From NCBI GenBank assembly GCA_025980665.1, contig JAICXC010000007.1:1-64000 (forward strand): a stretch of DNA of 64,000 nucleotides, in the 5' to 3' direction. The translations under genes and the position numbers were made by a program. A model generated the notes under the pieces. It worked only from the letters and a program-made list of their open reading frames with translations. It did no database searches and was not told the origin of the DNA. Positions within the stretch are counted from its first letter, which is position 1; each line of letters opens with the position of its first letter. The DNA is from Bryobacteraceae bacterium (GTDB lineage: Bacteria; Acidobacteriota; Terriglobia; Bryobacterales; Bryobacteraceae). Shown here in pieces: positions 1 through 64,000 of this stretch.

Positions 1-2
1 TA

Positions 3-407
3 CCGAACGCCGGCCAGGGCATCACGCAGACCTTCACCTTTGTATTCACTGACAGTCAAAACGCTGCGAATCTGGCTGCCGCGGCGATGCTGTTCGCGCC
101 ACTGCTGGATGTCCAAAACTCGTGCTACGTCGTCTACGACCGGAATGTGGGAAGTCTCCAGCTGGAATGGGACAGCGCCATGGGTGCCGACGTGAAACCC
201 GCTGGTTCGTCCACGCCGGTGCAGAATAGCCAGTGTGCGATTGGCGCGACCTCGGTTACAACGACGGAGCTATCTACAGTTATTTCGCTCGACATCACGT
301 TTAAGGGCGCCTACACAGGCCCGAAGAACATCTATATGTATGGCGCCGATGGAGACGGTTCGACCAATACAGGCTGGGTGCAGAAGGGAACTTGGGACCC
401 AAGGTAG
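3..407 (+). CDS. C-terminal part of a secreted repeat-domain protein (truncated by window edge)
   Basis: Frame 3 is open from the window edge (PNAGQGITQTFTFVFTDSQNAANLAAAAMLFAPLLD...) to the stop at 407. Resembles the QTFTFTFSD...NSQC...L.ITF extracellular domain common in acidobacterial proteins. Confidence 0.6.
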   Translation, partial: PNAGQGITQTFTFVFTDSQNAANLAAAAMLFAPLLDVQNSCYVVYDRNVGSLQLEWDSAMGADVKPAGSSTPVQNSQCAIGATSVTTTELSTVISLDITFKGAYTGPKNIYMYGADGDGSTNTGWVQKGTWDPR

Positions 408-461
408 CAGGCCGTCAAATCTCGCTGTTCATTGAGCTGAAACCCACTAATTGAGCCGGCC

Positions 462-2903
462 CTAGGGGCCAGTTTCCTGGGAACCCAAGGCATAGAAGGT
501 TCCCGGGGCGCCTTGATTGCGAAATTCCGTCAGGATCCAGTCGGCCGATCGGACGGTATTCGATACGCGCAGCTCATCTAGCTTGCCGCTAAAAGTCTCT
601 CCCCCGCCCGATGAACCTCCGTCTGCTCCCGAATCCGTGATATTGGCCGTGTATAGAATCGCACCGGTCACCGTCGTATCCACTGCACCATTCAAGTAGT
701 AAATAAAGTTCACTCCATCCTGCACGATCACGGCGTGATACCACGTCCCAGTCGATAAGACAGCCGTTCCATCATGCGCTCCATTGGTGTACAGGCTGAT
801 CTTGCCGCCATGCATCCACCAACCCAGGCCGCTTCCGGTGGTGATTACATTCTGGTAGCCGGCAGTGTTGGTCAGATTGACCCAGGCTTCCATCGTGAAC
901 GTACTGCCCGTCGGTATTCCCGAGAACGATACGCCATTGCTCCCGTTCAGCGCGAACCCTCCACCGATTTGACCTGGAGTATCGAGCGTGCTGCTGTTGG
1001 CCGATGCCGTCCCATTGTTGCCGTTTGACGTCGAATCGGTCACTGCGGGCGTGGCGGTGTTGTCGGCCAAGTGGATCACCGCGCGATAACTGCTATCCCA
1101 GACTGCAGCCTTGTTCTGCTGGTTCGCAGCCGCAGCGTTGCCGTAGTAGATGTAGATGGTGGTGTCCGCCGTCGGACTCAATGACGGTACTTGCACCCAC
1201 GCGTTCAGTTTCCCGTTACTGGAGCTGTACGACTCGATCTCGTGATTTAGTTTGCTCACTCCATCGGAAGCTGTGAACAGGATGTCGTTCCCGTTCGATT
1301 GTGCCAAGGCTTGCAGATTCGTATCGCTAGCCAGCGAAATCAGCACCGGGAAGTTCGTGAGATTCGAGGCTCCCGACACCTTGGTGTGATCGATGGTGAT
1401 GGCCTTGCGGTTGGTCCAGGAGGAGTTGTACCAACTCGGTCCTCCACCACCGCCGCCACTGATGGTGTAGGCGGCCGAAGCCACCAGGCTGTCGGTCATC
1501 GCGGTCTTGTAGGCGATGGCCTTAAGTGTCAGGTTGCTGCTTACCGGAACCGGGCTGACATAGACCGTCCCGAAGCTGGAAGTGGGGGTGGATCCATCGG
1601 TGGTGTAACGGATCGAAGCTCCCGCAGTAGTTGTGCCGATCGTTATCGACTGCCCCGAACTATACGTTCCCGCGGGCGGCGTAAACGTCGGCGTCGCCAC
1701 CTGCGTAGTAATTACCGTAAAGGTCTCCGCGTTACTGGTACCACCTGCCGTGGTCACTGTCACATTTCGGACGCCCGCAGCCGCGGTAGCGGCAATCGTA
1801 AATGTGGCGGTGATTTGAGTTGCGCTGGTGCTGACATTGCTTGCGGAAACGCCCGTGCCGCTGATGTTGATGGCTCCACCGCTCAGATTTGTACCCGTGA
1901 TCGTGATTGGAACGCTGCTGTTTGCGGCGCCGCTGCTGGGGCTGATTGATGCCGTCAGGGATGGCGCGTTTGGCAGGCTGAGCGCACAGTAGCCCCCGGA
2001 CGAATTTACCCAGTTTTGCTGGATCAGGTAATCGAACCCGCCAAGATTCATGTTCGCTGAAGAACCGTTGATGGCGGGGTACGTCGTTCCAAACGTCCAG
2101 GCGCATTTGTCGGCGTTTTCTTCCCCCAAGCTGTCGAACCAGGCGTTCAAGTCCGGATCGCTGGTGGATTCCTCTAATTCGTGGGCGATCACGGAAGCCA
2201 TGGCGTCAGCTGCGGGATCGCCATTCGGACTGCTGATAGTCTGCTCAGCGCAAGAGGTGAGACCTTGAGTGTTCGCATCGCCGACGAAGGCATATTTGAT
2301 GTCCACCCCGCCAACGGTGCCATTGGTGTGCCAGCCGCAGTACTTCCTGATGAAACCTGAAGTTTCCTGGACGTCCTGCCACGTGAGTACAAAATAGACG
2401 CCGTTCGGGTCGCTAGGGAGATGGCCTCCGGTGATGGCCGCACTTACGATTGCCAGAATGTCCGCGTCTCCCAGAACTTTGCCCCGGGAGTAGTTGTCCG
2501 AGTAAGACGGCCCAAAGTTCATCGAATTGCTGATGTGCGTCGCGCTTCCGTCGTAGTACGTAGTGTTGACGCCGTAATAGGGCGATCCTCCTTCGAACTG
2601 AATGAGGTGTTGGAGAATCGTGACTCCGGTTGGGTCGGAAGCCCAATTGCCGTACCAGATGTAATAAACATTGGGAGTGCCGAGCATCAACGGACCGCCA
2701 TGATAGGTGATCCCGTTGCCAGCCGTCGCCAGTTGGCCGATTCCTCCGCCAGTGCCCTGATTGGCGGTAGTCCCACTCACATTGTCGCGCGAGGGAAAGA
2801 TGTGCTTTAGAAACGCCGGAGAATTCTGCTGGCCCTGAAGCGGTAGAAGGACAGCTATTGAAGCAACCAGAGCATGCCTGAAACGTGGTCGTGAAAACAT
2901 CAT
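462..2903 (-). CDS. Secreted multidomain protein: EXORDIUM/PHI-1-like N-terminus, IPT-like and chitobiase C-terminal-like repeats, DUF2341 plus LamG-like C-terminus
   Basis: 813 aa, signal peptide. GGPLMLGTPNVYYIWYGNW and VIAHELEESTSDPDLNAWFD resemble EXORDIUM; ATPTFTPPAGTYSSGQSITI..IRYTTDGSTPT resembles CHB_HEX_C; WYNSSWTNRKAITIDHTKV is DUF2341; FTMEAWVNLTN is LamG-like. Confidence 0.8.
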   Translation of the reverse strand: MMFSRPRFRHALVASIAVLLPLQGQQNSPAFLKHIFPSRDNVSGTTANQGTGGGIGQLATAGNGITYHGGPLMLGTPNVYYIWYGNWASDPTGVTILQHLIQFEGGSPYYGVNTTYYDGSATHISNSMNFGPSYSDNYSRGKVLGDADILAIVSAAITGGHLPSDPNGVYFVLTWQDVQETSGFIRKYCGWHTNGTVGGVDIKYAFVGDANTQGLTSCAEQTISSPNGDPAADAMASVIAHELEESTSDPDLNAWFDSLGEENADKCAWTFGTTYPAINGSSANMNLGGFDYLIQQNWVNSSGGYCALSLPNAPSLTASISPSSGAANSSVPITITGTNLSGGAINISGTGVSASNVSTSATQITATFTIAATAAAGVRNVTVTTAGGTSNAETFTVITTQVATPTFTPPAGTYSSGQSITIGTTTAGASIRYTTDGSTPTSSFGTVYVSPVPVSSNLTLKAIAYKTAMTDSLVASAAYTISGGGGGGPSWYNSSWTNRKAITIDHTKVSGASNLTNFPVLISLASDTNLQALAQSNGNDILFTASDGVSKLNHEIESYSSSNGKLNAWVQVPSLSPTADTTIYIYYGNAAAANQQNKAAVWDSSYRAVIHLADNTATPAVTDSTSNGNNGTASANSSTLDTPGQIGGGFALNGSNGVSFSGIPTGSTFTMEAWVNLTNTAGYQNVITTGSGLGWWMHGGKISLYTNGAHDGTAVLSTGTWYHAVIVQDGVNFIYYLNGAVDTTVTGAILYTANITDSGADGGSSGGGETFSGKLDELRVSNTVRSADWILTEFRNQGAPGTFYALGSQETGP

Positions 2904-3079
2904 AGGTGTCCGAACTGGGAGATCCAGGTATTTTAACAGTTCGTACGCCTGCCGCAGGCCGATCTGGCCGTTTTCGGCTTATCGCACAGTCTGGTTGGAT
3001 TTAGTCGATTGGCGGCGTCCGCCTGTTCGCTTATGCCGGGGGGGCTAAGCGGCCCATAGAATCGATGGCTTCGAACTCG

Positions 3080-3853
3080 CTACTGGGTTACCGGAATGAT
3101 CGTCGTAATCGAACCCGTACTCGCAAGGTTCGAGAGCAATGCTAGTACCGTGAGCTTCGCCGGATCCGCATGAATCCGCAAAATACCCTTTTGCCCCGCC
3201 AAGGCCTGATATCTATCTGTCGTCACGAACGCGGTGTGTTGCATCGCGAGCAGACTCGTCGTAGCCGATTGCAGCAGATTATTGGATTGATCGACAAACT
3301 CCATTGCAATGCTGGGCATGTCGACAGTCGTCGTATTGGCGATGGCGATTGAAGTGACGTATTGGCCGTTCGTGTTATCGAATGGGATCAGGATTACGGG
3401 ATCACCGGACGGCGGAAAAGGAAGTATGCATAGCGCTGAGCCAGGCAACGTCAGCGGAACCACGGCCTCCGAGATACCTCCCTTCGGCAGGAAAACGCGA
3501 AAGGAGGCTTGTCCGCGCACGGCACCCGTGGTGCTCATGCTGGCCCAACCCTGAATCGTGGTGGGGTCCGAGGTGGAAAGCACAACGCTCTGCGAGCCAC
3601 CTGGTGGAATTGCAAAGGTGTAGACAGAGACGTTCCCATAGCCTTGGACCGGAGCAATCAGGGGCGAACCGTTATCTCCGAAAAAAGAGAGTGTGCCGGT
3701 GGCCGTACTCGCTGAGCTCAGGTTGACCAAGGTGAACGTGGTTTGCCAACTGCCGCCATAAGCGATCTGGCCGAAGGAACCTTGCTGTCCGAAAGCGGCT
3801 CCTGCGCATAGAACGCCCAGAGCAATAAATCGCCGAATGAACTTTGGCATCAA
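3080..3853 (-). CDS. Secreted protein of unknown function (paralogue of 26651..27505)
   Basis: 257 aa ORF with signal peptide; shares GGxWQTTxxLxN, QGWAxM, LIPFDNTNGxVTSIAIAN blocks with the second copy. Confidence 0.7.
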   Translation of the reverse strand: MMPKFIRRFIALGVLCAGAAFGQQGSFGQIAYGGSWQTTFTLVNLSSASTATGTLSFFGDNGSPLIAPVQGYGNVSVYTFAIPPGGSQSVVLSTSDPTTIQGWASMSTTGAVRGQASFRVFLPKGGISEAVVPLTLPGSALCILPFPPSGDPVILIPFDNTNGQYVTSIAIANTTTVDMPSIAMEFVDQSNNLLQSATTSLLAMQHTAFVTTDRYQALAGQKGILRIHADPAKLTVLALLSNLASTGSITTIIPVTQ

Positions 3854-3953
3854 GCCTCCCTGTCTTATCTAACGGATAGATCGGTAGATTCCGGCAAAGT
3901 TTTTAGTGGCCGAACACCTAGAATATGGGTGATTTGCGGGATTCTCTCTGGAA

Positions 3954-4355
3954 TCAGGGCTGGGGGGCGGCTATGCTGCCGGTGTGGGTTTGGGAATCCC
4001 CCTTCTGGATTCGATAACTGTCCGTATCAAAGTGCTGACTCGATACCTCGAAGATGGTCCCGTCGGTCAGTGCTTCCACTTGATGCGGCTGACCGGTTAT
4101 ATGGCGAACGACATCACCAGGCATTAAACGTTGCTCATGATGCTGCCCAATCTCGGTATCCACCCATCGATGGATAAACTCGCCGGCAGCGACGTACCAC
4201 GTCTCATCTTTGAGCAGATGGTAGTGCATGCTGGACTTTGCGCCCTTACGAAAGACTAATAACTTGCCGCAATACAGCTCGCCGTTCGCGAATATAAGCT
4301 CTTCGCCCCAGCCTTTGGGAACCCTCGATCCACGCGTGGCTATGGGCTTTATCAT
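3954..4355 (-). CDS. Cupin-domain protein (sugar isomerase-like)
   Basis: 133 aa; PKGWGEELIF...KSSMHYHLLKDETWYVAAGE...PGDVVRHITGQPHQVEA cupin motifs. Confidence 0.75.
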   Translation of the reverse strand: MIKPIATRGSRVPKGWGEELIFANGELYCGKLLVFRKGAKSSMHYHLLKDETWYVAAGEFIHRWVDTEIGQHHEQRLMPGDVVRHITGQPHQVEALTDGTIFEVSSQHFDTDSYRIQKGDSQTHTGSIAAPQP

Positions 4356-4722
4356 TTAGGTTCACGCTCTTGAGATGTGTGGTGCATGTTTGCCGAGGAC
4401 GGCCGGGGCCGGCTCATGCACAAGGTATAACACAGCAAGGACTAATGGGCGTTCCAATAGTCTCGGATCGCAGTTTCAATCCGTTCGCTGGCATGTCCAT
4501 CATCGGACAATCAAGTAGTGTCATGGCTTCGCGGACGATGCGCCGGTTGTCGCGGCAAGCACTCGGATGGAAGCCGGTCCACGCCCTGAAAGAGAGCTGG
4601 CAAATATCACCGGAATTCCCCGATAGTAGAACTATCCGGCTCAGGGTTCTAATGCAACGACCTGAGTCATATAGGGCCGGAGACCTATTTCATTCCCGAC
4701 GGGGAATGCGGAATATAGGATT

Positions 4723-5106
4723 ATGCCGCAAACCACACTCCTGGACGCGCCTGTTTCGTTCGATCGCAGCCGTGACCAGAGTTCGGATCAAAGCTCCATA
4801 CCCCTTCTGGATCAGCGGCAGGCAGAACGCCACCAGCTCAGTCACCCGGCCATGGTGACCGTTGTTGGGGCACTCGGCCAGATTCTTCATGGCGTGATTC
4901 GAAACCTCAGTGAAGGGGGCACCCAGATCCGACTCGACGAGCCCTTGCCACCATCCACACTGGTGAAAATCGAGTACGACGACAATTTGCTCCTGGGCGA
5001 AGTGGTGTACTGCAATCAGGAACAATCTAGTTGGCTTGCAGGCGTTCGAGTCGAACACGGTTTGTTCGAACTCACGGCTCTCGCCAGGGCCATGCAGGGA
5101 TTTTGA
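4723..5106 (+). CDS. PilZ domain protein
   Basis: 127 aa; RQAERHQLSHPAMVTVVG...IRNLSEGGTQIRLDEPLPPSTLVKIEYDDNLLLGEVVYC matches the PilZ pattern (R...R, D/N-x-S-x-x-G). Confidence 0.75.
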   Translation: MPQTTLLDAPVSFDRSRDQSSDQSSIPLLDQRQAERHQLSHPAMVTVVGALGQILHGVIRNLSEGGTQIRLDEPLPPSTLVKIEYDDNLLLGEVVYCNQEQSSWLAGVRVEHGLFELTALARAMQGF

Positions 5107-5186
5107 AGTCGCGCGATTTCGAGACCCGCTAGTCAGCCTGCACCAGGCTCAGCTCCTAAATCCCGGAAGCGCGTCGCTGCGATTCC

Positions 5187-5270
5187 GAGGCGCAGACCAA
5201 TATCATCACGCTGCACCTTGGAGGCGGATGCTCCGCGACGGCCATCAAGAACAGCGAATCCGCGGACACC
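5187..5270 (+). pseudogene. Acetate kinase internal fragment
   Basis: Direct translation EAQTNIITLHLGGGCSATAIKNSESADT matches the acetate kinase motif NIIT.HLGxGxSxxAI[KR]N....DT; no intact ORF. Confidence 0.6.
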
Positions 5271-5271
5271 C

Positions 5272-5568
5272 GATATCTCGCAGGTCGCGCGTGGCATGGG
5301 TTTGGACGCCGCATCGGCATGCGCTTCTTGCAGATGGGCGACTCGTGCTTCGGAAAAGATACCGCAGCGCTGGTATCCGCGGCTCCCGAATACGAGCTTG
5401 ACATGTCCATCGTGAAGACAGCCCGCGAGGTCAACCGACGCCAGCGGGAACGCGTTGTGAAAAACTGCTCGGCGAACTGAAAATTCTTAAAGGCCACACC
5501 ATCCGGCTGCTCGGCCTCGCGTTCAAGCCTCAAACCGACGATCTGCTTCGCCATTCTATGCTCCCGGA
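5272..5568 (+). pseudogene. UDP-glucose/GDP-mannose dehydrogenase C-terminal relic with frameshifts
   Basis: DISQVARGMGLD / RRIGMRFLQMGDSCFGKDTAALVSAAPEYELDMSIVKTAREVNRRQRERVVK / LLGELKILKGHTIRLLGLAFKPQTDDL, spread over different frames with shifts near 5308 and the A-run at 5460-5464. Confidence 0.75.
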
Positions 5569-5927
5569 GAATACTCATACTCTTCGAGCTTCAGTTGATC
5601 GCCACGCTCGGTTCCGGTCTGCTCCAGCGTCCCCGCGGGCAGCTCCAGCACAGAATGCGCCATCAGGCTCAGGGCGATCCGTCTGCGCACCATATTTGGC
5701 CGGACCTTCAGGATCTTACGCTTGCGATTGAGGAACACGACATCGATCGGGAACTTCATGGCAAAGGTGTGGACGCCTTCGCAAGGGACGATCCACAATC
5801 CCTCGCCGGGAGCCAGGCCCTTGTGCTTCAGCAGACCGGTGCGACGCTTGGCGCTGGTGTCGGCAATATCGGCCCGATCGGCCAACATCCGCCCGCGAGT
5901 CTGATTTGTAACACGAAGCTTGGGCAA
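5556..5927 (-). CDS. DUF192 family protein
   Basis: C-terminal part of ORF 5556..6545: RRTGLLKHKGLAPGEGLWIVPCEGVHTFAMKFPIDVVFLNRKRKILKVRPNM...AHSVLELPAGT. Upstream ORF is antisense to msrA/rimO; TTG start at 5927 proposed. Confidence 0.75.
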   Translation of the reverse strand: MPKLRVTNQTRGRMLADRADIADTSAKRRTGLLKHKGLAPGEGLWIVPCEGVHTFAMKFPIDVVFLNRKRKILKVRPNMVRRRIALSLMAHSVLELPAGTLEQTGTERGDQLKLEEYEYSPGA

Positions 5928-5984
5928 AACCCAGACTAACCCGTCTTTTCTGGTTCCGGCAAGCCGGGGCGGTACAATCAAGGT

Positions 5985-6461
5985 ATGGAGACGCAGTTCA
6001 GCAAGGCCAGTTTTGGTGCCGGCTGCTTTTGGGGCGTGGAGGCTGCGTTTCGCCGCCTGGCTGGAGTGAAGTCGACCCAGGTCGGCTACATGGGCGGGAA
6101 CACAAAAAATCCAACCTATGAAGACGTCTGCACCGATCGCACAGGCCATGCAGAGGTTGTCGAGGTCACCTTCGACCCGCATGTAATCAGCTATCACGAC
6201 CTGCTCGATGTCTTCTGGAGCAATCACAACCCGACCACGCTCAACCGGCAGGGTCCCGATGTGGGCGCGCAGTACCGCTCGGCCATTTTCTACTACACGC
6301 CGGAGCAGCTGGTGGAAGCTCGCGCGTCGCGCGAAGCGGCTCAGGCGAAGTTTCCCAAGTCGATTGTGACCCAGATCGTCCCCGCCAGCGAGTTCTGGCG
6401 CGCCGAAGAGTATCATCAGCAGTACCTCGAAAAGCGCGGCGAATCGCACTGCCATATTTAG
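5985..6461 (+). CDS. msrA: Peptide-methionine (S)-S-oxide reductase MsrA
   Basis: ASFGAGCFWGVEAAFRRLAGVKSTQVGYMGG...YEDVCTDRTGHAEVVEVTFDP. Confidence 0.95.
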   Translation: METQFSKASFGAGCFWGVEAAFRRLAGVKSTQVGYMGGNTKNPTYEDVCTDRTGHAEVVEVTFDPHVISYHDLLDVFWSNHNPTTLNRQGPDVGAQYRSAIFYYTPEQLVEARASREAAQAKFPKSIVTQIVPASEFWRAEEYHQQYLEKRGESHCHI

Positions 6462-6471
6462 GATTCCCATT

Positions 6472-7857
6472 TTGAAAATTGGATTTGTTAGCCTGGGCTG
6501 TCCCAAAAACCTCGTCGATACCGAGGTGATGATGGGCCAGCTCACCGCGCAAGGTCATGAGCTCACGCCGCATCCTTCCGATGCCGACGTGATCGTGGTC
6601 AACACGTGCAGCTTCATCGATCCCGCCAAGCAGGAATCGGTCGACACCATACTGGAGATGGCGGAATACAAGAAAACCGGCCGTGCGCGCAAACTGATTG
6701 TCGCGGGGTGCTTGGTCGAACGCTATCGCGGCGACATCCAGAAGAACATGCCGGAAGTGGACGCCGTGATCGGTACCAACGAGCTGGAGCAGATCACCAG
6801 CCTCTGTGAAGGCGTCGAGCCCGCCGAGCGGAATCCGTTCGAACCGTATCTGTATCACGACGCGACGCCGCGCGTGCTCGCCACGCCTCGTCATTTCGCC
6901 TATATCAAGATCGCCGAGGGCTGCGATCACCCGTGCACGTTCTGCGTGATCCCGCAGTATCGCGGAAACTTTCGCAGCCGGCGCTTCGAGAGCGTGATTT
7001 CCGAGGCGACCCGGCTATTTTCGCAAGGCGTCCGCGAGATCAACCTGATCGGCCAGGACACTACCTGCTACGGCGAGGATCTGGGCCTGAAAGACGGTCT
7101 GTCGCTCCTGCTGGCGCGGTTAGCGCAAATCGAAACAGAACACGCCAAGTGGGTCCGGTTCCTGTACTGTTATCCGAACAAGGTCACGCAGAAACTTCTC
7201 GACACCATCGCCGAGCATGCCGCGCTGGTGAAATACATCGACATGCCTTTGCAGCACGCCAGCGCTCCGGTGCTGAAACGAATGAAGCGCGGCGCGAGCG
7301 GCGATATCTTCCTCAAGCTGCTCGAAAAGATCCGCCGGACCATCCCCGGCGTAGCGATTCGCACCAGCATGATCGTCGGCTTCCCCGGCGAAACCGACGC
7401 GGATTTCAATGAGTTGTGCCAGTTCGTCGAGGCCGCTCAGTTCGATCGAATGGGTGCGTTCTCTTATTCCGACGAAGATACCAGCAAGAGTTTCGCGCTG
7501 GACGCCAAAGTGGACGGCCGCACGATTCAAAATCGCAAGCGCAAGCTGATGGCGATCCAGCGGAAGATTTCGCGCTCCCGCAATCGGATGCTGGTCGGTC
7601 GGGAGGAAGCCGTACTGATTGAAGGCCCGTCGGTGGATTCGGAACTGGTCTGGCAGGCGAGACTTTCGACTCAGGCTCCGGATATCGATGGTGTCTGCTA
7701 CATTTCAGATCCGGGCGAAGCACCGCTACGGGCAGGTGAATTCCGGCGAATGCGCATCACCAAGGCGCACGATTACGATTTAACGGGCGAGCTTGTCGGT
7801 ACGGCCGGCCTGGAGGCAGGGCCCACTGCTAGTAGCGCGTTCGTAATGATTCGTTAG
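6472..7857 (+). CDS. rimO: Ribosomal protein S12 methylthiotransferase RimO (TTG start)
   Basis: MKIGFVSLGCPKNLVDTEVMMG; radical SAM CxxxCxxC (CDHPCTFC); C-terminal TRAM-like region. Confidence 0.95.
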   Translation: MKIGFVSLGCPKNLVDTEVMMGQLTAQGHELTPHPSDADVIVVNTCSFIDPAKQESVDTILEMAEYKKTGRARKLIVAGCLVERYRGDIQKNMPEVDAVIGTNELEQITSLCEGVEPAERNPFEPYLYHDATPRVLATPRHFAYIKIAEGCDHPCTFCVIPQYRGNFRSRRFESVISEATRLFSQGVREINLIGQDTTCYGEDLGLKDGLSLLLARLAQIETEHAKWVRFLYCYPNKVTQKLLDTIAEHAALVKYIDMPLQHASAPVLKRMKRGASGDIFLKLLEKIRRTIPGVAIRTSMIVGFPGETDADFNELCQFVEAAQFDRMGAFSYSDEDTSKSFALDAKVDGRTIQNRKRKLMAIQRKISRSRNRMLVGREEAVLIEGPSVDSELVWQARLSTQAPDIDGVCYISDPGEAPLRAGEFRRMRITKAHDYDLTGELVGTAGLEAGPTASSAFVMIR

Positions 7858-7861
7858 GTCT

Positions 7862-8041
7862 ATGCGGTGTCCGATCTGCCGGAAAGTAGTTTCGCCTGAC
7901 AGCGAATTCATCCCCTTTTGCAGCGACCGCTGCCGGATCATCGATTTGGGCAACTTGGCGTCGGAGAAATACGTGATCTCCACGCCCGCCGATCCGCAGG
8001 TTCTCGAGGACGTTCCCGAACAGGAAGACGACTCGGAATGA
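7862..8041 (+). CDS. yacG: YacG-family zinc protein (DNA gyrase inhibitor YacG-like)
   Basis: 59 aa, below the ORF-track cutoff: MRCPICRKVVSPDSEFIPFCSDRCRIIDLGNLASEKYVISTP...; CxxC...CxxxC and IDLGxxASEKY; ATGA overlap with pgpA. Confidence 0.85.
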   Translation: MRCPICRKVVSPDSEFIPFCSDRCRIIDLGNLASEKYVISTPADPQVLEDVPEQEDDSE

Positions 8042-8502
8042 GCGCCCTAGCGCGCCTGCTGGGGACTTGGTTTTATCTGGGGTACGTTCCCAAAGGTCCT
8101 GGAACCGCGGGATCGCTGGGAGCGCTCGCCATCGCCTGGGCCCTGCATGCATACCTGGGTATTTCGGGAGCGTGCCTCGCGCTGTTCGGCGTGCTGCTGA
8201 TTGCCCCCGCGATCTGGGCCGCGGGACGAGTGGCGAAAGACACCGGCAGTAAAGATCCACAAGTAGTGGTCATCGACGAGGTTGTCGGCCAATGGATCAC
8301 GCTCGCGGGAGCCTCCAGACTCAACGCGGCCAGCTGGATCACTGCCTTTGCGCTGTTTCGATTGTTCGACATTTGGAAGCCGCCTCCGGTGCGACAACTG
8401 GAAAAAGTCCCCGGCGGCGCGGGCATTGTGCTGGATGACGCCATGGCCGGAATTTTCGCGGCACTTGTGTTGTACAGCGCTGGATGGTTCAATCTTTATT
8501 AG
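8038..8502 (+). CDS. pgpA: Phosphatidylglycerophosphatase A
   Basis: MSALARLLGTWFYLGYVPKGPGTAGSLGAL...VVIDEVVGQWITL...FRLFDIWKPPPVRQLEKVPGGAGIVLDDAMAG. Confidence 0.9.
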   Translation: MSALARLLGTWFYLGYVPKGPGTAGSLGALAIAWALHAYLGISGACLALFGVLLIAPAIWAAGRVAKDTGSKDPQVVVIDEVVGQWITLAGASRLNAASWITAFALFRLFDIWKPPPVRQLEKVPGGAGIVLDDAMAGIFAALVLYSAGWFNLY

Positions 8503-8512
8503 CTGTTCCTTT

Positions 8513-9535
8513 ATGGCAATTCGTAAGAATCCCGAATCCCGCCCTCAGATTTCCGACGTTTCTCCGCCTGCGGCCATCCCCGGTGGCGAGTTCCGCATCC
8601 GCGGTAAAGGCCTGGTTGGTGCGGATCGACCCACGGCGCGCTTTGGCGAGCTGTCTGCCCCCGTGGTGATTGGCTCGGATTCGCTGATGATCGTACGCGT
8701 TCCGGAAGGGGTCTCGCGTGGCGAGCTGGTGCTCGGCAAGGACGAAGACGCGGCCTGGACCTGCGACATCGGCATTCAGATCGCGGAGGGAATGCATCCC
8801 GTCTCGAATCCAGCCGTCGACAAGCTGGGCAACATCTACACCACGTTCAGTGGATCGGCTGGTCAGAAGACAGCGGTGTCGATTTACAAGATCGATTCCA
8901 GTCTCACTCCTAAGCCGCTGGTTACCGAGCTGATGAACGCTACCGGCCTTGCACTGGATGCCGAAGGATCGCTCTACGTTTCGAGCCGTCATGACGGCAT
9001 GGTGTACCAGGTTTCGCCTTCGGGCAACACATCGACCTACGTCGAGGGAATGGGTGTCGCCACCGGAATCGTCTTCGACCGCGAAGACAATCTTTTTGTC
9101 GGCGATCGCAGCGGCACGGTTTTCAAGATTAGCCGGCAGCGGCAGATTTACGTGTTCGCCACGCTCGAACCATCCATTGCCGCGTATCATCTTGCCTTTG
9201 GCCCCGATGGATATCTCTACGTCACCGGTCCCACCACTTCGAGTTTCGATGCGGTCCATCGCATCGACAAAGATGGACACGTGGAAACGTTTTATCGCGG
9301 GCTAGGGCGTCCGCAGGGCATGGCTTTCGACGTGAAGGGCAACCTGTACGTGGCAGCATCGCTCGGCGGGCGTCGCGGCGTCGTGCGGATTTCTCCTGAA
9401 CGCAATGCCGAGTTGTTTCTCTCTGGCCCGGCGATTGTGGGCCTGGCGTTTTCACCATCGAAATCAGTGATCGTGGCCACCAACAACTCACTGTTCAAAG
9501 TGGACGCACGCATCGAAGGCTGGCCCGTTCCTTAA
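8513..9535 (+). CDS. IPT/TIG domain plus NHL/SMP-30-like beta-propeller protein
   Basis: PQISDVSPPAAIPGGEFRIRGKGL (IPT/TIG) followed by repeated GLALDAEGSLYVSSR / GIVFDREDNLFVGDR / GMAFDVKGNLYVAA blades. Confidence 0.75.
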   Translation: MAIRKNPESRPQISDVSPPAAIPGGEFRIRGKGLVGADRPTARFGELSAPVVIGSDSLMIVRVPEGVSRGELVLGKDEDAAWTCDIGIQIAEGMHPVSNPAVDKLGNIYTTFSGSAGQKTAVSIYKIDSSLTPKPLVTELMNATGLALDAEGSLYVSSRHDGMVYQVSPSGNTSTYVEGMGVATGIVFDREDNLFVGDRSGTVFKISRQRQIYVFATLEPSIAAYHLAFGPDGYLYVTGPTTSSFDAVHRIDKDGHVETFYRGLGRPQGMAFDVKGNLYVAASLGGRRGVVRISPERNAELFLSGPAIVGLAFSPSKSVIVATNNSLFKVDARIEGWPVP

Positions 9536-9540
9536 ATTTA

Positions 9541-10794
9541 TTGATGGCCGACGCCGAAATCATCGCTGTCGGGTCGGAGATGCTGACCTCGCAGCGTATC
9601 GACACCAATTCGCTATACATCACCGATCAACTGAATGCGCTCGGAGTCGAAGTGCACCGGAAGTTGATCATCGGCGACGATCGCGCGCTGCTGACGGATG
9701 CCGTGCAATCCGCTCTGACCCATGCGGGTATTGTGATTCTGACCGGAGGCCTCGGCCCCACGGAAGATGACGTGACCCGCCAGGCTGTGGCTGACGCGCT
9801 GAATCGTGAACTGGTCTTCAGCCAGGAAATTTGCGATGCCATCGAGGAACGCTTTCGGCGCCGCCAGCGCAACATGGCCGAGATCAACAAACGGCAGGCC
9901 TATGTAGTCGCGGGCGCGGAGGTGTTGCCGAACACCAACGGGACGGCTCCGGGGCAATGGATCGTAAACGACGGCCGCATTATCATCATGCTGCCGGGTC
10001 CACCCGGCGAACTGAAACCTTTATTCGCCAACGAGTGTGTCCCTCGGTTGACCAAACTGCTGCCCGCGCAAGTCATCCGCGCGCGATTCTACCGCGTTAC
10101 CGGCTTCACGGAATCCGATCTGGATGCTCTGATCGCTCCGGTGTATACGAAATACGCGAATCCTTCGACGACGATTCTGGCGTCTCCGGGCGACATCCAG
10201 ATTCACTTGCGCGCCCGCTGCGGATCGGCCGAAGACTCCGAGCGTTTGCTGGCCGAAGTTGGTGATCCGATTGAAGCGCTGCTTGGCCGGCATTTGTTTT
10301 CGCGCAATGGCGAACCCCTTGAAGAAATTGTGGGCGCGCTACTGCGCGAACGCGGAGCGACCCTGAGCGTCGCCGAAAGCTGCACCGGGGGCATGGTGGG
10401 ACAGCGCATTACCTCCATTGCGGGAAGCTCGGACTACTTTGTCGGCGGATTTGTGACCTACACGGATCGTATGAAGACTGACTTGCTGGGCGTGGATCCA
10501 GCGTTGATCTCCCAGCACACTGCGGTCAGCAAAGAAGTCGCCGCCGCAATGGCGGAAGGAGCGCGAGCGCGCACGGGCTCTACATTTGCCATCTCGATCA
10601 CAGGCGAAGCGGGTCCGGAGTCGAGCACGGGCTCCCCGGTGGGCACGATTTTCGTGGGATTCGTGAGTCCCGAAGGGCCGCCGGAGGTGCTACGGTTCGC
10701 CATGCCCGGCGATCGTCCACGTATACGCGGGTTCGCCACGCAAGCCGCGCTCGATCTTCTGCGGCGGCGCTTGATGAGACTCGACGAACCATGA
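9541..10794 (+). CDS. cinA: CinA: competence/damage-inducible protein / nicotinamide-nucleotide amidase
   Basis: AEIIAVGSEMLTSQRIDTNSLYITDQLNALGVEV...GGLGPTEDDVTR...SVAESCTGGMVGQRITSIAGSSDYFVGGFVTY. Confidence 0.95.
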   Translation: MMADAEIIAVGSEMLTSQRIDTNSLYITDQLNALGVEVHRKLIIGDDRALLTDAVQSALTHAGIVILTGGLGPTEDDVTRQAVADALNRELVFSQEICDAIEERFRRRQRNMAEINKRQAYVVAGAEVLPNTNGTAPGQWIVNDGRIIIMLPGPPGELKPLFANECVPRLTKLLPAQVIRARFYRVTGFTESDLDALIAPVYTKYANPSTTILASPGDIQIHLRARCGSAEDSERLLAEVGDPIEALLGRHLFSRNGEPLEEIVGALLRERGATLSVAESCTGGMVGQRITSIAGSSDYFVGGFVTYTDRMKTDLLGVDPALISQHTAVSKEVAAAMAEGARARTGSTFAISITGEAGPESSTGSPVGTIFVGFVSPEGPPEVLRFAMPGDRPRIRGFATQAALDLLRRRLMRLDEP

Positions 10795-10821
10795 GACAGG
10801 CGACAAGATCGCCTGTCCTAC
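10795..10821. repeat. Hairpin element copy 1: GACAGGCGA-CAAGA-TCGCCTGTC-CTAC
   Basis: Perfect 9-bp stem with 5-nt loop directly after the cinA stop; second copy at 25097-25123 with the same loop and CTAC flank. Confidence 0.75.
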
Positions 10822-10823
10822 TC

Positions 10824-12674
10824 ATGCTGGCGCTGGCGACCGTTCTTTTCTGGTCGATCCCGCTCTTTCAGCGGAACGTGACCATCCACTGGGATTTGAC
10901 CGACGTTACTTATCCCGCCCAGAAGTATTTTGCGGATTCTGTGCACGCCGGACGCCTCCCATACTGGACGCCGTTTCTATATTCGGGGATGCCATTTTTA
11001 TCCGATCCGCAAACCGGCGCATGGTACCCGCTGCACTGGCCGTTCTACCTGATTGGAGTCACCCCGCGCATTTTGTTCTGGGAGCTCGCTCTGCACTCGT
11101 TCCTCGCACTGGCCGGAGCCTTCCTGTTGGCCCGCAAGCTCTTCGGCGATCCGGTGGCCGCCGCCATCGCGGGGATGTTTTACGCCTGGGGAGGATTCTT
11201 CGCCGCGCACAGCTCGCAACTTGGGATGTTCGAAGCCGCGGCGTTGCTGCCGTGGCTTCTATGGGCGTCGCTATTGGAGCGGCGATACTGGCTCCTAACG
11301 GGTGCCGTGGCCGGCCTGATCACGTTAGTGGGCAGCTTCGATGCAGCGTTATATTGCTTCTTCGCACTTGCCTGCTTTCTGATCGCTCAGTCCTGGAAGC
11401 GCGCGGCCGCTCTGCTTGTAGCTACGCCCGTGATCGGATTCTGCCTGAGCGCAGTAGTGCTCCTGCCTTGGTTCGAGATCGTCAAATACGCCACGCATCC
11501 TCTCACTTCGCCGGCCGCGTCGCTGCGTCCGATCGCGCTCGCGGCCGTCATGTCTGCCGATTATTTTGGATTGATCTCCGGCGACTATAGAGGCCCGGAA
11601 GAGATTCGCCAGTTCTATCTGTACGGCGGCTTGCTCCTGCTCCCGCTCGCGATCGCAGGGCTCATCCGGAAGTTCCAAATGCGACCGATACTGGCGCTGA
11701 TTGTCCCAGGATTGTGGTATGCGTTCGGTCCAGGTGCGGGTGTTGCGCGGCTGCTCAAGCTGCTGCCCGGCTTTCGTGACGCGCATGCGCCGATCGAGAT
11801 CTGGTTCGTGCCGGCGCTGGGCCTCGCGCTAGCCGCTGGGTCCGGTGCGGCATGGGCTGCGGAAAAGATGGGACAGAAACGCCTGCCATTCATCCTGATG
11901 GTGATCATCGCGGCCGATTTGTGGCATTTCAATATGTACAAGAGCCCGCTGGTGTATGCGTCATCCATTACCTTCGACGAACTGTATGGAAAGCGCCAGC
12001 AGGCTTTCGAAGATCGTATCCGCGAGGTCAAGCAGCAACCGCTGTATCGCTTGTGGATGTCGAATGCCGGCATCGCCATCGGCCCCCTGGATGGATCTCT
12101 GGTGACGCGCACAGAAGGGAGCTGGGGCGCCGGGTTACTCGAATTAAATCGCTATGCCGAATATACGCGCGCGATTACGTCGAATCCGCGGTTGCTGAAC
12201 GGGTTGAGTGCGAATTTCCTAGTGGACCCGCGAGGGCGCCTGGAGGTGAACCCGTCCGCCCTTCGGCGGGTCTCCGTGCCCGCGAGAATCACCCCGGGTG
12301 GGTACGCAGATCTTGCGTCCCTAGATCCGACCGAGGGTTCGGTTGTCGAAGGGTGGACCCGGAGCGTGGCACAGCAGCAACCCACGGAACTAACCGTCAC
12401 CGGGTATCGCGAGGACTTTTATCAGATCCGGTATTCGGCTCCGGCGGAGACGCTGATTCGCATTGCGGTTCCTTTCGCGCCTGGCTGGCACGCCGCGGTG
12501 GACGGCATCCCAGTCGCCGTATTGCCGGTCGATTATGCTCTGAGCGGTGTTGTGGTTCCTGTCGGGCAGCACCAGCTAACTCTGCAATTCCGGCCGCAGT
12601 ACTTCCTGATGGGCGCGGCGTTGAGTATCGCGGCGATCATCGGAATAGTCGTTCTTTTTTGTATAGTGAGTTGA
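10824..12674 (+). CDS. YfhO-like multi-span membrane protein
   Basis: Hydrophobic protein with WDLTDVTYPAQKYFADSVHAGRLPYWTPFLYSGMPFLSDPQTGAWYPLHWPFYL. Start moved to 10824 because the ORF start at 10791 lies in the cinA end and hairpin element. Confidence 0.7.
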   Translation: MLALATVLFWSIPLFQRNVTIHWDLTDVTYPAQKYFADSVHAGRLPYWTPFLYSGMPFLSDPQTGAWYPLHWPFYLIGVTPRILFWELALHSFLALAGAFLLARKLFGDPVAAAIAGMFYAWGGFFAAHSSQLGMFEAAALLPWLLWASLLERRYWLLTGAVAGLITLVGSFDAALYCFFALACFLIAQSWKRAAALLVATPVIGFCLSAVVLLPWFEIVKYATHPLTSPAASLRPIALAAVMSADYFGLISGDYRGPEEIRQFYLYGGLLLLPLAIAGLIRKFQMRPILALIVPGLWYAFGPGAGVARLLKLLPGFRDAHAPIEIWFVPALGLALAAGSGAAWAAEKMGQKRLPFILMVIIAADLWHFNMYKSPLVYASSITFDELYGKRQQAFEDRIREVKQQPLYRLWMSNAGIAIGPLDGSLVTRTEGSWGAGLLELNRYAEYTRAITSNPRLLNGLSANFLVDPRGRLEVNPSALRRVSVPARITPGGYADLASLDPTEGSVVEGWTRSVAQQQPTELTVTGYREDFYQIRYSAPAETLIRIAVPFAPGWHAAVDGIPVAVLPVDYALSGVVVPVGQHQLTLQFRPQYFLMGAALSIAAIIGIVVLFCIVS

Positions 12675-12686
12675 AAGAGGCTCAAC

Positions 12687-13232
12687 ATGCGAATTCGTGG
12701 AGTGGTTTTGATGATGCTTGCGTTCGTTGGAATCTCCGCGGCCCAAGCACCGGCGCCCTCAAAAGCGAAAGCCAAGGCACCATCCGCCCCTGCCAGCCGG
12801 AATCCTGCGACGCTTGCTCAGCTCATGAAGGGGATTTTGTTTCCGAGCGCAAATGTGGTGTTCTTCGCTCAAAGCGACAATCCGAACGACGTGCCGCCGG
12901 CTAAGGATCCGGCCTTGGCGATCAATCCTCTGGCTAGTTCCTACGGCAAATGGGAAGCGGTGGAGAATGCCAGCCTGGCGATCGTGGAAGCCGCCAACCT
13001 GCTCACAGTTCCTGGACGCAAGTGCTCTAATGGCCTGCCCGTTCCTGTTACCAATGCGGATTGGCCGAAGCTCGTGCAGGGCCTCCGGGACGCTGGGATG
13101 GCGGCATATAAAGCGGCACAATCGAAGAATCAGGATAAGATCCTGGACGCCGCTGACGTGATGACGACGGCCTGCGCGAACTGCCACGACAAATATCGCG
13201 AGAAGCCGACGCCCGCAGACCGCTGCAAGTAA
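12687..13232 (+). CDS. c-type cytochrome-like secreted protein
   Basis: 181 aa, signal peptide, single CANCH motif near the C-terminus. Confidence 0.65.
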   Translation: MRIRGVVLMMLAFVGISAAQAPAPSKAKAKAPSAPASRNPATLAQLMKGILFPSANVVFFAQSDNPNDVPPAKDPALAINPLASSYGKWEAVENASLAIVEAANLLTVPGRKCSNGLPVPVTNADWPKLVQGLRDAGMAAYKAAQSKNQDKILDAADVMTTACANCHDKYREKPTPADRCK

Positions 13233-13292
13233 AGCAAAAATCTGATCCTGTAGTCTTCCACGATTTCGGCCGATAGGCGGGGTAGGTCTCCT

Positions 13293-14183
13293 ATGGTCGA
13301 AACGACTTCAGCTCCCACGGTCTCAGCTTCGGAATGCAAACTCTCTCAGCGCGCGATGGGCGCACTCGGCAAGCTGCCCCCTTTCTCGCCAATCCTGAAC
13401 AAATTGCTGGCTTCTCTGGCGGGCGAGGACGTGTCCTTCTCCAAGCTCGGCGAACTGATCGAAAAAGACACCGTGGTGGCAGGAAATATTATTCACCTGG
13501 TGAACTCGGCGCTCTACGCGCGACGCGCGACGATTACTTCGGTGCGCCATGCGCTGGCCCTCCTGGGGATGGACAAGGTTCGCAATACGCTGCTGGGGAT
13601 GTCGATTTCGCGCATGTGGACCCAGGTGAAGACCCCTCCGGCATGGTCCATGGTGCGCTTCAACCGGCACTCGGCGGCAGTCGCGATTCTGAGCGATCAG
13701 ATCGCCTCGCGGATTCCGGGGGCTGAGTATCCCGAAGGCGCATTCGTAGGAGGATTGTTGCACGATCTGGGCCGTTTGCTGATTGCGCTAGGCCTGCCGG
13801 ACGAGTTTGCTCGCCTGATGAAGCTTCAGGAACAATCAAGCCGATCCTGGACGGAATGCGAGCTGGAACTGCTGGGATTCACGCACGCCGAGCTGTCAGC
13901 CGAAGCTCTGGAAAAGTGGAAATTTCCTCAAGAAGTGCAGGTTGCTGTTCGTGATCATCATCGGCCGCCGGCATTTCAGCCGGGTGGAGTCATACCGCTC
14001 AGCGCCATCCTCAACGCCGCGGATCGGTATGTCAATGCTACCGGCGAATCGATCATCGTTTCCAAGCTGTTGAGCGAGGACGCCGGAGCAATCGCGGGCC
14101 TGGGCATTCCGGACGAAAAAATCGCCCCGCTGCTGGCGGATTTCAAGGCAGAGCACGCGGCCATGGCGGCGTTTTTTAAGTAA
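13293..14183 (+). CDS. HDOD domain protein
   Basis: LPPFSPILNKLLASLAGEDVSFSKLGELIEKDTVVAGNIIHLVNSALY...VRHALALLGMDKVRN...GGLLHDLGRLLIA. Confidence 0.85.
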   Translation: MVETTSAPTVSASECKLSQRAMGALGKLPPFSPILNKLLASLAGEDVSFSKLGELIEKDTVVAGNIIHLVNSALYARRATITSVRHALALLGMDKVRNTLLGMSISRMWTQVKTPPAWSMVRFNRHSAAVAILSDQIASRIPGAEYPEGAFVGGLLHDLGRLLIALGLPDEFARLMKLQEQSSRSWTECELELLGFTHAELSAEALEKWKFPQEVQVAVRDHHRPPAFQPGGVIPLSAILNAADRYVNATGESIIVSKLLSEDAGAIAGLGIPDEKIAPLLADFKAEHAAMAAFFK

Positions 14184-14203
14184 CAATACTAGCCGGGGTA
14201 CAC

Positions 14204-15154
14204 TTGAATAGTAAGGTCTCCCCGATGCCGGCCGTTCAATCCATCGTTGACGAAATACTGGAGCTGAAGCAGCAGCGCCACGCGATTATTTTGGCGCATC
14301 ACTACCAGGAATCTGAGATTCAGGAACTGGCGGATTCGATCGGCGACAGTCTGGAGCTGGCGCGCAGAGCTCGGGACTTCGAAGGCGATGTGATTGCATT
14401 CTGTGGCGTGGTTTTCATGGCCGAAACCGCCAAGGTCCTGAACCCCACGCGGACCGTGGTGCTGCCCGACCTCGATGCCGGCTGCAGCCTGGTGGATAGC
14501 TGTACGGCCGAGCAGGTGCGGGCTTTCCGCGCGCGCCATCCGGACCACGTCGTCGTTAGCTATGTCAATACGTCGGTGGAAGTGAAGGCGGAAAGCGATA
14601 TCTTGTGCACCTCGCGGAATGCGGTGCGGATTGTGAACTCGATTCCCGCGGAGAATCCGATATTGTTTCTCCCTGATATCAATTTGGGAAACTACGTAAA
14701 GCAGCAGACGGGCCGCGAAAACATGACCATCTGGCAGGGCGCGTGCATCGTACACGCGACGTTCCTGGCGCGCCGGCTCACTACTGCTCGGGCCGAGCAT
14801 CCCCAGGCACTGGTCGCCGCGCATCCGGAGTGCCCGGCGGACGTTTTGGCGATGGCGGATTTCATCGGCTCAACCAGCGCGATCATCGACTGGTGCGTAT
14901 CCGCGCCGGCTGAAGAATACATCGTGATGACCGAAAGCGGCGTCCGCCATTCTCTGGAGCGTCTGGCGCCGCAGAAGCGTTTCTACTTCGTTCCCAACGA
15001 GAATTGCAACTGCAGCGAATGCCCCTACATGCGGCGTAACACGCTCGAAAAACTGCGCGACTGCCTGACGATGCTGACGCCGCGCATTGAGCTTTCTGAC
15101 GATATTATCCGGCGCGCCGCGCTACCCATCGAGCGGATGCTCGCAGTTCGTTAA
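14204..15154 (+). CDS. nadA: Quinolinate synthase NadA
   Basis: IILAHHYQESEIQELADSIGDSLELAR...FCGVVFMAETAKVLNP...PDLDAGCSLVDSC...NCNCSECPYM. Start may be ATG at 14225. Confidence 0.95.
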   Translation: MNSKVSPMPAVQSIVDEILELKQQRHAIILAHHYQESEIQELADSIGDSLELARRARDFEGDVIAFCGVVFMAETAKVLNPTRTVVLPDLDAGCSLVDSCTAEQVRAFRARHPDHVVVSYVNTSVEVKAESDILCTSRNAVRIVNSIPAENPILFLPDINLGNYVKQQTGRENMTIWQGACIVHATFLARRLTTARAEHPQALVAAHPECPADVLAMADFIGSTSAIIDWCVSAPAEEYIVMTESGVRHSLERLAPQKRFYFVPNENCNCSECPYMRRNTLEKLRDCLTMLTPRIELSDDIIRRAALPIERMLAVR

Positions 15155-15165
15155 CGAGCCCGGTA

Positions 15166-15978
15166 ATGCACCACGAAATTCAAGATGCCGTGCGCCGGGC
15201 GCTCGCCGAGGACATTGGCTCGGGCGACATCACCACTAATCTGTGCGTTCCCGCCGCGGCTACAGCAAAAGGCCGGATGGTCGCGCGCGAATCGCTGGTC
15301 TTAGCGGGCGTTGAGTTGCTGCCGCTCATCTTTGCAGACTGCATTGTCGCGATTACGCGCTGTTCCGGAGACCGCCTTGAGGATGGCAGCGAAATCGCCG
15401 TCGTCCAAGGTCCAGCGCGAGCGTTGCTAACGGGCGAACGCACGGCTCTGAATTTTGTCCAGCGTTTAAGTGGTGTCGCGACGCTGGCCGCCGCGTATGT
15501 TCGCGCCGTGGAGGGCACGCGCTGCCGGATTCTGGATACCCGCAAAACCACGCCGGGCCTGAGGCGGCTAGAAAAGATGGCGGCGGCCGCGGGCGGGGCG
15601 GTGAATTATCGCCTGGGGTTGTTCGACGCGGTATTGATCAAGAACAACCACATCACTGCGGCGGGCGGCGTCCGGGCAGCGCTGGAGCGCACACGAGATG
15701 CCGGGGTGCCGATCGAGATCGAGGTCCGGACGCGCGAAGAGTTGGACGAGGCATTAGCCTGCGGGGCCACCCATCTGCTGCTGGATAATCTTTCGCCGGC
15801 GGAAGCGAAAGATTGGGTCTTGTATATCGACCAGCGCGCGACTACGGAGTTATCTGGCGGCATCACGCTTGAAACCGCTCGGGCTTATGCGGAATCCGGC
15901 GCGGATTTTCTGTCGAGTGGCGCGATCACCCACTCAGCGCGGGCGGTCGACATCAACTTCCGCATCGAACCGGACTGA
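15166..15978 (+). CDS. nadC: Nicotinate-nucleotide pyrophosphorylase (carboxylating)
   Basis: RRALAEDIGSGDITT...GERTALNFVQRLSGVAT...CRILDTRKTTPGLRRLEKMA...LIKNNHI. Confidence 0.95.
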   Translation: MHHEIQDAVRRALAEDIGSGDITTNLCVPAAATAKGRMVARESLVLAGVELLPLIFADCIVAITRCSGDRLEDGSEIAVVQGPARALLTGERTALNFVQRLSGVATLAAAYVRAVEGTRCRILDTRKTTPGLRRLEKMAAAAGGAVNYRLGLFDAVLIKNNHITAAGGVRAALERTRDAGVPIEIEVRTREELDEALACGATHLLLDNLSPAEAKDWVLYIDQRATTELSGGITLETARAYAESGADFLSSGAITHSARAVDINFRIEPD

Positions 15979-15982
15979 AGGC

Positions 15983-18064
15983 TTACCTCAGCAGTTCGTT
16001 CGCCAGCGCATCGGCGCCGTAGATCTTCCGCAGGGCTTCCGTAATCGCCGCCGTGTGAACCGCTACCGCACGATTGGTCTCGCCCTCATACACGAAATCG
16101 CCGACCAGCGATTCGATGTTCCCGTCGAAGATCAAGCCCACAATCTCGCCATTCTTGTTCACCACGGGCGACCCGGAATTACCACCGATAATATCGTTCG
16201 TGGTGACAAAATTGAAGGGCGTCGATAGATCGAGCTTCGTGCGGCCGTCGACGTAGCGTTGCGGCAGTTCGAACGGACCCGTGTCGCCGAAACTGGCCGA
16301 CCGGTCGTATAGCCCATACATCGTCGTCATCGGGGGCGCGATTGTTCCGTTCATCGGATAGCCCTTCACTTGGCCGTAAGAAAGTCGCAGCGTGAACGTC
16401 GCGTCGGGATACGTCGATTTCCCAAATGCCGCGAAGCGAGCTTTGCCAAGCTGTTCGCCCGCGCGCTGCTCCACGCTCTGAACGTTATCTTCCAGCCACT
16501 TGGTCAGCTCGCGACGGGTTGGATCGAGCTTGCGCGCCAGCACGATCATCGAATCGTTGGATGCTGCGACAGCGGACTCGCCTCCCTCGATCAATTTCTT
16601 GCGCACTTCCGGATCGGTCAGTTTGGTCCCATTGACTAGTTCCGTCGCGACTTCATGCGGCGATTTTCCGTTCAGCACCATCTTCACCCAGGGATCGTTG
16701 GGACCCGCTTCGGCGAGATCCAGTTCCAGGGCGCCCATGATACGCGCGATTTCCATGTCGGGATAAATCGGCGCGGGTGAGAACAAGGCCAATCTTAGCG
16801 ATTCGAGCTGCGATTCGTGATAACCCGCCAAGCGCTCGCCATCCGGCTTTTTGATCTCGGCGACGTACTGCACGATCTGTTGCGCCAAGCTAGCCAGCGA
16901 CGAATTCAGTCCGTGAAAATATTGTTCCTTGAAACGCGTCTGCGCCTTTTTTTCGGATGCGGCGATTTGGTCCCAAGCGCTCCCGTACGCCGCTTTCCAC
17001 TGCGGATTCGCCGCCACCCGGGCCTTGAATTTCGTTTCGTCGGCGCGCTTGGCATCCATCACACGCTTGTCCTGCAGGCCCTTTTCGCGCCCATCATACG
17101 CTTTCAGCGAGTTTTCCAGGCCGAAGATTTGGGTCATCGCGCGCCGCGCCGCCTCCGGGCCAGTGGCTGAATACTTCTTCAGCGTGTCGATGCGGCTATG
17201 CAGAATCTTCAAGGTTGCGGGCTCGTACAAATCGCGCTCGGCCTCGAGTTGCGCCAGCGTATCTAACCTTTGCGTCGATCCGGGGTGGCCGGATACGAAT
17301 ACCAGCTCGCCAGCGGCTGCGCCTTTCGGGTTCCACTTCAAATAGTTCTGGCTCTGGATGGGTTGTCCGTTTTCATACACGCGAAACAGTGCGAAATCGA
17401 GGTCGTAGCGCGGATACGTGAAATTGTCGGGATCGCCGCCAAAGAACGCGATCTGCTGCTCCGGCGCGAACACGATCCGCACATCCGTGTATTTCTTGTA
17501 GCGATACAGCCAATATTCCCCGCCTTGATACAGCGTGACGACGTCAGAGCGGAATCCCGTTTTTTCCAGGCTTTCGCGTTCGATGGCGGTGATCACGTCC
17601 TTGCGCTTGGCGAATTCCTGCTCCGGGTTGCGCGCTCCCTTGAGGGCGTCCTGCACGCGAGCTGTCACGTTCTCCATCGAGACCAGGACGTTCACCTCCA
17701 GATCGGGCGACTTGATTTCTTCCGCGGATGTGCGGGCGTAAAACCCTGATTTGACGTAGTCGTGTTCGGGCGTCGAATTCTTCTGCAACTGTCCCAGCGC
17801 GACGTGATGGTTGGTGAGTAACAATCCGGTAGGGCTGACAAACGATCCCGATCCCCCGTCGTTCAGCCGGACGCTCGAAAGGCGCACGTGGTCGAGCCAC
17901 TGCTGGGTGATGGCGAAGTTGTATTTATCCTGGATCAGCCGCGTGGGAGGATTGTCAAAGGTCCACATCCCTTCCTCGGCATGAATCGGGCCGCGAAAAA
18001 CGGCAAGGGCCATAACCGTTCCGCCCGCGAGCAAAATCAGTCGATTCATAAGACCTCGCTTCAT
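15983..18064 (-). CDS. S46 family peptidase (dipeptidyl-peptidase 7/11-like)
   Basis: EEGMWTFDNPPTRLIQDKYNF...GGSGSFVSPTGLLLTNHHVALGQLQK...TTNDIIGGNSGSPVVNKNGEIVGLIFDGNIESL. Start placed at MKRGLMNRL. Confidence 0.9.
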   Translation of the reverse strand: MKRGLMNRLILLAGGTVMALAVFRGPIHAEEGMWTFDNPPTRLIQDKYNFAITQQWLDHVRLSSVRLNDGGSGSFVSPTGLLLTNHHVALGQLQKNSTPEHDYVKSGFYARTSAEEIKSPDLEVNVLVSMENVTARVQDALKGARNPEQEFAKRKDVITAIERESLEKTGFRSDVVTLYQGGEYWLYRYKKYTDVRIVFAPEQQIAFFGGDPDNFTYPRYDLDFALFRVYENGQPIQSQNYLKWNPKGAAAGELVFVSGHPGSTQRLDTLAQLEAERDLYEPATLKILHSRIDTLKKYSATGPEAARRAMTQIFGLENSLKAYDGREKGLQDKRVMDAKRADETKFKARVAANPQWKAAYGSAWDQIAASEKKAQTRFKEQYFHGLNSSLASLAQQIVQYVAEIKKPDGERLAGYHESQLESLRLALFSPAPIYPDMEIARIMGALELDLAEAGPNDPWVKMVLNGKSPHEVATELVNGTKLTDPEVRKKLIEGGESAVAASNDSMIVLARKLDPTRRELTKWLEDNVQSVEQRAGEQLGKARFAAFGKSTYPDATFTLRLSYGQVKGYPMNGTIAPPMTTMYGLYDRSASFGDTGPFELPQRYVDGRTKLDLSTPFNFVTTNDIIGGNSGSPVVNKNGEIVGLIFDGNIESLVGDFVYEGETNRAVAVHTAAITEALRKIYGADALANELLR

Positions 18065-18102
18065 AAGATCATGGTAGCGCGCGTTAAAATGGGAACGCTT
18101 AA

Positions 18103-19329
18103 GTGACACCAGCCTGGCGCCGCTACGTCCGACCGCAGGATTTCGTTTGGCTGCTGTTCTTCTCGGCGCTCGCAATATTCGGACCAGAACGGGCTCCGGT
18201 GGTGCTGATATCGCTGGTCGCCCTAGGCGTCGTACATGCGCTGGAGCCACACATTGGATCCATCGCGGCCCTGGTACTGGAACTGGCGCTGTGCTATCCC
18301 ATCATCTATCCGGGCGGCATATCGAGCAGCTATTTCATCGTGCTCGTCCTGCCGGTAATCTCGGCGTCTACCAATTTCGGGCTGTTGGGGGCGGCGCTCT
18401 CCGCGCTCGCCGCCTGCGCCGTGTATTTGTCGATGATTCTTCTCCTGCCGTTCAGAAATCAATATCTCCCAGGCGAAGAGCGTCCGGAAGTGGTGTTGCG
18501 CGCGCTATTCTTCCTTGTCGTGGGGTTCCTGACGGCCCAACTGGCTCAGGCCAGCCGGAATGAGGCGCGAAAATCCCAGGCGGCCGCCGAAAAGCTGGCC
18601 GAAGCCAATCGTCATCTGGAAGAAGCCGAAGCCCAGGTGCGCCGCACCGATCGCCTGGCCGCGCTGGGGCAACTAACTGCGGGGCTGGCGCACGAGTTGC
18701 GCAATCCTCTGGGAACGATGAAGACCTCGGCCGAGCTACTGGCGCGAAAGGTGTCCTCCGACAACGAAATCGCGCGTGAGATGGCCGAGTACATCCAGCA
18801 GGAAGTGGATCGCATCAATTCCCTGATCACGCGGTTTCTAGATTTCGCGCGTCCTCGGAATCTGCGCCTGGAGAAGACCGATCTGCACGCCATGCTCGAT
18901 CACGCCATCGAACTCTTCGATCGCGAGAAAAGCGGCGCCGCGGCGTCGGTGACAGTATTTAAGAATTATTCGCCGGATGTGCCGCCAGTACGCGTGGAAG
19001 CGGAGCTGATGGCGCACGTAATCACGAACCTCCTATCGAACGCCGCGCAGGCCAGCGCTCCTGGCGCGGTCGTGACGGTTAAAACGCGTTTGGCGAACAC
19101 AGCGGACGGGCACATGGCGGAAATCGCGGTGATCGACCGTGGGTCAGGAATCGACCCGAAACAGCTCGAAAGCATCTTCAATCCGTTCTTCACCACCAAG
19201 GCGGAAGGCGTAGGCCTCGGGCTGGCGATCGTCTCCAAAATTGTCGATGAGCACGGCGGCCAGATCAACGTAGAAAGCACTGTAGGCGAGGGCACCGTGT
19301 TTCGAGTGTATCTGCCTGTGGCAGAGTAA
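18103..19329 (+). CDS. Membrane sensor histidine kinase
   Basis: N-terminal TM segments; LAALGQLTAGLAHELRNPLGTMKTSAELL (HisKA), GSGIDPKQLESIFNPFFTTKAEGVGLGLAIVSKIV (HATPase). Confidence 0.9.
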   Translation: MTPAWRRYVRPQDFVWLLFFSALAIFGPERAPVVLISLVALGVVHALEPHIGSIAALVLELALCYPIIYPGGISSSYFIVLVLPVISASTNFGLLGAALSALAACAVYLSMILLLPFRNQYLPGEERPEVVLRALFFLVVGFLTAQLAQASRNEARKSQAAAEKLAEANRHLEEAEAQVRRTDRLAALGQLTAGLAHELRNPLGTMKTSAELLARKVSSDNEIAREMAEYIQQEVDRINSLITRFLDFARPRNLRLEKTDLHAMLDHAIELFDREKSGAAASVTVFKNYSPDVPPVRVEAELMAHVITNLLSNAAQASAPGAVVTVKTRLANTADGHMAEIAVIDRGSGIDPKQLESIFNPFFTTKAEGVGLGLAIVSKIVDEHGGQINVESTVGEGTVFRVYLPVAE

Positions 19330-19341
19330 GAACAGTAACTC

Positions 19342-20679
19342 ATGCCCGAAAAACCAACCGTTCTGGTGATCGAAGACGAAGAAAAGCACCGCCGTGTGAT
19401 CGGCCTGCATCTGTCGTCGGACGGCTACGGCGTGAAAGCCGTCGGCACAGCCGAGGAAGGGCTCAAACAGGCCGGGGAAGCGGATCTGGTGCTCACCGAC
19501 CTGAAGCTGCCGGGGATGGACGGCTTGGCTCTGCTCGAGAAATTGCACGCGCAGAACGGGCATCTGCCGGTGATTGTGATGTCGGCGTTCGGAACGGTGG
19601 AAATCGCGGTAGAAGCGATGAAAAAGGGCGCGGTGGATTTTTTGCCGAAGCCGTTTTCTCTGGATCATCTGACGGTGGTTGTGGAGAAAGCACTCGAAGT
19701 CCGCAAATTGCGTGACGAGAATCGGGAGCTACGGGAAGCGCTGGGCCAGCGCTACCAGTTCGAAAACATCATCGGGCATAGCGCGCCGATGCAGGAAATC
19801 TTCTCGACCATCATGCGCGTGGCGCCCACCCGCGCGACCGTGCTGCTGGCGGGCGAAAGCGGCGTGGGGAAAGATATGATCGCGCGCGCCATCCACCAGC
19901 ATTCGCCGCGCAAGGATCGTCCGTTTGTAAAGATCAACTGCACCGCGATTCCCGAGAACTTGATGGAGAGCGAGCTCTTCGGATACGAGAAGGGTGCGTT
20001 CACCGGAGCAAACACGTCGAAACCCGGCAAGTTCGAGCAGTCCGATACAGGTACCGTGTTCCTGGACGAAATCGGCGACGTGCCCGGGTCCATCCAGGTG
20101 AAGCTGTTACGCGTGCTCCAGGAGCGCGAGTTTGAGCGCCTGGGCAGCAACAGGACGCAGCACACCGATGTGCGCGTCATCGCGGCGACCAACGTGGACC
20201 TGCGGGCGGCGCTTGAGCAGGGAACGTTTCGAGAGGATCTGTACTACCGGTTAAATGTCGTTCCGATGAACATTCCTCCTTTGCGCGAGCGTAAGGAGGA
20301 CATTCCCTATTTGGTGGAGCATTTCGCCAAAAAGTTCGGCGGCGAAATCAGCGAAGGCGCGATGGAGCGCCTTATGAGCTACCATTGGCCGGGCAATGTT
20401 CGCGAGTTGGAGAACGTGGTGGAGCGCAGTGTTCTTCTGGCTCAGGGACCCCGGGTCGAACCCAGTGACGTGAAGATCGATACGGCTCCGCGCCGGGCGA
20501 ACGCTGCGACCGGGGGCGATCATTTTCTTCCCGAAGGCATGACGCTCGACGAATACGAGCAGTCGGTGATTCGTGAGGCGCTCAAGCGCGCGAATGGGAA
20601 TAAAAGCCAAGCCGCGCGCCTGCTGGGTCTGACCCGGAACGCGCTACGCTATCGTTTGGCGCAAATGGGAATCGAGTAG
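19342..20679 (+). CDS. Sigma-54-dependent response regulator (NtrC family)
   Basis: Receiver domain, GESGVGKDMIARAIHQHS, ESELFGYEKGAFTGA, C-terminal Fis-type HTH (NKSQAARLLGLTRNALRYRL). Confidence 0.95.
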   Translation: MPEKPTVLVIEDEEKHRRVIGLHLSSDGYGVKAVGTAEEGLKQAGEADLVLTDLKLPGMDGLALLEKLHAQNGHLPVIVMSAFGTVEIAVEAMKKGAVDFLPKPFSLDHLTVVVEKALEVRKLRDENRELREALGQRYQFENIIGHSAPMQEIFSTIMRVAPTRATVLLAGESGVGKDMIARAIHQHSPRKDRPFVKINCTAIPENLMESELFGYEKGAFTGANTSKPGKFEQSDTGTVFLDEIGDVPGSIQVKLLRVLQEREFERLGSNRTQHTDVRVIAATNVDLRAALEQGTFREDLYYRLNVVPMNIPPLRERKEDIPYLVEHFAKKFGGEISEGAMERLMSYHWPGNVRELENVVERSVLLAQGPRVEPSDVKIDTAPRRANAATGGDHFLPEGMTLDEYEQSVIREALKRANGNKSQAARLLGLTRNALRYRLAQMGIE

Positions 20680-20732
20680 CCCAGATGTGGTGAAATAGTA
20701 GAGACGCCCCCGAGTCTGGAGGAAACACCCCA

Positions 20733-21860
20733 TTGAACCCAGCAGTTCTTGCCCTGGAAGACGGTACGGTCTTCGAGGGACAGAGTTTTGGTGCGCCCGT
20801 CGAACACACGGGCGAAGTAGTCTTCAATACCGCCATCACCGGATATCAGGAAGTTTTTACGGACCCATCCTACTCCGGCCAGATTGTCGTTCTGACAAAT
20901 CCGCAGATCGGTAACTATGGAGCGAACGAGAACGATTCCGAATCGTCGCGGCCTTATATCGAAGGGCTGGTGGTGCGCGAGTTCTCGCCGCTATCGAGCA
21001 ACTGGCGTTCGGATCAGACGGCACAGCACTTTTTGACTGAGAACGGTGTTCCCGTGATCTCCGGGATCGACACTCGTGCGCTGGTCCTGCATTTGCGATC
21101 ACGCGGAGTGATGCGCGGCGTGCTGTCATCAATTTCCACCGATACCAAGGAACTGGTGGAGCGCGCGAGAAAATCGCCTTCGATGAACGGCCTGGATCTA
21201 GCCACTCGTGTATCCACACCCCAGGTTTATACATGGGATCGTGGGGCGATCGCGGCATCGCCTTCGGAAGATGTCGGCGATCCTGCAGAGGCTCGTTTTC
21301 ATGTGGTCGCCTACGATTTCGGGATCAAGCGAAATATTTTGAGGATGCTGGTCCAATCGGGCAGCCGCGTAACCGTGGTGCCAGCCGGCACGAAAGCCGA
21401 AGATGTGCTCGCGCTGAAGCCGAGCGGCGTGTTTTTGTCAAATGGTCCCGGCGATCCGGAGCCGCTCACGTATCAGGCCGATCAGGTGCGCAAGCTGGTC
21501 GGGAAGACGCCGATCTTCGGTATCTGTCTGGGTCATCAGATCCTGGGTCTGGCGTTGGGTGGTAAAACTTACAAGCTGAAGTTCGGGCATCGCGGCGCGA
21601 ATCATCCGGTGCTGAATAAGGTCACCGGTCGAGTGGAGATAACGTCTCACAATCACGGGTTCGCGGTTGACCCGGATACGCTGAACTTGAATGAAATAGA
21701 AGTCACGCACATGAATCTAAATGACCAGACGCTAGAGGGTTTCCGGCATCGTAATCATCCTGTGTTCTGTGTGCAGTATCATCCTGAAGCGGCGCCCGGA
21801 CCGCACGATTCGCACTACTTGTTCGGTAATTTTATAAAGCTGATGGAGGGCGGGAAATAA
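20733..21860 (+). CDS. carA: Carbamoyl-phosphate synthase small subunit
   Basis: [20 protein letters not shown]...[26 protein letters not shown]...[34 protein letters not shown] start. Confidence 0.97.
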
Positions 21861-21861
21861 T

Positions 21862-24800
21862 TTGCCGCGGCGTAACGACATTCACCGCATTCTGATCGTG
21901 GGCTCGGGTCCGATCATCATCGGCCAAGCTTGCGAGTTCGATTATTCCGGCGCGCAGGCGTGCAAGGCGCTGCGCCAGGACGGCTATGAAGTCATCCTGA
22001 TCAATTCGAATCCGGCCACTATCATGACGGATCCGAACCTGGCGGATCGCACCTACGTGGAGCCGCTGAGCGTGGAATATGCCGCCGAGGTGATCCGCCG
22101 CGAGCGACCCGACGCGCTGCTTTCCACGGTCGGCGGGCAGACTGGATTGAATCTTTCGGTGGCGTTGGCCGAAGCTGGCGTGCTGGATCGGTACGGCGTA
22201 GAACTAATCGGCGCGAAACTGGACGCGATCAAGAAGGCCGAAGATCGTCTGCTGTTCAAGGACGCGATGAAAAAGATCGGCCTGGATCTGCCGCAGTCGC
22301 AACTGGTGACTACGGTCGAGACTGGTCTGGAGTTCGCGGCGCGCATCGGATACCCGGTGATTCTACGGCCGAGCTTCACGATGGGCGGCTCAGGCGGTGG
22401 TATCGCCTACAATCGCGAAGATCTGGTCCAGATTTGCGAACAGGGCCTGGATCTGTCGCCAGTGCATGAAGTCCTGATCGAAGAAAGTGTCCTGGGCTGG
22501 AAGGAATTCGAGCTGGAGGTGATGCGGGATCAGGCAGACAACGCCATCATTGTTTGCTCGATTGAAAATTTCGATCCCATGGGGGTCCACACGGGCGATT
22601 CGATTACGGTCGCGCCCGCGCAGACGCTCACGGACCGCGAATATCAGATGATGCGCGATGGCGCCCTGAAGTGCCTGCGCGAGATCGGCGTGGATACCGG
22701 CGGCTCGAACGTGCAGTTTGCCATCGATCCGGCCACCGGCCGCATGGTCATCGTCGAGATGAATCCGCGCGTGTCGCGCTCCTCCGCTCTCGCTTCCAAA
22801 GCCACGGGATTTCCGATCGCCAAGATCGCGGCGAAGCTGGCGGTGGGGTATCGGCTGGATGAGATCAAGAACGATATCACGCGCCAGACTCCGGCATGTT
22901 TCGAGCCGACCATCGATTACGTGGTCGTCAAAATTCCGCGCTGGCAGTTCGAAAAATTCCCCGGTGCAGAGCCTGTTCTGGGTACGCAGATGAAGAGCGT
23001 CGGCGAGGCCATGGCCATCGGCCGGACGTTCAAGCAGGCGCTGGGCAAGGGCATGCGAAGCCTCGAAACGGGCAAAGCGGACGGCGCGGTGACGTATCAG
23101 GACGACTTGATTGAGCCGCGGCTCATCACGCCCAATCCCGACCGGTTGGGCTATATCCGTTTCGCCTTCGAGCGCGGCTACACCGAAGAACAGGTTCACA
23201 CGCTCACCTCGATCGATCCCTGGTTCCTGCGGCAAGTGCGCGAGATGGTCGACCTCGAGCGGGATATGGTGAAACTCACCCTGGGCACGATCACGCGCGA
23301 GCAGTTTCTTGCGGCAAAGCGCGACGGCATCTCCGACTCGCAGCTCGCCCGGACCTGGAAGGTCGGGCCATTAGATGTGCGAGCCCGGCGCAAGGAACTG
23401 GGCGTTACGGCGGTATTCAACCGCGTGGATACCTGCGCGGCTGAGTTCGAGAGCTTCACCCCCTATCTGTATTCGAGTTACGAATCCCACTGCGAGGCCG
23501 CGCCGACGGATCGCAGGAAGGTCATGATCCTGGGCAGCGGTCCGAACCGGATCGGGCAGGGCATCGAGTTCGATTACTGCTGCTGCCACGCGTCGTTCGC
23601 GCTGCAAGAGTTCGGCGTCGAGTCGATCATGGTGAACTGTAATCCCGAGACCGTCTCGACCGATTACGACACCAGCGATCGGCTGTACTTTGAGCCGCTC
23701 ACCCTGGAAGAGGTTCTGAACATCTACGAAACTGAAAAGCCGGATGGCGTGATTGTCCAGTTCGGCGGTCAGACTCCGCTGACTCTGGCCTTGCCCTTGA
23801 AGCGCGCTGGCGTGCCGATTATCGGGACCGATCCGATGAATATTGATCTGGCGGAAGATCGCAAGCTGTTCGGCAAACTTCTCGACGAGTTGAAAATCCC
23901 TGCACCGGCCAACGGTTCGGCGACAACGGTAGAGGGCGCGTGCGACGTTGCGCGCCAGTTGGGGTATCCGGTGCTGGTGCGGCCTAGTTACGTCCTGGGC
24001 GGGCGTGCCATGGTGATTGCCTACGACGAAGATACGGTGCGGCGCTACATGCAAGAAGCGGTGATCTTCTCGCAAGATCGGCCCGTGCTGATCGACCGGT
24101 TCCTGGAAGATGCCACCGAAGTGGACGTGGACGCCCTGGCGGATACCAGCGGCGCGGTGCTGATCGCGGGAATCATGGAGCACATCGAAGAAGCCGGAGT
24201 ACATTCGGGCGATTCGAGCTGTGTTCTGCCGTCGACGTCGCTTTCCGAAAAAACTCTGGCGACGATTCGCACCTACACGGAGCAACTGGCTCGCGCACTG
24301 AACGTGATCGGGTTGATGAACATTCAGTATGCCGTTAAAGACGGTACGGTCTATGTTCTAGAAGTTAATCCGAGAGCCTCGCGTACAGTCCCTTACGTCG
24401 GTAAAGCGACGGGAGTGCCACTGCCGAAGATCGCCGTAGGGCTGATGCTGGGAAAGAAAATCTCCGATTTTACAGATGCGACCGGCGTGCTTCCCGTCCC
24501 GCAGTTCTTCGTGAAATCGCCTGTATTTCCGTTCAACAAGTTCCCTGGCGTCGATCCGTCGCTGGGGCCTGAGATGCGTTCCACGGGAGAAGTGATGGGC
24601 GTGGGCGAGAATTTCGGCGAGGCTTTTGCCAAAGCCCAATTGAGCGCCGGCACGCCGCTGCCGGATAAGGGCCGCGTGTTCTTCACGGTGAACGATCGCG
24701 ATAAGCTTGTCGCGGCGGCGCTGGCGAAGAGACTGACCGAGCTCGGATTCGAGATTACAGCCACGCGCGGCACGGCCAACGCAATTCGCGCAGCGGGAAT

Positions 24801-25089
24801 TCCGGTGAAGACCGTTTTCAAGTACAACGAAGGCCGGCCGAACGCGGTGGATCTACTGAAGGCAGGTTCCATCAGCCTGATCATTTATACAGGCACTACG
24901 GGCGCCCACGCATTTGCCGATGAGAAGGCGATTCGCAGAAATGCCGTCACCTATCGGGTGCCGTGCATTACTACCATCAGTGGAGCGCGGGCGGCGGTGG
25001 AAGCGATTGCGTCGAAAGGCCGGGATCCCATTCGCGTATGGAGCTTGCAGGAAATCCACGGAACTACGACGGCGGCGGCGAAGCGTTAG
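21862..25089 (+). CDS. carB: Carbamoyl-phosphate synthase large subunit
   Basis: 1075 aa; [28 protein letters not shown], two ATP-grasp halves, MGS-like C-terminus. TTG start. Confidence 0.97.
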
Positions 25090-25096
25090 ATAACCC

Positions 25097-25123
25097 GACA
25101 GGTGACAAGATCACCTGTCCTAC
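25097..25123. repeat. Hairpin element copy 2: GACAGGTGA-CAAGA-TCACCTGTC-CTAC
   Basis: Perfect 9-bp stem, loop CAAGA and 3' CTAC identical to copy 1; the one arm difference is compensated in the other arm. Confidence 0.75.
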
Positions 25124-25139
25124 CACAAGACCGCCTGAC

Positions 25140-25352
25140 CTACCTGGCAGGTTCGGGGGCGGTGTCGCGACTGCGCTTCTTACGATTGCGCTTGCGGGCC
25201 AAGGCGGCTTTCACGCGCTTCTTTTCGCCCGGTTTCAGATAGAAGGAGTGGCGCTTGATCTCCTTGATAATTTCTTCACGGAGCACCAAACGCTTGAAAC
25301 GGCGTAGCGCGCTCTCCAGAGTCTCGCCGTCTTGAAGGTGAATTTCTGCCAT
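25140..25352 (-). CDS. rpsU: 30S ribosomal protein S21
   Basis: MAEIHLQDGETLESALRRFKRLVLREEIIKEIKRHSFYLKPGEKKRVKAALARKR. Confidence 0.93.
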   Translation of the reverse strand: MAEIHLQDGETLESALRRFKRLVLREEIIKEIKRHSFYLKPGEKKRVKAALARKRNRKKRSRDTAPEPAR

Positions 25353-25366
25353 TTTTCTCTTCTATC

Positions 25367-25408
25367 TATTAGATCAGATCTCAGGCCTATTAGACCAGAT
25401 CTCAGGCG
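25367..25408. repeat. 21-bp tandem duplication overlapping a stop codon
   Basis: CTATTAGATCAGATCTCAGGC / CTATTAGACCAGATCTCAGGC, one mismatch. Confidence 0.9.
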
Positions 25409-25608
25409 CTCTTTTGCGGCTCCCGCCCGGCTTCTCCATCGTACTCATACCCTTGCAGCTCTTCCAGGATAGGGTTCCCCTCGGCAACTTCGGGTCCCGT
25501 TCCAGGTTCCTTTGGTTGCAAGCGTTTAGTGCGCTTTTCGTCCTGTTTCTCTTTGCGCGCCTGCTCTCTTTGCCGCTTTTTAAACGATTGTGGGCCACGA
25601 CCAGCCAT
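25402..25608 (-). CDS. Small conserved-looking basic protein
   Basis: MAGRGPQSFKKRQREQARKEKQDEKRTKRLQPKEPGTGPEVAEGNPILEELQGYEYDGEAGREPQKSA; located just upstream of rpsU. Confidence 0.5.
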   Translation of the reverse strand: MAGRGPQSFKKRQREQARKEKQDEKRTKRLQPKEPGTGPEVAEGNPILEELQGYEYDGEAGREPQKSA

Positions 25609-25876
25609 ATAGTAGCTCCTGCTATAGAAACGCCGCGCGCTCACACGGAACCGGCGCGGGGCAGCGAAGGCCTATCTGCGATTTAGCAAGAACACCGCGA
25701 ACGGCTGGGAGCAAGCGACCAGCACACTTATACTGTACCACTTGGCCTCAATCGGCTTCCACTCGTCCTAAATAAACCACCTAAGATGAAGAATCGATTG
25801 ATCGTTCGATCAGGATGTCCGGTCACCTATCCTGGGTGCTCGCAGCGCATACCGCAGTTTGCCATCATAGATCCTG

Positions 25877-26575
25877 ATGCGGATTTTGGTGACCAATGAC
25901 GATGGATGGGATGCTCCCGGTCTTGCGACGCTAAAATCCCTGGCGGGACGAATAGGTGACGTCTTGGTGGTGGCCCCGCAGGATCCGCATTCCTACGCCG
26001 GACACCGCGTGACTACGGATTGCCCGTTGGTTCTGACGGAGACCGGCACACAGGAATTCACGCTATCGGGGACCCCGGCTGACTGCGTGCGCCTGGCGGT
26101 CTCCACGCTCTTCCCGGATATTGACTGGGTATTTTCGGGGATCAATCGTGGAGGAAACCTGGGAGCCGATCTCTTCACGTCGGCAACGGTGGCTGCGGTA
26201 CGCGAAGCCGCGCTGTTGGGCCGCCCGGGGATCGCGGTTTCGCAGTACGTGCGCAAGGGAGTGGCGCTCGATTGGGACCTGTCAGCGGAGATGGCACTGC
26301 CGGTAATCGCGCAACTCATCGCCGAAGGGTGCCCGTCCAAAGGGTATTGGAATGTGAATCTGCCGCACCTTGACGTTGACAAAAATGATGCTCGCGAAAG
26401 CCCGGCAGTAGTTCGATGCGATCCCGACAATGAGCCGCTCGATGTCCGATTCCGGCGTGAAGGCAACTGTTTTCACTATGCCGGCTCCTATCCAGGGCGC
26501 CGTAAAACGCCTGGAAGGGACGTTGAGCATTGTTTCAGCGGGTCTATTACCGTCAGTTGCCTCCAGCTCGAGTGA
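25877..26575 (+). CDS. surE: 5'/3'-nucleotidase SurE
   Basis: MRILVTNDDGWDAPGL...VVAPQDPHSYAGHRVT...LSGTPADCVRLA...VFSGINRGGNLGADLFTSATVAAVREAALLG. Confidence 0.93.
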   Translation: MRILVTNDDGWDAPGLATLKSLAGRIGDVLVVAPQDPHSYAGHRVTTDCPLVLTETGTQEFTLSGTPADCVRLAVSTLFPDIDWVFSGINRGGNLGADLFTSATVAAVREAALLGRPGIAVSQYVRKGVALDWDLSAEMALPVIAQLIAEGCPSKGYWNVNLPHLDVDKNDARESPAVVRCDPDNEPLDVRFRREGNCFHYAGSYPGRRKTPGRDVEHCFSGSITVSCLQLE

Positions 26576-26650
26576 ACCGGGCTTTTTCTTTCACAAACAT
26601 TTCACAAATCCCTTGCGACTAACTGCTCCTTCCGGCGTAATACTGGGCCC

Positions 26651-27505
26651 ATGCGGCATGTCATCAAAGCGACCTTTACTCTTCTCACTCCCCTGCTTCT
26701 GTGGTTACCTCTTGGCGCGCAAAGTTTGACGGTTCCCCACGTAGTCGACGGCGGAGGCTGGCAATCCACCATCGTACTCACCAACACCACGTCCAATCCT
26801 GCATCTGCCAGTTTGATCTTTCACCAGGAAACGACCGGCGGCAACACCCAGCCATGGACGCCTCCCTTCCAAGAAGTGGTGTCGACGTCGGGGTTATCTT
26901 TGGCGGGCGGTTCGTCTTTGTTCCTGCACACAGCCGGTACGGCAGCGGATTTATCGCAAGGCTGGGCCGAGCTTAACGCGGACCCGGGTGTAACCGGTTA
27001 CGTAGTCTTCACCATCCGCGTGCCAGGACATCAAGATCAGGATGGCACTGCGCCAATTGGCGCCTCTGCCAGCCGCCTCCTGGTACCCTACGACGACTCC
27101 AATGGATTCGTGACCGGCATTGCGGTCGTGAATCCCACATCGTCAGCTCAAACTATTTCGGTTGGGTTCCGGACCACGACTGGAGGAGTCGCCATGGCTG
27201 CCCTGCCTAGCGTACCAGCCGGAGGGCACATGTCCTTTGTCTTGTCGCAGCAGTTTCCAGTGATACAAGGGCACGAAGGATTGGCCGAATTCACTAGCAT
27301 CACCGGCACGTTTTCGATGATCGCCCTTCGAGTGAATCCGACCTCATCGTTCACCGCAGCTCCCGTGTACTTTCAGAGCGGAGCGCCTCTCATCTCGGCG
27401 AGTATGGATCCGGGAAATCCCTACGATCCGGGTGCTCCCACCGATCCGGGTAATCCCTATCCGGGTCCACCGATGTACTACCAGTCGTCACACGCCGATC
27501 ACTAA
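26651..27505 (+). CDS. Secreted protein of unknown function with Pro/Gly-rich tail (paralogue of 3080..3853)
   Basis: 284 aa; signal peptide; C-terminal DPGNPYDPGAPTDPGNPYPGPPMYY. Confidence 0.7.
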   Translation: MRHVIKATFTLLTPLLLWLPLGAQSLTVPHVVDGGGWQSTIVLTNTTSNPASASLIFHQETTGGNTQPWTPPFQEVVSTSGLSLAGGSSLFLHTAGTAADLSQGWAELNADPGVTGYVVFTIRVPGHQDQDGTAPIGASASRLLVPYDDSNGFVTGIAVVNPTSSAQTISVGFRTTTGGVAMAALPSVPAGGHMSFVLSQQFPVIQGHEGLAEFTSITGTFSMIALRVNPTSSFTAAPVYFQSGAPLISASMDPGNPYDPGAPTDPGNPYPGPPMYYQSSHADH

Positions 27506-27512
27506 CCGTCGG

Positions 27513-27866
27513 CTACCTCAGCCATTCGCCGTCATGCATGATCATTTCGGCCGACTTGGTCGCGGCGTTGCGTAGCACCAGATCAGCAGGTTCGCCGGCG
27601 GCGATCACAGAAGTGCTGGGTGCGGGGGTCACAAGCTTGCCCATCCCCGAGGTTATTTGCGCGCCCTTGGGCACGGGTGTGGATGCCTGAGGGCCCACGG
27701 CCTGGAATTTTCCGTCGCGGATCACGATGATGGAATGCTCCAGGCGGGGCCGCTCGTGGCCGGGATCGAGCTGCGCGCCGACGATGACCTTTACCGGCGA
27801 TGAGTCGGACGGAGATCCGCAGGACGCCAGCAAACACATCACCGATAGCAGGATCGATCTGGTCAT
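27513..27866 (-). CDS. Amidohydrolase-like lipoprotein lacking the catalytic barrel
   Basis: LLASCGS lipobox; VIVGAQLDPG..RPRLEHSIIVIRDGKFQAVGPQASTPVPKGAQ plus AAGEPADLVLRNA...AEMIMHDGEW, the N- and C-terminal amidohydrolase segments joined directly. Confidence 0.6.
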   Translation of the reverse strand: MTRSILLSVMCLLASCGSPSDSSPVKVIVGAQLDPGHERPRLEHSIIVIRDGKFQAVGPQASTPVPKGAQITSGMGKLVTPAPSTSVIAAGEPADLVLRNAATKSAEMIMHDGEWLR

Positions 27867-28549
27867 CCTAAGAGGGCCTCCAGCGAAAGTGCGCGTAAAT
27901 CCGGCACCAGAATATCCGGGGAGTGCTCTGCAAGCTCTTCGGCCGATACCAAGCCTGTAGCCACGGCGATTGAGCGCACGCCGTTGGCCCGTGCGGCGCG
28001 AATATCGTTGGGATGATCGCCGATCAGCGCCACAGGACTGGACCGGTTAATCCAGCCTTGCCGGCGCGCATGGCGAACCGCGATGCGCACCAATCCCGCC
28101 CTATCCGCTGCTAACTCAGCAAAAGCCCCGAAACGCAGGTATTGCTTTAGGCCCGCGCGCTCCATCTTCTTCCAGCCGATGCGCGATAAGTTTCCGGTGA
28201 CCAGTCCTGCTGGAATCCTTCTCCGCCACAACCGGTAGAGCAACATTCGCGCGCCGGGGCAAACGCGGCGTCGAAGGTCGGGACAACTCCGCACGTAGAT
28301 GCGCTGTGCTGCAGTCACGATTGCGGGCATGTGCTGCCGGATGACTGCTCGCGAAACACCGGCGTTAGCGAGCATGCAACTGAGAATGTCGCGATCGAGC
28401 ATGCCTTGCACCGGCACGCCCTCAGTAGTCGTTTCCACGCCGGTGGCGCGGCGAACCGCATCGATTAATGCCTGGCGATGATGCGGACCCGCGCGGCGCA
28501 GCAAAGTTCCATCGATATCGAAAAGCACTAATGCTTGCTTACCTTCCAA
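27863..28549 (-). CDS. HAD-superfamily hydrolase
   Basis: ALVLFDIDGTLLRRAGPHH...PAGLVTGNLSRIGWKKMERAGL...SPVALIGDHPNDIRAARANGVRSIAVATG. TTG start proposed at 28549. Confidence 0.8.
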   Translation of the reverse strand: MEGKQALVLFDIDGTLLRRAGPHHRQALIDAVRRATGVETTTEGVPVQGMLDRDILSCMLANAGVSRAVIRQHMPAIVTAAQRIYVRSCPDLRRRVCPGARMLLYRLWRRRIPAGLVTGNLSRIGWKKMERAGLKQYLRFGAFAELAADRAGLVRIAVRHARRQGWINRSSPVALIGDHPNDIRAARANGVRSIAVATGLVSAEELAEHSPDILVPDLRALSLEALLG

Positions 28550-28585
28550 TACATCATGATATCCGGCTGCTAGAATAGCCTTGTC

Positions 28586-29089
28586 ATGCAAGTGCTCCAA
28601 GCGGGGCGGCACAAGTTGCTGCTGTTGGAACTCGACCCGGAGTTCATTGAGAATATCGCGCGTCAGGCCGGCTTCGAGTTCAAGCTGGAAGATCAGGAGC
28701 GGCACGTGCTGCTGGAGCTCTCGGCGGAAGACCGGCAGGCTCCACTACTGCTGTTCGATGCGGCCGATCCCGCCAACCTTGGATGGTTTTCGCGCTGCCA
28801 GTTCTATGTGGACGGAGTTTCGGGGACGGTGCTTCAAACGCCAATCCAGATCGCTAACCAGCACGACCGCGGCGGGCGTGCGTTGCCGAATGCTATCCGG
28901 CTCCAGATCAATAAGGAACTTCCGGTGACCTTCCGGCTGCCCAATAAGGCGCCAGTCACCGAGCAGACCATTTATGCGGTGCTTTACAATGTCCTCAATG
29001 CGTTGTTGAATACAGGAGTGGGCGTGTGCGGAGGAAGCGTGGTGAAGCCGCTGGCTGGCCGCACAGAGCCGCCTGGTTCTAGAAATTAG
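28586..29089 (+). CDS. Hypothetical protein
   Basis: 167 aa ORF divergent from the HAD gene; no family recognised. Confidence 0.55.
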   Translation: MQVLQAGRHKLLLLELDPEFIENIARQAGFEFKLEDQERHVLLELSAEDRQAPLLLFDAADPANLGWFSRCQFYVDGVSGTVLQTPIQIANQHDRGGRALPNAIRLQINKELPVTFRLPNKAPVTEQTIYAVLYNVLNALLNTGVGVCGGSVVKPLAGRTEPPGSRN

Positions 29090-29119
29090 TGACACGCAAT
29101 TAAGCCCTAGAATTAATTA

Positions 29120-29150
29120 GCCACCGATGGACGCGAACGAACGCGAATCA
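29120..29150 (+). repeat. 31-nt dispersed repeat, copy A
   Basis: GCCACCGATGGACGCGAACGAACGCGAATCA; aligns without gaps to the reverse complement of 37474-37504, last 12 nt identical. Confidence 0.6.
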
Positions 29151-29312
29151 AACCCACCTGAAGACAACGATCCTCTCCGGGCGTACGCGCTGCAGAATGC
29201 CGCGAAGGAAGCGACTAAGCCGCGCCCGTCATCATCGGTGGGTCCCTTCCTTGTTTCCGTGGTGGTCACAGCGGTGATCCTGGCGATCGCCTTTTACCTA
29301 TGGGGACGCTAG
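29127..29312 (+). CDS. Small single-span membrane protein
   Basis: 61 aa with C-terminal TM (FLVSVVVTAVILAIAFYLWG); N-terminus lies inside the 31-nt repeat. Confidence 0.5.
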   Translation: MDANERESNPPEDNDPLRAYALQNAAKEATKPRPSSSVGPFLVSVVVTAVILAIAFYLWGR

Positions 29313-29313
29313 C

Positions 29314-29709
29314 ATGGCGACGTTCGGCCTGATCGAATATAGCGATGCATCCCCCGAAGTGCGCGCCGTATACGACGACATCATGGCCACGCGCAAGACT
29401 GACTGGGTAAATAATTTCTGGAAGGCGCTGGCGCACGATCCCGCCGCGCTCAAGCGAGCCTGGGAAACCGCCAAGCAGGTGATGGGCGCGGGCGCGCTGG
29501 ATCCGCTGACCAAGGAAATGATCTACGTCGCGGTGAGCATGAGCAACCAGTGCGATTATTGCGTGGCGTCGCACATTGCGGGTGCCCGGTCCAAAGGCAT
29601 GACGGACGAACAGCTCAAGGAACTGATCGCCGTGGTCGGATTCGCGAATGCGAACAATCGGATCGTGGCGGGCTATCAGGTCGAGATCGACGAGCGTTTT
29701 AAGCCCTAG
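29314..29709 (+). CDS. Carboxymuconolactone decarboxylase family (AhpD-like) protein
   Basis: DPLTKEMIYVAVSMSNQCDYCVASHIAGARSKGMTDEQ; CxxC...H motif. Confidence 0.85.
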   Translation: MATFGLIEYSDASPEVRAVYDDIMATRKTDWVNNFWKALAHDPAALKRAWETAKQVMGAGALDPLTKEMIYVAVSMSNQCDYCVASHIAGARSKGMTDEQLKELIAVVGFANANNRIVAGYQVEIDERFKP

Positions 29710-29754
29710 GCGCCTCTCGGTTCGGTAGTTAAGCCTTACGAGTCCAGCCCTAAG

Positions 29755-29780
29755 AAAAACGGCGAGCCCGAGGCCCGCCG
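29755..29780 (-). terminator. Intrinsic terminator on minus strand
   Basis: Minus strand CGGCGGGCC-TCG-GGCTCGCCG-TTTTT: 9-bp stem with one G-U, followed by five T. Confidence 0.7.
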
Positions 29781-29845
29781 CTATCCTCCGAGTTGCGGGT
29801 CTATGCCCTGCTTAATGTCTTCGGCAGCAGTTTAGCAACGGGAAA
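29781..29845 (-). ncRNA. Candidate structured RNA upstream of the terminator
   Basis: Minus strand GTTGC(29839-29835)/GCAAC(29796-29792) closes a region with hairpin CTGCT/AGCAG and short GGG/CCC helix. Fold proposed by eye only. Confidence 0.35.
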
Positions 29846-29878
29846 TTTCTAGAGGATGGCGGAATGGTCAACTTCCGT

Positions 29879-30703
29879 TTACGGAAGCTGTGCCGGCGCG
29901 TTCACGTGCACCAGGTCGATGTTATTCTCTTGACAAACGTATTCCAGGAGTTCCGTGTTCGGTTGGAGTCGCGCCCTACCCGTGGTAGTGAACGGCTTGG
30001 TGTACGCGCCCGGATCGTCGATGGTGACATCAATCGTCATGTTCCCCAGATCCGTACGCGTGTAGCGCTCAATGGTGTGCAGTTTTTCCGTGTGCGGGTG
30101 GCCCAGATAATCGAACCAGAACTTGTCGTTGAAACCCACGGAATCGACCACGAGTGTGTCTTTGTCCCAGGTCCCAGTGGAATGCCCGTACCATGTGGGA
30201 TCAGGATCGTCCGGGTGCTTGCCGTTCATGAAGATCTGGCGGAAGCTGTGGATGTTCCCTTCAAACAGGATGAAGTAATGCGTGGGGGTCTGCACGATCC
30301 GCCAGGGATAGGGAGCGCCGCGCGGGACGCCGGTGGGCAGGCAATTGGCTTCCGGATCGTCCTGCGATTTCCGGGTCTTCATCAGAGCCTCGGCCCAGGG
30401 CTGCATGATGATCTGCTCGCCCGGTTTGAGACCTTTGGAAATGTCGCCCGAATTGCTGCCACTTCCCATCCAGGCGCCCGATAAGTCTGGTGTCCCGTCG
30501 GCCATGCGAGGCGCGGGTCCCGTGGGTCCGGCTGGACCGCCTCGCCCTTTGGCGCCGCCTTTTTGGCCTTTGGCCGCGCCAGGGGCCGGTGTGGCGTCTT
30601 GAGCCACCACCAGCGAAACCGCGGCAACCGTCGCGGCGAGCACGAAGCCGATTACAAAGCTTTTTCGCACGGGAGTTCTCACTTCACGTCTCTCACTTGA
30701 CAT
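29879..30703 (-). CDS. Secreted protein of unknown function (downstream partner of DUF6152 gene)
   Basis: 274 aa, signal peptide, RMADGTPDLSGAWMG...CLPTGVPRGAPYPWRIVQTP...WDKDTLVVDSVGFND. Confidence 0.7.
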   Translation of the reverse strand: MSSERREVRTPVRKSFVIGFVLAATVAAVSLVVAQDATPAPGAAKGQKGGAKGRGGPAGPTGPAPRMADGTPDLSGAWMGSGSNSGDISKGLKPGEQIIMQPWAEALMKTRKSQDDPEANCLPTGVPRGAPYPWRIVQTPTHYFILFEGNIHSFRQIFMNGKHPDDPDPTWYGHSTGTWDKDTLVVDSVGFNDKFWFDYLGHPHTEKLHTIERYTRTDLGNMTIDVTIDDPGAYTKPFTTTGRARLQPNTELLEYVCQENNIDLVHVNAPAQLP

Positions 30704-31148
30704 CTGGCGGAGGCGGAGCAGCCATGAAGGTCAGCTTCGTTCCGTCGGATTTCTGGATGGTGTCCGCACTGCCGGTCCAGGTGCCGTCCTTCGCCCTGGA
30801 CGCGACCACAACAACCGCGTCGCCCTCTTTGAGCGAATGCCGGGTCCATCCGTTGCGCTGCATCATGTTGGGACTCGCCAGTTCCAGGTTCCAGTGCTCC
30901 ACTTTACCCGCCGGGTCGGTCACATCGATGTAGAAATGCGCGTGTGGGTTGGTCCATTCGAATTTCGTTACGACGCCCTTCAACTCGATTTTCTTGGTCG
31001 AATCGTATTCAGCCGCGAAAGAGTGGTGAGCGGCCATCGGCAGGCTCATCAGCAACAGTCCGGCGCCTGCCATTACGATGCTCGGCATGAATTTCAAAGC
31101 CACACACCTCCAGTAGGGCATTTTTTCACATCGGGGCGTGGGGCGCAA
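30693..31148 (-). CDS. DUF6152 family protein
   Basis: AAHHSFAAEYDSTKKIELKGVVTKFEWTNPHAHFYIDVTDPAGKVEHWNLELASPNMMQRNGW. Confidence 0.75.
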   Translation of the reverse strand: MRPTPRCEKMPYWRCVALKFMPSIVMAGAGLLLMSLPMAAHHSFAAEYDSTKKIELKGVVTKFEWTNPHAHFYIDVTDPAGKVEHWNLELASPNMMQRNGWTRHSLKEGDAVVVVASRAKDGTWTGSADTIQKSDGTKLTFMAAPPPPDVK

Positions 31149-31169
31149 TGTTACGAAGTACGCAGCGTT

Positions 31170-31652
31170 TTAGACGAAGCCAATCGCTCGGCCACCGACA
31201 CCCACGCCGAACCACAACACCAGCGAGAGCAGCGCGACCAGCCAACCGAGCAGCATAGGACGCTGGTCTTCGGCTTTGTGCGTGATCCAGCGAAACAGCG
31301 TGAATTGGAAAATGATCGCCGGCAAGAGGACGGCCATCTTGAACTTGAATCCGTCGTTCACGAAACATTTCATGGCTTCCGATTGGAATAGCATGAAGCC
31401 GGTGACCAGCATCGTAAGCATGCCCCAGGTCATGTAAGGGTCCAGGTTCTTGGCCAACACCGCGACAGGCTGCTTTTTCATGCCCAGGCCCAGCATCCGC
31501 AGATCGATGATGACAATCGCGCCGAACATCATGGTCAGCGCCAAAATATGGATGGTTTCGATTACCGGGAAAGCCCAAATAGTGCCCGCGATCGCCTGGC
31601 CCAGCCAACTCTTCTCATTCCATTCGAAAAACCACTTAAAAGATTGCCACAT
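31170..31652 (-). CDS. Multi-span membrane protein (tandem paralogue 2)
   Basis: 160 aa; FPVIETIHILALTMMFGAIVIIDLRMLGL...MLTMLVTGFMLFQSEAMKCF. Confidence 0.75.
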   Translation of the reverse strand: MWQSFKWFFEWNEKSWLGQAIAGTIWAFPVIETIHILALTMMFGAIVIIDLRMLGLGMKKQPVAVLAKNLDPYMTWGMLTMLVTGFMLFQSEAMKCFVNDGFKFKMAVLLPAIIFQFTLFRWITHKAEDQRPMLLGWLVALLSLVLWFGVGVGGRAIGFV

Positions 31653-31654
31653 GC

Positions 31655-32161
31655 TCAGAAGTTATACGCGGTAGTGCGGCCTGCAATGATCACGATGCCC
31701 CAGCTGATCAGCGAGATCCAACCGGCTAGTTTCGCGGCGCGTGGAGGATTTTCCGACCATTCCCATTCATGCATATTGCGGTAGATTTTCGACGAATGGA
31801 AGATCAGGACGTTCAGCCCGGCCAAAAACAAGAACAGCACTTTCAAGCGGAACCAGATGCTGTTGTAGCACTTGACCGGTTCCGACCACAGTAGCAGGGT
31901 CCCGGTGACCATCATCATCAGGAATCCCACCGTGATCCAGGGGATGAGCTGGTGAAAGACGTCGGAGGCCGACTCTTTCTTGAAGATCAGGCCCATCATT
32001 CGGAGATCGGAGATTGCGATGGTTCCCGCCGATACGCTAATGCCTAGCAGATGGCCACCTTCGAGCAGAGGAAACGCAAGGATCGATTCGCGGATCGATA
32101 TGCTGAACGACGTCTCCTGGACCCACTGAGCAATTTCAAGAAGAGACATGGAAAGAAACAA
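31655..32161 (-). CDS. Multi-span membrane protein (tandem paralogue 1)
   Basis: 168 aa; FPLLEGGHLLGISVSAGTIAISDLRMMGL...MMMVTGTLLLWSEPVKCY, aligns with neighbour. Confidence 0.75.
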   Translation of the reverse strand: MFLSMSLLEIAQWVQETSFSISIRESILAFPLLEGGHLLGISVSAGTIAISDLRMMGLIFKKESASDVFHQLIPWITVGFLMMMVTGTLLLWSEPVKCYNSIWFRLKVLFLFLAGLNVLIFHSSKIYRNMHEWEWSENPPRAAKLAGWISLISWGIVIIAGRTTAYNF

Positions 32162-32279
32162 CCTCTAGCAAGTGGAGCATACGGGCAACCTGCGCCCGGT
32201 CCGGCTTTTCAGAATACACAACCCATTCCAGGCGTGTCAAATTTACCGTAAGCATCGCTTATCATAAGAGTTTCCCAGC

Positions 32280-33311
32280 ATGCCTTCAGCGAAACCGATC
32301 GGCTACAAACAATCCGGCGTGAACATCGACGAAGCGGACCGTGCGGTGGCCTCCATCCGCACGATGGCCCGCAGTACGTTCAGTCCAGCGGTACTGACCG
32401 ATATCGGAAGCTTTGGCGGCGGTTATCTGTTGAAGGGCTATAAAGACCCGGTGCTGGTGTCGTCGGCCGACGGCGTCGGCACCAAGCTCAAGCTGGCGTT
32501 CATGACCGGTGAGCATTCGACGGTGGGCGAAGACCTGGTCAATCATTGCGTGAACGATATCGCGGTGCAGGGAGCGATTCCCCTGTTTTTCCTCGATTAC
32601 TTCGCGGTGGGGAAACTCGATGCTAAGGTCGCGGCACGGGTAGTATCCGGCATGGCGCGCGGGTGCCGCAATAATGGATGCGCGCTCATCGGAGGCGAGA
32701 CCGCGGAAATGCCAGGTATGTACGCGCCCGGCGAATACGATCTGGCGGGGTTCATCGTAGGCGTGGTCGAGCGCAAGAAAATGCTTACCGGTAAGACCAT
32801 TCGCGCCGGAGATATCCTAATCGGACTGCCGTCAACGGGTCTTCACACGAATGGGTATTCGCTGGCGCGGAAGCTGCTGTTTGACGTGGCAGGCCACCGC
32901 GCCGATACGCGGATCGCAGAACTGGGCGGCTCCCTCGCCCAGGAACTGATGAAAGTTCATCGCAGCTATCTGAAGCCGTTGCGCGCGTTGCATGACTCGG
33001 GAATCCTCAAGGGCGCGGCCCACATCACCGGTGGAGGCATCACGGATAATACGCCGCGGATTCTTCCCAAGGGCCTGGGTGTGCGCATTGACGTCGGTTC
33101 GTGGCCGGTGCTGCCCATGTTCCAGTTGCTGCGGAAGATCGGAAACATCCCCGAACAGGACTGGCGGCGAACCTTCAACCTCGGCATCGGCATGATCCTG
33201 GTGGTTTCCAAGCCCGATCTGCCGGATGCCGCCAAGATGCTCAAGAAGCTACGCGAGCGTTGCTATCAGATCGGCGAAGTGGTTCGCGGCGATGGAGTCA
33301 GGTACGCGTGA
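32280..33311 (+). CDS. purM: Phosphoribosylformylglycinamidine cyclo-ligase
   Basis: KLKLAFMTGEHSTVGEDLVNHCVNDIAVQGAIPLFFLDYFAVGKLD...GGETAEMPGMYAPGEYDLAGF. Confidence 0.95.
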   Translation: MPSAKPIGYKQSGVNIDEADRAVASIRTMARSTFSPAVLTDIGSFGGGYLLKGYKDPVLVSSADGVGTKLKLAFMTGEHSTVGEDLVNHCVNDIAVQGAIPLFFLDYFAVGKLDAKVAARVVSGMARGCRNNGCALIGGETAEMPGMYAPGEYDLAGFIVGVVERKKMLTGKTIRAGDILIGLPSTGLHTNGYSLARKLLFDVAGHRADTRIAELGGSLAQELMKVHRSYLKPLRALHDSGILKGAAHITGGGITDNTPRILPKGLGVRIDVGSWPVLPMFQLLRKIGNIPEQDWRRTFNLGIGMILVVSKPDLPDAAKMLKKLRERCYQIGEVVRGDGVRYA

Positions 33312-33910
33312 GTAAGCGGCTCGGAATTCTGATTTCCGGGCGAGGGTCAAACCTTTTGGCGATCGCCGATGCGATCGCGCATCATCGACTGGACGCCGAA
33401 ATCGCCGTCGTGATTTCCAATCGTCCGGATGCGCCGGGGATTATCGCGGCTCAGGAGCGCGGCCTGTACGCGCTGACGATGCCCTCAAAGAGCCTGGACC
33501 GGGAAGCCTACGATCGCCAATTGACCGATGAGCTGCACAAGAACCGTGTAGATTTGGTCTGCTTGGCCGGATACATGCGGATCCTAAGCGGCCACTTCAT
33601 TCGCGAATTTCACCGGCGGATCCTGAATATCCATCCCTCGCTACTGCCAGCGTTTCCCGGACTCGACGCGCAGCATCAAGCGCTGGAGCATGGCGTCAAG
33701 TTTTCCGGCTGTACGGTGCACTTCGTCGAAGAGGGGCTAGACTCCGGCCCGATCGTCTCCCAAGCGGTCGTGCCAGTGCTCGCTGGCGACACAGCGGAAT
33801 CGCTTTCCGCGCGGATTCTCAAAGAAGAGCATAGGATCTATCCGGAGGCAATCGGATTGGTGTTATCGGGTCAATACCGGATAGAGGGGCGCCGGGTGAT
33901 CGCGAAGTGA
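33308..33910 (+). CDS. purN: Phosphoribosylglycinamide formyltransferase (GTG start)
   Basis: KRLGILISGRGSNLLAIADAI...VCLAGYMRILSGHFIREFHRRILNIHPSLLPAFPGLDAQHQAL; GTG/TGA overlap with purM. Confidence 0.93.
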   Translation: MSKRLGILISGRGSNLLAIADAIAHHRLDAEIAVVISNRPDAPGIIAAQERGLYALTMPSKSLDREAYDRQLTDELHKNRVDLVCLAGYMRILSGHFIREFHRRILNIHPSLLPAFPGLDAQHQALEHGVKFSGCTVHFVEEGLDSGPIVSQAVVPVLAGDTAESLSARILKEEHRIYPEAIGLVLSGQYRIEGRRVIAK

Positions 33911-33985
33911 GAATAGCCTGCCTCAGTCGACACTAGTCCTCTTAAAGGGATTAGGGGCTAGTGCTACTGGCCCTCGCTTTTACGC

Positions 33986-34975
33986 ATGACGACAGTCCAC
34001 TACAGGCGTTGGTGCCCTTCCCGGAGCTCCTTGAGGATCGAATTCCCGCCGGGATTGCTGCACGATGTCCGGCTGGAAGGTGCGCAGCCCATACGCCGTT
34101 TCCCATCGCGATGGATTCCGCGTCTCAACCGGGTGGTGAACCAGTCCAGCGGTTTACTGTTCGGTGTGCGGCATGGGGACGAGGTGCGGGTGTTAACGGT
34201 GCAGGCTACAGACGGCTTGGTCCCGGTCGGCACGTTTGTGTGCCGGGCGCGCGGCGAAGTATTTCTCACCGATGACGACCTCGCCAATTTCGAACAGCAT
34301 CAGGGATCTCTCGCCTTGGTCGTTGCGGGCGGCCGCGCAGGATTCTTCGTGCGCGAGCCCGACGGAAGCGTGCAGGCCATCCGCAGCCACGAAGAGTTTA
34401 AGGTCGCTGACGCCGCCTCGCGGCCCGTTCAAGGCGGAATCGAACCCGCGGATGAACTTCCAAGCCCGTCTCCCGGTTGGTGGCGGTCTGCCCAAACGTG
34501 GAAGCGCGCAGGAGTGTGCGCTGTGCTACTGGCAATTCCCGCGGGAGCGTTCGCCTACTTGCGGCCTCTTCTCCCCCAGCTTCCCATTGCCCTGGCGATC
34601 CGGGAGGAAGCCGGCCAGCTAGTGATCGGCTGGAACGCAGGCGCACTCTCCGAAGGTAGTCGTCTGGAGATTCAGGATGGAAGCCAGCGCACCATTCTGA
34701 TGCTTCCCGCCAATGCATCCGGGGCAACTTACGGACGGCAAGGCAATGACGTCGCGGTCCGTCTTTCGACGGACACACGGATGGGCGGAGCCCACTGGGA
34801 GGCGGCACGATTCGCCAGTAAGACTCCCCGCCCGGCCACGGTATCGAGCGCTCTCGAAGACCGGATCGGGGCGTTGACGCTCGAAGCGCAGCAATTACGC
34901 CGCTCGCTGGCGGCAGGGCAAACGCGGACTACGGAGTTGGGGTTAAAGCTGGCGGCGGCTACACGAGTACCGTAA
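33986..34975 (+). CDS. Membrane protein with possible degenerate JAB/MPN-like N-terminus, TM segment and coiled-coil tail
   Basis: SSGLLFGVRHGDEVRVLTV...PVGTFVCRARGEVFLTDDDLANFEQH..LALVVAGGRAGFFVREPDGS; TM VCAVLLAIPAGAFAYL. Start uncertain. Confidence 0.6.
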   Translation: MTTVHYRRWCPSRSSLRIEFPPGLLHDVRLEGAQPIRRFPSRWIPRLNRVVNQSSGLLFGVRHGDEVRVLTVQATDGLVPVGTFVCRARGEVFLTDDDLANFEQHQGSLALVVAGGRAGFFVREPDGSVQAIRSHEEFKVADAASRPVQGGIEPADELPSPSPGWWRSAQTWKRAGVCAVLLAIPAGAFAYLRPLLPQLPIALAIREEAGQLVIGWNAGALSEGSRLEIQDGSQRTILMLPANASGATYGRQGNDVAVRLSTDTRMGGAHWEAARFASKTPRPATVSSALEDRIGALTLEAQQLRRSLAAGQTRTTELGLKLAAATRVP

Positions 34976-36077
34976 AGGCGTTCTCGGCGCGCTGCACGGG
35001 CCTGTACAGGGTGTCGCGTTCCACTGGCTCGCGTCCGGCCTCGGTGATCAATCGCATCAGTTCGCCGCGCCGCAGGTTTTGACTCGTGGTCGCGCCGGCG
35101 TCATGGTAGATCCGTTCTTCCACCAGAGTTCCGTCGAGATCGTCCGCGCCGAAACGCTGCGCGATTTGGGCGATCCGCGGAGTCATCATCACCCAGTAGG
35201 CCTTGATGTGCGGGATATTGTCGAGGATCAGGCGGGAAACGGCGATCTCGCGGATATCGTCGAACCCAGTCGTTTTTGAAATATGGTCCAGCGCTGTATT
35301 GTCGGGATGGAACGCCAGGGGAATAAACGTTTGGAACCCTTGGGTTTCATCCTGCAGCTCGCGCAACCGGAGCAGGTGATCCAGGCGATCTTCTGCGGTC
35401 TCGATGTGCCCGTAGAGCATGGTGCAATTGGAATGCAGGCCCATCTGGTGCGCGATACGAGCCGTGTCGATCCACTGCTGGCCGGTCAATTTGTGATCGC
35501 ATATGATACGGCGCACACGATCGTGAAAAATTTCGGCGCCGCCGCCAGGCAGGGAATCCATGCCGGCGTCTTTTAGGCGTTGGAGCACTTCGCGCTCGCT
35601 AATCTTGCCACGTTGCGCGAAATATCCAATCTCGACCATCGTAAAAGCCTTCAGATGCACTTGCGGAAAGCGCTGCTTCAGGCCCCGGAGCATCTGGCAA
35701 TACCAATCCAGAGTGAGTTCAGGATGCAGGCCGCCCACGATATGGAATTCGGTGACCGCTTCGCTATAGCCCTCGCCGGCCTTATGCCAGATTTCCTCCA
35801 GCGACATGGTGTACGCCTTGGGATCGCGCTTCTGCTTGCCGAAGGCGCACAGCTTGCAACTGGCGACGCATACATCGGTGGGGTTTATGTGGCGGTTCAC
35901 GTTGAAGTAAGTCTTGTCGCCGTGGAGGCGCTCCCGGACCTGGTTCGCCAGCCAGCCGACCCCCAGAAGATCGGGGGTGCGGTAAATGGTCAAGCCATCC
36001 TGGTAGGACAGCCGCTCGCCGGCGTCAACCTTCGTGCGGATGGCTGCGAGACGGGCGTCTTCAAAAACGGGGGTCAT
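34959..36077 (-). CDS. mqnE: Aminofutalosine synthase MqnE
   Basis: TYFNVNRHINPTDVCVASCKLCAFGK...EAVTEFHIVGGLHPELTLDWYCQMLRGLKQ...SLPGGGAEIFHDRVRRIICDHK. Confidence 0.92.
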   Translation of the reverse strand: MTPVFEDARLAAIRTKVDAGERLSYQDGLTIYRTPDLLGVGWLANQVRERLHGDKTYFNVNRHINPTDVCVASCKLCAFGKQKRDPKAYTMSLEEIWHKAGEGYSEAVTEFHIVGGLHPELTLDWYCQMLRGLKQRFPQVHLKAFTMVEIGYFAQRGKISEREVLQRLKDAGMDSLPGGGAEIFHDRVRRIICDHKLTGQQWIDTARIAHQMGLHSNCTMLYGHIETAEDRLDHLLRLRELQDETQGFQTFIPLAFHPDNTALDHISKTTGFDDIREIAVSRLILDNIPHIKAYWVMMTPRIAQIAQRFGADDLDGTLVEERIYHDAGATTSQNLRRGELMRLITEAGREPVERDTLYRPVQRAENAFTVLV

Positions 36078-36080
36078 AGA

Positions 36081-36959
36081 TTAAGCCAGGAAGATGTCCG
36101 TAGCCCAGAATAGAAAGAATATCACGCTCACGTAGCCGTTCATGGTGAAGAACGCCGCGTCGATGCGGGAGAGGTCGTCTGCTCTTACTAGCCGGTGTTC
36201 CCAAAGTAACAGTCCAGCCACGGCGACGATTCCGGCGCCAGCTGTCGGCCCCAGTCCGAATGCCCGGATTAGCGCTATCAGGCACAGGAGCATTCCCAAG
36301 TGCAGCAGGCGGGCCATCCACAGTGCTCCCGAGATGCCCAGCCGCCGAGGGATGCTATACAGTCCCGACTGCACATCGAAAGCGTAATCCTGGCAGGCAT
36401 AGATGATGTCGAATCCAGCGGTCCAAAGCGTAACTGCAGCGGTCAGCCAGAGGATTCTCGGATCGAGCGAGCCGCGCATGGCGATCCAGGCGGCGGCCGG
36501 AGCGATGCCCAATGAGAATCCCAACACTAGATGCGCCAGAGAGGTAAAGCGTTTGGTGAAGGAGTAAAACATTACGATCCCCAGTGCCAGGGGCGCCAGC
36601 TTCAGGCACAAGGAATTCAATCCAGCCGCGGCCAGCAAAAATACTACGGTCCAGAAAACGATGAAGCCCCAGGCGAATCGCCGCGATAGCAACCCAGCGG
36701 GAAGATGGCGCGCCTTGGTGCGGGGGTTGCGCGAATCGATGTCGGCATCCAGGACGCGATTAAACGCCATGGCGACAGAGCGGGCGGCGACCATAGCGAC
36801 TACGATCCAGGCCAGCTTGGCCCACAGCAGTTCGCGCGGAAATCCAGCATCTCGCCAGGCGAGCAACGCTCCGGTGAGCGCGAACGGCAGGGCGAAGACC
36901 GAGTGCTCGAATTTGATCATTTCGAGCGTAAGTCGAATTCGCTTAAGAAACTTGGGCAA
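36081..36959 (-). CDS. UbiA-family prenyltransferase (probable MqnP)
   Basis: [20 protein letters not shown]...[26 protein letters not shown]...[25 protein letters not shown]; follows mqnE. Confidence 0.88.
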
Positions 36960-36976
36960 TCAGCTACTATTCTAGT

Positions 36977-37432
36977 GTGATGAAGCCACTGGCCGCGTTC
37001 GCGGCGGCCTTTTTGTCCCTGTGCGCCTGCTCTCCGAAGATATCCGACGTCGACGGTCTGAACACCACTGAGATTACGTTTCCCAGCGGCAAAACGGTGG
37101 TGGCCGAGACCATGCTGCGGGATATCGACCAGATGCGCGGCATGATGTTCCGCGATTCGCTAGCCAAGGATCGCGGCATGCTGTTCGTGCACCCCAAGGA
37201 AGAGAACGTCCCCTACTGGATGTACCAGGTTCGTATTCCTCTGGATATTATCTGGATGGATCAGCAGCGGCGCATCGTCGAGATCGCGGCCAACACCCCG
37301 GCTTGTACATCCAAATCTTCGCGCGATTGCCCCAGCTATGGTGGCCACGAGAAAGCTCGCTATGTGCTGGAGCTGGCGGGAGGCGGCGCCGCGCTGTACG
37401 GTCTCAAGGTCGGCGATACGCTCAGCTTTTAG
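36977..37432 (+). CDS. DUF192 family lipoprotein-like (second copy in window)
   Basis: RDIDQMRGMMFRDSLAKDRGMLFVHPKEENVPYWMYQVRIPLDIIWMDQQRRIVEIA. Confidence 0.85.
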   Translation: MMKPLAAFAAAFLSLCACSPKISDVDGLNTTEITFPSGKTVVAETMLRDIDQMRGMMFRDSLAKDRGMLFVHPKEENVPYWMYQVRIPLDIIWMDQQRRIVEIAANTPACTSKSSRDCPSYGGHEKARYVLELAGGGAALYGLKVGDTLSF

Positions 37433-37438
37433 TCGCGC

Positions 37439-37467
37439 AAAACGGAGCGCTCCGCCCTTGCGCTCCG
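37439..37467 (-). terminator. Intrinsic terminator after rfbD
   Basis: Minus strand CGGAGCG-CAAGGGCGGAG-CGCTCCG-TTTT. Confidence 0.55.
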
Positions 37468-37473
37468 AGCCGC

Positions 37474-37504
37474 TGATTCGCGTTCATTTGTGTTTATTCG
37501 CGGC
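37474..37504 (-). repeat. 31-nt dispersed repeat, copy B
   Basis: Minus strand GCCGCGAATAAACACAAATGAACGCGAATCA. Confidence 0.6.
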
Positions 37505-38365
37505 TGTTACTCGGGCAGCCAGGTATTCACGGATCGCGCTATCCAGCGAGGGCATCGGTGCGATTCCCAGCGCTTCGATTCCCGCATTGCTCAACGCCGA
37601 GTACTTCGGCCGCCGCGCGGGCGTGCGAAACTCGCGCTCGTTGGTGGGCTTGAGCGGCGGATTCAGCCCCGCGGCTTCAAAAATCTTGGCCGCCCAGTCA
37701 AACCAGGAGATCGGTGTGCCACCGCCGATATGAAAAATCCCATGCGCGCTACGTTCCACCAGATCGGCGGTTCGCGCCGCCAGCGCCGGTGCGTAGGTGG
37801 GCGACGCGACGTGATCCTCCACCACGCGTATGGGAGTGCTCTGAGCTGCCAACCGCAGCATGAGTTCCACAAAATTGCCCCGTGCGGTATCCATTCCCCC
37901 GGGTCCAAAAACGCCCGAGGTGCGGATAATCAGTGGACGATCCAGATACGCCCGCGCGTACAGCTCGCCGGCGAGCTTGGACACGGCGTAGGCACCCACG
38001 GGCCGCGTCGAATCTTCTTCGCGATACGCCCGGCCGGCCTGGCCGTCGAAGACGTAATCGGTGGAGAAATGCACCAGTTGCGCATCGGTATTGCGGCAGG
38101 CGATCGCCAAATTGCGCACCGCCAGCGCGTTCACCTGGAACGCAGCCTGCGGCTCCGTCTCGGCCAAATCCACCTGGTTGTAAGCCGCCGCATTGATGAC
38201 CAGAGCAGGGTCGACATCGGCGATGGTTCGCTCTACCGCCGCAGCGTCCGTGATATCCACCAGGGAGCGGTCGAAACAGGCGACTTCGTAACCTCGTGCG
38301 GTGAACTCGGATTTCAGCTCGACGCCCAGTTGTCCACGACTGCCAAACAGCGCGACTTTCTTCAC
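37484..38365 (-). CDS. rfbD: dTDP-4-dehydrorhamnose reductase
   Basis: KVALFGSRGQLGVEL...ALVINAAAYNQVDLAE...VHFSTDYVFDGQAGRAYREEDSTRPVGAYAVSKLAGE. Confidence 0.9.
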   Translation of the reverse strand: MKKVALFGSRGQLGVELKSEFTARGYEVACFDRSLVDITDAAAVERTIADVDPALVINAAAYNQVDLAETEPQAAFQVNALAVRNLAIACRNTDAQLVHFSTDYVFDGQAGRAYREEDSTRPVGAYAVSKLAGELYARAYLDRPLIIRTSGVFGPGGMDTARGNFVELMLRLAAQSTPIRVVEDHVASPTYAPALAARTADLVERSAHGIFHIGGGTPISWFDWAAKIFEAAGLNPPLKPTNEREFRTPARRPKYSALSNAGIEALGIAPMPSLDSAIREYLAARVTAANKHK

Positions 38366-38380
38366 TCTATCGCCAGTGGC

Positions 38381-38749
38381 TCATCGCCAATTGAGCGCGG
38401 CCCACAGCAAAAGGCCGACCGCGCCGGGAAGCAGCAGCTCCGGCCAGTTCCTGCGCAGGAACCGGGCCAGGGGGCGTGCCGTCTTAGGCGCCTTCTCCTC
38501 GCCTTGGGTGGGAGCCATGGATGCCGCCAGCCGCGTGCGAAGCGCCGAAGGCAGGCCCTGCAAGGCGCGCAGGATCTCCTTGCGCCCGCGCCGGTCGGCG
38601 ATCAGGATGGTGGCGGAATTAAAGCCGTTGGTGGATTCTTCCAGCTCCTTTCGCAGGCGCTGGGGGACTTCGCTGACCGAGCGGTACACGCGAGTACGGC
38701 CGCCCTTGGCGATGAAGATGGTGGAGGTCTTTACGGTCACTCGGTGCAT
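38381..38749 (-). CDS. Hypothetical protein with C-terminal TM segment
   Basis: 122 aa ORF between rfbD and a LysR gene; C-terminal LLLPGAVGLLLWAALNW. Confidence 0.5.
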   Translation of the reverse strand: MHRVTVKTSTIFIAKGGRTRVYRSVSEVPQRLRKELEESTNGFNSATILIADRRGRKEILRALQGLPSALRTRLAASMAPTQGEEKAPKTARPLARFLRRNWPELLLPGAVGLLLWAALNWR

Positions 38750-38768
38750 CGCCGTTTCTCCGGGCTAC

Positions 38769-39734
38769 TCAATTCTCCGCCGGAATCGCCTTGGCGACCC
38801 GTTCCATTGGACCGGCTGTCTTGGCCGGTACGCGGACCATCGAGTCTACCGCGGCATTCTTCAGCGTCACTTCAATAAATCCCAGGGCAGCCTTCGAAAG
38901 AGCCTTGTCCTTCCTATAGATTAACGCAAGCTGCCGCACCATCGGGTCGGGACCCAGAGAAACCGCGGCTAATTTTCCCGAAGCAACTTCATCGCGACAG
39001 TGGGTACCGGCCAGGAAACTGATCCCCAGCCCCGCCAGGACAAAGCGCTTGATCATCTCGGTGGAGTCCAGTTCCATCGATGAGTTAATGTCATCTTCCA
39101 CCGGCTCGAGCCAAATGGAAAGTCGCCGCCGCGTCGCGCCTGTTTTGGGCATCAGCAACGGAAACCCCACCAGATCGCTGGGAAGAATCTCCTGTCTGCG
39201 GGCTAGCGGGTGGTTAGCAGGCATCAGCGCCTTAATTTCGTCGGAGTGAATTTTGACCACTTGCAGACGTTTCTCGGCCACCGGCAACTGCGTAATGCCG
39301 AAGTCTGCCTGGTTATCGAGCACCGCCTCAACGACGCGGGCGCCGTAAGACCGGTCCACCTGGATTTGGACATTGGGAAACTGCTTCTTGAATTCAGAGA
39401 ACACCAATGGGAGCACGTAGATACAGGTAGCTTCGTTGGCCGCGATGAGCAATTCCCCGCGTGGCACGCGCTCCAGCTCATTGATCAAATCCTGGGCCCG
39501 GCGGCGCAGCGCAAGGATCTGCTCGGCGAAGTCGGCGAAAATATGCCCGGCGGGCGTAATGGCGATTTTGGTCCCCAGACGCTCAAAAAGCGGAGCGTTA
39601 AGTTCTTGCTCCAACTGGCGAACTTGAGCGCTCACCGCGGGCTGCGTGCGAAAACACGATTGCGCGGCTTTGGAGAAGCTCTTCAGCCGAACGATCTCCA
39701 AAAATGTGTGGAGCTGATCGAGGTCCATGGGCAA
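38769..39734 (-). CDS. LysR-family transcriptional regulator
   Basis: MDLDQLHTFLEIVRLKSFSKAAQSCFRTQPAVSAQVRQLEQELNAPLFERLGTKIAITPAG. Confidence 0.92.
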   Translation of the reverse strand: MPMDLDQLHTFLEIVRLKSFSKAAQSCFRTQPAVSAQVRQLEQELNAPLFERLGTKIAITPAGHIFADFAEQILALRRRAQDLINELERVPRGELLIAANEATCIYVLPLVFSEFKKQFPNVQIQVDRSYGARVVEAVLDNQADFGITQLPVAEKRLQVVKIHSDEIKALMPANHPLARRQEILPSDLVGFPLLMPKTGATRRRLSIWLEPVEDDINSSMELDSTEMIKRFVLAGLGISFLAGTHCRDEVASGKLAAVSLGPDPMVRQLALIYRKDKALSKAALGFIEVTLKNAAVDSMVRVPAKTAGPMERVAKAIPAEN

Positions 39735-39785
39735 CCTCCCTTATCGGGAGTTTGATCCTGACGCTTAAAGCTATACTAACATTGC

Positions 39786-40928
39786 ATGCGCGCCGCGCTG
39801 GGTCAGAGCAGTTTACGGTACCCTAAATCGGCCGGATGGATAGCCATGGCTCTAGTGTTTGCGCAGCAAACCCTTGCTGCTCAGGGTGTTGCGAACGTAT
39901 TGCTGGTGGTGAACGATGCTTCGCGGTTGTCGCGCGACATTGGCCAATATTACGCGAGCCGGCGGGGCGTGCCGTCCAAGAATATTTGCCACATCCGGAC
40001 TTCCGAGACGGAAGAAATCCAGCGGTCAGAATACGACCGGGAAATCGCCGGGCCGATTGGAGCTTGCCTTAGGCGGAATCAGCTCACCGAGCAGGTTCTT
40101 TATATTGTGACGACGGGCGGTGTTCCGCTCAAGATTCCGGGGAGCGGGGAGATGACGGGGGATTACGCCGCTGTAGACAGCGAGCTTACGCTCTTGTACA
40201 CCGATTTGAAACAGGGGAAAGGGCATGCTATCGCGGGCCCGTTTCCCAACCCATTTTTTGAACAACGCCAGGCGAAATTCGCCCATCCGCAATTTCCTAT
40301 ATACCTGGTGACGCGCCTGGCCGCCTACGATCTGGAGGGGGTCAAGGGGATCATTGATCGCAGCCTGCACGCCGTCAATCGGGGGAAATTCGTGATCGAC
40401 ACGGAATCGCCTGACGCGAAGGAGGGTGATACATGGCTGCGTGAAGCCGTTAATCTCCTACCCAAGGATCGGGTGGTCTTCGACAATTCGTATAAGGTCA
40501 TCTATGACCAAACGGACGTAATCGCCTACGCCGGCTGGGGCTCGAATGATCACCAGCGTCATCGCCGGTTCTTGGGATTCCAGTGGCTTCCCGGAGCGAT
40601 TGCTACCGAGTTTGTCTCCACCAACGCCCGGACATTCAAAAAACCTCCGGATAGCTGGAGCATCAGCGACTGGTCGCAGAAGCAACTTTGGTTCGCCGGA
40701 AGCCCGCAAAGCCTCACCGCGGACTATTTGCTCGAAGGCGCTACCGCAGCCACCGGTCACGTGGATGAACCGTACCTGGGCTTTACTGCACATCCCGAAT
40801 ATCTACTGCCGGCGTACTATTCCGGCCGCAATCTTGCGGAAAGTTACTACCTTTCGATCCGTGCCCTGAGCTGGCAAAACATTGTGATCGGAGATCCGCT
40901 ATGCTCGCTCGGTCCGCCGGGACGTTGA
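39786..40928 (+). CDS. TIGR03790-like protein
   Basis: VANVLLVVNDASRLSRDIGQYYASRRGVPSKNICHIRTSETEEIQRSEYDREI...YIVTTGGVPLKI. Confidence 0.8.
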   Translation: MRAALGQSSLRYPKSAGWIAMALVFAQQTLAAQGVANVLLVVNDASRLSRDIGQYYASRRGVPSKNICHIRTSETEEIQRSEYDREIAGPIGACLRRNQLTEQVLYIVTTGGVPLKIPGSGEMTGDYAAVDSELTLLYTDLKQGKGHAIAGPFPNPFFEQRQAKFAHPQFPIYLVTRLAAYDLEGVKGIIDRSLHAVNRGKFVIDTESPDAKEGDTWLREAVNLLPKDRVVFDNSYKVIYDQTDVIAYAGWGSNDHQRHRRFLGFQWLPGAIATEFVSTNARTFKKPPDSWSISDWSQKQLWFAGSPQSLTADYLLEGATAATGHVDEPYLGFTAHPEYLLPAYYSGRNLAESYYLSIRALSWQNIVIGDPLCSLGPPGR

Positions 40929-40938
40929 AGGAGAGTTC

Positions 40939-41931
40939 CTGAGCTCCTTCAAACCCCGAAGTTTTGAACCCCTGTTTCGGAATCCGCATCTGGCCACCAT
41001 CGCGGGGAACTTCTGGCGTCGCCCCGATAGCGAGTTGCAATGGCCGGTCGAATCCGTGGTCTATCAGACTGAGCCCGACGTTCGCGTGCTGATCCATTCG
41101 CAGCGCCCCACTGGAACGCCTAAAGGGGAGTTGATCCTGGTGCACGGTCTGGAGGGGTCGAGCGCCTCGGGCTATGCCCGCAGCATGGTCCATGCCGCTC
41201 TCCAGCGCGGCTGGGCGACCCACCGCTTCAACATGCGTGGGTGCGGGGGCGCGGACGAATTGGCGCTCAGCGGGTACCACGCCGGCCAGACTAGCGACCT
41301 GCTGGCATTCCTGCGTGAGCGCCGCCGGGCCAGTTCTTTGCCGCTATTCGTGATCGGATTTTCGCTGGGTGGCAACGTGACCCTCAAACTGGCGGGGGAA
41401 CTGGGCGACGGCGCGAGAGAATCGCTGACGGGCGTGTGCGCCGTTTCTACGCCCATCGACTTAGCGGCCTCCGTCGCGGCCCTGGGACGACGCCAGAATT
41501 TCATTTACCAGGGACGCTTCCTGGATCGGCTGAAAGACCGCATCCGGCGTAAGAATCGCCAAGCCCCGGACGTCTATACTTTGGAACACTTGCCGAAGAT
41601 TAAGAGCATCCAGGATTTCGACGACCATTACACGGCGCGTCTCTTCGGTTTTGGTACCGCGGCCAATTATTTCCGCACCCAATCGTCGAACCAGTTCCTG
41701 GAGCGAATTCGCGTACCGACACTGCTGGTCCAATCCAAGGACGATCCCCTCGTCCCTTTCGCGATTTTTGACCATCCGGCGATCGGTGCCAACCCTTACT
41801 TAACCCTGCTGGCGGTGGAGCATGGCGGCCATTTAGGATTTCTGGCGCGCGGAAAACCCCGATTCTGGCTGGACCAGACGGTTTTGGATTGGGCGGAAGG
41901 GAACTTACCTCTGCCGAACGACGTATCCTAG
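40939..41931 (+). CDS. YheT-like alpha/beta hydrolase, probable CTG start
   Basis: SFEPLFRNPHLATIAGNFWRRP...LVHGLEGSSASGYARSM...FNMRGCGGADEL...VIGFSLGGNVTLKLAGE; AAGGAG 5 nt upstream of CTG at 40939. Confidence 0.75.
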   Translation: MSSFKPRSFEPLFRNPHLATIAGNFWRRPDSELQWPVESVVYQTEPDVRVLIHSQRPTGTPKGELILVHGLEGSSASGYARSMVHAALQRGWATHRFNMRGCGGADELALSGYHAGQTSDLLAFLRERRRASSLPLFVIGFSLGGNVTLKLAGELGDGARESLTGVCAVSTPIDLAASVAALGRRQNFIYQGRFLDRLKDRIRRKNRQAPDVYTLEHLPKIKSIQDFDDHYTARLFGFGTAANYFRTQSSNQFLERIRVPTLLVQSKDDPLVPFAIFDHPAIGANPYLTLLAVEHGGHLGFLARGKPRFWLDQTVLDWAEGNLPLPNDVS

Positions 41932-41940
41932 AATTACACC

Positions 41941-43182
41941 GTGAAATCTAATGCTTCCTTCTTCGAGGCGGCTCGGGTTGCGCTGGATTCGCTGCGCGGC
42001 AGTAAGCTGCGCAGTTTCCTGACGTTATTGGGGATTATTCTATCCACGACCACCCTGATTTCGGTCATGTCGGTGATCCATGGAATGGACGTCGTAGTGG
42101 CGACCAGCGCCTCGACCATGGGAACCGAAGGGTTTAGGGTCCTGCGCTTTGCCTTCATCAATAACTGGGATCCCAAGAAGTTCCTCGAGTACCAGCGCAA
42201 GAATCCCGAACTTTCCCTCGAAGAATACGACTTCCTGAAAAGCCGGGCCACTTTGGTGAAAGAGATGAGCCCGTCCTCCCAGCGCAGCGTCAAGGTGACG
42301 TTTGAAGGAGATTTGGACGATGGAGTCGCCCTGATATCCTTCAACTCGACGGGCGCCACGCTAAGCAATACCGAGATCGAAACGGGCCGTATGTTTACGG
42401 AGACCGAAGACAATCGCCACATGGACGTTGTGGTGCTGGGCGCCGATCTTAAAAACCGATTCTTCCCGAATGTGGATCCCATCGGAAAAAGTGTCCAGGT
42501 GGATGGCCGGCCCTTTCAAGTGGTTGGAGTGGCCAAGTCCAAAGGGAGCGTATTCGGACAGTCTCAGGATAATTTCATATCCATTCCCATCCAGACTCAT
42601 GTGAAGATCTACGGAGCCAGGAGCGGTCTGCAATACAATTTCTCCGCCATAAGCAAGGACCGGATGGCGGAAGCGGAAGACGAGATTCGCGTGCTGTTGC
42701 GCGCTTCCCGGCATTTGCGTCCGGACCAGGACGATACGTTCATGATCATTTCCTCGGACACGCTGATCGCGGCATGGAACAGTTTGACGGGCGCTATTGC
42801 CGCCGCCGCCATCGGCATTGTTAGCGTGTTCATGGTGGTGGGCGGCGTGGTGATCATGAATATCATGCTGGCGGTGGTGAGCGAGCGCACGCGCGAGATC
42901 GGCGTCCGCAAGAGCGTTGGCGCCCGCCGCCAGGACATCCTGAATCAGTTTCTGGTGGAATCATCCACGCTATCGGGAATCGGTGGATTGATCGGCGTGA
43001 CGATTTCCTGGCTGATCGCACTGATCGTCCGTAGCACCACGCTGGTTCCCATGGAGACTCCGCTCAACGGCGTGATCATTGGCGTGACTTTGTCGGTAGT
43101 CGTGGGGCTGTTCTTCGGAATTTATCCGGCGCGCCGGGCGTCCCGGCTCGACCCGATTGTGGCCTTGCGCTCAGAAAGCTAA
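41941..43182 (+). CDS. MacB-like ABC transporter permease (no ATPase domain)
   Basis: ALDSLRGSKLRSFLTLLGIILSTTTLISVMSVIHGMD...NIMLAVVSERTREIGVRKSVGARRQDI...YPARRASRLDPIVALRSE. Confidence 0.88.
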   Translation: MKSNASFFEAARVALDSLRGSKLRSFLTLLGIILSTTTLISVMSVIHGMDVVVATSASTMGTEGFRVLRFAFINNWDPKKFLEYQRKNPELSLEEYDFLKSRATLVKEMSPSSQRSVKVTFEGDLDDGVALISFNSTGATLSNTEIETGRMFTETEDNRHMDVVVLGADLKNRFFPNVDPIGKSVQVDGRPFQVVGVAKSKGSVFGQSQDNFISIPIQTHVKIYGARSGLQYNFSAISKDRMAEAEDEIRVLLRASRHLRPDQDDTFMIISSDTLIAAWNSLTGAIAAAAIGIVSVFMVVGGVVIMNIMLAVVSERTREIGVRKSVGARRQDILNQFLVESSTLSGIGGLIGVTISWLIALIVRSTTLVPMETPLNGVIIGVTLSVVVGLFFGIYPARRASRLDPIVALRSES

Positions 43183-43194
43183 CCTCGCTGTCTC

Positions 43195-44424
43195 ATGAAT
43201 CTGCTGATATCGGTGATCGGGTTGGCGCTCGCGACACTCCGCGAAAATAAGGTGCGCTCGTTCCTGACGCTCTTGGGCGTGATGATCGGCACAGGCACCA
43301 TCATCGGCGTAGGATCCATCCTGACTGGCCTGGACGGCGCCGTGACCGGGGCGATACGGAGCTTGGGGACCAACACGGCGATCGTCATGAAGATCGGGCC
43401 GAGTTTCGGCGGTGGACGTACACCGGAGCAGCGCATGCGCCGTCCGCTGACCTATGACAACGTCCTGGCCATCGAGGAGCGATGCCCGTCGGTAGAACAC
43501 GTCAGCCCCATTCTGCAGCCGCCTAATGGCATCTTTCGAGCGCGTTACAAGAGTAACGACGCGTTCCAGCTCCAGATGTTCGGTACGTCCGAGTATTACG
43601 CTACCGCTGGCCAGGCCGACATGAACACGGGACGATTTTTCACCGATTCAGAAGACCGCCATCGCATGTCCGTGACGGTGATCGGCCAGGACATTTACAA
43701 ACAGCTTTTCGGCAAGGAAGACGCAATCGGAAAAATTATTCTGGTGGCCGGCCACGAGCTGCAAGTGATCGGCGTGATGAATCCGCCCGCGACCGCTTTG
43801 CCGGGCCAGAACGATACTCGCGTCATCATCCCATACTTTACCATGCGTAAGCTGTTCCCCACTGCTCAAGAGCACCAGCTTATGGTGCAGGCTAAGGACG
43901 GGAAACTCGCTACAGCGATCGACGAGATGCGCTCCGTGCTCCGGCAGGAACGCCGCGTTCCATTAAACAAGCCGGATAGCTTCGATATCTCGACTGCGGA
44001 TCAGCTAGTGGATCAGTTCCGTTCCGTTACATCGGTGGTGGCCCTTGTGATGGTGGTGCTCAGCTCCATCGGACTGCTAGTGGGTGGCATCGGGGTGATG
44101 AATATCATGCTGGTTTCCGTTACCGAGCGCACCCGGGAAATCGGAGTGCGCAAGGCTATTGGCGCGCGCCGGGGCGACATCATCATTCAATTCCTGACTG
44201 AGGCCGTGGTGCTCACAGGACTGGGCGGCATGATCGGTATGATCTTCGGCTGGTCGGTTTCGATGGTCACGCGCTTCTTTCTGCCGAATTTGCCGACGCT
44301 GGTACCGCTGTGGGCCGTGGTGCTAGGAATCGTGGTCAGCGTGGGAATCGGCGTATTCTTCGGCATCTGGCCGGCCAGCAAGGCCGCGCGGTTGGATCCA
44401 GTAGAAGCCCTGCGGTACGAGTAG
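43195..44424 (+). CDS. MacB-like ABC transporter permease (no ATPase domain)
   Basis: ALATLRENKVRSFLTLLGVMIGTGTIIGVGSILTGLD...NIMLVSVTERTREIGVRKAIGARRGDI...WPASKAARLDPVEALRYE. Confidence 0.88.
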   Translation: MNLLISVIGLALATLRENKVRSFLTLLGVMIGTGTIIGVGSILTGLDGAVTGAIRSLGTNTAIVMKIGPSFGGGRTPEQRMRRPLTYDNVLAIEERCPSVEHVSPILQPPNGIFRARYKSNDAFQLQMFGTSEYYATAGQADMNTGRFFTDSEDRHRMSVTVIGQDIYKQLFGKEDAIGKIILVAGHELQVIGVMNPPATALPGQNDTRVIIPYFTMRKLFPTAQEHQLMVQAKDGKLATAIDEMRSVLRQERRVPLNKPDSFDISTADQLVDQFRSVTSVVALVMVVLSSIGLLVGGIGVMNIMLVSVTERTREIGVRKAIGARRGDIIIQFLTEAVVLTGLGGMIGMIFGWSVSMVTRFFLPNLPTLVPLWAVVLGIVVSVGIGVFFGIWPASKAARLDPVEALRYE

Positions 44425-44500
44425 CCTCCGGTTATCTAAATAACTCTCCTATTGCATTCCCATACGAGCAGTGATATGCTTCCGCTGGGAATCCCATAGG

Positions 44501-44845
44501 ATGCCAGAAAAAAGCGACGTTTGGCAGGGCACGCTGGCCCTGATGGTTTTGAAGACGCTAAACGCGCTCGGCCCGCTGCACGGATACGGCATCGCGCGGC
44601 GAATCGAACAGACCAGCCAAAACCTGCTTTCCATCAATCACGGCACGCTTTATCCCGTTCTGTTGAAGCTGGAACAGGAGGGCTCGATCGATTCGGAATG
44701 GGGCATCTCCGATAACAACCGCAAGGCCAAATTTTATCGGATCACCAAATCGGGCAAGAAAGAATTGACCGCCGCCGAGCGCGAGTGGCAGCGGGCCAGC
44801 GACATCATGGCGCGCTTCTCAGCCCTGCAAGGAGAGTCGTCATGA
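44501..44845 (+). CDS. PadR-family transcriptional regulator
   Basis: WQGTLALMVLKTLNALGPLHGYGIARRIEQTSQNLLSINHGTLYPVLLKLEQEGSIDSEWG. Confidence 0.92.
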   Translation: MPEKSDVWQGTLALMVLKTLNALGPLHGYGIARRIEQTSQNLLSINHGTLYPVLLKLEQEGSIDSEWGISDNNRKAKFYRITKSGKKELTAAEREWQRASDIMARFSALQGESS

Positions 44846-47514
44846 AATCGCTGCGCCGCGGCTGGAAGCGTCTACTGGGGTCTTTTTCGCGCGAGAAGTC
44901 CAACATGTCGGAGGAGTTGCAATCGCATATCGAGATGCAGACAGAGGATAACGTCCGCGCGGGTATGCTTCCCGAGGAAGCCCGCCGTCAAGCGAGGCTA
45001 AAATTTGGCGGACTTGATTCCATGAAGGAGTATTATCGCGATCAGCGCGGCCTCCCGTGGCTCGAAACTACCTTCGCCGATCTCCGTTATGCCGTGAGAT
45101 CGTTGCGCAAGAGTCCCGCGTTCATGATAGTTGCCGTGCTCACGTTGGCCATCGGCATAGGCGCAACTACGGCGGTGTTCAGCGTCGTCGATGGAGTCCT
45201 CATCAAGGCCCTTCCGTATCCCGATCCGGATGCATTGGTCGGCGTCTGGCATTCGGCGGTGATACAGGGTGAGACGTTCCGTAACGCCAATCAATCCGCT
45301 TCGATGTACGTGACCTACCTGGACAATAACCGCACTTTTCAGGAATTCGGTGTGTGGAATAACGGCGCGTCCAGCGTAACGGGCATCGGCGAGCCGGAGC
45401 AGGTGCGGACGTTCCGTGTGACGTATGGAGTTCTTCGAGCGTTCGGTGTTCAGCCGGCAACTGGACGCTGGTTCTCTGAAGCCGACGATTCGCCGGGCAC
45501 GCCGGAAACCGTCATCCTCATGTATGGATATTGGCAGCGGCGATTCGGCGGCGATTCGCAGATCTTAGGGCGAACTGTGACGGTCGACTCGCGCCCGCGT
45601 CCGGTTATCGGGGTCATGCCGGAAACGTTCCAATTGAACGGCAATCCCGAGATCATTCTGCCGCTGCGGTTCGACCGCGGGCAGCTGCCGCCGACCTTCG
45701 CATATGCAGGCGTAGCAAGGCTGAAGCCAAACGTGACCATCGCTCAAGCGAACGCTGACCTGGAACGGATGATCCCTATCTGGGCCGAGCAGTTCAAAAT
45801 GCAGCGCTTTGCCAGTCTCGGCCTTCGCGCCGCCATCCGCCCGCTTAAGGAAGACGTAGTCGGCGATATCGCAAATGTCCTGTGGGTGCTGATGGGGACT
45901 ATCGGAATCGTCCTTTTGATCGCATGCGCGAACGTTGCGAATCTGATGCTGGTTCGGGCGGACGGGCGCCAGCAGGAACTGGCGATTCGGACAGCACTTG
46001 GGGCGGGCCGGGGCCGGATTGCTCGTGAACTCCTGGCCGGGAGCCTCTTTTTAGGCGCGCTGGGAGGCTTGGGCGGACTGGCGCTGGCACACGCCGGATT
46101 ACGTGTCTTAGTAGCGATCGGTCCAGCCAATCTCCCGCGGCTCTCCGAAATCACGATCGACGCGCGGGTGTTGGCGTTTGCCATCACGATCTCTCTGGCG
46201 TCCGGCCTATTTTTCGGAGTGATCACGGTGATTAAGTTCGCGAGACCGCGAATCGCAACCGTGCTTCGTGGCGGCGAGCGGACCGCCAGCCAGAGCCGGG
46301 ACCGGCATCGATCGCAAAGCACGCTGGTAGTGGTGCAAGTGGCTCTCGCGCTGGTACTGCTGGTCGGATCGGGATTGATGATCCGGAGCTTCAAAGCGCT
46401 GCGAAGTGTTCACCCCGGCTTCTCGCAACCGGAGCGCGTCCAAACGTTGCGCCTCGCCATTCCGCCGGCCCAGGTGGCGGACGCGGAGGCTGTTACCAGG
46501 ATGCAAAAAGCGATTCTCGATAAGCTTGCTGCCATCCCGGGAGTAGCATCCGATGGGTTGATCGATGGACTCCCTATGGATCTGGGCACGCAATCCAGCA
46601 GCCCGGTGTCGGTCGAAGGTCAGTTGGACGATGGTCGCCTTCCGGCGGTTCGGCGCGTCAAGTTTGTTTCCCCCGGGCTGTTTCAGACTCTTGGGATACC
46701 GCTGATCGCAGGGCGCGATTTCACCTGGAACGAGATCTATGTCAAAAGCGAAGTCGCTCTGGTTTCAGACAACTTTGCAAAACAGAACTGGGGCGATGCA
46801 CGCGCAGCCCTCGGCAAACGGATTCGCGAAGGAACCGGCGGGCCCTGGCGCGAAGTGATCGGAGTCGCCGGGAACGTCTACGACAATGGCGCCAACCAGC
46901 CTCCCGCGTTCATCGTGTATTGGCCCGCACGGGTCCAGTCCGCAAGCATGGGTGTGCCGGGATACGCGCCGCGCTCGGTGGCGTTTGCGATTCGGAGCGA
47001 CCGCACCGGAACGGAAAGTTTCCTGAAGCAGATTCAGGAAGCCGTGTGGTCTGTGAATTCGAACCTTCCTGTCGCGCAAGTGCAGACGCTGAACGACGTT
47101 TACGAACAATCCATGCGGCAGACCTCGTTCACTCTCATAATGCTCGCCATAGCGGGGGCGGTGGCGCTCACGCTGGGGATCATCGGAATCTATGGGGTTC
47201 TTTCGTATGCGGTGTCCAGGCGGGAACGCGAGATCGGCATTCGACTCGCTCTGGGGGCCAGGCAGCGAGAGGTGGAGGCGATGTTCGTCAAGCGTGGACT
47301 GATGCTCGCGTCGGTTGGGGTGGGAATTGGGCTGGTGGCTGCGGCGGGCATTACGCGACTGCTGTCGTCGCTACTGTTCGGGATCGGTCCACTCGATCCG
47401 ATTACTTATGCGGCCGTACCTCTGGTTCTGGTGATTGCAGCAGCGGCTGCCAGTTATCTGCCCGCGCGACGGGCGGTGCGAGTCGATCCGGCGATAACCC
47501 TGCGCCATGAATAA
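44842..47514 (+). CDS. ADOP-type (acidobacterial duplicated orphan permease) ABC permease
   Basis: Two FtsX-like halves, N-terminal EELQSHIEMQTEDNVRAGMLPEEARRQARLKFGG, adjacent to PadR. Start taken as ATG at 44842. Confidence 0.85.
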   Translation: MKSLRRGWKRLLGSFSREKSNMSEELQSHIEMQTEDNVRAGMLPEEARRQARLKFGGLDSMKEYYRDQRGLPWLETTFADLRYAVRSLRKSPAFMIVAVLTLAIGIGATTAVFSVVDGVLIKALPYPDPDALVGVWHSAVIQGETFRNANQSASMYVTYLDNNRTFQEFGVWNNGASSVTGIGEPEQVRTFRVTYGVLRAFGVQPATGRWFSEADDSPGTPETVILMYGYWQRRFGGDSQILGRTVTVDSRPRPVIGVMPETFQLNGNPEIILPLRFDRGQLPPTFAYAGVARLKPNVTIAQANADLERMIPIWAEQFKMQRFASLGLRAAIRPLKEDVVGDIANVLWVLMGTIGIVLLIACANVANLMLVRADGRQQELAIRTALGAGRGRIARELLAGSLFLGALGGLGGLALAHAGLRVLVAIGPANLPRLSEITIDARVLAFAITISLASGLFFGVITVIKFARPRIATVLRGGERTASQSRDRHRSQSTLVVVQVALALVLLVGSGLMIRSFKALRSVHPGFSQPERVQTLRLAIPPAQVADAEAVTRMQKAILDKLAAIPGVASDGLIDGLPMDLGTQSSSPVSVEGQLDDGRLPAVRRVKFVSPGLFQTLGIPLIAGRDFTWNEIYVKSEVALVSDNFAKQNWGDARAALGKRIREGTGGPWREVIGVAGNVYDNGANQPPAFIVYWPARVQSASMGVPGYAPRSVAFAIRSDRTGTESFLKQIQEAVWSVNSNLPVAQVQTLNDVYEQSMRQTSFTLIMLAIAGAVALTLGIIGIYGVLSYAVSRREREIGIRLALGARQREVEAMFVKRGLMLASVGVGIGLVAAAGITRLLSSLLFGIGPLDPITYAAVPLVLVIAAAAASYLPARRAVRVDPAITLRHE

Positions 47515-47573
47515 AACCGTGAATCGCAGGTGGAATTGCCTCCTGGGTGCATTAATGGGCCGTCAGCGATAAC

Positions 47574-47705
47574 CTCCCGACGTTTGTTCCGCTGTGGGCC
47601 ATGGTGCTGGGGATCGTCGTAAGCATGGGAATCGGCGTCTTCTTCATCTGGCCGTCCAGCAAAGCAGCGCGCCTGGATCCTGTAGAAGCCTTGCGCTACG
47701 AGTAG
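47574..47705 (+). pseudogene. Relic of a MacB-like permease 3' end
   Basis: [43 protein letters not shown] versus [44 protein letters not shown] at the end of 43195..44424. Confidence 0.85.
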
Positions 47706-47710
47706 CCGCG

Positions 47711-49948
47711 TCAGGTTCGCGGCTCGGAAGGCGCGCTCGATAGTTCCAGTGCCCGCACTCTCACACCCCGCAGGTCGAGCTTGCCGGTGCCTAATACGGG
47801 TAGCTCGTCCACGTGATGGATGTTCTCCAGCTTCGGCAGCCACAGCTTGGGAAGATCGGTCTCAGCAAGGCGCCGCCACAGCTCCTCGGGTGTGATTGTG
47901 GAATCCGTAAAGAGCACGGCGAGCCGTTCGCCCTTGCGCTCATCAGGCAGGCCCGTTACGACGCAGGGGGCATCGCCACACGCCTTGCTGATCATTTCCT
48001 CCACTAACAAGTGCGGAACCATTTCGCCGCCGACCTTGCTGAACCGCGAGAGCCGGTCGGTGATCGCGACGAACCCATCTTCGTCGACCTTGGCCATGTC
48101 ACCAGTGATGTACCAATCGCCGTGAAAGACCTGCGCGGTTCGCTCAGGGTCGTTCAGGTACCCCAGCATCCGGTTGGGACCCTTCACCAGCAACATGCCT
48201 TCCTGGCCCGGCGGAAGAGGCTCCGTCGTGTCAGGATCGACGATTCTCACCGCTACGCCTGGAATCGGCAGCCCCACGGTGCCGTGTTTCGTTCCGATCT
48301 GGACTTCCTTTCCCTCGCGAAAGTTCGGCGTGTTCACCGCGACCACAGGAGACATCTCGGTCATGCCGTAGCCTTCCATTAGATCGATGCCGAACGTCTC
48401 CTCAAATTCCTGACGCAGCGTCTCGCGAAGTTTTTCCGCGCCGACGACCACGAAGCGCAAGGACGCAAACTGCTCCCGGGTGCACTTGCGCATATACGTC
48501 CCGCAAAACGTCGGCGTCGACAGCAGGAACGTGCCTTTGTATTTGTGAATCAGTTCCCCGATGACTTTTGCGTCGGTCGGATTGGGATGATAGACTACTC
48601 CGCCACCGGTGAACAGCGGCAGCCAGATCGTGGCCATGAAACCGAACGAATGAAACAGCGGCAGAACTCCGATAATACGGTCGCGCTCGTCAAGAGAAAA
48701 GATCTGCAGGACGGCTTCGACGTTCGTCGTCAGGTTGAAGTGCGAAAGCATGATGCCTTTCGGCACTCCGGTGCTGCCGCTTGAAAAGATCACCGTCGCC
48801 AGACTGTCGGGATCGCCCTTCGGGGTCAGCCAGGCGGCGGGAGCAAGCCGTGCTTTGATCAGGGCGAAGATCTTTTGCCCCTTGGTGAGCGACGCCATAA
48901 TGTCCTCGAGATAGACCGCGCCCTCAGGCGCATCAAGCTTGGCTTTGGCGAGGAATACTCTTGAAGTTATGACGGTCCGGATCCCGCACTGGGCCGCGGC
49001 ATATGCCATCGCTTCTTTGCCGCCCGTGAAATTCAGGTTCACCGGCACCCTACCGGCCAGCGAGACGCCCAGGTTCGCCAAGCCTCCTCCCACTGTCGCG
49101 GGAAGAAGCAAGCCGATCATCTTGTTGGAGTCCGCCATTCGGCGGACCTCTGCCGCGAGAAGCACCGCCGCGGCCAGGGCACGGCCGTACGTCAGTTCGC
49201 GGCCCGTGGAATCGGCCATCGCAAACTTACTCCAGTGGCGGCGGGCCAGCCGGACGAAACGCGCAGGTAACGTCGCACCGCGCTCGCGGGTCAGTTGAGC
49301 GGCCTCGCTTCCCAACTCTTCGACGGCCTGCCGCGCGGTCCAGGCATTGGCAGGTTTCGGCAAAGCCGCGCCGAAAGATACGGTGACCGAGTAGGGCCAA
49401 CGGCGCGGCGTCTTTCCGAAAAACTGGCCTCCGGCGAAGCTGAAAATACTGTTCCACACGCGGTCCAGATGAACCGGGATCACCGGAACACTCAGACCTT
49501 CGGCGATTTTCTCCATCCCGCGTTTGAAGGGCAGCAAGTTGCCGGTGCGTGTGACCGATCCTTCGGCGAAGATGCACACCACGTGCCCAGCCTCGAGTTC
49601 CCGCCGGGCAGCCTGAATCGCCGCAGTCATCGCGCGCGGACCGCCCAGGTCCACTGGGATGGTCCGTAGCGCGCGGAGCACCCCGCGAAAGGCCCAATGG
49701 TCGTAGTACGGCCGCCAGATCATGAAGCGCACGTGACGATGCCGCGCGGCCCATCCCACGAGAAATCCGTCCATCAAGGAGACGTGGTTGGATACCAGCA
49801 ATGCGCCTCCGCTCGCCGGCACATTGGTGGCGCCCAGCACCCGGACGCGATATAACGCCGCGATCATGCAGCGGACGCCAAGGCGGACCAAGGACAGGGG
49901 TATCACAGGAATAGTGTAAGCCGTGAACTCGCGAATGTTGAACCGCAC
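47711..49948 (-). CDS. Bifunctional PlsC-type acyltransferase / acyl-CoA(ACP) synthetase (Aas-like)
   Basis: SNHVSLMDGFLVGW (HxxxxD), FAEGSVTRTG; VIFSSGSTGVPKGIMLSH, GYGMTEMSPVVAVN. Confidence 0.85.
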   Translation of the reverse strand: MRFNIREFTAYTIPVIPLSLVRLGVRCMIAALYRVRVLGATNVPASGGALLVSNHVSLMDGFLVGWAARHRHVRFMIWRPYYDHWAFRGVLRALRTIPVDLGGPRAMTAAIQAARRELEAGHVVCIFAEGSVTRTGNLLPFKRGMEKIAEGLSVPVIPVHLDRVWNSIFSFAGGQFFGKTPRRWPYSVTVSFGAALPKPANAWTARQAVEELGSEAAQLTRERGATLPARFVRLARRHWSKFAMADSTGRELTYGRALAAAVLLAAEVRRMADSNKMIGLLLPATVGGGLANLGVSLAGRVPVNLNFTGGKEAMAYAAAQCGIRTVITSRVFLAKAKLDAPEGAVYLEDIMASLTKGQKIFALIKARLAPAAWLTPKGDPDSLATVIFSSGSTGVPKGIMLSHFNLTTNVEAVLQIFSLDERDRIIGVLPLFHSFGFMATIWLPLFTGGGVVYHPNPTDAKVIGELIHKYKGTFLLSTPTFCGTYMRKCTREQFASLRFVVVGAEKLRETLRQEFEETFGIDLMEGYGMTEMSPVVAVNTPNFREGKEVQIGTKHGTVGLPIPGVAVRIVDPDTTEPLPPGQEGMLLVKGPNRMLGYLNDPERTAQVFHGDWYITGDMAKVDEDGFVAITDRLSRFSKVGGEMVPHLLVEEMISKACGDAPCVVTGLPDERKGERLAVLFTDSTITPEELWRRLAETDLPKLWLPKLENIHHVDELPVLGTGKLDLRGVRVRALELSSAPSEPRT

Positions 49949-50024
49949 CCTAGCGGGGGCTTATCCTCAAGATTGTACACAGGCTCGCTCGAGCCCATGT
50001 GCGCGCAGAGGGGAATGAGGAAAC

Positions 50025-50885
50025 GTGAATTTAATTGGCAGAATCTGCCCGCTGTCGTTGTGTGTCATGACGTGTTCGATGTTGGCCGCACAGGAGCAGC
50101 CGGCGCCGCCGCCGGCGTCTCCCGCCAAACCTCCAGTGCTCGCTGCGCAACGCCAGGTTCCGGACGACGACGTTGACCGGATGTTTTCAGTTGCATTGTA
50201 CGACTGGATTCCCTTTAGCGCGATCACGGGGCTGCATGCCGGATCGCAGGCCCTTCTCCCTCCTCCTCATGAGCTGACCCTTCCAGGGAAGCCCTACCGC
50301 GCCTTCGGCTTGATGGTCACGCTTCCGATGAAAGGATCGTCACGCCTGGAATTTTCCTATACGACGCTCAACGTCAATGGGAGCCTCCGTGCTCCCACCG
50401 ATCTGGGGCTATTCGGTGGAACCATCGCGCAGGCTGAACCGCTAGCGACGAGCTACAGCCTGCGTCATCTCAAACTGTCCTATAACTTTCTCACGTATCC
50501 GAATCCACCTCAGGGTGCGAAATTGCGCTTCAAGACGCTATGGGAATTTCACTACCTGCGCACCTACCCGACGGTTACGGCAACCGTCACCGCGCCCGAT
50601 CAACCGCTCGCCGCTACTCAGTCGATCCTGCTGCCGGCCGTGGGTTTGGGATTGGAATACGTTCCATCGAAGCATTTTCGCCTGGAAGTCCGAGGATCTG
50701 GCATGACGATTCCGCATCACTCAGCGCTGGGCGATACGGAAGGCTCGGCCGTCGTACGCATACGCAAGGTCGAGATTTTCGTGGGTGGGAAATTTCTGCA
50801 CTTCAAGACTTCTCCCAACAGCGACACTTTCATGAGGGGCACCGTGTGGGGGCCGGACGCTGGTGTGCGATGGGTCTTCAAGTAA
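50025..50885 (+). CDS. Secreted/outer membrane beta-rich protein of unknown function
   Basis: 286 aa, signal peptide, alternating hydrophobic strands with terminal Phe (VRWVFK). Confidence 0.55.
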   Translation: MNLIGRICPLSLCVMTCSMLAAQEQPAPPPASPAKPPVLAAQRQVPDDDVDRMFSVALYDWIPFSAITGLHAGSQALLPPPHELTLPGKPYRAFGLMVTLPMKGSSRLEFSYTTLNVNGSLRAPTDLGLFGGTIAQAEPLATSYSLRHLKLSYNFLTYPNPPQGAKLRFKTLWEFHYLRTYPTVTATVTAPDQPLAATQSILLPAVGLGLEYVPSKHFRLEVRGSGMTIPHHSALGDTEGSAVVRIRKVEIFVGGKFLHFKTSPNSDTFMRGTVWGPDAGVRWVFK

Positions 50886-50898
50886 AGCCGCGGACACT

Positions 50899-51735
50899 TT
50901 AAATCGCGCAACGTGCCAGGATCCAAATCTTTTCCCAGGCCGGGACACGGACTCGCTCGCGCAGCACCTCGTATTCCGAATTCGAAATACGCTCCAATAG
51001 CCGTGAGTATATAGCGATCAGGGCTTTAAGCGACGCACGGCTTCGACTGTCGACCAGGTTGGTCAAGGGCTGAGCCTCCTGGTAGTACGCCCGCGCGCGC
51101 TCCGCTTCGAATGCAAGCAGGCTGCGTAACGCGGGTGAAATCGCACCGCCGGCCAGTTCCTTCGGATCCACGCCGAAGCGCGCCAGATCTTCGGCGGGCA
51201 GATAGACGCGGCGGTGTTCGGCGTCTTCGCGCACGTCACGAAGAATGTTGGTCAATTGAAACGCCACGCCGCAGCGTTCGGCTAGCTCGAGCGCGCGCGG
51301 ATCGTCGAAACCGAAAATATGAATGATCGTCAGCCCCACCACGCTCGCGACGTGATAGCAATAGTCGTATAGTTCCTGAAACGTCTGGATCTGACGAGGC
51401 TCTAGATCCGAACTGACGCCGCGAATCATGTCGCGGAAATATTCATGTGGGATGCGGTAGCGCGCGACGGCGTCGGAAAATGCCGGCCAAACAGGATTCG
51501 CAGGCGCCGCGCCGGCGAGCGCCGAATTGAGATCCGCCTGCCAGCGTGCGATGTCCCCTGCGCGGTCGCCCACGCCCTCCGCGTCGCTCAGGTCGTCGCA
51601 GTAGCGCATGAAGGCGTAAATCGCGCACATGGCCTGGCGCTGTGGCCGGGAGAGCAATAGAAACGAGTAGTAGAAGTTCTTGGCCTGTGTGCGCGCCACG
51701 CGCTCGCAGAAGGCGTAGGACTCCTCGATCGTCAT
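50899..51735 (-). CDS. hpnD: Presqualene diphosphate synthase HpnD
   Basis: SFLLLSRPQRQAMCAIYAFMRYCDDLSD...GVAFQLTNILRDVREDAEHRRVYLPAEDLARFG. Confidence 0.88.
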   Translation of the reverse strand: MTIEESYAFCERVARTQAKNFYYSFLLLSRPQRQAMCAIYAFMRYCDDLSDAEGVGDRAGDIARWQADLNSALAGAAPANPVWPAFSDAVARYRIPHEYFRDMIRGVSSDLEPRQIQTFQELYDYCYHVASVVGLTIIHIFGFDDPRALELAERCGVAFQLTNILRDVREDAEHRRVYLPAEDLARFGVDPKELAGGAISPALRSLLAFEAERARAYYQEAQPLTNLVDSRSRASLKALIAIYSRLLERISNSEYEVLRERVRVPAWEKIWILARCAI

Positions 51736-52623
51736 TTAGGCAGCTCGTGAGCCCGCAGCGCGCGAGAATGTCCGCCGTGTGAGAGCGCTTAGCAGCAGCC
51801 CTACCCGTTCGACTTTCGAGATGGCTGGCCGGGACCCGAGCACGTCATAATCCTGGCGCTCGATTTTTTCCAGCACCCGCAGGCCCCCGCGGCTGAATAA
51901 TTCCAGGTCGATGGCCAGACGCCGGTCTACGGAATCCGCCAGCGGAAATCCTTTGACAAAAAGATCGCGCGTGACGTTCACCGCTTCCCGCAACGCCGCG
52001 CGAAAGCGCTGGTCAAACTTGCGCGCGAACAGCGCCTCCAGCGGATAGCCATGGGCTTCGAGCAGATCCAGCGGCAAATACACTCGATCCTTTTTAAGAT
52101 CCACTATGACGTCCTGCCAGAAATTAGCCAGTTGCAGAGCCGTGCAGGTGGCATCGGACAGCACGTGCCGTTCTGCATCGCGATATCCGCACAGCCCCAG
52201 TACGAGGCGTCCCACCGGATTCGCGGAATAGCGGCAGTACTGAAAAAGCTCCTCGAAGTTGCGATAGCGGGTGATGGTTTGATCTTGCTCGAACGCTTTG
52301 ATCAGATCGTCGAACAATGTGACAGGTAAGGAGAATTCGCGAACCGTTCCAGCCAATGCGACAAACACCGGATGCCGGGCCTGGCCTGCGCACATCGCCT
52401 GCAATTCGCCGCGCCACCATGCCAGCAGGCGAAGGCTCTCGGCCGTGTCGCCGATTTCATCACCCAGATCGTCGGCCCAGCGGCAGAACGAATAGATGTT
52501 GTAGAAATCCTGATGCAATCGTTTGGGCAATAGGAGGCTCACGACGTGAAAATTCTCGTAGTGGTGCGTCGCCAGCCAGCGGGTGTAGGCTCGCGCCTCG
52601 TCCGCCGGCCAGACGCGATCCAT
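51736..52623 (-). CDS. hpnC: Squalene synthase-like HpnC
   Basis: HYENFHVVSLLLPKRLHQDFYNIYSFCRWADDLGDEIGD...LQLANFWQDVIVDLKKDRVYLPLDLLEAHGY. Confidence 0.88.
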   Translation of the reverse strand: MDRVWPADEARAYTRWLATHHYENFHVVSLLLPKRLHQDFYNIYSFCRWADDLGDEIGDTAESLRLLAWWRGELQAMCAGQARHPVFVALAGTVREFSLPVTLFDDLIKAFEQDQTITRYRNFEELFQYCRYSANPVGRLVLGLCGYRDAERHVLSDATCTALQLANFWQDVIVDLKKDRVYLPLDLLEAHGYPLEALFARKFDQRFRAALREAVNVTRDLFVKGFPLADSVDRRLAIDLELFSRGGLRVLEKIERQDYDVLGSRPAISKVERVGLLLSALTRRTFSRAAGSRAA

Positions 52624-52678
52624 AGCTTCTGGTGACGCCAGGAATTGAGTGGGATAGAGATGCGTAGAGGGACCTCCT

Positions 52679-53731
52679 CTACGGAATGATGGCGGTTTTG
52701 AGATGGCCGTTGTGGCTCATCAGGTGCTGCATCACTTCCAGCAGATTTGAGAGCGGCTCCACGCGATTCACGAAATCACGGGCCGTCACGCGGCCCCGGC
52801 TGATAATGTCCAGGGCTTGGCGGATCAATGCAGGCGTGTGATGGAAGCTAGCCTTGAGCGTGAGCTCGGAGTAATGCAGCAGGCCGGCATCCACCGGAAC
52901 GTCGGTGCCTTCCGGACAACCGCCAAAGAAATTCACAACGCCTCCGCGGCGCAGCAGCTTCACGGCCAGCTGCCAGACTTCCGGCAGCCCCACGGCTTCG
53001 ATAACCACATCGGCACCGCGTCCGCCGGTCAGTTTGTGGACCGGAGTGATGACGTCGGAGCCTTCCTCATTCAGGACCACTTCGTCCGCGCCCATCCCAG
53101 AGGCGCGATCAAGCTGGGAACGCCGGCGACCGATGGCGATGACACGCGCGTGGTAGACTGCCTTGGCCAGCCGCACGAACATCATCCCGATGGGTCCCAG
53201 TCCGATGACTGCCACGGTATCGCCGGGCTTCACGCCACTCTCTTCCAGGCCGCGCATTACGCACGCCAGAGGCTCCACCAGCGCCGCATCCTGATAGCTG
53301 ACGTGCGCCGGGATCTCATGCATGTTCTTGGCGACGATGCGATTCGGGATGCGGATGTACTCGGCGTAAGCTCCATTGTTGAACATCAGATCTTCGCAGA
53401 GATTTTCCTGGCCGCGCTCGCAGTAGTAACACGCTCCGCAGGGAGCCGAATTTGCGGCCACGACTCGCTGGCCCACGTGGAATCCCGCGACATCGCTACC
53501 CACAGCCGCGATATCCCCGGCCAATTCATGGCCGAACAAGGCCGGTGGACGAATCATCTTCGCATGGTAGCCCCGACGGAACACCTTGACGTCGGTCCCG
53601 CAAGTCAGTGCCGCGCGTACGCGCACCAATACGTCGCCGGGGTCAAGTTTTGGAACCTGCACTCGTTCGATGCGGAGCTGCTCCTTGCCATACAGCACGG
53701 CTGCGCTCATCCGCTGCGTTTCAGGACTCAT
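52679..53731 (-). CDS. Zinc-dependent medium-chain dehydrogenase (MDR 2) in hopanoid operon
   Basis: TCGTDVKVF...GHELAGDIAAVGSDV...CGACYYCERGQENLC...VIGLGPIGMMFVRLAK; ATGA overlap with MDR 1. Confidence 0.88.
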   Translation of the reverse strand: MSPETQRMSAAVLYGKEQLRIERVQVPKLDPGDVLVRVRAALTCGTDVKVFRRGYHAKMIRPPALFGHELAGDIAAVGSDVAGFHVGQRVVAANSAPCGACYYCERGQENLCEDLMFNNGAYAEYIRIPNRIVAKNMHEIPAHVSYQDAALVEPLACVMRGLEESGVKPGDTVAVIGLGPIGMMFVRLAKAVYHARVIAIGRRRSQLDRASGMGADEVVLNEEGSDVITPVHKLTGGRGADVVIEAVGLPEVWQLAVKLLRRGGVVNFFGGCPEGTDVPVDAGLLHYSELTLKASFHHTPALIRQALDIISRGRVTARDFVNRVEPLSNLLEVMQHLMSHNGHLKTAIIP

Positions 53732-54843
53732 TTTTGTGGCTGGACTACTACCTTTAACGATACCTCATCCGGGTGCAGCGCGCGTTCAATCCCAAGGTGA
53801 ATATCGTTTAATGGAACGCGATGAGTGATCAGCTCTTCCACGGCCAGAGCGCCGCTGAAAACCAGTTCCGCGGACTCCTTCTGAAGGTCCACTGACGCGC
53901 TATATGAGCCGAAGATCGCACGTTCCCCCACGCACACATCCGCGCCGGAAACCTCGATGCGCTCCTGATGCGAGGTTTGCGCAAATAACAAGATCCGCGC
54001 TCCTGGCCGCGAGCACGCCACGGCCTGTTGGACGATCCCCGGAGCGGAAGCGGCTACGATCACCAAGTCGGCGCCACGGCCGCCCGTCATGCTCTTCACC
54101 CGCACGTCCAGATCTTCATCGCGAGGAGTAAAAGCTTCCTCGACGCCGAAACTGAGCGCCAACCCGCGGCGGCTGGTCATGGTATCGGTGACGATCACCC
54201 GCGCGCCCGTCCGCACCGCCATCATAGTGAAGATCAGGCCTATGGGCCCTTGTCCCAGCACTGCGATTACGTCTTCCGGCTGGGGATCCACTTGTTTGAA
54301 TCCCTTGAGGCAGGTGTTTACCGGCTCGACAAAACAGGCCTGATCGAAAGTCACGCCGTCTGGAATTTTTTCGACGCCGCGCTCTACGATCCAGTCCATG
54401 ACGCGAACGTATTGCGCAAAGCCGCCGCCCGCGGGCTCAAATCCCGCTGTCACGCCGACTTTCTTGTACACCGGACATTGCGCAAACAACTTGCGCCGGC
54501 AATAGAAACATTCGCCGCATGGGATGTGGTGAAACACGATTACCCGTTCGCCGGGATGAAAACGTTTCACCGCGGAACCCACGGCCGCCACCACGCCTGC
54601 GGTTTCGTGTCCATAAACCCGCGGCGGTTCCAGCAGGTTATAAGCGATCTTCTTCAGATCGGTATGGCAGATGCCGCATGTTTCGACGCGAATCAGGATC
54701 TCTCCCGGCCCGATCTCCGGAACCGGAATCGATTCCACGGCTACCCGCCCCGCGCCGCGGTACACAGCGGCCCTCATGGTTCCGACTGCCTCCGGCAGCG
54801 TCAGCACCGGAGTCCCGGCGATGCTAGTTTTCGCAGTTGGCAA
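53728..54843 (-). CDS. Zinc-dependent medium-chain dehydrogenase (MDR 1) in hopanoid operon
   Basis: CGICHTDLKK...YGHETAGVVAAVGSAV...CGECFYCRRKLFAQCPVYK...VLGQGPIGLIFTMMA; overlaps the hpnG end by 20 nt. Confidence 0.88.
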   Translation of the reverse strand: MPTAKTSIAGTPVLTLPEAVGTMRAAVYRGAGRVAVESIPVPEIGPGEILIRVETCGICHTDLKKIAYNLLEPPRVYGHETAGVVAAVGSAVKRFHPGERVIVFHHIPCGECFYCRRKLFAQCPVYKKVGVTAGFEPAGGGFAQYVRVMDWIVERGVEKIPDGVTFDQACFVEPVNTCLKGFKQVDPQPEDVIAVLGQGPIGLIFTMMAVRTGARVIVTDTMTSRRGLALSFGVEEAFTPRDEDLDVRVKSMTGGRGADLVIVAASAPGIVQQAVACSRPGARILLFAQTSHQERIEVSGADVCVGERAIFGSYSASVDLQKESAELVFSGALAVEELITHRVPLNDIHLGIERALHPDEVSLKVVVQPQK

Positions 54844-55489
54844 GAAACTCTCCTAATCGTTCTGCAGCCCGGCGGCAATCCCGGTCCAGGCGAACCAGCC
54901 GAGGCAAAACCGTGAATGGACGACCCAGAGCGGCGAGCGCAATGCGCGTTCGCTCGAAACGCCCATCCGCGTCACGATAGCGATTGAAATCCAGCGGCAA
55001 ATCGTCCCCCGCAACGTCGGACACTACGCGGACGCAGCCAAACGGCACGTTCCACTCGCGCGCTTTTTGAGCGACTGCGGCCGATTCCATCTCAACCACT
55101 GCCGCGCCGGTGGCGGCCCGCAACTCACATTTTTCCCGGGCTGTGAAGGCGACCCGGTCTACGGATACCACGTCGCCCTGCACAAAGGACGCTTGTAACC
55201 CTTTTGGAACTTCACCCGATACGACGATATCACCAATCCGTAGCGTGGGGTCAAGTGCCCCGCAGAATCCAATGCTCAAGATCCGATCTACGTCCGGTCT
55301 CTGGTTAAGTGCACGCTCCACGAGTCTTGGTCCGGGGCCGTTGGCGATCAGAAACCAGCGGCGGTTTTTCCACGCAGCCTGTCGCGAGAACGCAGCTCCT
55401 CGCCATGGCAGAGCGCTAATATCGCCCGCGCGTTTCAGGATTCCTTCGAATTCGCGTTCTTCCGCACCGACCATGAGCCAGGTAACCAT
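54824..55489 (-). CDS. hpnG: HpnG-type nucleosidase/phosphorylase
   Basis: MVGAEEREFEGILKRAG...LSIGFCGALDPTLRIGDIVVSGEV...AAVVEMESAAVAQKAREWNVPFGCVRVVSDVAGDDLPLDF. Confidence 0.85.
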   Translation of the reverse strand: MVTWLMVGAEEREFEGILKRAGDISALPWRGAAFSRQAAWKNRRWFLIANGPGPRLVERALNQRPDVDRILSIGFCGALDPTLRIGDIVVSGEVPKGLQASFVQGDVVSVDRVAFTAREKCELRAATGAAVVEMESAAVAQKAREWNVPFGCVRVVSDVAGDDLPLDFNRYRDADGRFERTRIALAALGRPFTVLPRLVRLDRDCRRAAERLGEFLANCEN

Positions 55490-55491
55490 CC

Positions 55492-56472
55492 TCAGCAGTA
55501 GCCGTTCTCCTGAAACCAGACTACAGCGCGACGAAGGGCCTCCGCGGCCGGCCCTGGGGAATACCCCAGTTGACGTTTTGCTTTGTCGTGACGAACCCAC
55601 ATCCTTTTGCGCGACATGCGAACTGCGTCCAACGGCGCGCGGGGTTCTTTCCCAGTGACCTCGGCCCACGCGGTGGAGGCGACTCCCGCAGCATACGCGA
55701 CGGCGTAGGGAATCTGCAGCGTCGGCGCTTTCCGTTTCACAATGCCCGCCAGTGTCTCCAGGATTTTCTGGAGCGTCATATTCTCGGAACCCAGGATGTA
55801 TCGTTCTCCCAATATGCCGCGCTCACACGCTGCGAGGTGCCCGCGGGCCACGTCGCGCACGTCTACTACATTCAGCCCGGTATCGACGTAGGCAGGAATG
55901 GCGCCGCGCACGAAATCGACCACGATCTTTCCAGTTGGCGTGGGCTTGAAGTCGTGATCGCCCACAGGCGCCGTAGGGTTCACGATCACCACTGGAAAGC
56001 CCTTTCGCGCAAATTCCAACGCGACTTGTTCCGCCAGGAATTTCGACCGCTTGTAGGGACCTTGCATAGCACTTAGAAACGCCTCACTACGCTCGTCTCC
56101 GATGCCGTCAGGAGTGTCCATCCCGATGCATCCCACCGTGCTGGTGTACACGAATCGCTCGACACCTGCGCGGCGAGCGGCCTCTAGCATCGCTCGGGTA
56201 CCCTCAACATTCGACTTGTACATCTCTTCAGGTTCACGCGTCCACAAACGGTAGTCCGCGGCCACGTGGAAGACCACCGCGCAGCCCTCTACGGCGTGCT
56301 CAAGCGATGCGGCATCGCGCAGGTCACCTTGGGTCGCTGCGATGCCCGGCAACTCTCGCAGCTTTACGGGATCGCGTGCCAAAGCGCGTACCGAATCGCC
56401 ACGTTCGAGCAAGGCGCGGGCCACGTGCCATCCGACGAAGCCGGTGGCTCCGGTGACGAGCGTGGGTTTCAC
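55492..56472 (-). CDS. hpnA: Hopanoid-associated sugar epimerase HpnA
   Basis: LVTGATGFVGWHVARALLERGDSVRALARDP...VFHVAADYRLWTREPEEMYKSNVEGTRAMLEAARRAGVERFVYTSTVG. Confidence 0.92.
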   Translation of the reverse strand: MKPTLVTGATGFVGWHVARALLERGDSVRALARDPVKLRELPGIAATQGDLRDAASLEHAVEGCAVVFHVAADYRLWTREPEEMYKSNVEGTRAMLEAARRAGVERFVYTSTVGCIGMDTPDGIGDERSEAFLSAMQGPYKRSKFLAEQVALEFARKGFPVVIVNPTAPVGDHDFKPTPTGKIVVDFVRGAIPAYVDTGLNVVDVRDVARGHLAACERGILGERYILGSENMTLQKILETLAGIVKRKAPTLQIPYAVAYAAGVASTAWAEVTGKEPRAPLDAVRMSRKRMWVRHDKAKRQLGYSPGPAAEALRRAVVWFQENGYC

Positions 56473-56479
56473 AAAAGCT

Positions 56480-57595
56480 TCAGCCCAACAGCCAACTTAG
56501 CGTCTTGAATGGATCGCTGAGCTTCGCGTTAATGCCGTAAGCCGAGGAAGGTTCGTATCCGCAATGCACCATGCATTGATCGCAGCGCGGATCGTTGCCG
56601 GAACCGTAATTTTCCCACGGGGTCTTGGTCATGAGATCTTCGAAGGTCTCATGATGCGCGTCCGTGATCAGATAACACGGGCCTTTCCAGCCTTTGACGT
56701 TATAGGTCGGGTTGCCCCATGCGGTGCAGGGAAGGTCGCGATCGCCCTTGAGGAAATCCATGTACACGGGCGACGAGACCAGCGGGAAACGCTTGGCCAG
56801 CTTATCGATGTCCTTGAACTTCTCGTAGATGTCCTCGCGCGTCATGAAGATTTCCTGGTCGTTCACCGAGGAATAGCCGTAGGCCGGCGAAATGGTGTGC
56901 CCGTCGACCTTGAACTGCCCGAGGAAAGTGTACAGCTCCTCGATCTCGTTCATATCGGTTTCGCGATACACGGTGGTGTTGGTGAATACTTTGAATCCGT
57001 TCTCCTTGGCGATACGAATCCCTTCGATAGCGGCTTTGAACACGCCCTCGCGCTCCACCGCCAGATCGTGATTCTTCTCCATGCCATCCAGGTGAACATT
57101 CAAAACCAAACCCGCGTCGGGCTTAAATTCCTTAAGCCGCTTGGCGATGAACATGCCGTTGGTGCAGAGTTGAATGTATTTGCCGCGCTTCAGGATTTCC
57201 TGGCAGAGCTGCGGCAGCTCCGGATAGAGAAACGGCTCTCCACCGCAGATCGAAATCATCGGCGCGCCGCACTCGTCGACCGCCTTCAGGCATTGTTCCA
57301 GCGTCAGCCGCGAGCTAATGGAGGTTTCGTATTCGCGAATACGCCCGCAGCCGGTGCAGGTCAAATTGCAGGCGTGCAGCGGCTCGAGCATCATCACCAG
57401 TGGAAAACGCTTGCTCAGCATCGGATGCGGCTTGCGATCCGCGCGCGCCGACGGAATCTGCGCGTGCACGATGCGGAAGGGATTCTTCGCATCCTCGGTA
57501 TGGCCCAGGTTCTTCTGCCACTCGGGGCGCGGCCGCAGCTTGTTTTTGGCGATGTAGGTCGCCATGCTGGCCGCCTGGGAAATCGGAAATCTCAT
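56480..57595 (-). CDS. hpnH: Radical SAM adenosylhopane synthase HpnH
   Basis: LEPLHACNLTCTGCGRIREYE...MISICGGEPFLYPELPQLCQEILKRGKYIQLCTNGMF; CxxxCxxC (CNLTCTGC). Confidence 0.95.
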   Translation of the reverse strand: MRFPISQAASMATYIAKNKLRPRPEWQKNLGHTEDAKNPFRIVHAQIPSARADRKPHPMLSKRFPLVMMLEPLHACNLTCTGCGRIREYETSISSRLTLEQCLKAVDECGAPMISICGGEPFLYPELPQLCQEILKRGKYIQLCTNGMFIAKRLKEFKPDAGLVLNVHLDGMEKNHDLAVEREGVFKAAIEGIRIAKENGFKVFTNTTVYRETDMNEIEELYTFLGQFKVDGHTISPAYGYSSVNDQEIFMTREDIYEKFKDIDKLAKRFPLVSSPVYMDFLKGDRDLPCTAWGNPTYNVKGWKGPCYLITDAHHETFEDLMTKTPWENYGSGNDPRCDQCMVHCGYEPSSAYGINAKLSDPFKTLSWLLG

Positions 57596-59520
57596 GACTG
57601 GGTTGCTCCTCGTGCTTTCCGGTAGGCTGCCAGCGCCAAGACCGGGAAGGAATGCCGGTAAAGATGGTATTGCAGATAAAAGACGCCCGGGAATCCGGTG
57701 CCGGTGGACAAATCCTCTTTCCAGCCGCCTGAACTGCGCTGGGTTTCAATCAGGTATTCGACGCCTTTGTGGAGGCTACTGCTGGTGGTGTCGCCTCCGG
57801 CAATCAACCCTAGTATCGCCCAGGCCGTTTGGGAGGGCGTGCTGTGGTCGGGAGTGAAAGTCTCGTTGTTATAACTGGCGCAACTCTCGCCCCAGCCGCC
57901 ATCGGCATTCTGAATGGAACGCAGCCATTCGCCGGCGCGCAGGATGTAGGCTTCCCGGTCGCTTTCGCCAGAAGCTTGCACTCCGCGCAGTGCCAGGTAA
58001 GTGCCGTAGATGTAATCCACACCCCAGCGCCCGTACCAGCTTCCATCGGATTCTTGAGTCTTTTTGAGGAAGGCGATCCCGCGGCGCACGGCCTCGTGGC
58101 TATTCGGGACGCCGCACGCGGCGAGGGCTTCGAGCACGCGCCCGGTGATGTCCGGACAGGTGGGATCGAGCATGGCGTTGTGATCGGCGAAGGGAACGCT
58201 GCTCAGAAAATTCCAGTTATTATCGACATCGAACGCCGCCCATCCGCCATCCGCGCCTTGCATCGCCAGGAGCCAGTTAACCGCCCGTTTGCGGGCCGCT
58301 TTCTGCGCTTCTGGATCGGAAGCCCTGGATTGCGAGAGGGCCAAAAGAACCTGCGCGGTGTCGTCGATATCGGGATACCATTCGTTGGCAAACTCGAAAT
58401 ACCATCCTGAAGGCTCGACGTTTGGTCGCTTGACGCTCCAATCGCCCTTGTGCCGCACTTCCTTCGTAAGCAGCCAGTCCGCCGCCGGCGTCAGAGTATG
58501 CGCCGGCAGGCATCCCGATTCGCCCAGAACGTGCACCGCGATGGCGGTGTCCCAAACCGGCGAGTAGCAGGGCTGGAAGAAGAAGCCGCGATGATCGTCG
58601 ATCATCAGGTTCATGAACTGGCGCGTGGCTTCCTGTACATCAGGATGATCGGGAGGATACCCGAGCAGGTCCAACGCCATCACCACGTACATCATCGAAG
58701 GGTAAATGGCGCCTAATCCATCGGAATGGCGCGTCCGCGCAAGAATCCATTGCTCCGCGCGCCGAATAGCACGCGTACGCAAACTCCGTGACCCATGCCG
58801 TTCCCACAATTTCAGCAGCCGGTCTGCGACGAAGAAAAAATTGCCCCAGCTCAGGATCTTCTCGCGATCCACGAAAGCCAGCGGGACTCCCGGTACAAAT
58901 AATTCCTCGACATTGAATCCTGCGGGCACTGGCCGGCGCGGATTCATGGAGTGCAGGATCGAGAGCGGCGTGACGATCGCGCGCGTCCAGGAGGACATCT
59001 CGTAGATCAGGTTGCCCGCGAGGTTCAGCTCGGGAGGAATCGACGGCGTGTGCTCACGCGGGTACAGCCCAAACAGACTGAGGTTGATCTTGACGTAGCT
59101 ATTGGCAGATTGCAGGCCGCCCAGGGCAAGGATGCGCTCCCGCAGGCGAACCATATCGGCGTTGCTTGCGTCCACACCGGCCAACTTCAGCGCCACATAC
59201 GCTTTGATACTGGCGCTGACCTCGGAAGGGCCCTTTTCGTAAATGCTAAAACCGCCGTCAGCCAATTGGCGGGCCAGGATGGATCGCACCGCCTTATCGA
59301 CCAGTCCCCGTGTGGGCGGGTTCCAAACTCCGTCCTGGGGTGGATGCCGCCACAGCTCCAGAAGAATGAAGTCCGATTCGAGCGTGGTGTCCGCGGTTAG
59401 CTCGCCGCACCAATAGCCTTCACCGGCCCGCCGGCTGAGAAGATAGTCGGCGGCGCGGCGCAACGTCGCGGACGACGTTGACAGCAGAGTGTCCGCAATT
59501 TGCAGACTAGGACTGCTCAT
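57592..59520 (-). CDS. shc: Squalene-hopene cyclase
   Basis: QW motifs (GADGGWAAFDVDNNW, ESDGSWYGRWGVDYIYGTY, NADGGWGESCASY); DVDN in place of the usual DxDD-type region context needs alignment. Confidence 0.95.
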   Translation of the reverse strand: MSSPSLQIADTLLSTSSATLRRAADYLLSRRAGEGYWCGELTADTTLESDFILLELWRHPPQDGVWNPPTRGLVDKAVRSILARQLADGGFSIYEKGPSEVSASIKAYVALKLAGVDASNADMVRLRERILALGGLQSANSYVKINLSLFGLYPREHTPSIPPELNLAGNLIYEMSSWTRAIVTPLSILHSMNPRRPVPAGFNVEELFVPGVPLAFVDREKILSWGNFFFVADRLLKLWERHGSRSLRTRAIRRAEQWILARTRHSDGLGAIYPSMMYVVMALDLLGYPPDHPDVQEATRQFMNLMIDDHRGFFFQPCYSPVWDTAIAVHVLGESGCLPAHTLTPAADWLLTKEVRHKGDWSVKRPNVEPSGWYFEFANEWYPDIDDTAQVLLALSQSRASDPEAQKAARKRAVNWLLAMQGADGGWAAFDVDNNWNFLSSVPFADHNAMLDPTCPDITGRVLEALAACGVPNSHEAVRRGIAFLKKTQESDGSWYGRWGVDYIYGTYLALRGVQASGESDREAYILRAGEWLRSIQNADGGWGESCASYNNETFTPDHSTPSQTAWAILGLIAGGDTTSSSLHKGVEYLIETQRSSGGWKEDLSTGTGFPGVFYLQYHLYRHSFPVLALAAYRKARGATQS

Positions 59521-60497
59521 ACCCGTGCGACAGTTTGCAATTGCACCGTGCGCGTCAGCTCGGCAGGCAGGTTGAAACGCACGTCCTCTTCTTTGACTTC
59601 CATCTCCTCCAACTGCGCGAAACCTCTTTGCTGAAGAAAATCCACCAGCTGCTCGACCAGGTTCTCGGGCGCCGATGCTCCAGCCGTCACCGCTACCGTT
59701 TGGATATTGTCGAGCCACGGCTGCTGGACCTCGGTCAGATCGTCAACAAGGTATGCTGGCACGCCCATCTTCTCGCAAACTTCCACTAAACGGCGCGAAT
59801 TCGAGCTATTCTGCGAACCCACCACCAGCAGCAGCTCGCACAGTGGAACTACCGCCTTCACTGCTACTTGCCGGTTTTCAGTCGCGTAGCAAATATCCTG
59901 CGCCGCCGGTCCCTGAATCTTGGGGAACTTCTCTTTGAGACGCACCACGATGTCCCGGGTTTCATCCAGGCTCAAGGTGGTCTGCGTGATGAAGGAAACG
60001 CGCTCCGGATCGGCAACCTCCAGGCGGTCTACATCTTCCACGGTCGACACCAGCGCGGTGGCTTCCGGAGCTTCTCCCAGCGTGCCAATCACCTCATCGT
60101 GATCCTTATGGCCGATAAGAACGATGGTGAAGCCCTTACGCGCAAACTTCACCGCTTCCAAATGGACCTTGGTCACTAGAGGGCAGGTGGCATCGATCAC
60201 TTTCAGGCTTCGCTGCCGGGCCTGATTCCGCACTTCGGGTGAGACACCGTGGGCGCTGAAGATGACCCGCGCACCCGCGGGTACTTCCTCCAGCTCCTCG
60301 ACGAAAATGGCTCCCAACGCGCGAAGCTCTTCCACCACGTGGCGGTTGTGGACGATTTCCTTCCGCACGTAGATCGGCGCTCCATACATGTTTAGAGCGA
60401 TCTTCACGACGTCGATGGCGCGTACCACTCCGGCGCAAAAGCCTCGTGGCCGCAACAAGATAATCTTCTTCCCCGCTGCGGACATAGGGGTGGACAT
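59517..60497 (-). CDS. ispH: 4-hydroxy-3-methylbut-2-enyl diphosphate reductase IspH
   Basis: KKIILLRPRGFCAGVVRAIDVVK...VRKEIVHNRHVVEELRALGAIFVEEL...VIFSAHGVSPEVRNQA...VVGSQNSSNSRRLVEV; ATGA overlap with shc. Confidence 0.95.
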   Translation of the reverse strand: MSTPMSAAGKKIILLRPRGFCAGVVRAIDVVKIALNMYGAPIYVRKEIVHNRHVVEELRALGAIFVEELEEVPAGARVIFSAHGVSPEVRNQARQRSLKVIDATCPLVTKVHLEAVKFARKGFTIVLIGHKDHDEVIGTLGEAPEATALVSTVEDVDRLEVADPERVSFITQTTLSLDETRDIVVRLKEKFPKIQGPAAQDICYATENRQVAVKAVVPLCELLLVVGSQNSSNSRRLVEVCEKMGVPAYLVDDLTEVQQPWLDNIQTVAVTAGASAPENLVEQLVDFLQQRGFAQLEEMEVKEEDVRFNLPAELTRTVQLQTVARV

Positions 60498-60544
60498 AGC
60501 TTCGATTATAACAACTCAGCTTCAATGGGCGCGCCATCGGCTTG

Positions 60545-60556
60545 CATTAATTAATG
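60545..60556. promoter_or_regulatory. AT-rich 12-bp palindrome CATTAATTAATG upstream of the ispH-hopanoid operon
   Basis: Perfect palindrome in the intergenic region, about 35 bp upstream of a minus-strand TATAAT at 60506-60511. Confidence 0.4.
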
Positions 60557-60788
60557 GACATTCATTTAGTCATCGAATTTCCAGAATTACATTTTTGACG
60601 GGGTGTTTTCGACGCAGGAGAGCTTCTCCCAACGTCCGTTTCTAACCAACCACTTCGATGCCCCGCCAAAAAAGACTTCCGGATGGCCGACCATACGTCG
60701 GCTTACTGATCTCGTCCGGGCCTCCACTCGCTGCCGTTGGCGTTGCGCAGCCGTCTGGAACCGCAAACCCGGAACCCGAGATGACCTG

Positions 60789-63700
60789 CTAAAACAGAAG
60801 CTTCACGGCAAACTGAATCTGACGGGAATTGGTGGTGGTCGCCGTGATCTTACCGAACGTCGGGTTGGGAGCGCCACCGCCGTTCACAGTCTGCACGAAC
60901 GCGGACGCGTTGGGCAATGCGAAATTAGCGTGGTTGAGCAGGTTGAAGAACTCGGCGCGGAACTGAAGACGGACTTGTTCCTTGATGGTCGTCTCCTTCA
61001 TCACTGCGTAGTCGAGGTTTACGACTCCGGGACCGGCCAGGAAGTCGCGTTGCAGATTGCCCAGCGTGCCGGGAGCCGGAAGACTGAAGCCGGCCGGATT
61101 CGCCCAATGGTTAATGTCACCGGTCATGATTGTATCCGCCGGCAATGCAAGGTTGGGACGCTCGCTGCCGGCCACGACGGTTCCGGCCTGGTCGAATCCG
61201 ACGGTGACGTTCCACGGCGAGCCACTCTGGACGCCGAGTCCGCCGCTCATCTGCCAGCCTTTGACGAAGATATTTTGATTAAATGGAAACACGTAAACTC
61301 CACTGAGCCTGAAAACCTGCGGCCGGTCAAACAGGCATCGTCCGCGATCAAAAGACCCGTTCTGAGGGTTCGACCAGGGTATGCCGCCTTCCAGCCCATA
61401 CGTGCCGGAAGCATTGTCCATGCACTTCGACCAGGTATAAGAAAGCTGGGATTGCAGACCGTGCGCGAAGCGCCGGTTCACCCCCACCTGTAAGGAGTGA
61501 TAACTTGAGTCGGCCACAGGAGCCTCGCTGCTCAGGGCCGCGCCCGCCGGATTGAGTCGGGGGTTGCTGGTGATGCCAATGGCTGTTGGCCCCTTGGGAA
61601 CGCCGAAGACCTGGACACCGTTTACCAAAGTCGGCAGCACAGGATTAATGTCGCGGGCGCCATACAGATGCAAGCCGCGCGAGCCAACGTAGCCCACGGT
61701 CAACGTTGTGGAGTCGATCAACTGCCGCTGAATATTGAAATTCCACTGATACATCTCGGGGGTAACGTTGGTGTTATAGTCGACCCCCACAAGCTGTGCC
61801 GGCGGCGGCAGCGCGCCCGGGAATGGATTGGGAAACTGGGGCAAGGGTACGAAAGCGAGGGCGTAAGGCGGATTAAAGTAATAGCCCGACGCGTAGCTGC
61901 GGGCACGAATCGGGTTATAAAAGATTCCGAATCCCGCGCGGATCGCAGTCTTATGATCGCCGAATGGATCGTAGGCGATACCAATCCTAGGATCGAAATT
62001 CCTCACCGAGGGATTGGAGGCGAACACGTTGGGCACCTTCTGGAACGTCCCAAAAGGCGGGTTGATCAGGGTATTGAGCGAGTGCACGTTGGTGGTGGGA
62101 TTGGTCACAAACTCATAGCGGAGTCCCACGTTCACCGTTAAATTACGACGCGCCTTCCACTCATCCTGGATATATCCGTCCACTTCGATTTCGCGGAAGT
62201 CGCGATAGGAATCCGTGAACCCCGGTTCCGGTCCCTGGAAGAGGCTCGGAGAACCTTGCAAGAAGGCGGTCAAGCCAGGAAACGTATAGAAACCGCCCCA
62301 CCATCCTTGTTGCTGGAAGTTGCTTTGAACTCTGCTGAAGAATCCGCCAAACCGCAGGTTGTGGGCCCCGTGCGTCCAGATTACATCGTCCCCCAGAGGG
62401 AATTTGTTTTGCACTTCCAGGAGCGGCGCGTAGATGCTCGTCCCGAGCGATGCCAGGCCGGTGACGTTCACTCCGCCGTTCTGCCCGCGCTCGGGAAAGA
62501 AATCCAGAGCAGAGCTCTGGTCCGGATTGGCTTGCGTATCCGTTTCACGCGTCCGTGTGAAGCTGAAGCGCAACAGGTTCACCAACGTGGGTGAAATCAC
62601 CCGCCGCCACTCGATGGTCGCGAATTGGTTGCGGGTAGCGCCGATTTCCGGCCAGCGGGGGGGCAAGGGCGAACCAAGAAAAGGCAGCGTGGTGTCACCG
62701 TGATCCCGCACGTAACGCACGAACAGGGAATCCTTGCTCGACAGGTTGTAATCGACCCGCGCCAGAAGGTAGTTTTCGGTGCCGGTTTGCGTGTCCGCTT
62801 CCGCGATGGAGCCTACTCCGCCCACTAAGGTCGTAGTGGGCAGCGGGTACAGCGCCAGAAGCGGAGCGATCTTCGGATTGACGCCGACGCTGACTCCGTT
62901 GACGATCCCGTTATGGGCGTTGGCGTCGGGGACCAGTGCGATCACGGTCTGACCCAAGGAGTTGCGCAGCTCTTCGTCGTTGACGAAGAAGAACAGCTTG
63001 TCCTTCTTGACCGGGCCGCCCAGGCTGCCGCCGAACTGGTTCTGACTGAACGCAGCCTTGGGAGCATTATTCGCATTTTCGAAAAAGTTAGCAGCGTCCA
63101 AGGCGCTGTTGCGCACGAATTCATAACCGGAGCCATGAAAAGCGTTGGTCCCGGATCTGCTGACCGCGTTGACCACCGCGCCGTTGCCGCCGAACTGCGC
63201 GCTATAGGTATTGGTGAGGAGCGAAAACTCCGCGATCGCTTCGATGCCGAGGGTGGTGCCCATCACGCCCGATCCAGACCCGTGAGCCCAGAAACCTTGA
63301 ATATCGGTGTTATCCAAAAGATATGCCTGGCCCTCCGACCGCGCACCGGAAACGCTAAAGTTGTTCTCGACGCCGTACAGGAGATTTCGCCCCCCGTTTC
63401 CGATCTGCGACCCGGACGACACTCCAGGCGCCAGTGACACCAGATCCGTGAAGTTGCGCCCGTTAAGCGGGAGGTTGTTGATTTGCGTTTGCTCCACGTA
63501 GGAAGCGACCGAAGAGGAGAGGGTATCCACCTGCGAAACCTGAGACTCCACGGTTACCGCCTGCTGGGTTTGTCCCACGGCGAGCGAAAAATCGACGACA
63601 CTCTGCGCGCCGACGGTCAGCGTGATGCCCGTGTGAACTACGGTTTGAAAGCCCGGCGCGGAAGCCTGCGCTTCATAATTCCCGATGGGAAGCTCCACAA

Positions 63701-63932
63701 TGCTGTAGCGGCCCTGCGCGTCGGCCGGCGTCTGCTGAACCTGGCCGGTCGCGATATTCTTCACCTGAACCGACGCCCTCGGAATGGTGGCGCCGGAGGG
63801 ATCGGTCACCGTCCCTGAGACCGCGCCGGTAGCGCCCTGCGCATTCAGCCGGCCGGACATAACGAATCCAAACGCTAGCACCACGCCCATCGCCCAAGCG
63901 AGGCGAGCACGGCAACAGGAATCTAAAGCCAT
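60789..63932 (-). CDS. TonB-dependent receptor (Oar-like) with N-terminal carboxypeptidase regulatory-like domain
   Basis: GAVSGTVTDPSGATIPRASVQVKNIATGQ...LPLNGRNFTDLVSLAPGV...SRSGTNAFHGSGYEFVRNSALDAANFF...GGSLGGPVKKDKLFFFVNDE. Confidence 0.93.
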   Translation of the reverse strand: MALDSCCRARLAWAMGVVLAFGFVMSGRLNAQGATGAVSGTVTDPSGATIPRASVQVKNIATGQVQQTPADAQGRYSIVELPIGNYEAQASAPGFQTVVHTGITLTVGAQSVVDFSLAVGQTQQAVTVESQVSQVDTLSSSVASYVEQTQINNLPLNGRNFTDLVSLAPGVSSGSQIGNGGRNLLYGVENNFSVSGARSEGQAYLLDNTDIQGFWAHGSGSGVMGTTLGIEAIAEFSLLTNTYSAQFGGNGAVVNAVSRSGTNAFHGSGYEFVRNSALDAANFFENANNAPKAAFSQNQFGGSLGGPVKKDKLFFFVNDEELRNSLGQTVIALVPDANAHNGIVNGVSVGVNPKIAPLLALYPLPTTTLVGGVGSIAEADTQTGTENYLLARVDYNLSSKDSLFVRYVRDHGDTTLPFLGSPLPPRWPEIGATRNQFATIEWRRVISPTLVNLLRFSFTRTRETDTQANPDQSSALDFFPERGQNGGVNVTGLASLGTSIYAPLLEVQNKFPLGDDVIWTHGAHNLRFGGFFSRVQSNFQQQGWWGGFYTFPGLTAFLQGSPSLFQGPEPGFTDSYRDFREIEVDGYIQDEWKARRNLTVNVGLRYEFVTNPTTNVHSLNTLINPPFGTFQKVPNVFASNPSVRNFDPRIGIAYDPFGDHKTAIRAGFGIFYNPIRARSYASGYYFNPPYALAFVPLPQFPNPFPGALPPPAQLVGVDYNTNVTPEMYQWNFNIQRQLIDSTTLTVGYVGSRGLHLYGARDINPVLPTLVNGVQVFGVPKGPTAIGITSNPRLNPAGAALSSEAPVADSSYHSLQVGVNRRFAHGLQSQLSYTWSKCMDNASGTYGLEGGIPWSNPQNGSFDRGRCLFDRPQVFRLSGVYVFPFNQNIFVKGWQMSGGLGVQSGSPWNVTVGFDQAGTVVAGSERPNLALPADTIMTGDINHWANPAGFSLPAPGTLGNLQRDFLAGPGVVNLDYAVMKETTIKEQVRLQFRAEFFNLLNHANFALPNASAFVQTVNGGGAPNPTFGKITATTTNSRQIQFAVKLLF

Positions 63933-64000
63933 TTAATCACCCATCCCTCAGGGGACAGTATCCCTACGGCATGGCCGAGTCAAGGGTCGCTTCGTGATAT

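Follow-up and report, generated by a model that had tools for sequence, protein, structure and literature searches.

Hopanoid gene array and its two dehydrogenases

In the 64,000-nucleotide stretch of a Bryobacteraceae genome analysed here (the window), we found that positions 50899-60497 of the minus strand hold one compact array in the order ispH-shc-hpnH-hpnA-hpnG-MDR1-MDR2-hpnC-hpnD. The HMBPP reductase gene ispH (59517-60497; NF002189/TIGR00216, above cut-off) is followed by shc (hpnF), encoding the squalene-hopene cyclase (57592 to about 59520, the start being inferred from an ATGA overlap; TIGR01507, 637 bits), by hpnH (56480-57595; TIGR03470, 415 bits, above cut-off), encoding the radical SAM adenosylhopane synthase, and by hpnA (55492-56472; TIGR03466, 462.7 bits, above cut-off), which codes for a hopanoid-associated SDR (“sugar epimerase”). 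The adenosylhopane nucleosidase/phosphorylase gene hpnG (54824 to about 55489) precedes two genes for zinc-dependent medium-chain dehydrogenases, that is MDR1 (53728-54843; 371 aa, TTG start), predicted to be NAD(H)-linked, and MDR2 (52679-53731; 350 aa), predicted to be NADP(H)-linked. The array closes with hpnC (51736-52623; squalene synthase component; TIGR03464, 347 bits, above cut-off) and the presqualene diphosphate synthase gene hpnD (50899-51735), whose 269.9 bits are just under the TIGR03465 cut-off of 278.6. An ATGA overlap (4 nt) can be read directly at ispH/shc and at MDR1/MDR2, the coordinates give another 4 nt at shc/hpnH, and hpnG and MDR1 overlap by 20 nt if MDR1 starts at the TTG that is preceded by AGGAG. 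Both order and overlaps are as the initial annotation had described them. A promoter scan gave no signal above chance.

With 128 bits against a curated cut-off of 187 (E 3.9e-37), the window HpnG falls short of TIGR03468, as does every HpnG that we sampled from Acidobacteriota and Methylomirabilota, so that hpnG may escape automatic annotation in these phyla. After hpnD, we saw no hpnE between 47711 and 50898, the place of an hpnE-like amine oxidase in close relatives; a plus-strand ORF without Pfam match and an acyltransferase/acyl-ACP ligase-like gene are found there instead.

Both dehydrogenases matched PF08240 (ADH_N) and PF00107 (ADH_zinc_N) above cut-off. The catalytic zinc ligands are C59/H79/E80 and E173 in MDR1 and C44/H68/E69 and E153 in MDR2, and the structural cysteines are C109/C112/C115/C123 and C98/C101/C104/C112, respectively. 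These ligands are invariant in alignments of 15 MDR1 and 18 MDR2 orthologues (an Ala at the catalytic Cys column of MDR2 in the cofactor alignment is an alignment offset, the true ligand being C44 in TCGTD), and the nucleotide motif GxGPIG is present in MDR1 and MDR2 alike. The zinc Cys patterns and GxGxxG site previously claimed for the two proteins were thereby confirmed. AlphaFold2 models (pLDDT 84.2 for MDR1 and 90.5 for MDR2) had mostly zinc polyol/alcohol dehydrogenases as closest folds, and top matches in profile searches include NADP(H) ketose reductase and sorbitol, xylitol and galactitol-1-phosphate dehydrogenases. A substrate of polyol type, as the hopanoid side chain would be, agrees with the modelled fold; this fold is common to the whole superfamily and does not identify a substrate. 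Assignment to a named MDR enzyme (threonine 3-DH, scyllo-inosose 3-DH or sorbitol-type) was rejected, the best NCBIfam equivalog scores being 178 and 158 bits against a cut-off of 450.

Conservation and rearrangement in Acidobacteriota

In the survey of adjacency that had been set beforehand as a refutation test, the arrangement turned out to extend beyond this strain: it is widespread in hopanoid-making lineages of Acidobacteriota and recurs in Methylomirabilota. hpnH was above cut-off in 26 of 119 acidobacterial genomes, and MDR1 (at least 49% identity to the window protein) and MDR2 (at least 52%) were found in the same 15 genomes. Fourteen of these 15 were hpnH-positive, compared to 12 of the 104 others (Fisher p 2e-10, for lineages that are not independent), and MDR1 adjoined hpnG in 11 of the 15. 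The same adjacency is found in culturable Terriglobus and Granulicella, with hpnA-hpnG-MDR1 in Terriglobus roseus DSM 18391. HpnH itself was of two sorts in Acidobacteriota, scoring either 450-558 bits (mainly family f2) or 330-411 bits (the window and others). The former is often encoded far from shc, together with ug3, a gene for about 146 aa (L123:8498-8938 and relatives) that comes after hpnH in acidobacterial, Rokubacteria, Nitrospira and Verrucomicrobia loci.

The acidobacterial association is known in part. Three gene clusters were described in this phylum, hpnA-hpnG-ug1, ug2-hpnC-hpnD-hpnE, and shc-hpnH-ug3 with an isp gene, in which ug2 (~350 aa, often annotated as a Zn-binding alcohol dehydrogenase) lies before hpnC and occurs in all SD1 and SD3 strains and not in Chloracidobacterium; ug1 lacks any description in the text, and both were left without function (Sinninghe Damste et al. 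2017, PMC5462960). Since ug1 after hpnA-hpnG and ug2 before hpnC have the positions of MDR1 and MDR2, these are almost certainly the same genes: MDR2 matches ug2 by position, and MDR1 is probably ug1, judging from its place in T. roseus (L198). That study was confined to Acidobacteria and did not remark on the paired-paralogue nature of the two genes, and no functional assignment of either was found in the open-licence literature. We found no earlier report of the second phylum, the paralogue clades, the cofactor split, the gene-wise partnering after cluster splitting or the co-loss described here.

Rearranged clusters were informative. First, genomes of genus g4 have a split cluster. Both sites were read for G061 and G049, where MDR1 follows hpnG and MDR2 heads hpnC-hpnD elsewhere, with an hpnE-sized ORF next, and in G094, G036, G103 and G112 MDR1 likewise follows hpnG with MDR2 elsewhere. 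Second, three f28 genomes (G037, G085 and G113, loci L129, L131 and L133) have hpnA-MDR1-MDR2-hpnD in a cluster without hpnG; nucleosidase matches elsewhere in G037 and G113 score under every cut-off and resemble futalosine hydrolase/MTA nucleosidase, and their identity as HpnG was rejected. Third, the pair of G066 is located apart. Moreover, G007 (family f2, listed as 100% complete) retains ispH-shc-hpnH, and its genome gave no match for hpnG or hpnA and no close MDR1 or MDR2. Thus, hpnG, hpnA, MDR1 and MDR2 appear to have been lost together, which ties the MDRs to hpnG and hpnA.

G029 (L141) has hpnH, hpnG and hpnA and gave no MDR1 or MDR2 match at E<=1e-30; an in-frame stop interrupts its hpnH, perhaps through an assembly error. 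As a replacement reductase beside hpnG in acidobacteria devoid of the MDRs, we found no candidate common to the loci, the neighbours being type-2 IPP isomerase-, luciferase-like monooxygenase-, PLP decarboxylase- and squalene/phytoene synthase-like in translations read by eye.

The pair in a second phylum

When GTDB genomes were scanned by means of hpnH and 80 loci annotated, hpnG and MDR1 shared a neighbourhood at 19 acidobacterium-like loci (one of which comes from a MAG with another label) and in a single Rokubacteria MAG, L234, whose order is hpnH-ug3-hpnG-hpnA-MDR1-MDR2-ispH. Among 95 Methylomirabilota genomes, 85 had a match to the MDR2 query at E<=1e-50 and 89 an hpnG match. hpnG was at most 9 kb, and mostly about 3 kb, from MDR2 in 56 of the 83 genomes whose best MDR2 place was tabulated, and 52 of 55 second matches adjoin MDR2. 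The Rokubacteria regions that we read have hpnH-ug3-hpnG-hpnA-(prenyl-synthase-like gene)-hpnD-MDR1-MDR2, whereas Methylomirabilis-like genomes (L298, L300 and L302) have the pair located elsewhere. Although MAG contigs may be misbinned, dozens of genomes at 43-49% identity do not represent acidobacterial contamination. Because it recurs in a second phylum, the adjacency is not due to chance. Acidobacterium-like hpn or hpnH-ug3 loci were also seen on MAG contigs labelled Rhodanobacteraceae, Betaproteobacteria, Planctomycetota and Arcobacter (L199, L178, L180, L186 and L216), the labels or binning of which are doubtful.

When 85 sequences were placed in a tree, with four E. coli MDRs for reference, MDR1-type and MDR2-type proteins formed two clades (SH-aLRT 97 and 95, by a quick method without bootstrap, with root and long branches uncertain and the E. 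coli references not a single outgroup), each holding acidobacterial, Rokubacteria, NC10 and Nitrospirota members. By their sequences, MDR1 and MDR2 are therefore two separate ancient paralogue clades. Acidobacterial genomes contain many MDRs, and generic alcohol dehydrogenases might simply have been parked in the operon of one lineage; two distinct clades with the same neighbours in two phyla, invariant zinc sites and retention after rearrangement leave such an accident nearly excluded.

The clades also differ in the residue at the end of beta-2. It is Asp220 in the window MDR1 and Asp or Glu in every hpn-linked MDR1 (NAD-type). The window MDR2 has Gly followed by Arg, and hpn-linked MDR2s have Gly, Ala or Val, mostly then Lys or Arg (NADP-type), with the exception of L129, which has Asp; NC10 and f45/f47 MDR2s also have Asp. 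From this one motif, MDR1 is predicted to be NAD(H)-linked and MDR2 NADP(H)-linked.

Distribution beyond these lineages

None of the 37 hpnH-positive genomes among 299 Pseudomonadota had the MDR pair, and an MDR2-like match at E<=1e-60 was found in only one of the 299, outside those 37. Chloracidobacterium thermophilum makes bacteriohopanetetrol (BHT) derivatives without ug2 (PMC5462960). Together with G029, these absences indicate that C35 hopanoids do not generally depend on the pair. A universal BHT reductase is ruled out by the hpnH-positive Pseudomonadota, and the reduction to BHT proposed for the MDRs cannot be a general one. Moreover, one reduction calls for a single enzyme, yet there are two MDRs, whose predicted cofactors differ, as well as the SDR HpnA; the claim is not supported as it was put.

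In Nitrospirota, a related MDR2 was found in 35 of 148 genomes, and hpnH in 6 of these 35 compared to 62 of the 113 others, a negative association. The neighbours of this pair are variable, apparently housekeeping genes, and hence uninformative as to its function. A sister pair at L307, L311 and L136 lies near hemL-, ResB-like and CcsA-like cytochrome c assembly genes (translations read by eye), a hint of a tetrapyrrole or haem-related role for the non-hopanoid sister pair. In the wider pair family, at least one function lies outside hopanoids.

These distributions bear on a rival reading, in which the targets of the MDRs lie among the isoprenoid/squalene steps, or are a different lipid or cofactor, and regulation is the sole reason for their place in the operon. 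MDR2 stands before hpnC in Acidobacteriaceae, hpnD adjoins the pair in Rokubacteria, and the Nitrospirota sister subfamily, with its unrelated neighbours, largely occurs without hpnH, all of which would agree with such an activity. However, MDR1 remains beside hpnA/hpnG in broken clusters, the MDRs of G007 are gone along with hpnG and hpnA although ispH, shc and hpnH are retained, and most of the nearest folds belong to polyol or alcohol dehydrogenases. We therefore regard an action on the squalene part or on another compound as rather unlikely.

Discussion

In the established pathway, adenosylhopane is the product of HpnH, and its adenine is then taken off by HpnG. The initial annotation had also stated that the following step, from ribosylhopane to BHT, lacks an established gene, and this still held in 2025, when the enzyme was described as “not yet established”, with no obvious candidate around alphaproteobacterial clusters besides hpnA, hpnB, hpnL and hpnM (PMC12583986). 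Given the linkage, the joint loss and the persistence of the associations after rearrangement, it is likely that MDR1 and MDR2 have a hopanoid role, and their substrate is probably the hopanoid side chain. Hence, of the earlier proposal that the MDRs reduce ribosylhopane to BHT or modify the side chain, the hopanoid link is strengthened by linkage and by the loss in G007, while the reductase step is plausible and unproven.

We tentatively propose that MDR1 and MDR2 form a conserved two-enzyme redox module for the ribose-derived C35 hopanoid side chain in Acidobacteriota and Rokubacteria. Once HpnH has made adenosylhopane and HpnG has removed the adenine, a carbonyl of the side chain would most likely be reduced by MDR2 with NADPH; the foremost candidate for this group is that of ribosylhopane in its open-chain aldehyde form, the reduction of which would yield BHT. 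MDR1 would most likely be an NAD-linked dehydrogenase acting on a side-chain hydroxyl, possibly with HpnA. NADPH was reportedly used in the cell-free reduction of ribosylhopane by Bodlenner et al. in 2015. The predicted NAD/NADP split suggests that the two enzymes may run in opposite directions in vivo, MDR1 oxidising and MDR2 reducing, and our best guess ranks MDR2 above MDR1 as the putative ribosylhopane reductase. That MDR2 (or MDR1) has this function in Acidobacteriota and Rokubacteria is possible, if somewhat doubtful.

In favour of the module are the overlapping co-directional genes, the partners kept after cluster splitting (hpnG by MDR1, hpnC by MDR2), and T. roseus DSM 18391, whose hpnA-hpnG-MDR1 cluster goes with 99% tetrafunctionalised hopanoids (PMC5462960). 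Counting against it are the f28 pair, which lies beside hpnA although the cluster has no hpnG, the Asp of L129 at the NADP-type position of an hpn-linked MDR2, the frequent contact of the pair with squalene genes, so that side-chain genes are not its only partners, and the distribution described above (0/37 hpnH-positive Pseudomonadota, G029, and a Nitrospirota sister subfamily negatively associated with hpnH).

A strong rival is that HpnA is the ribosylhopane reductase, as proposed in 2017 (PMC5462960), and that the MDRs make a further lineage-specific change, for example inverting a hydroxyl of the side chain through an NAD-linked oxidation and an NADPH-linked reduction. The NAD/NADP split would suit such a couple, HpnA accompanies hopanoid genes in the tested Cupriavidus, Paraburkholderia and Nitrospira genomes and in Rokubacteria, a wider range than that of the MDRs, and the f28 genomes, with the pair after hpnA and no hpnG in the cluster, fit at least as well. 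On the other hand, cited evidence indicates that hpnA is not required for BHT in Burkholderia cenocepacia, and the gene is missing from Rhodopseudomonas (PMC5462960) and from 6 of 48 hpnH-bearing alphaproteobacteria (PMC12583986). HpnA as the reductase, with a further change made by the MDRs, is on the unlikely side. Quite unlikely is the combination in which MDR2 is the ribosylhopane reductase of Acidobacteriota and Rokubacteria, non-homologous to the Pseudomonadota solution, and MDR1 and HpnA carry out a second, undescribed redox step on the side chain; if true, these two groups would have a diagnostic hopanoid.

BHT is a central hopanoid and a molecular fossil precursor, and its final enzyme had yet to be established in 2025 (PMC12583986). 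Two linked genes in two soil phyla, with culturable relatives, make the missing step open to testing and point to lineage-specific side-chain chemistry.

Comparison with known systems

The redox module proposed here resembles three known systems in part. First, MDR1 and MDR2 have their fold, zinc ligands and structural Cys lobe in common with the polyol dehydrogenase/ketose reductase group (1e3j, 1pl6, 7y9p and 4a2c), at about 22-31% identity, and differ from it by their hopanoid operon context. Second, HpnA (TIGR03466) is encoded by an adjoining gene and is a candidate for the same missing step, but it belongs to the SDR superfamily, has no zinc and is more widely distributed than the MDRs. 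Third, the aminotransferase HpnO known from the literature uses the same ribosylhopane intermediate as the one proposed here; however, it transaminates this compound to aminotriol, whereas MDR2 would reduce it.
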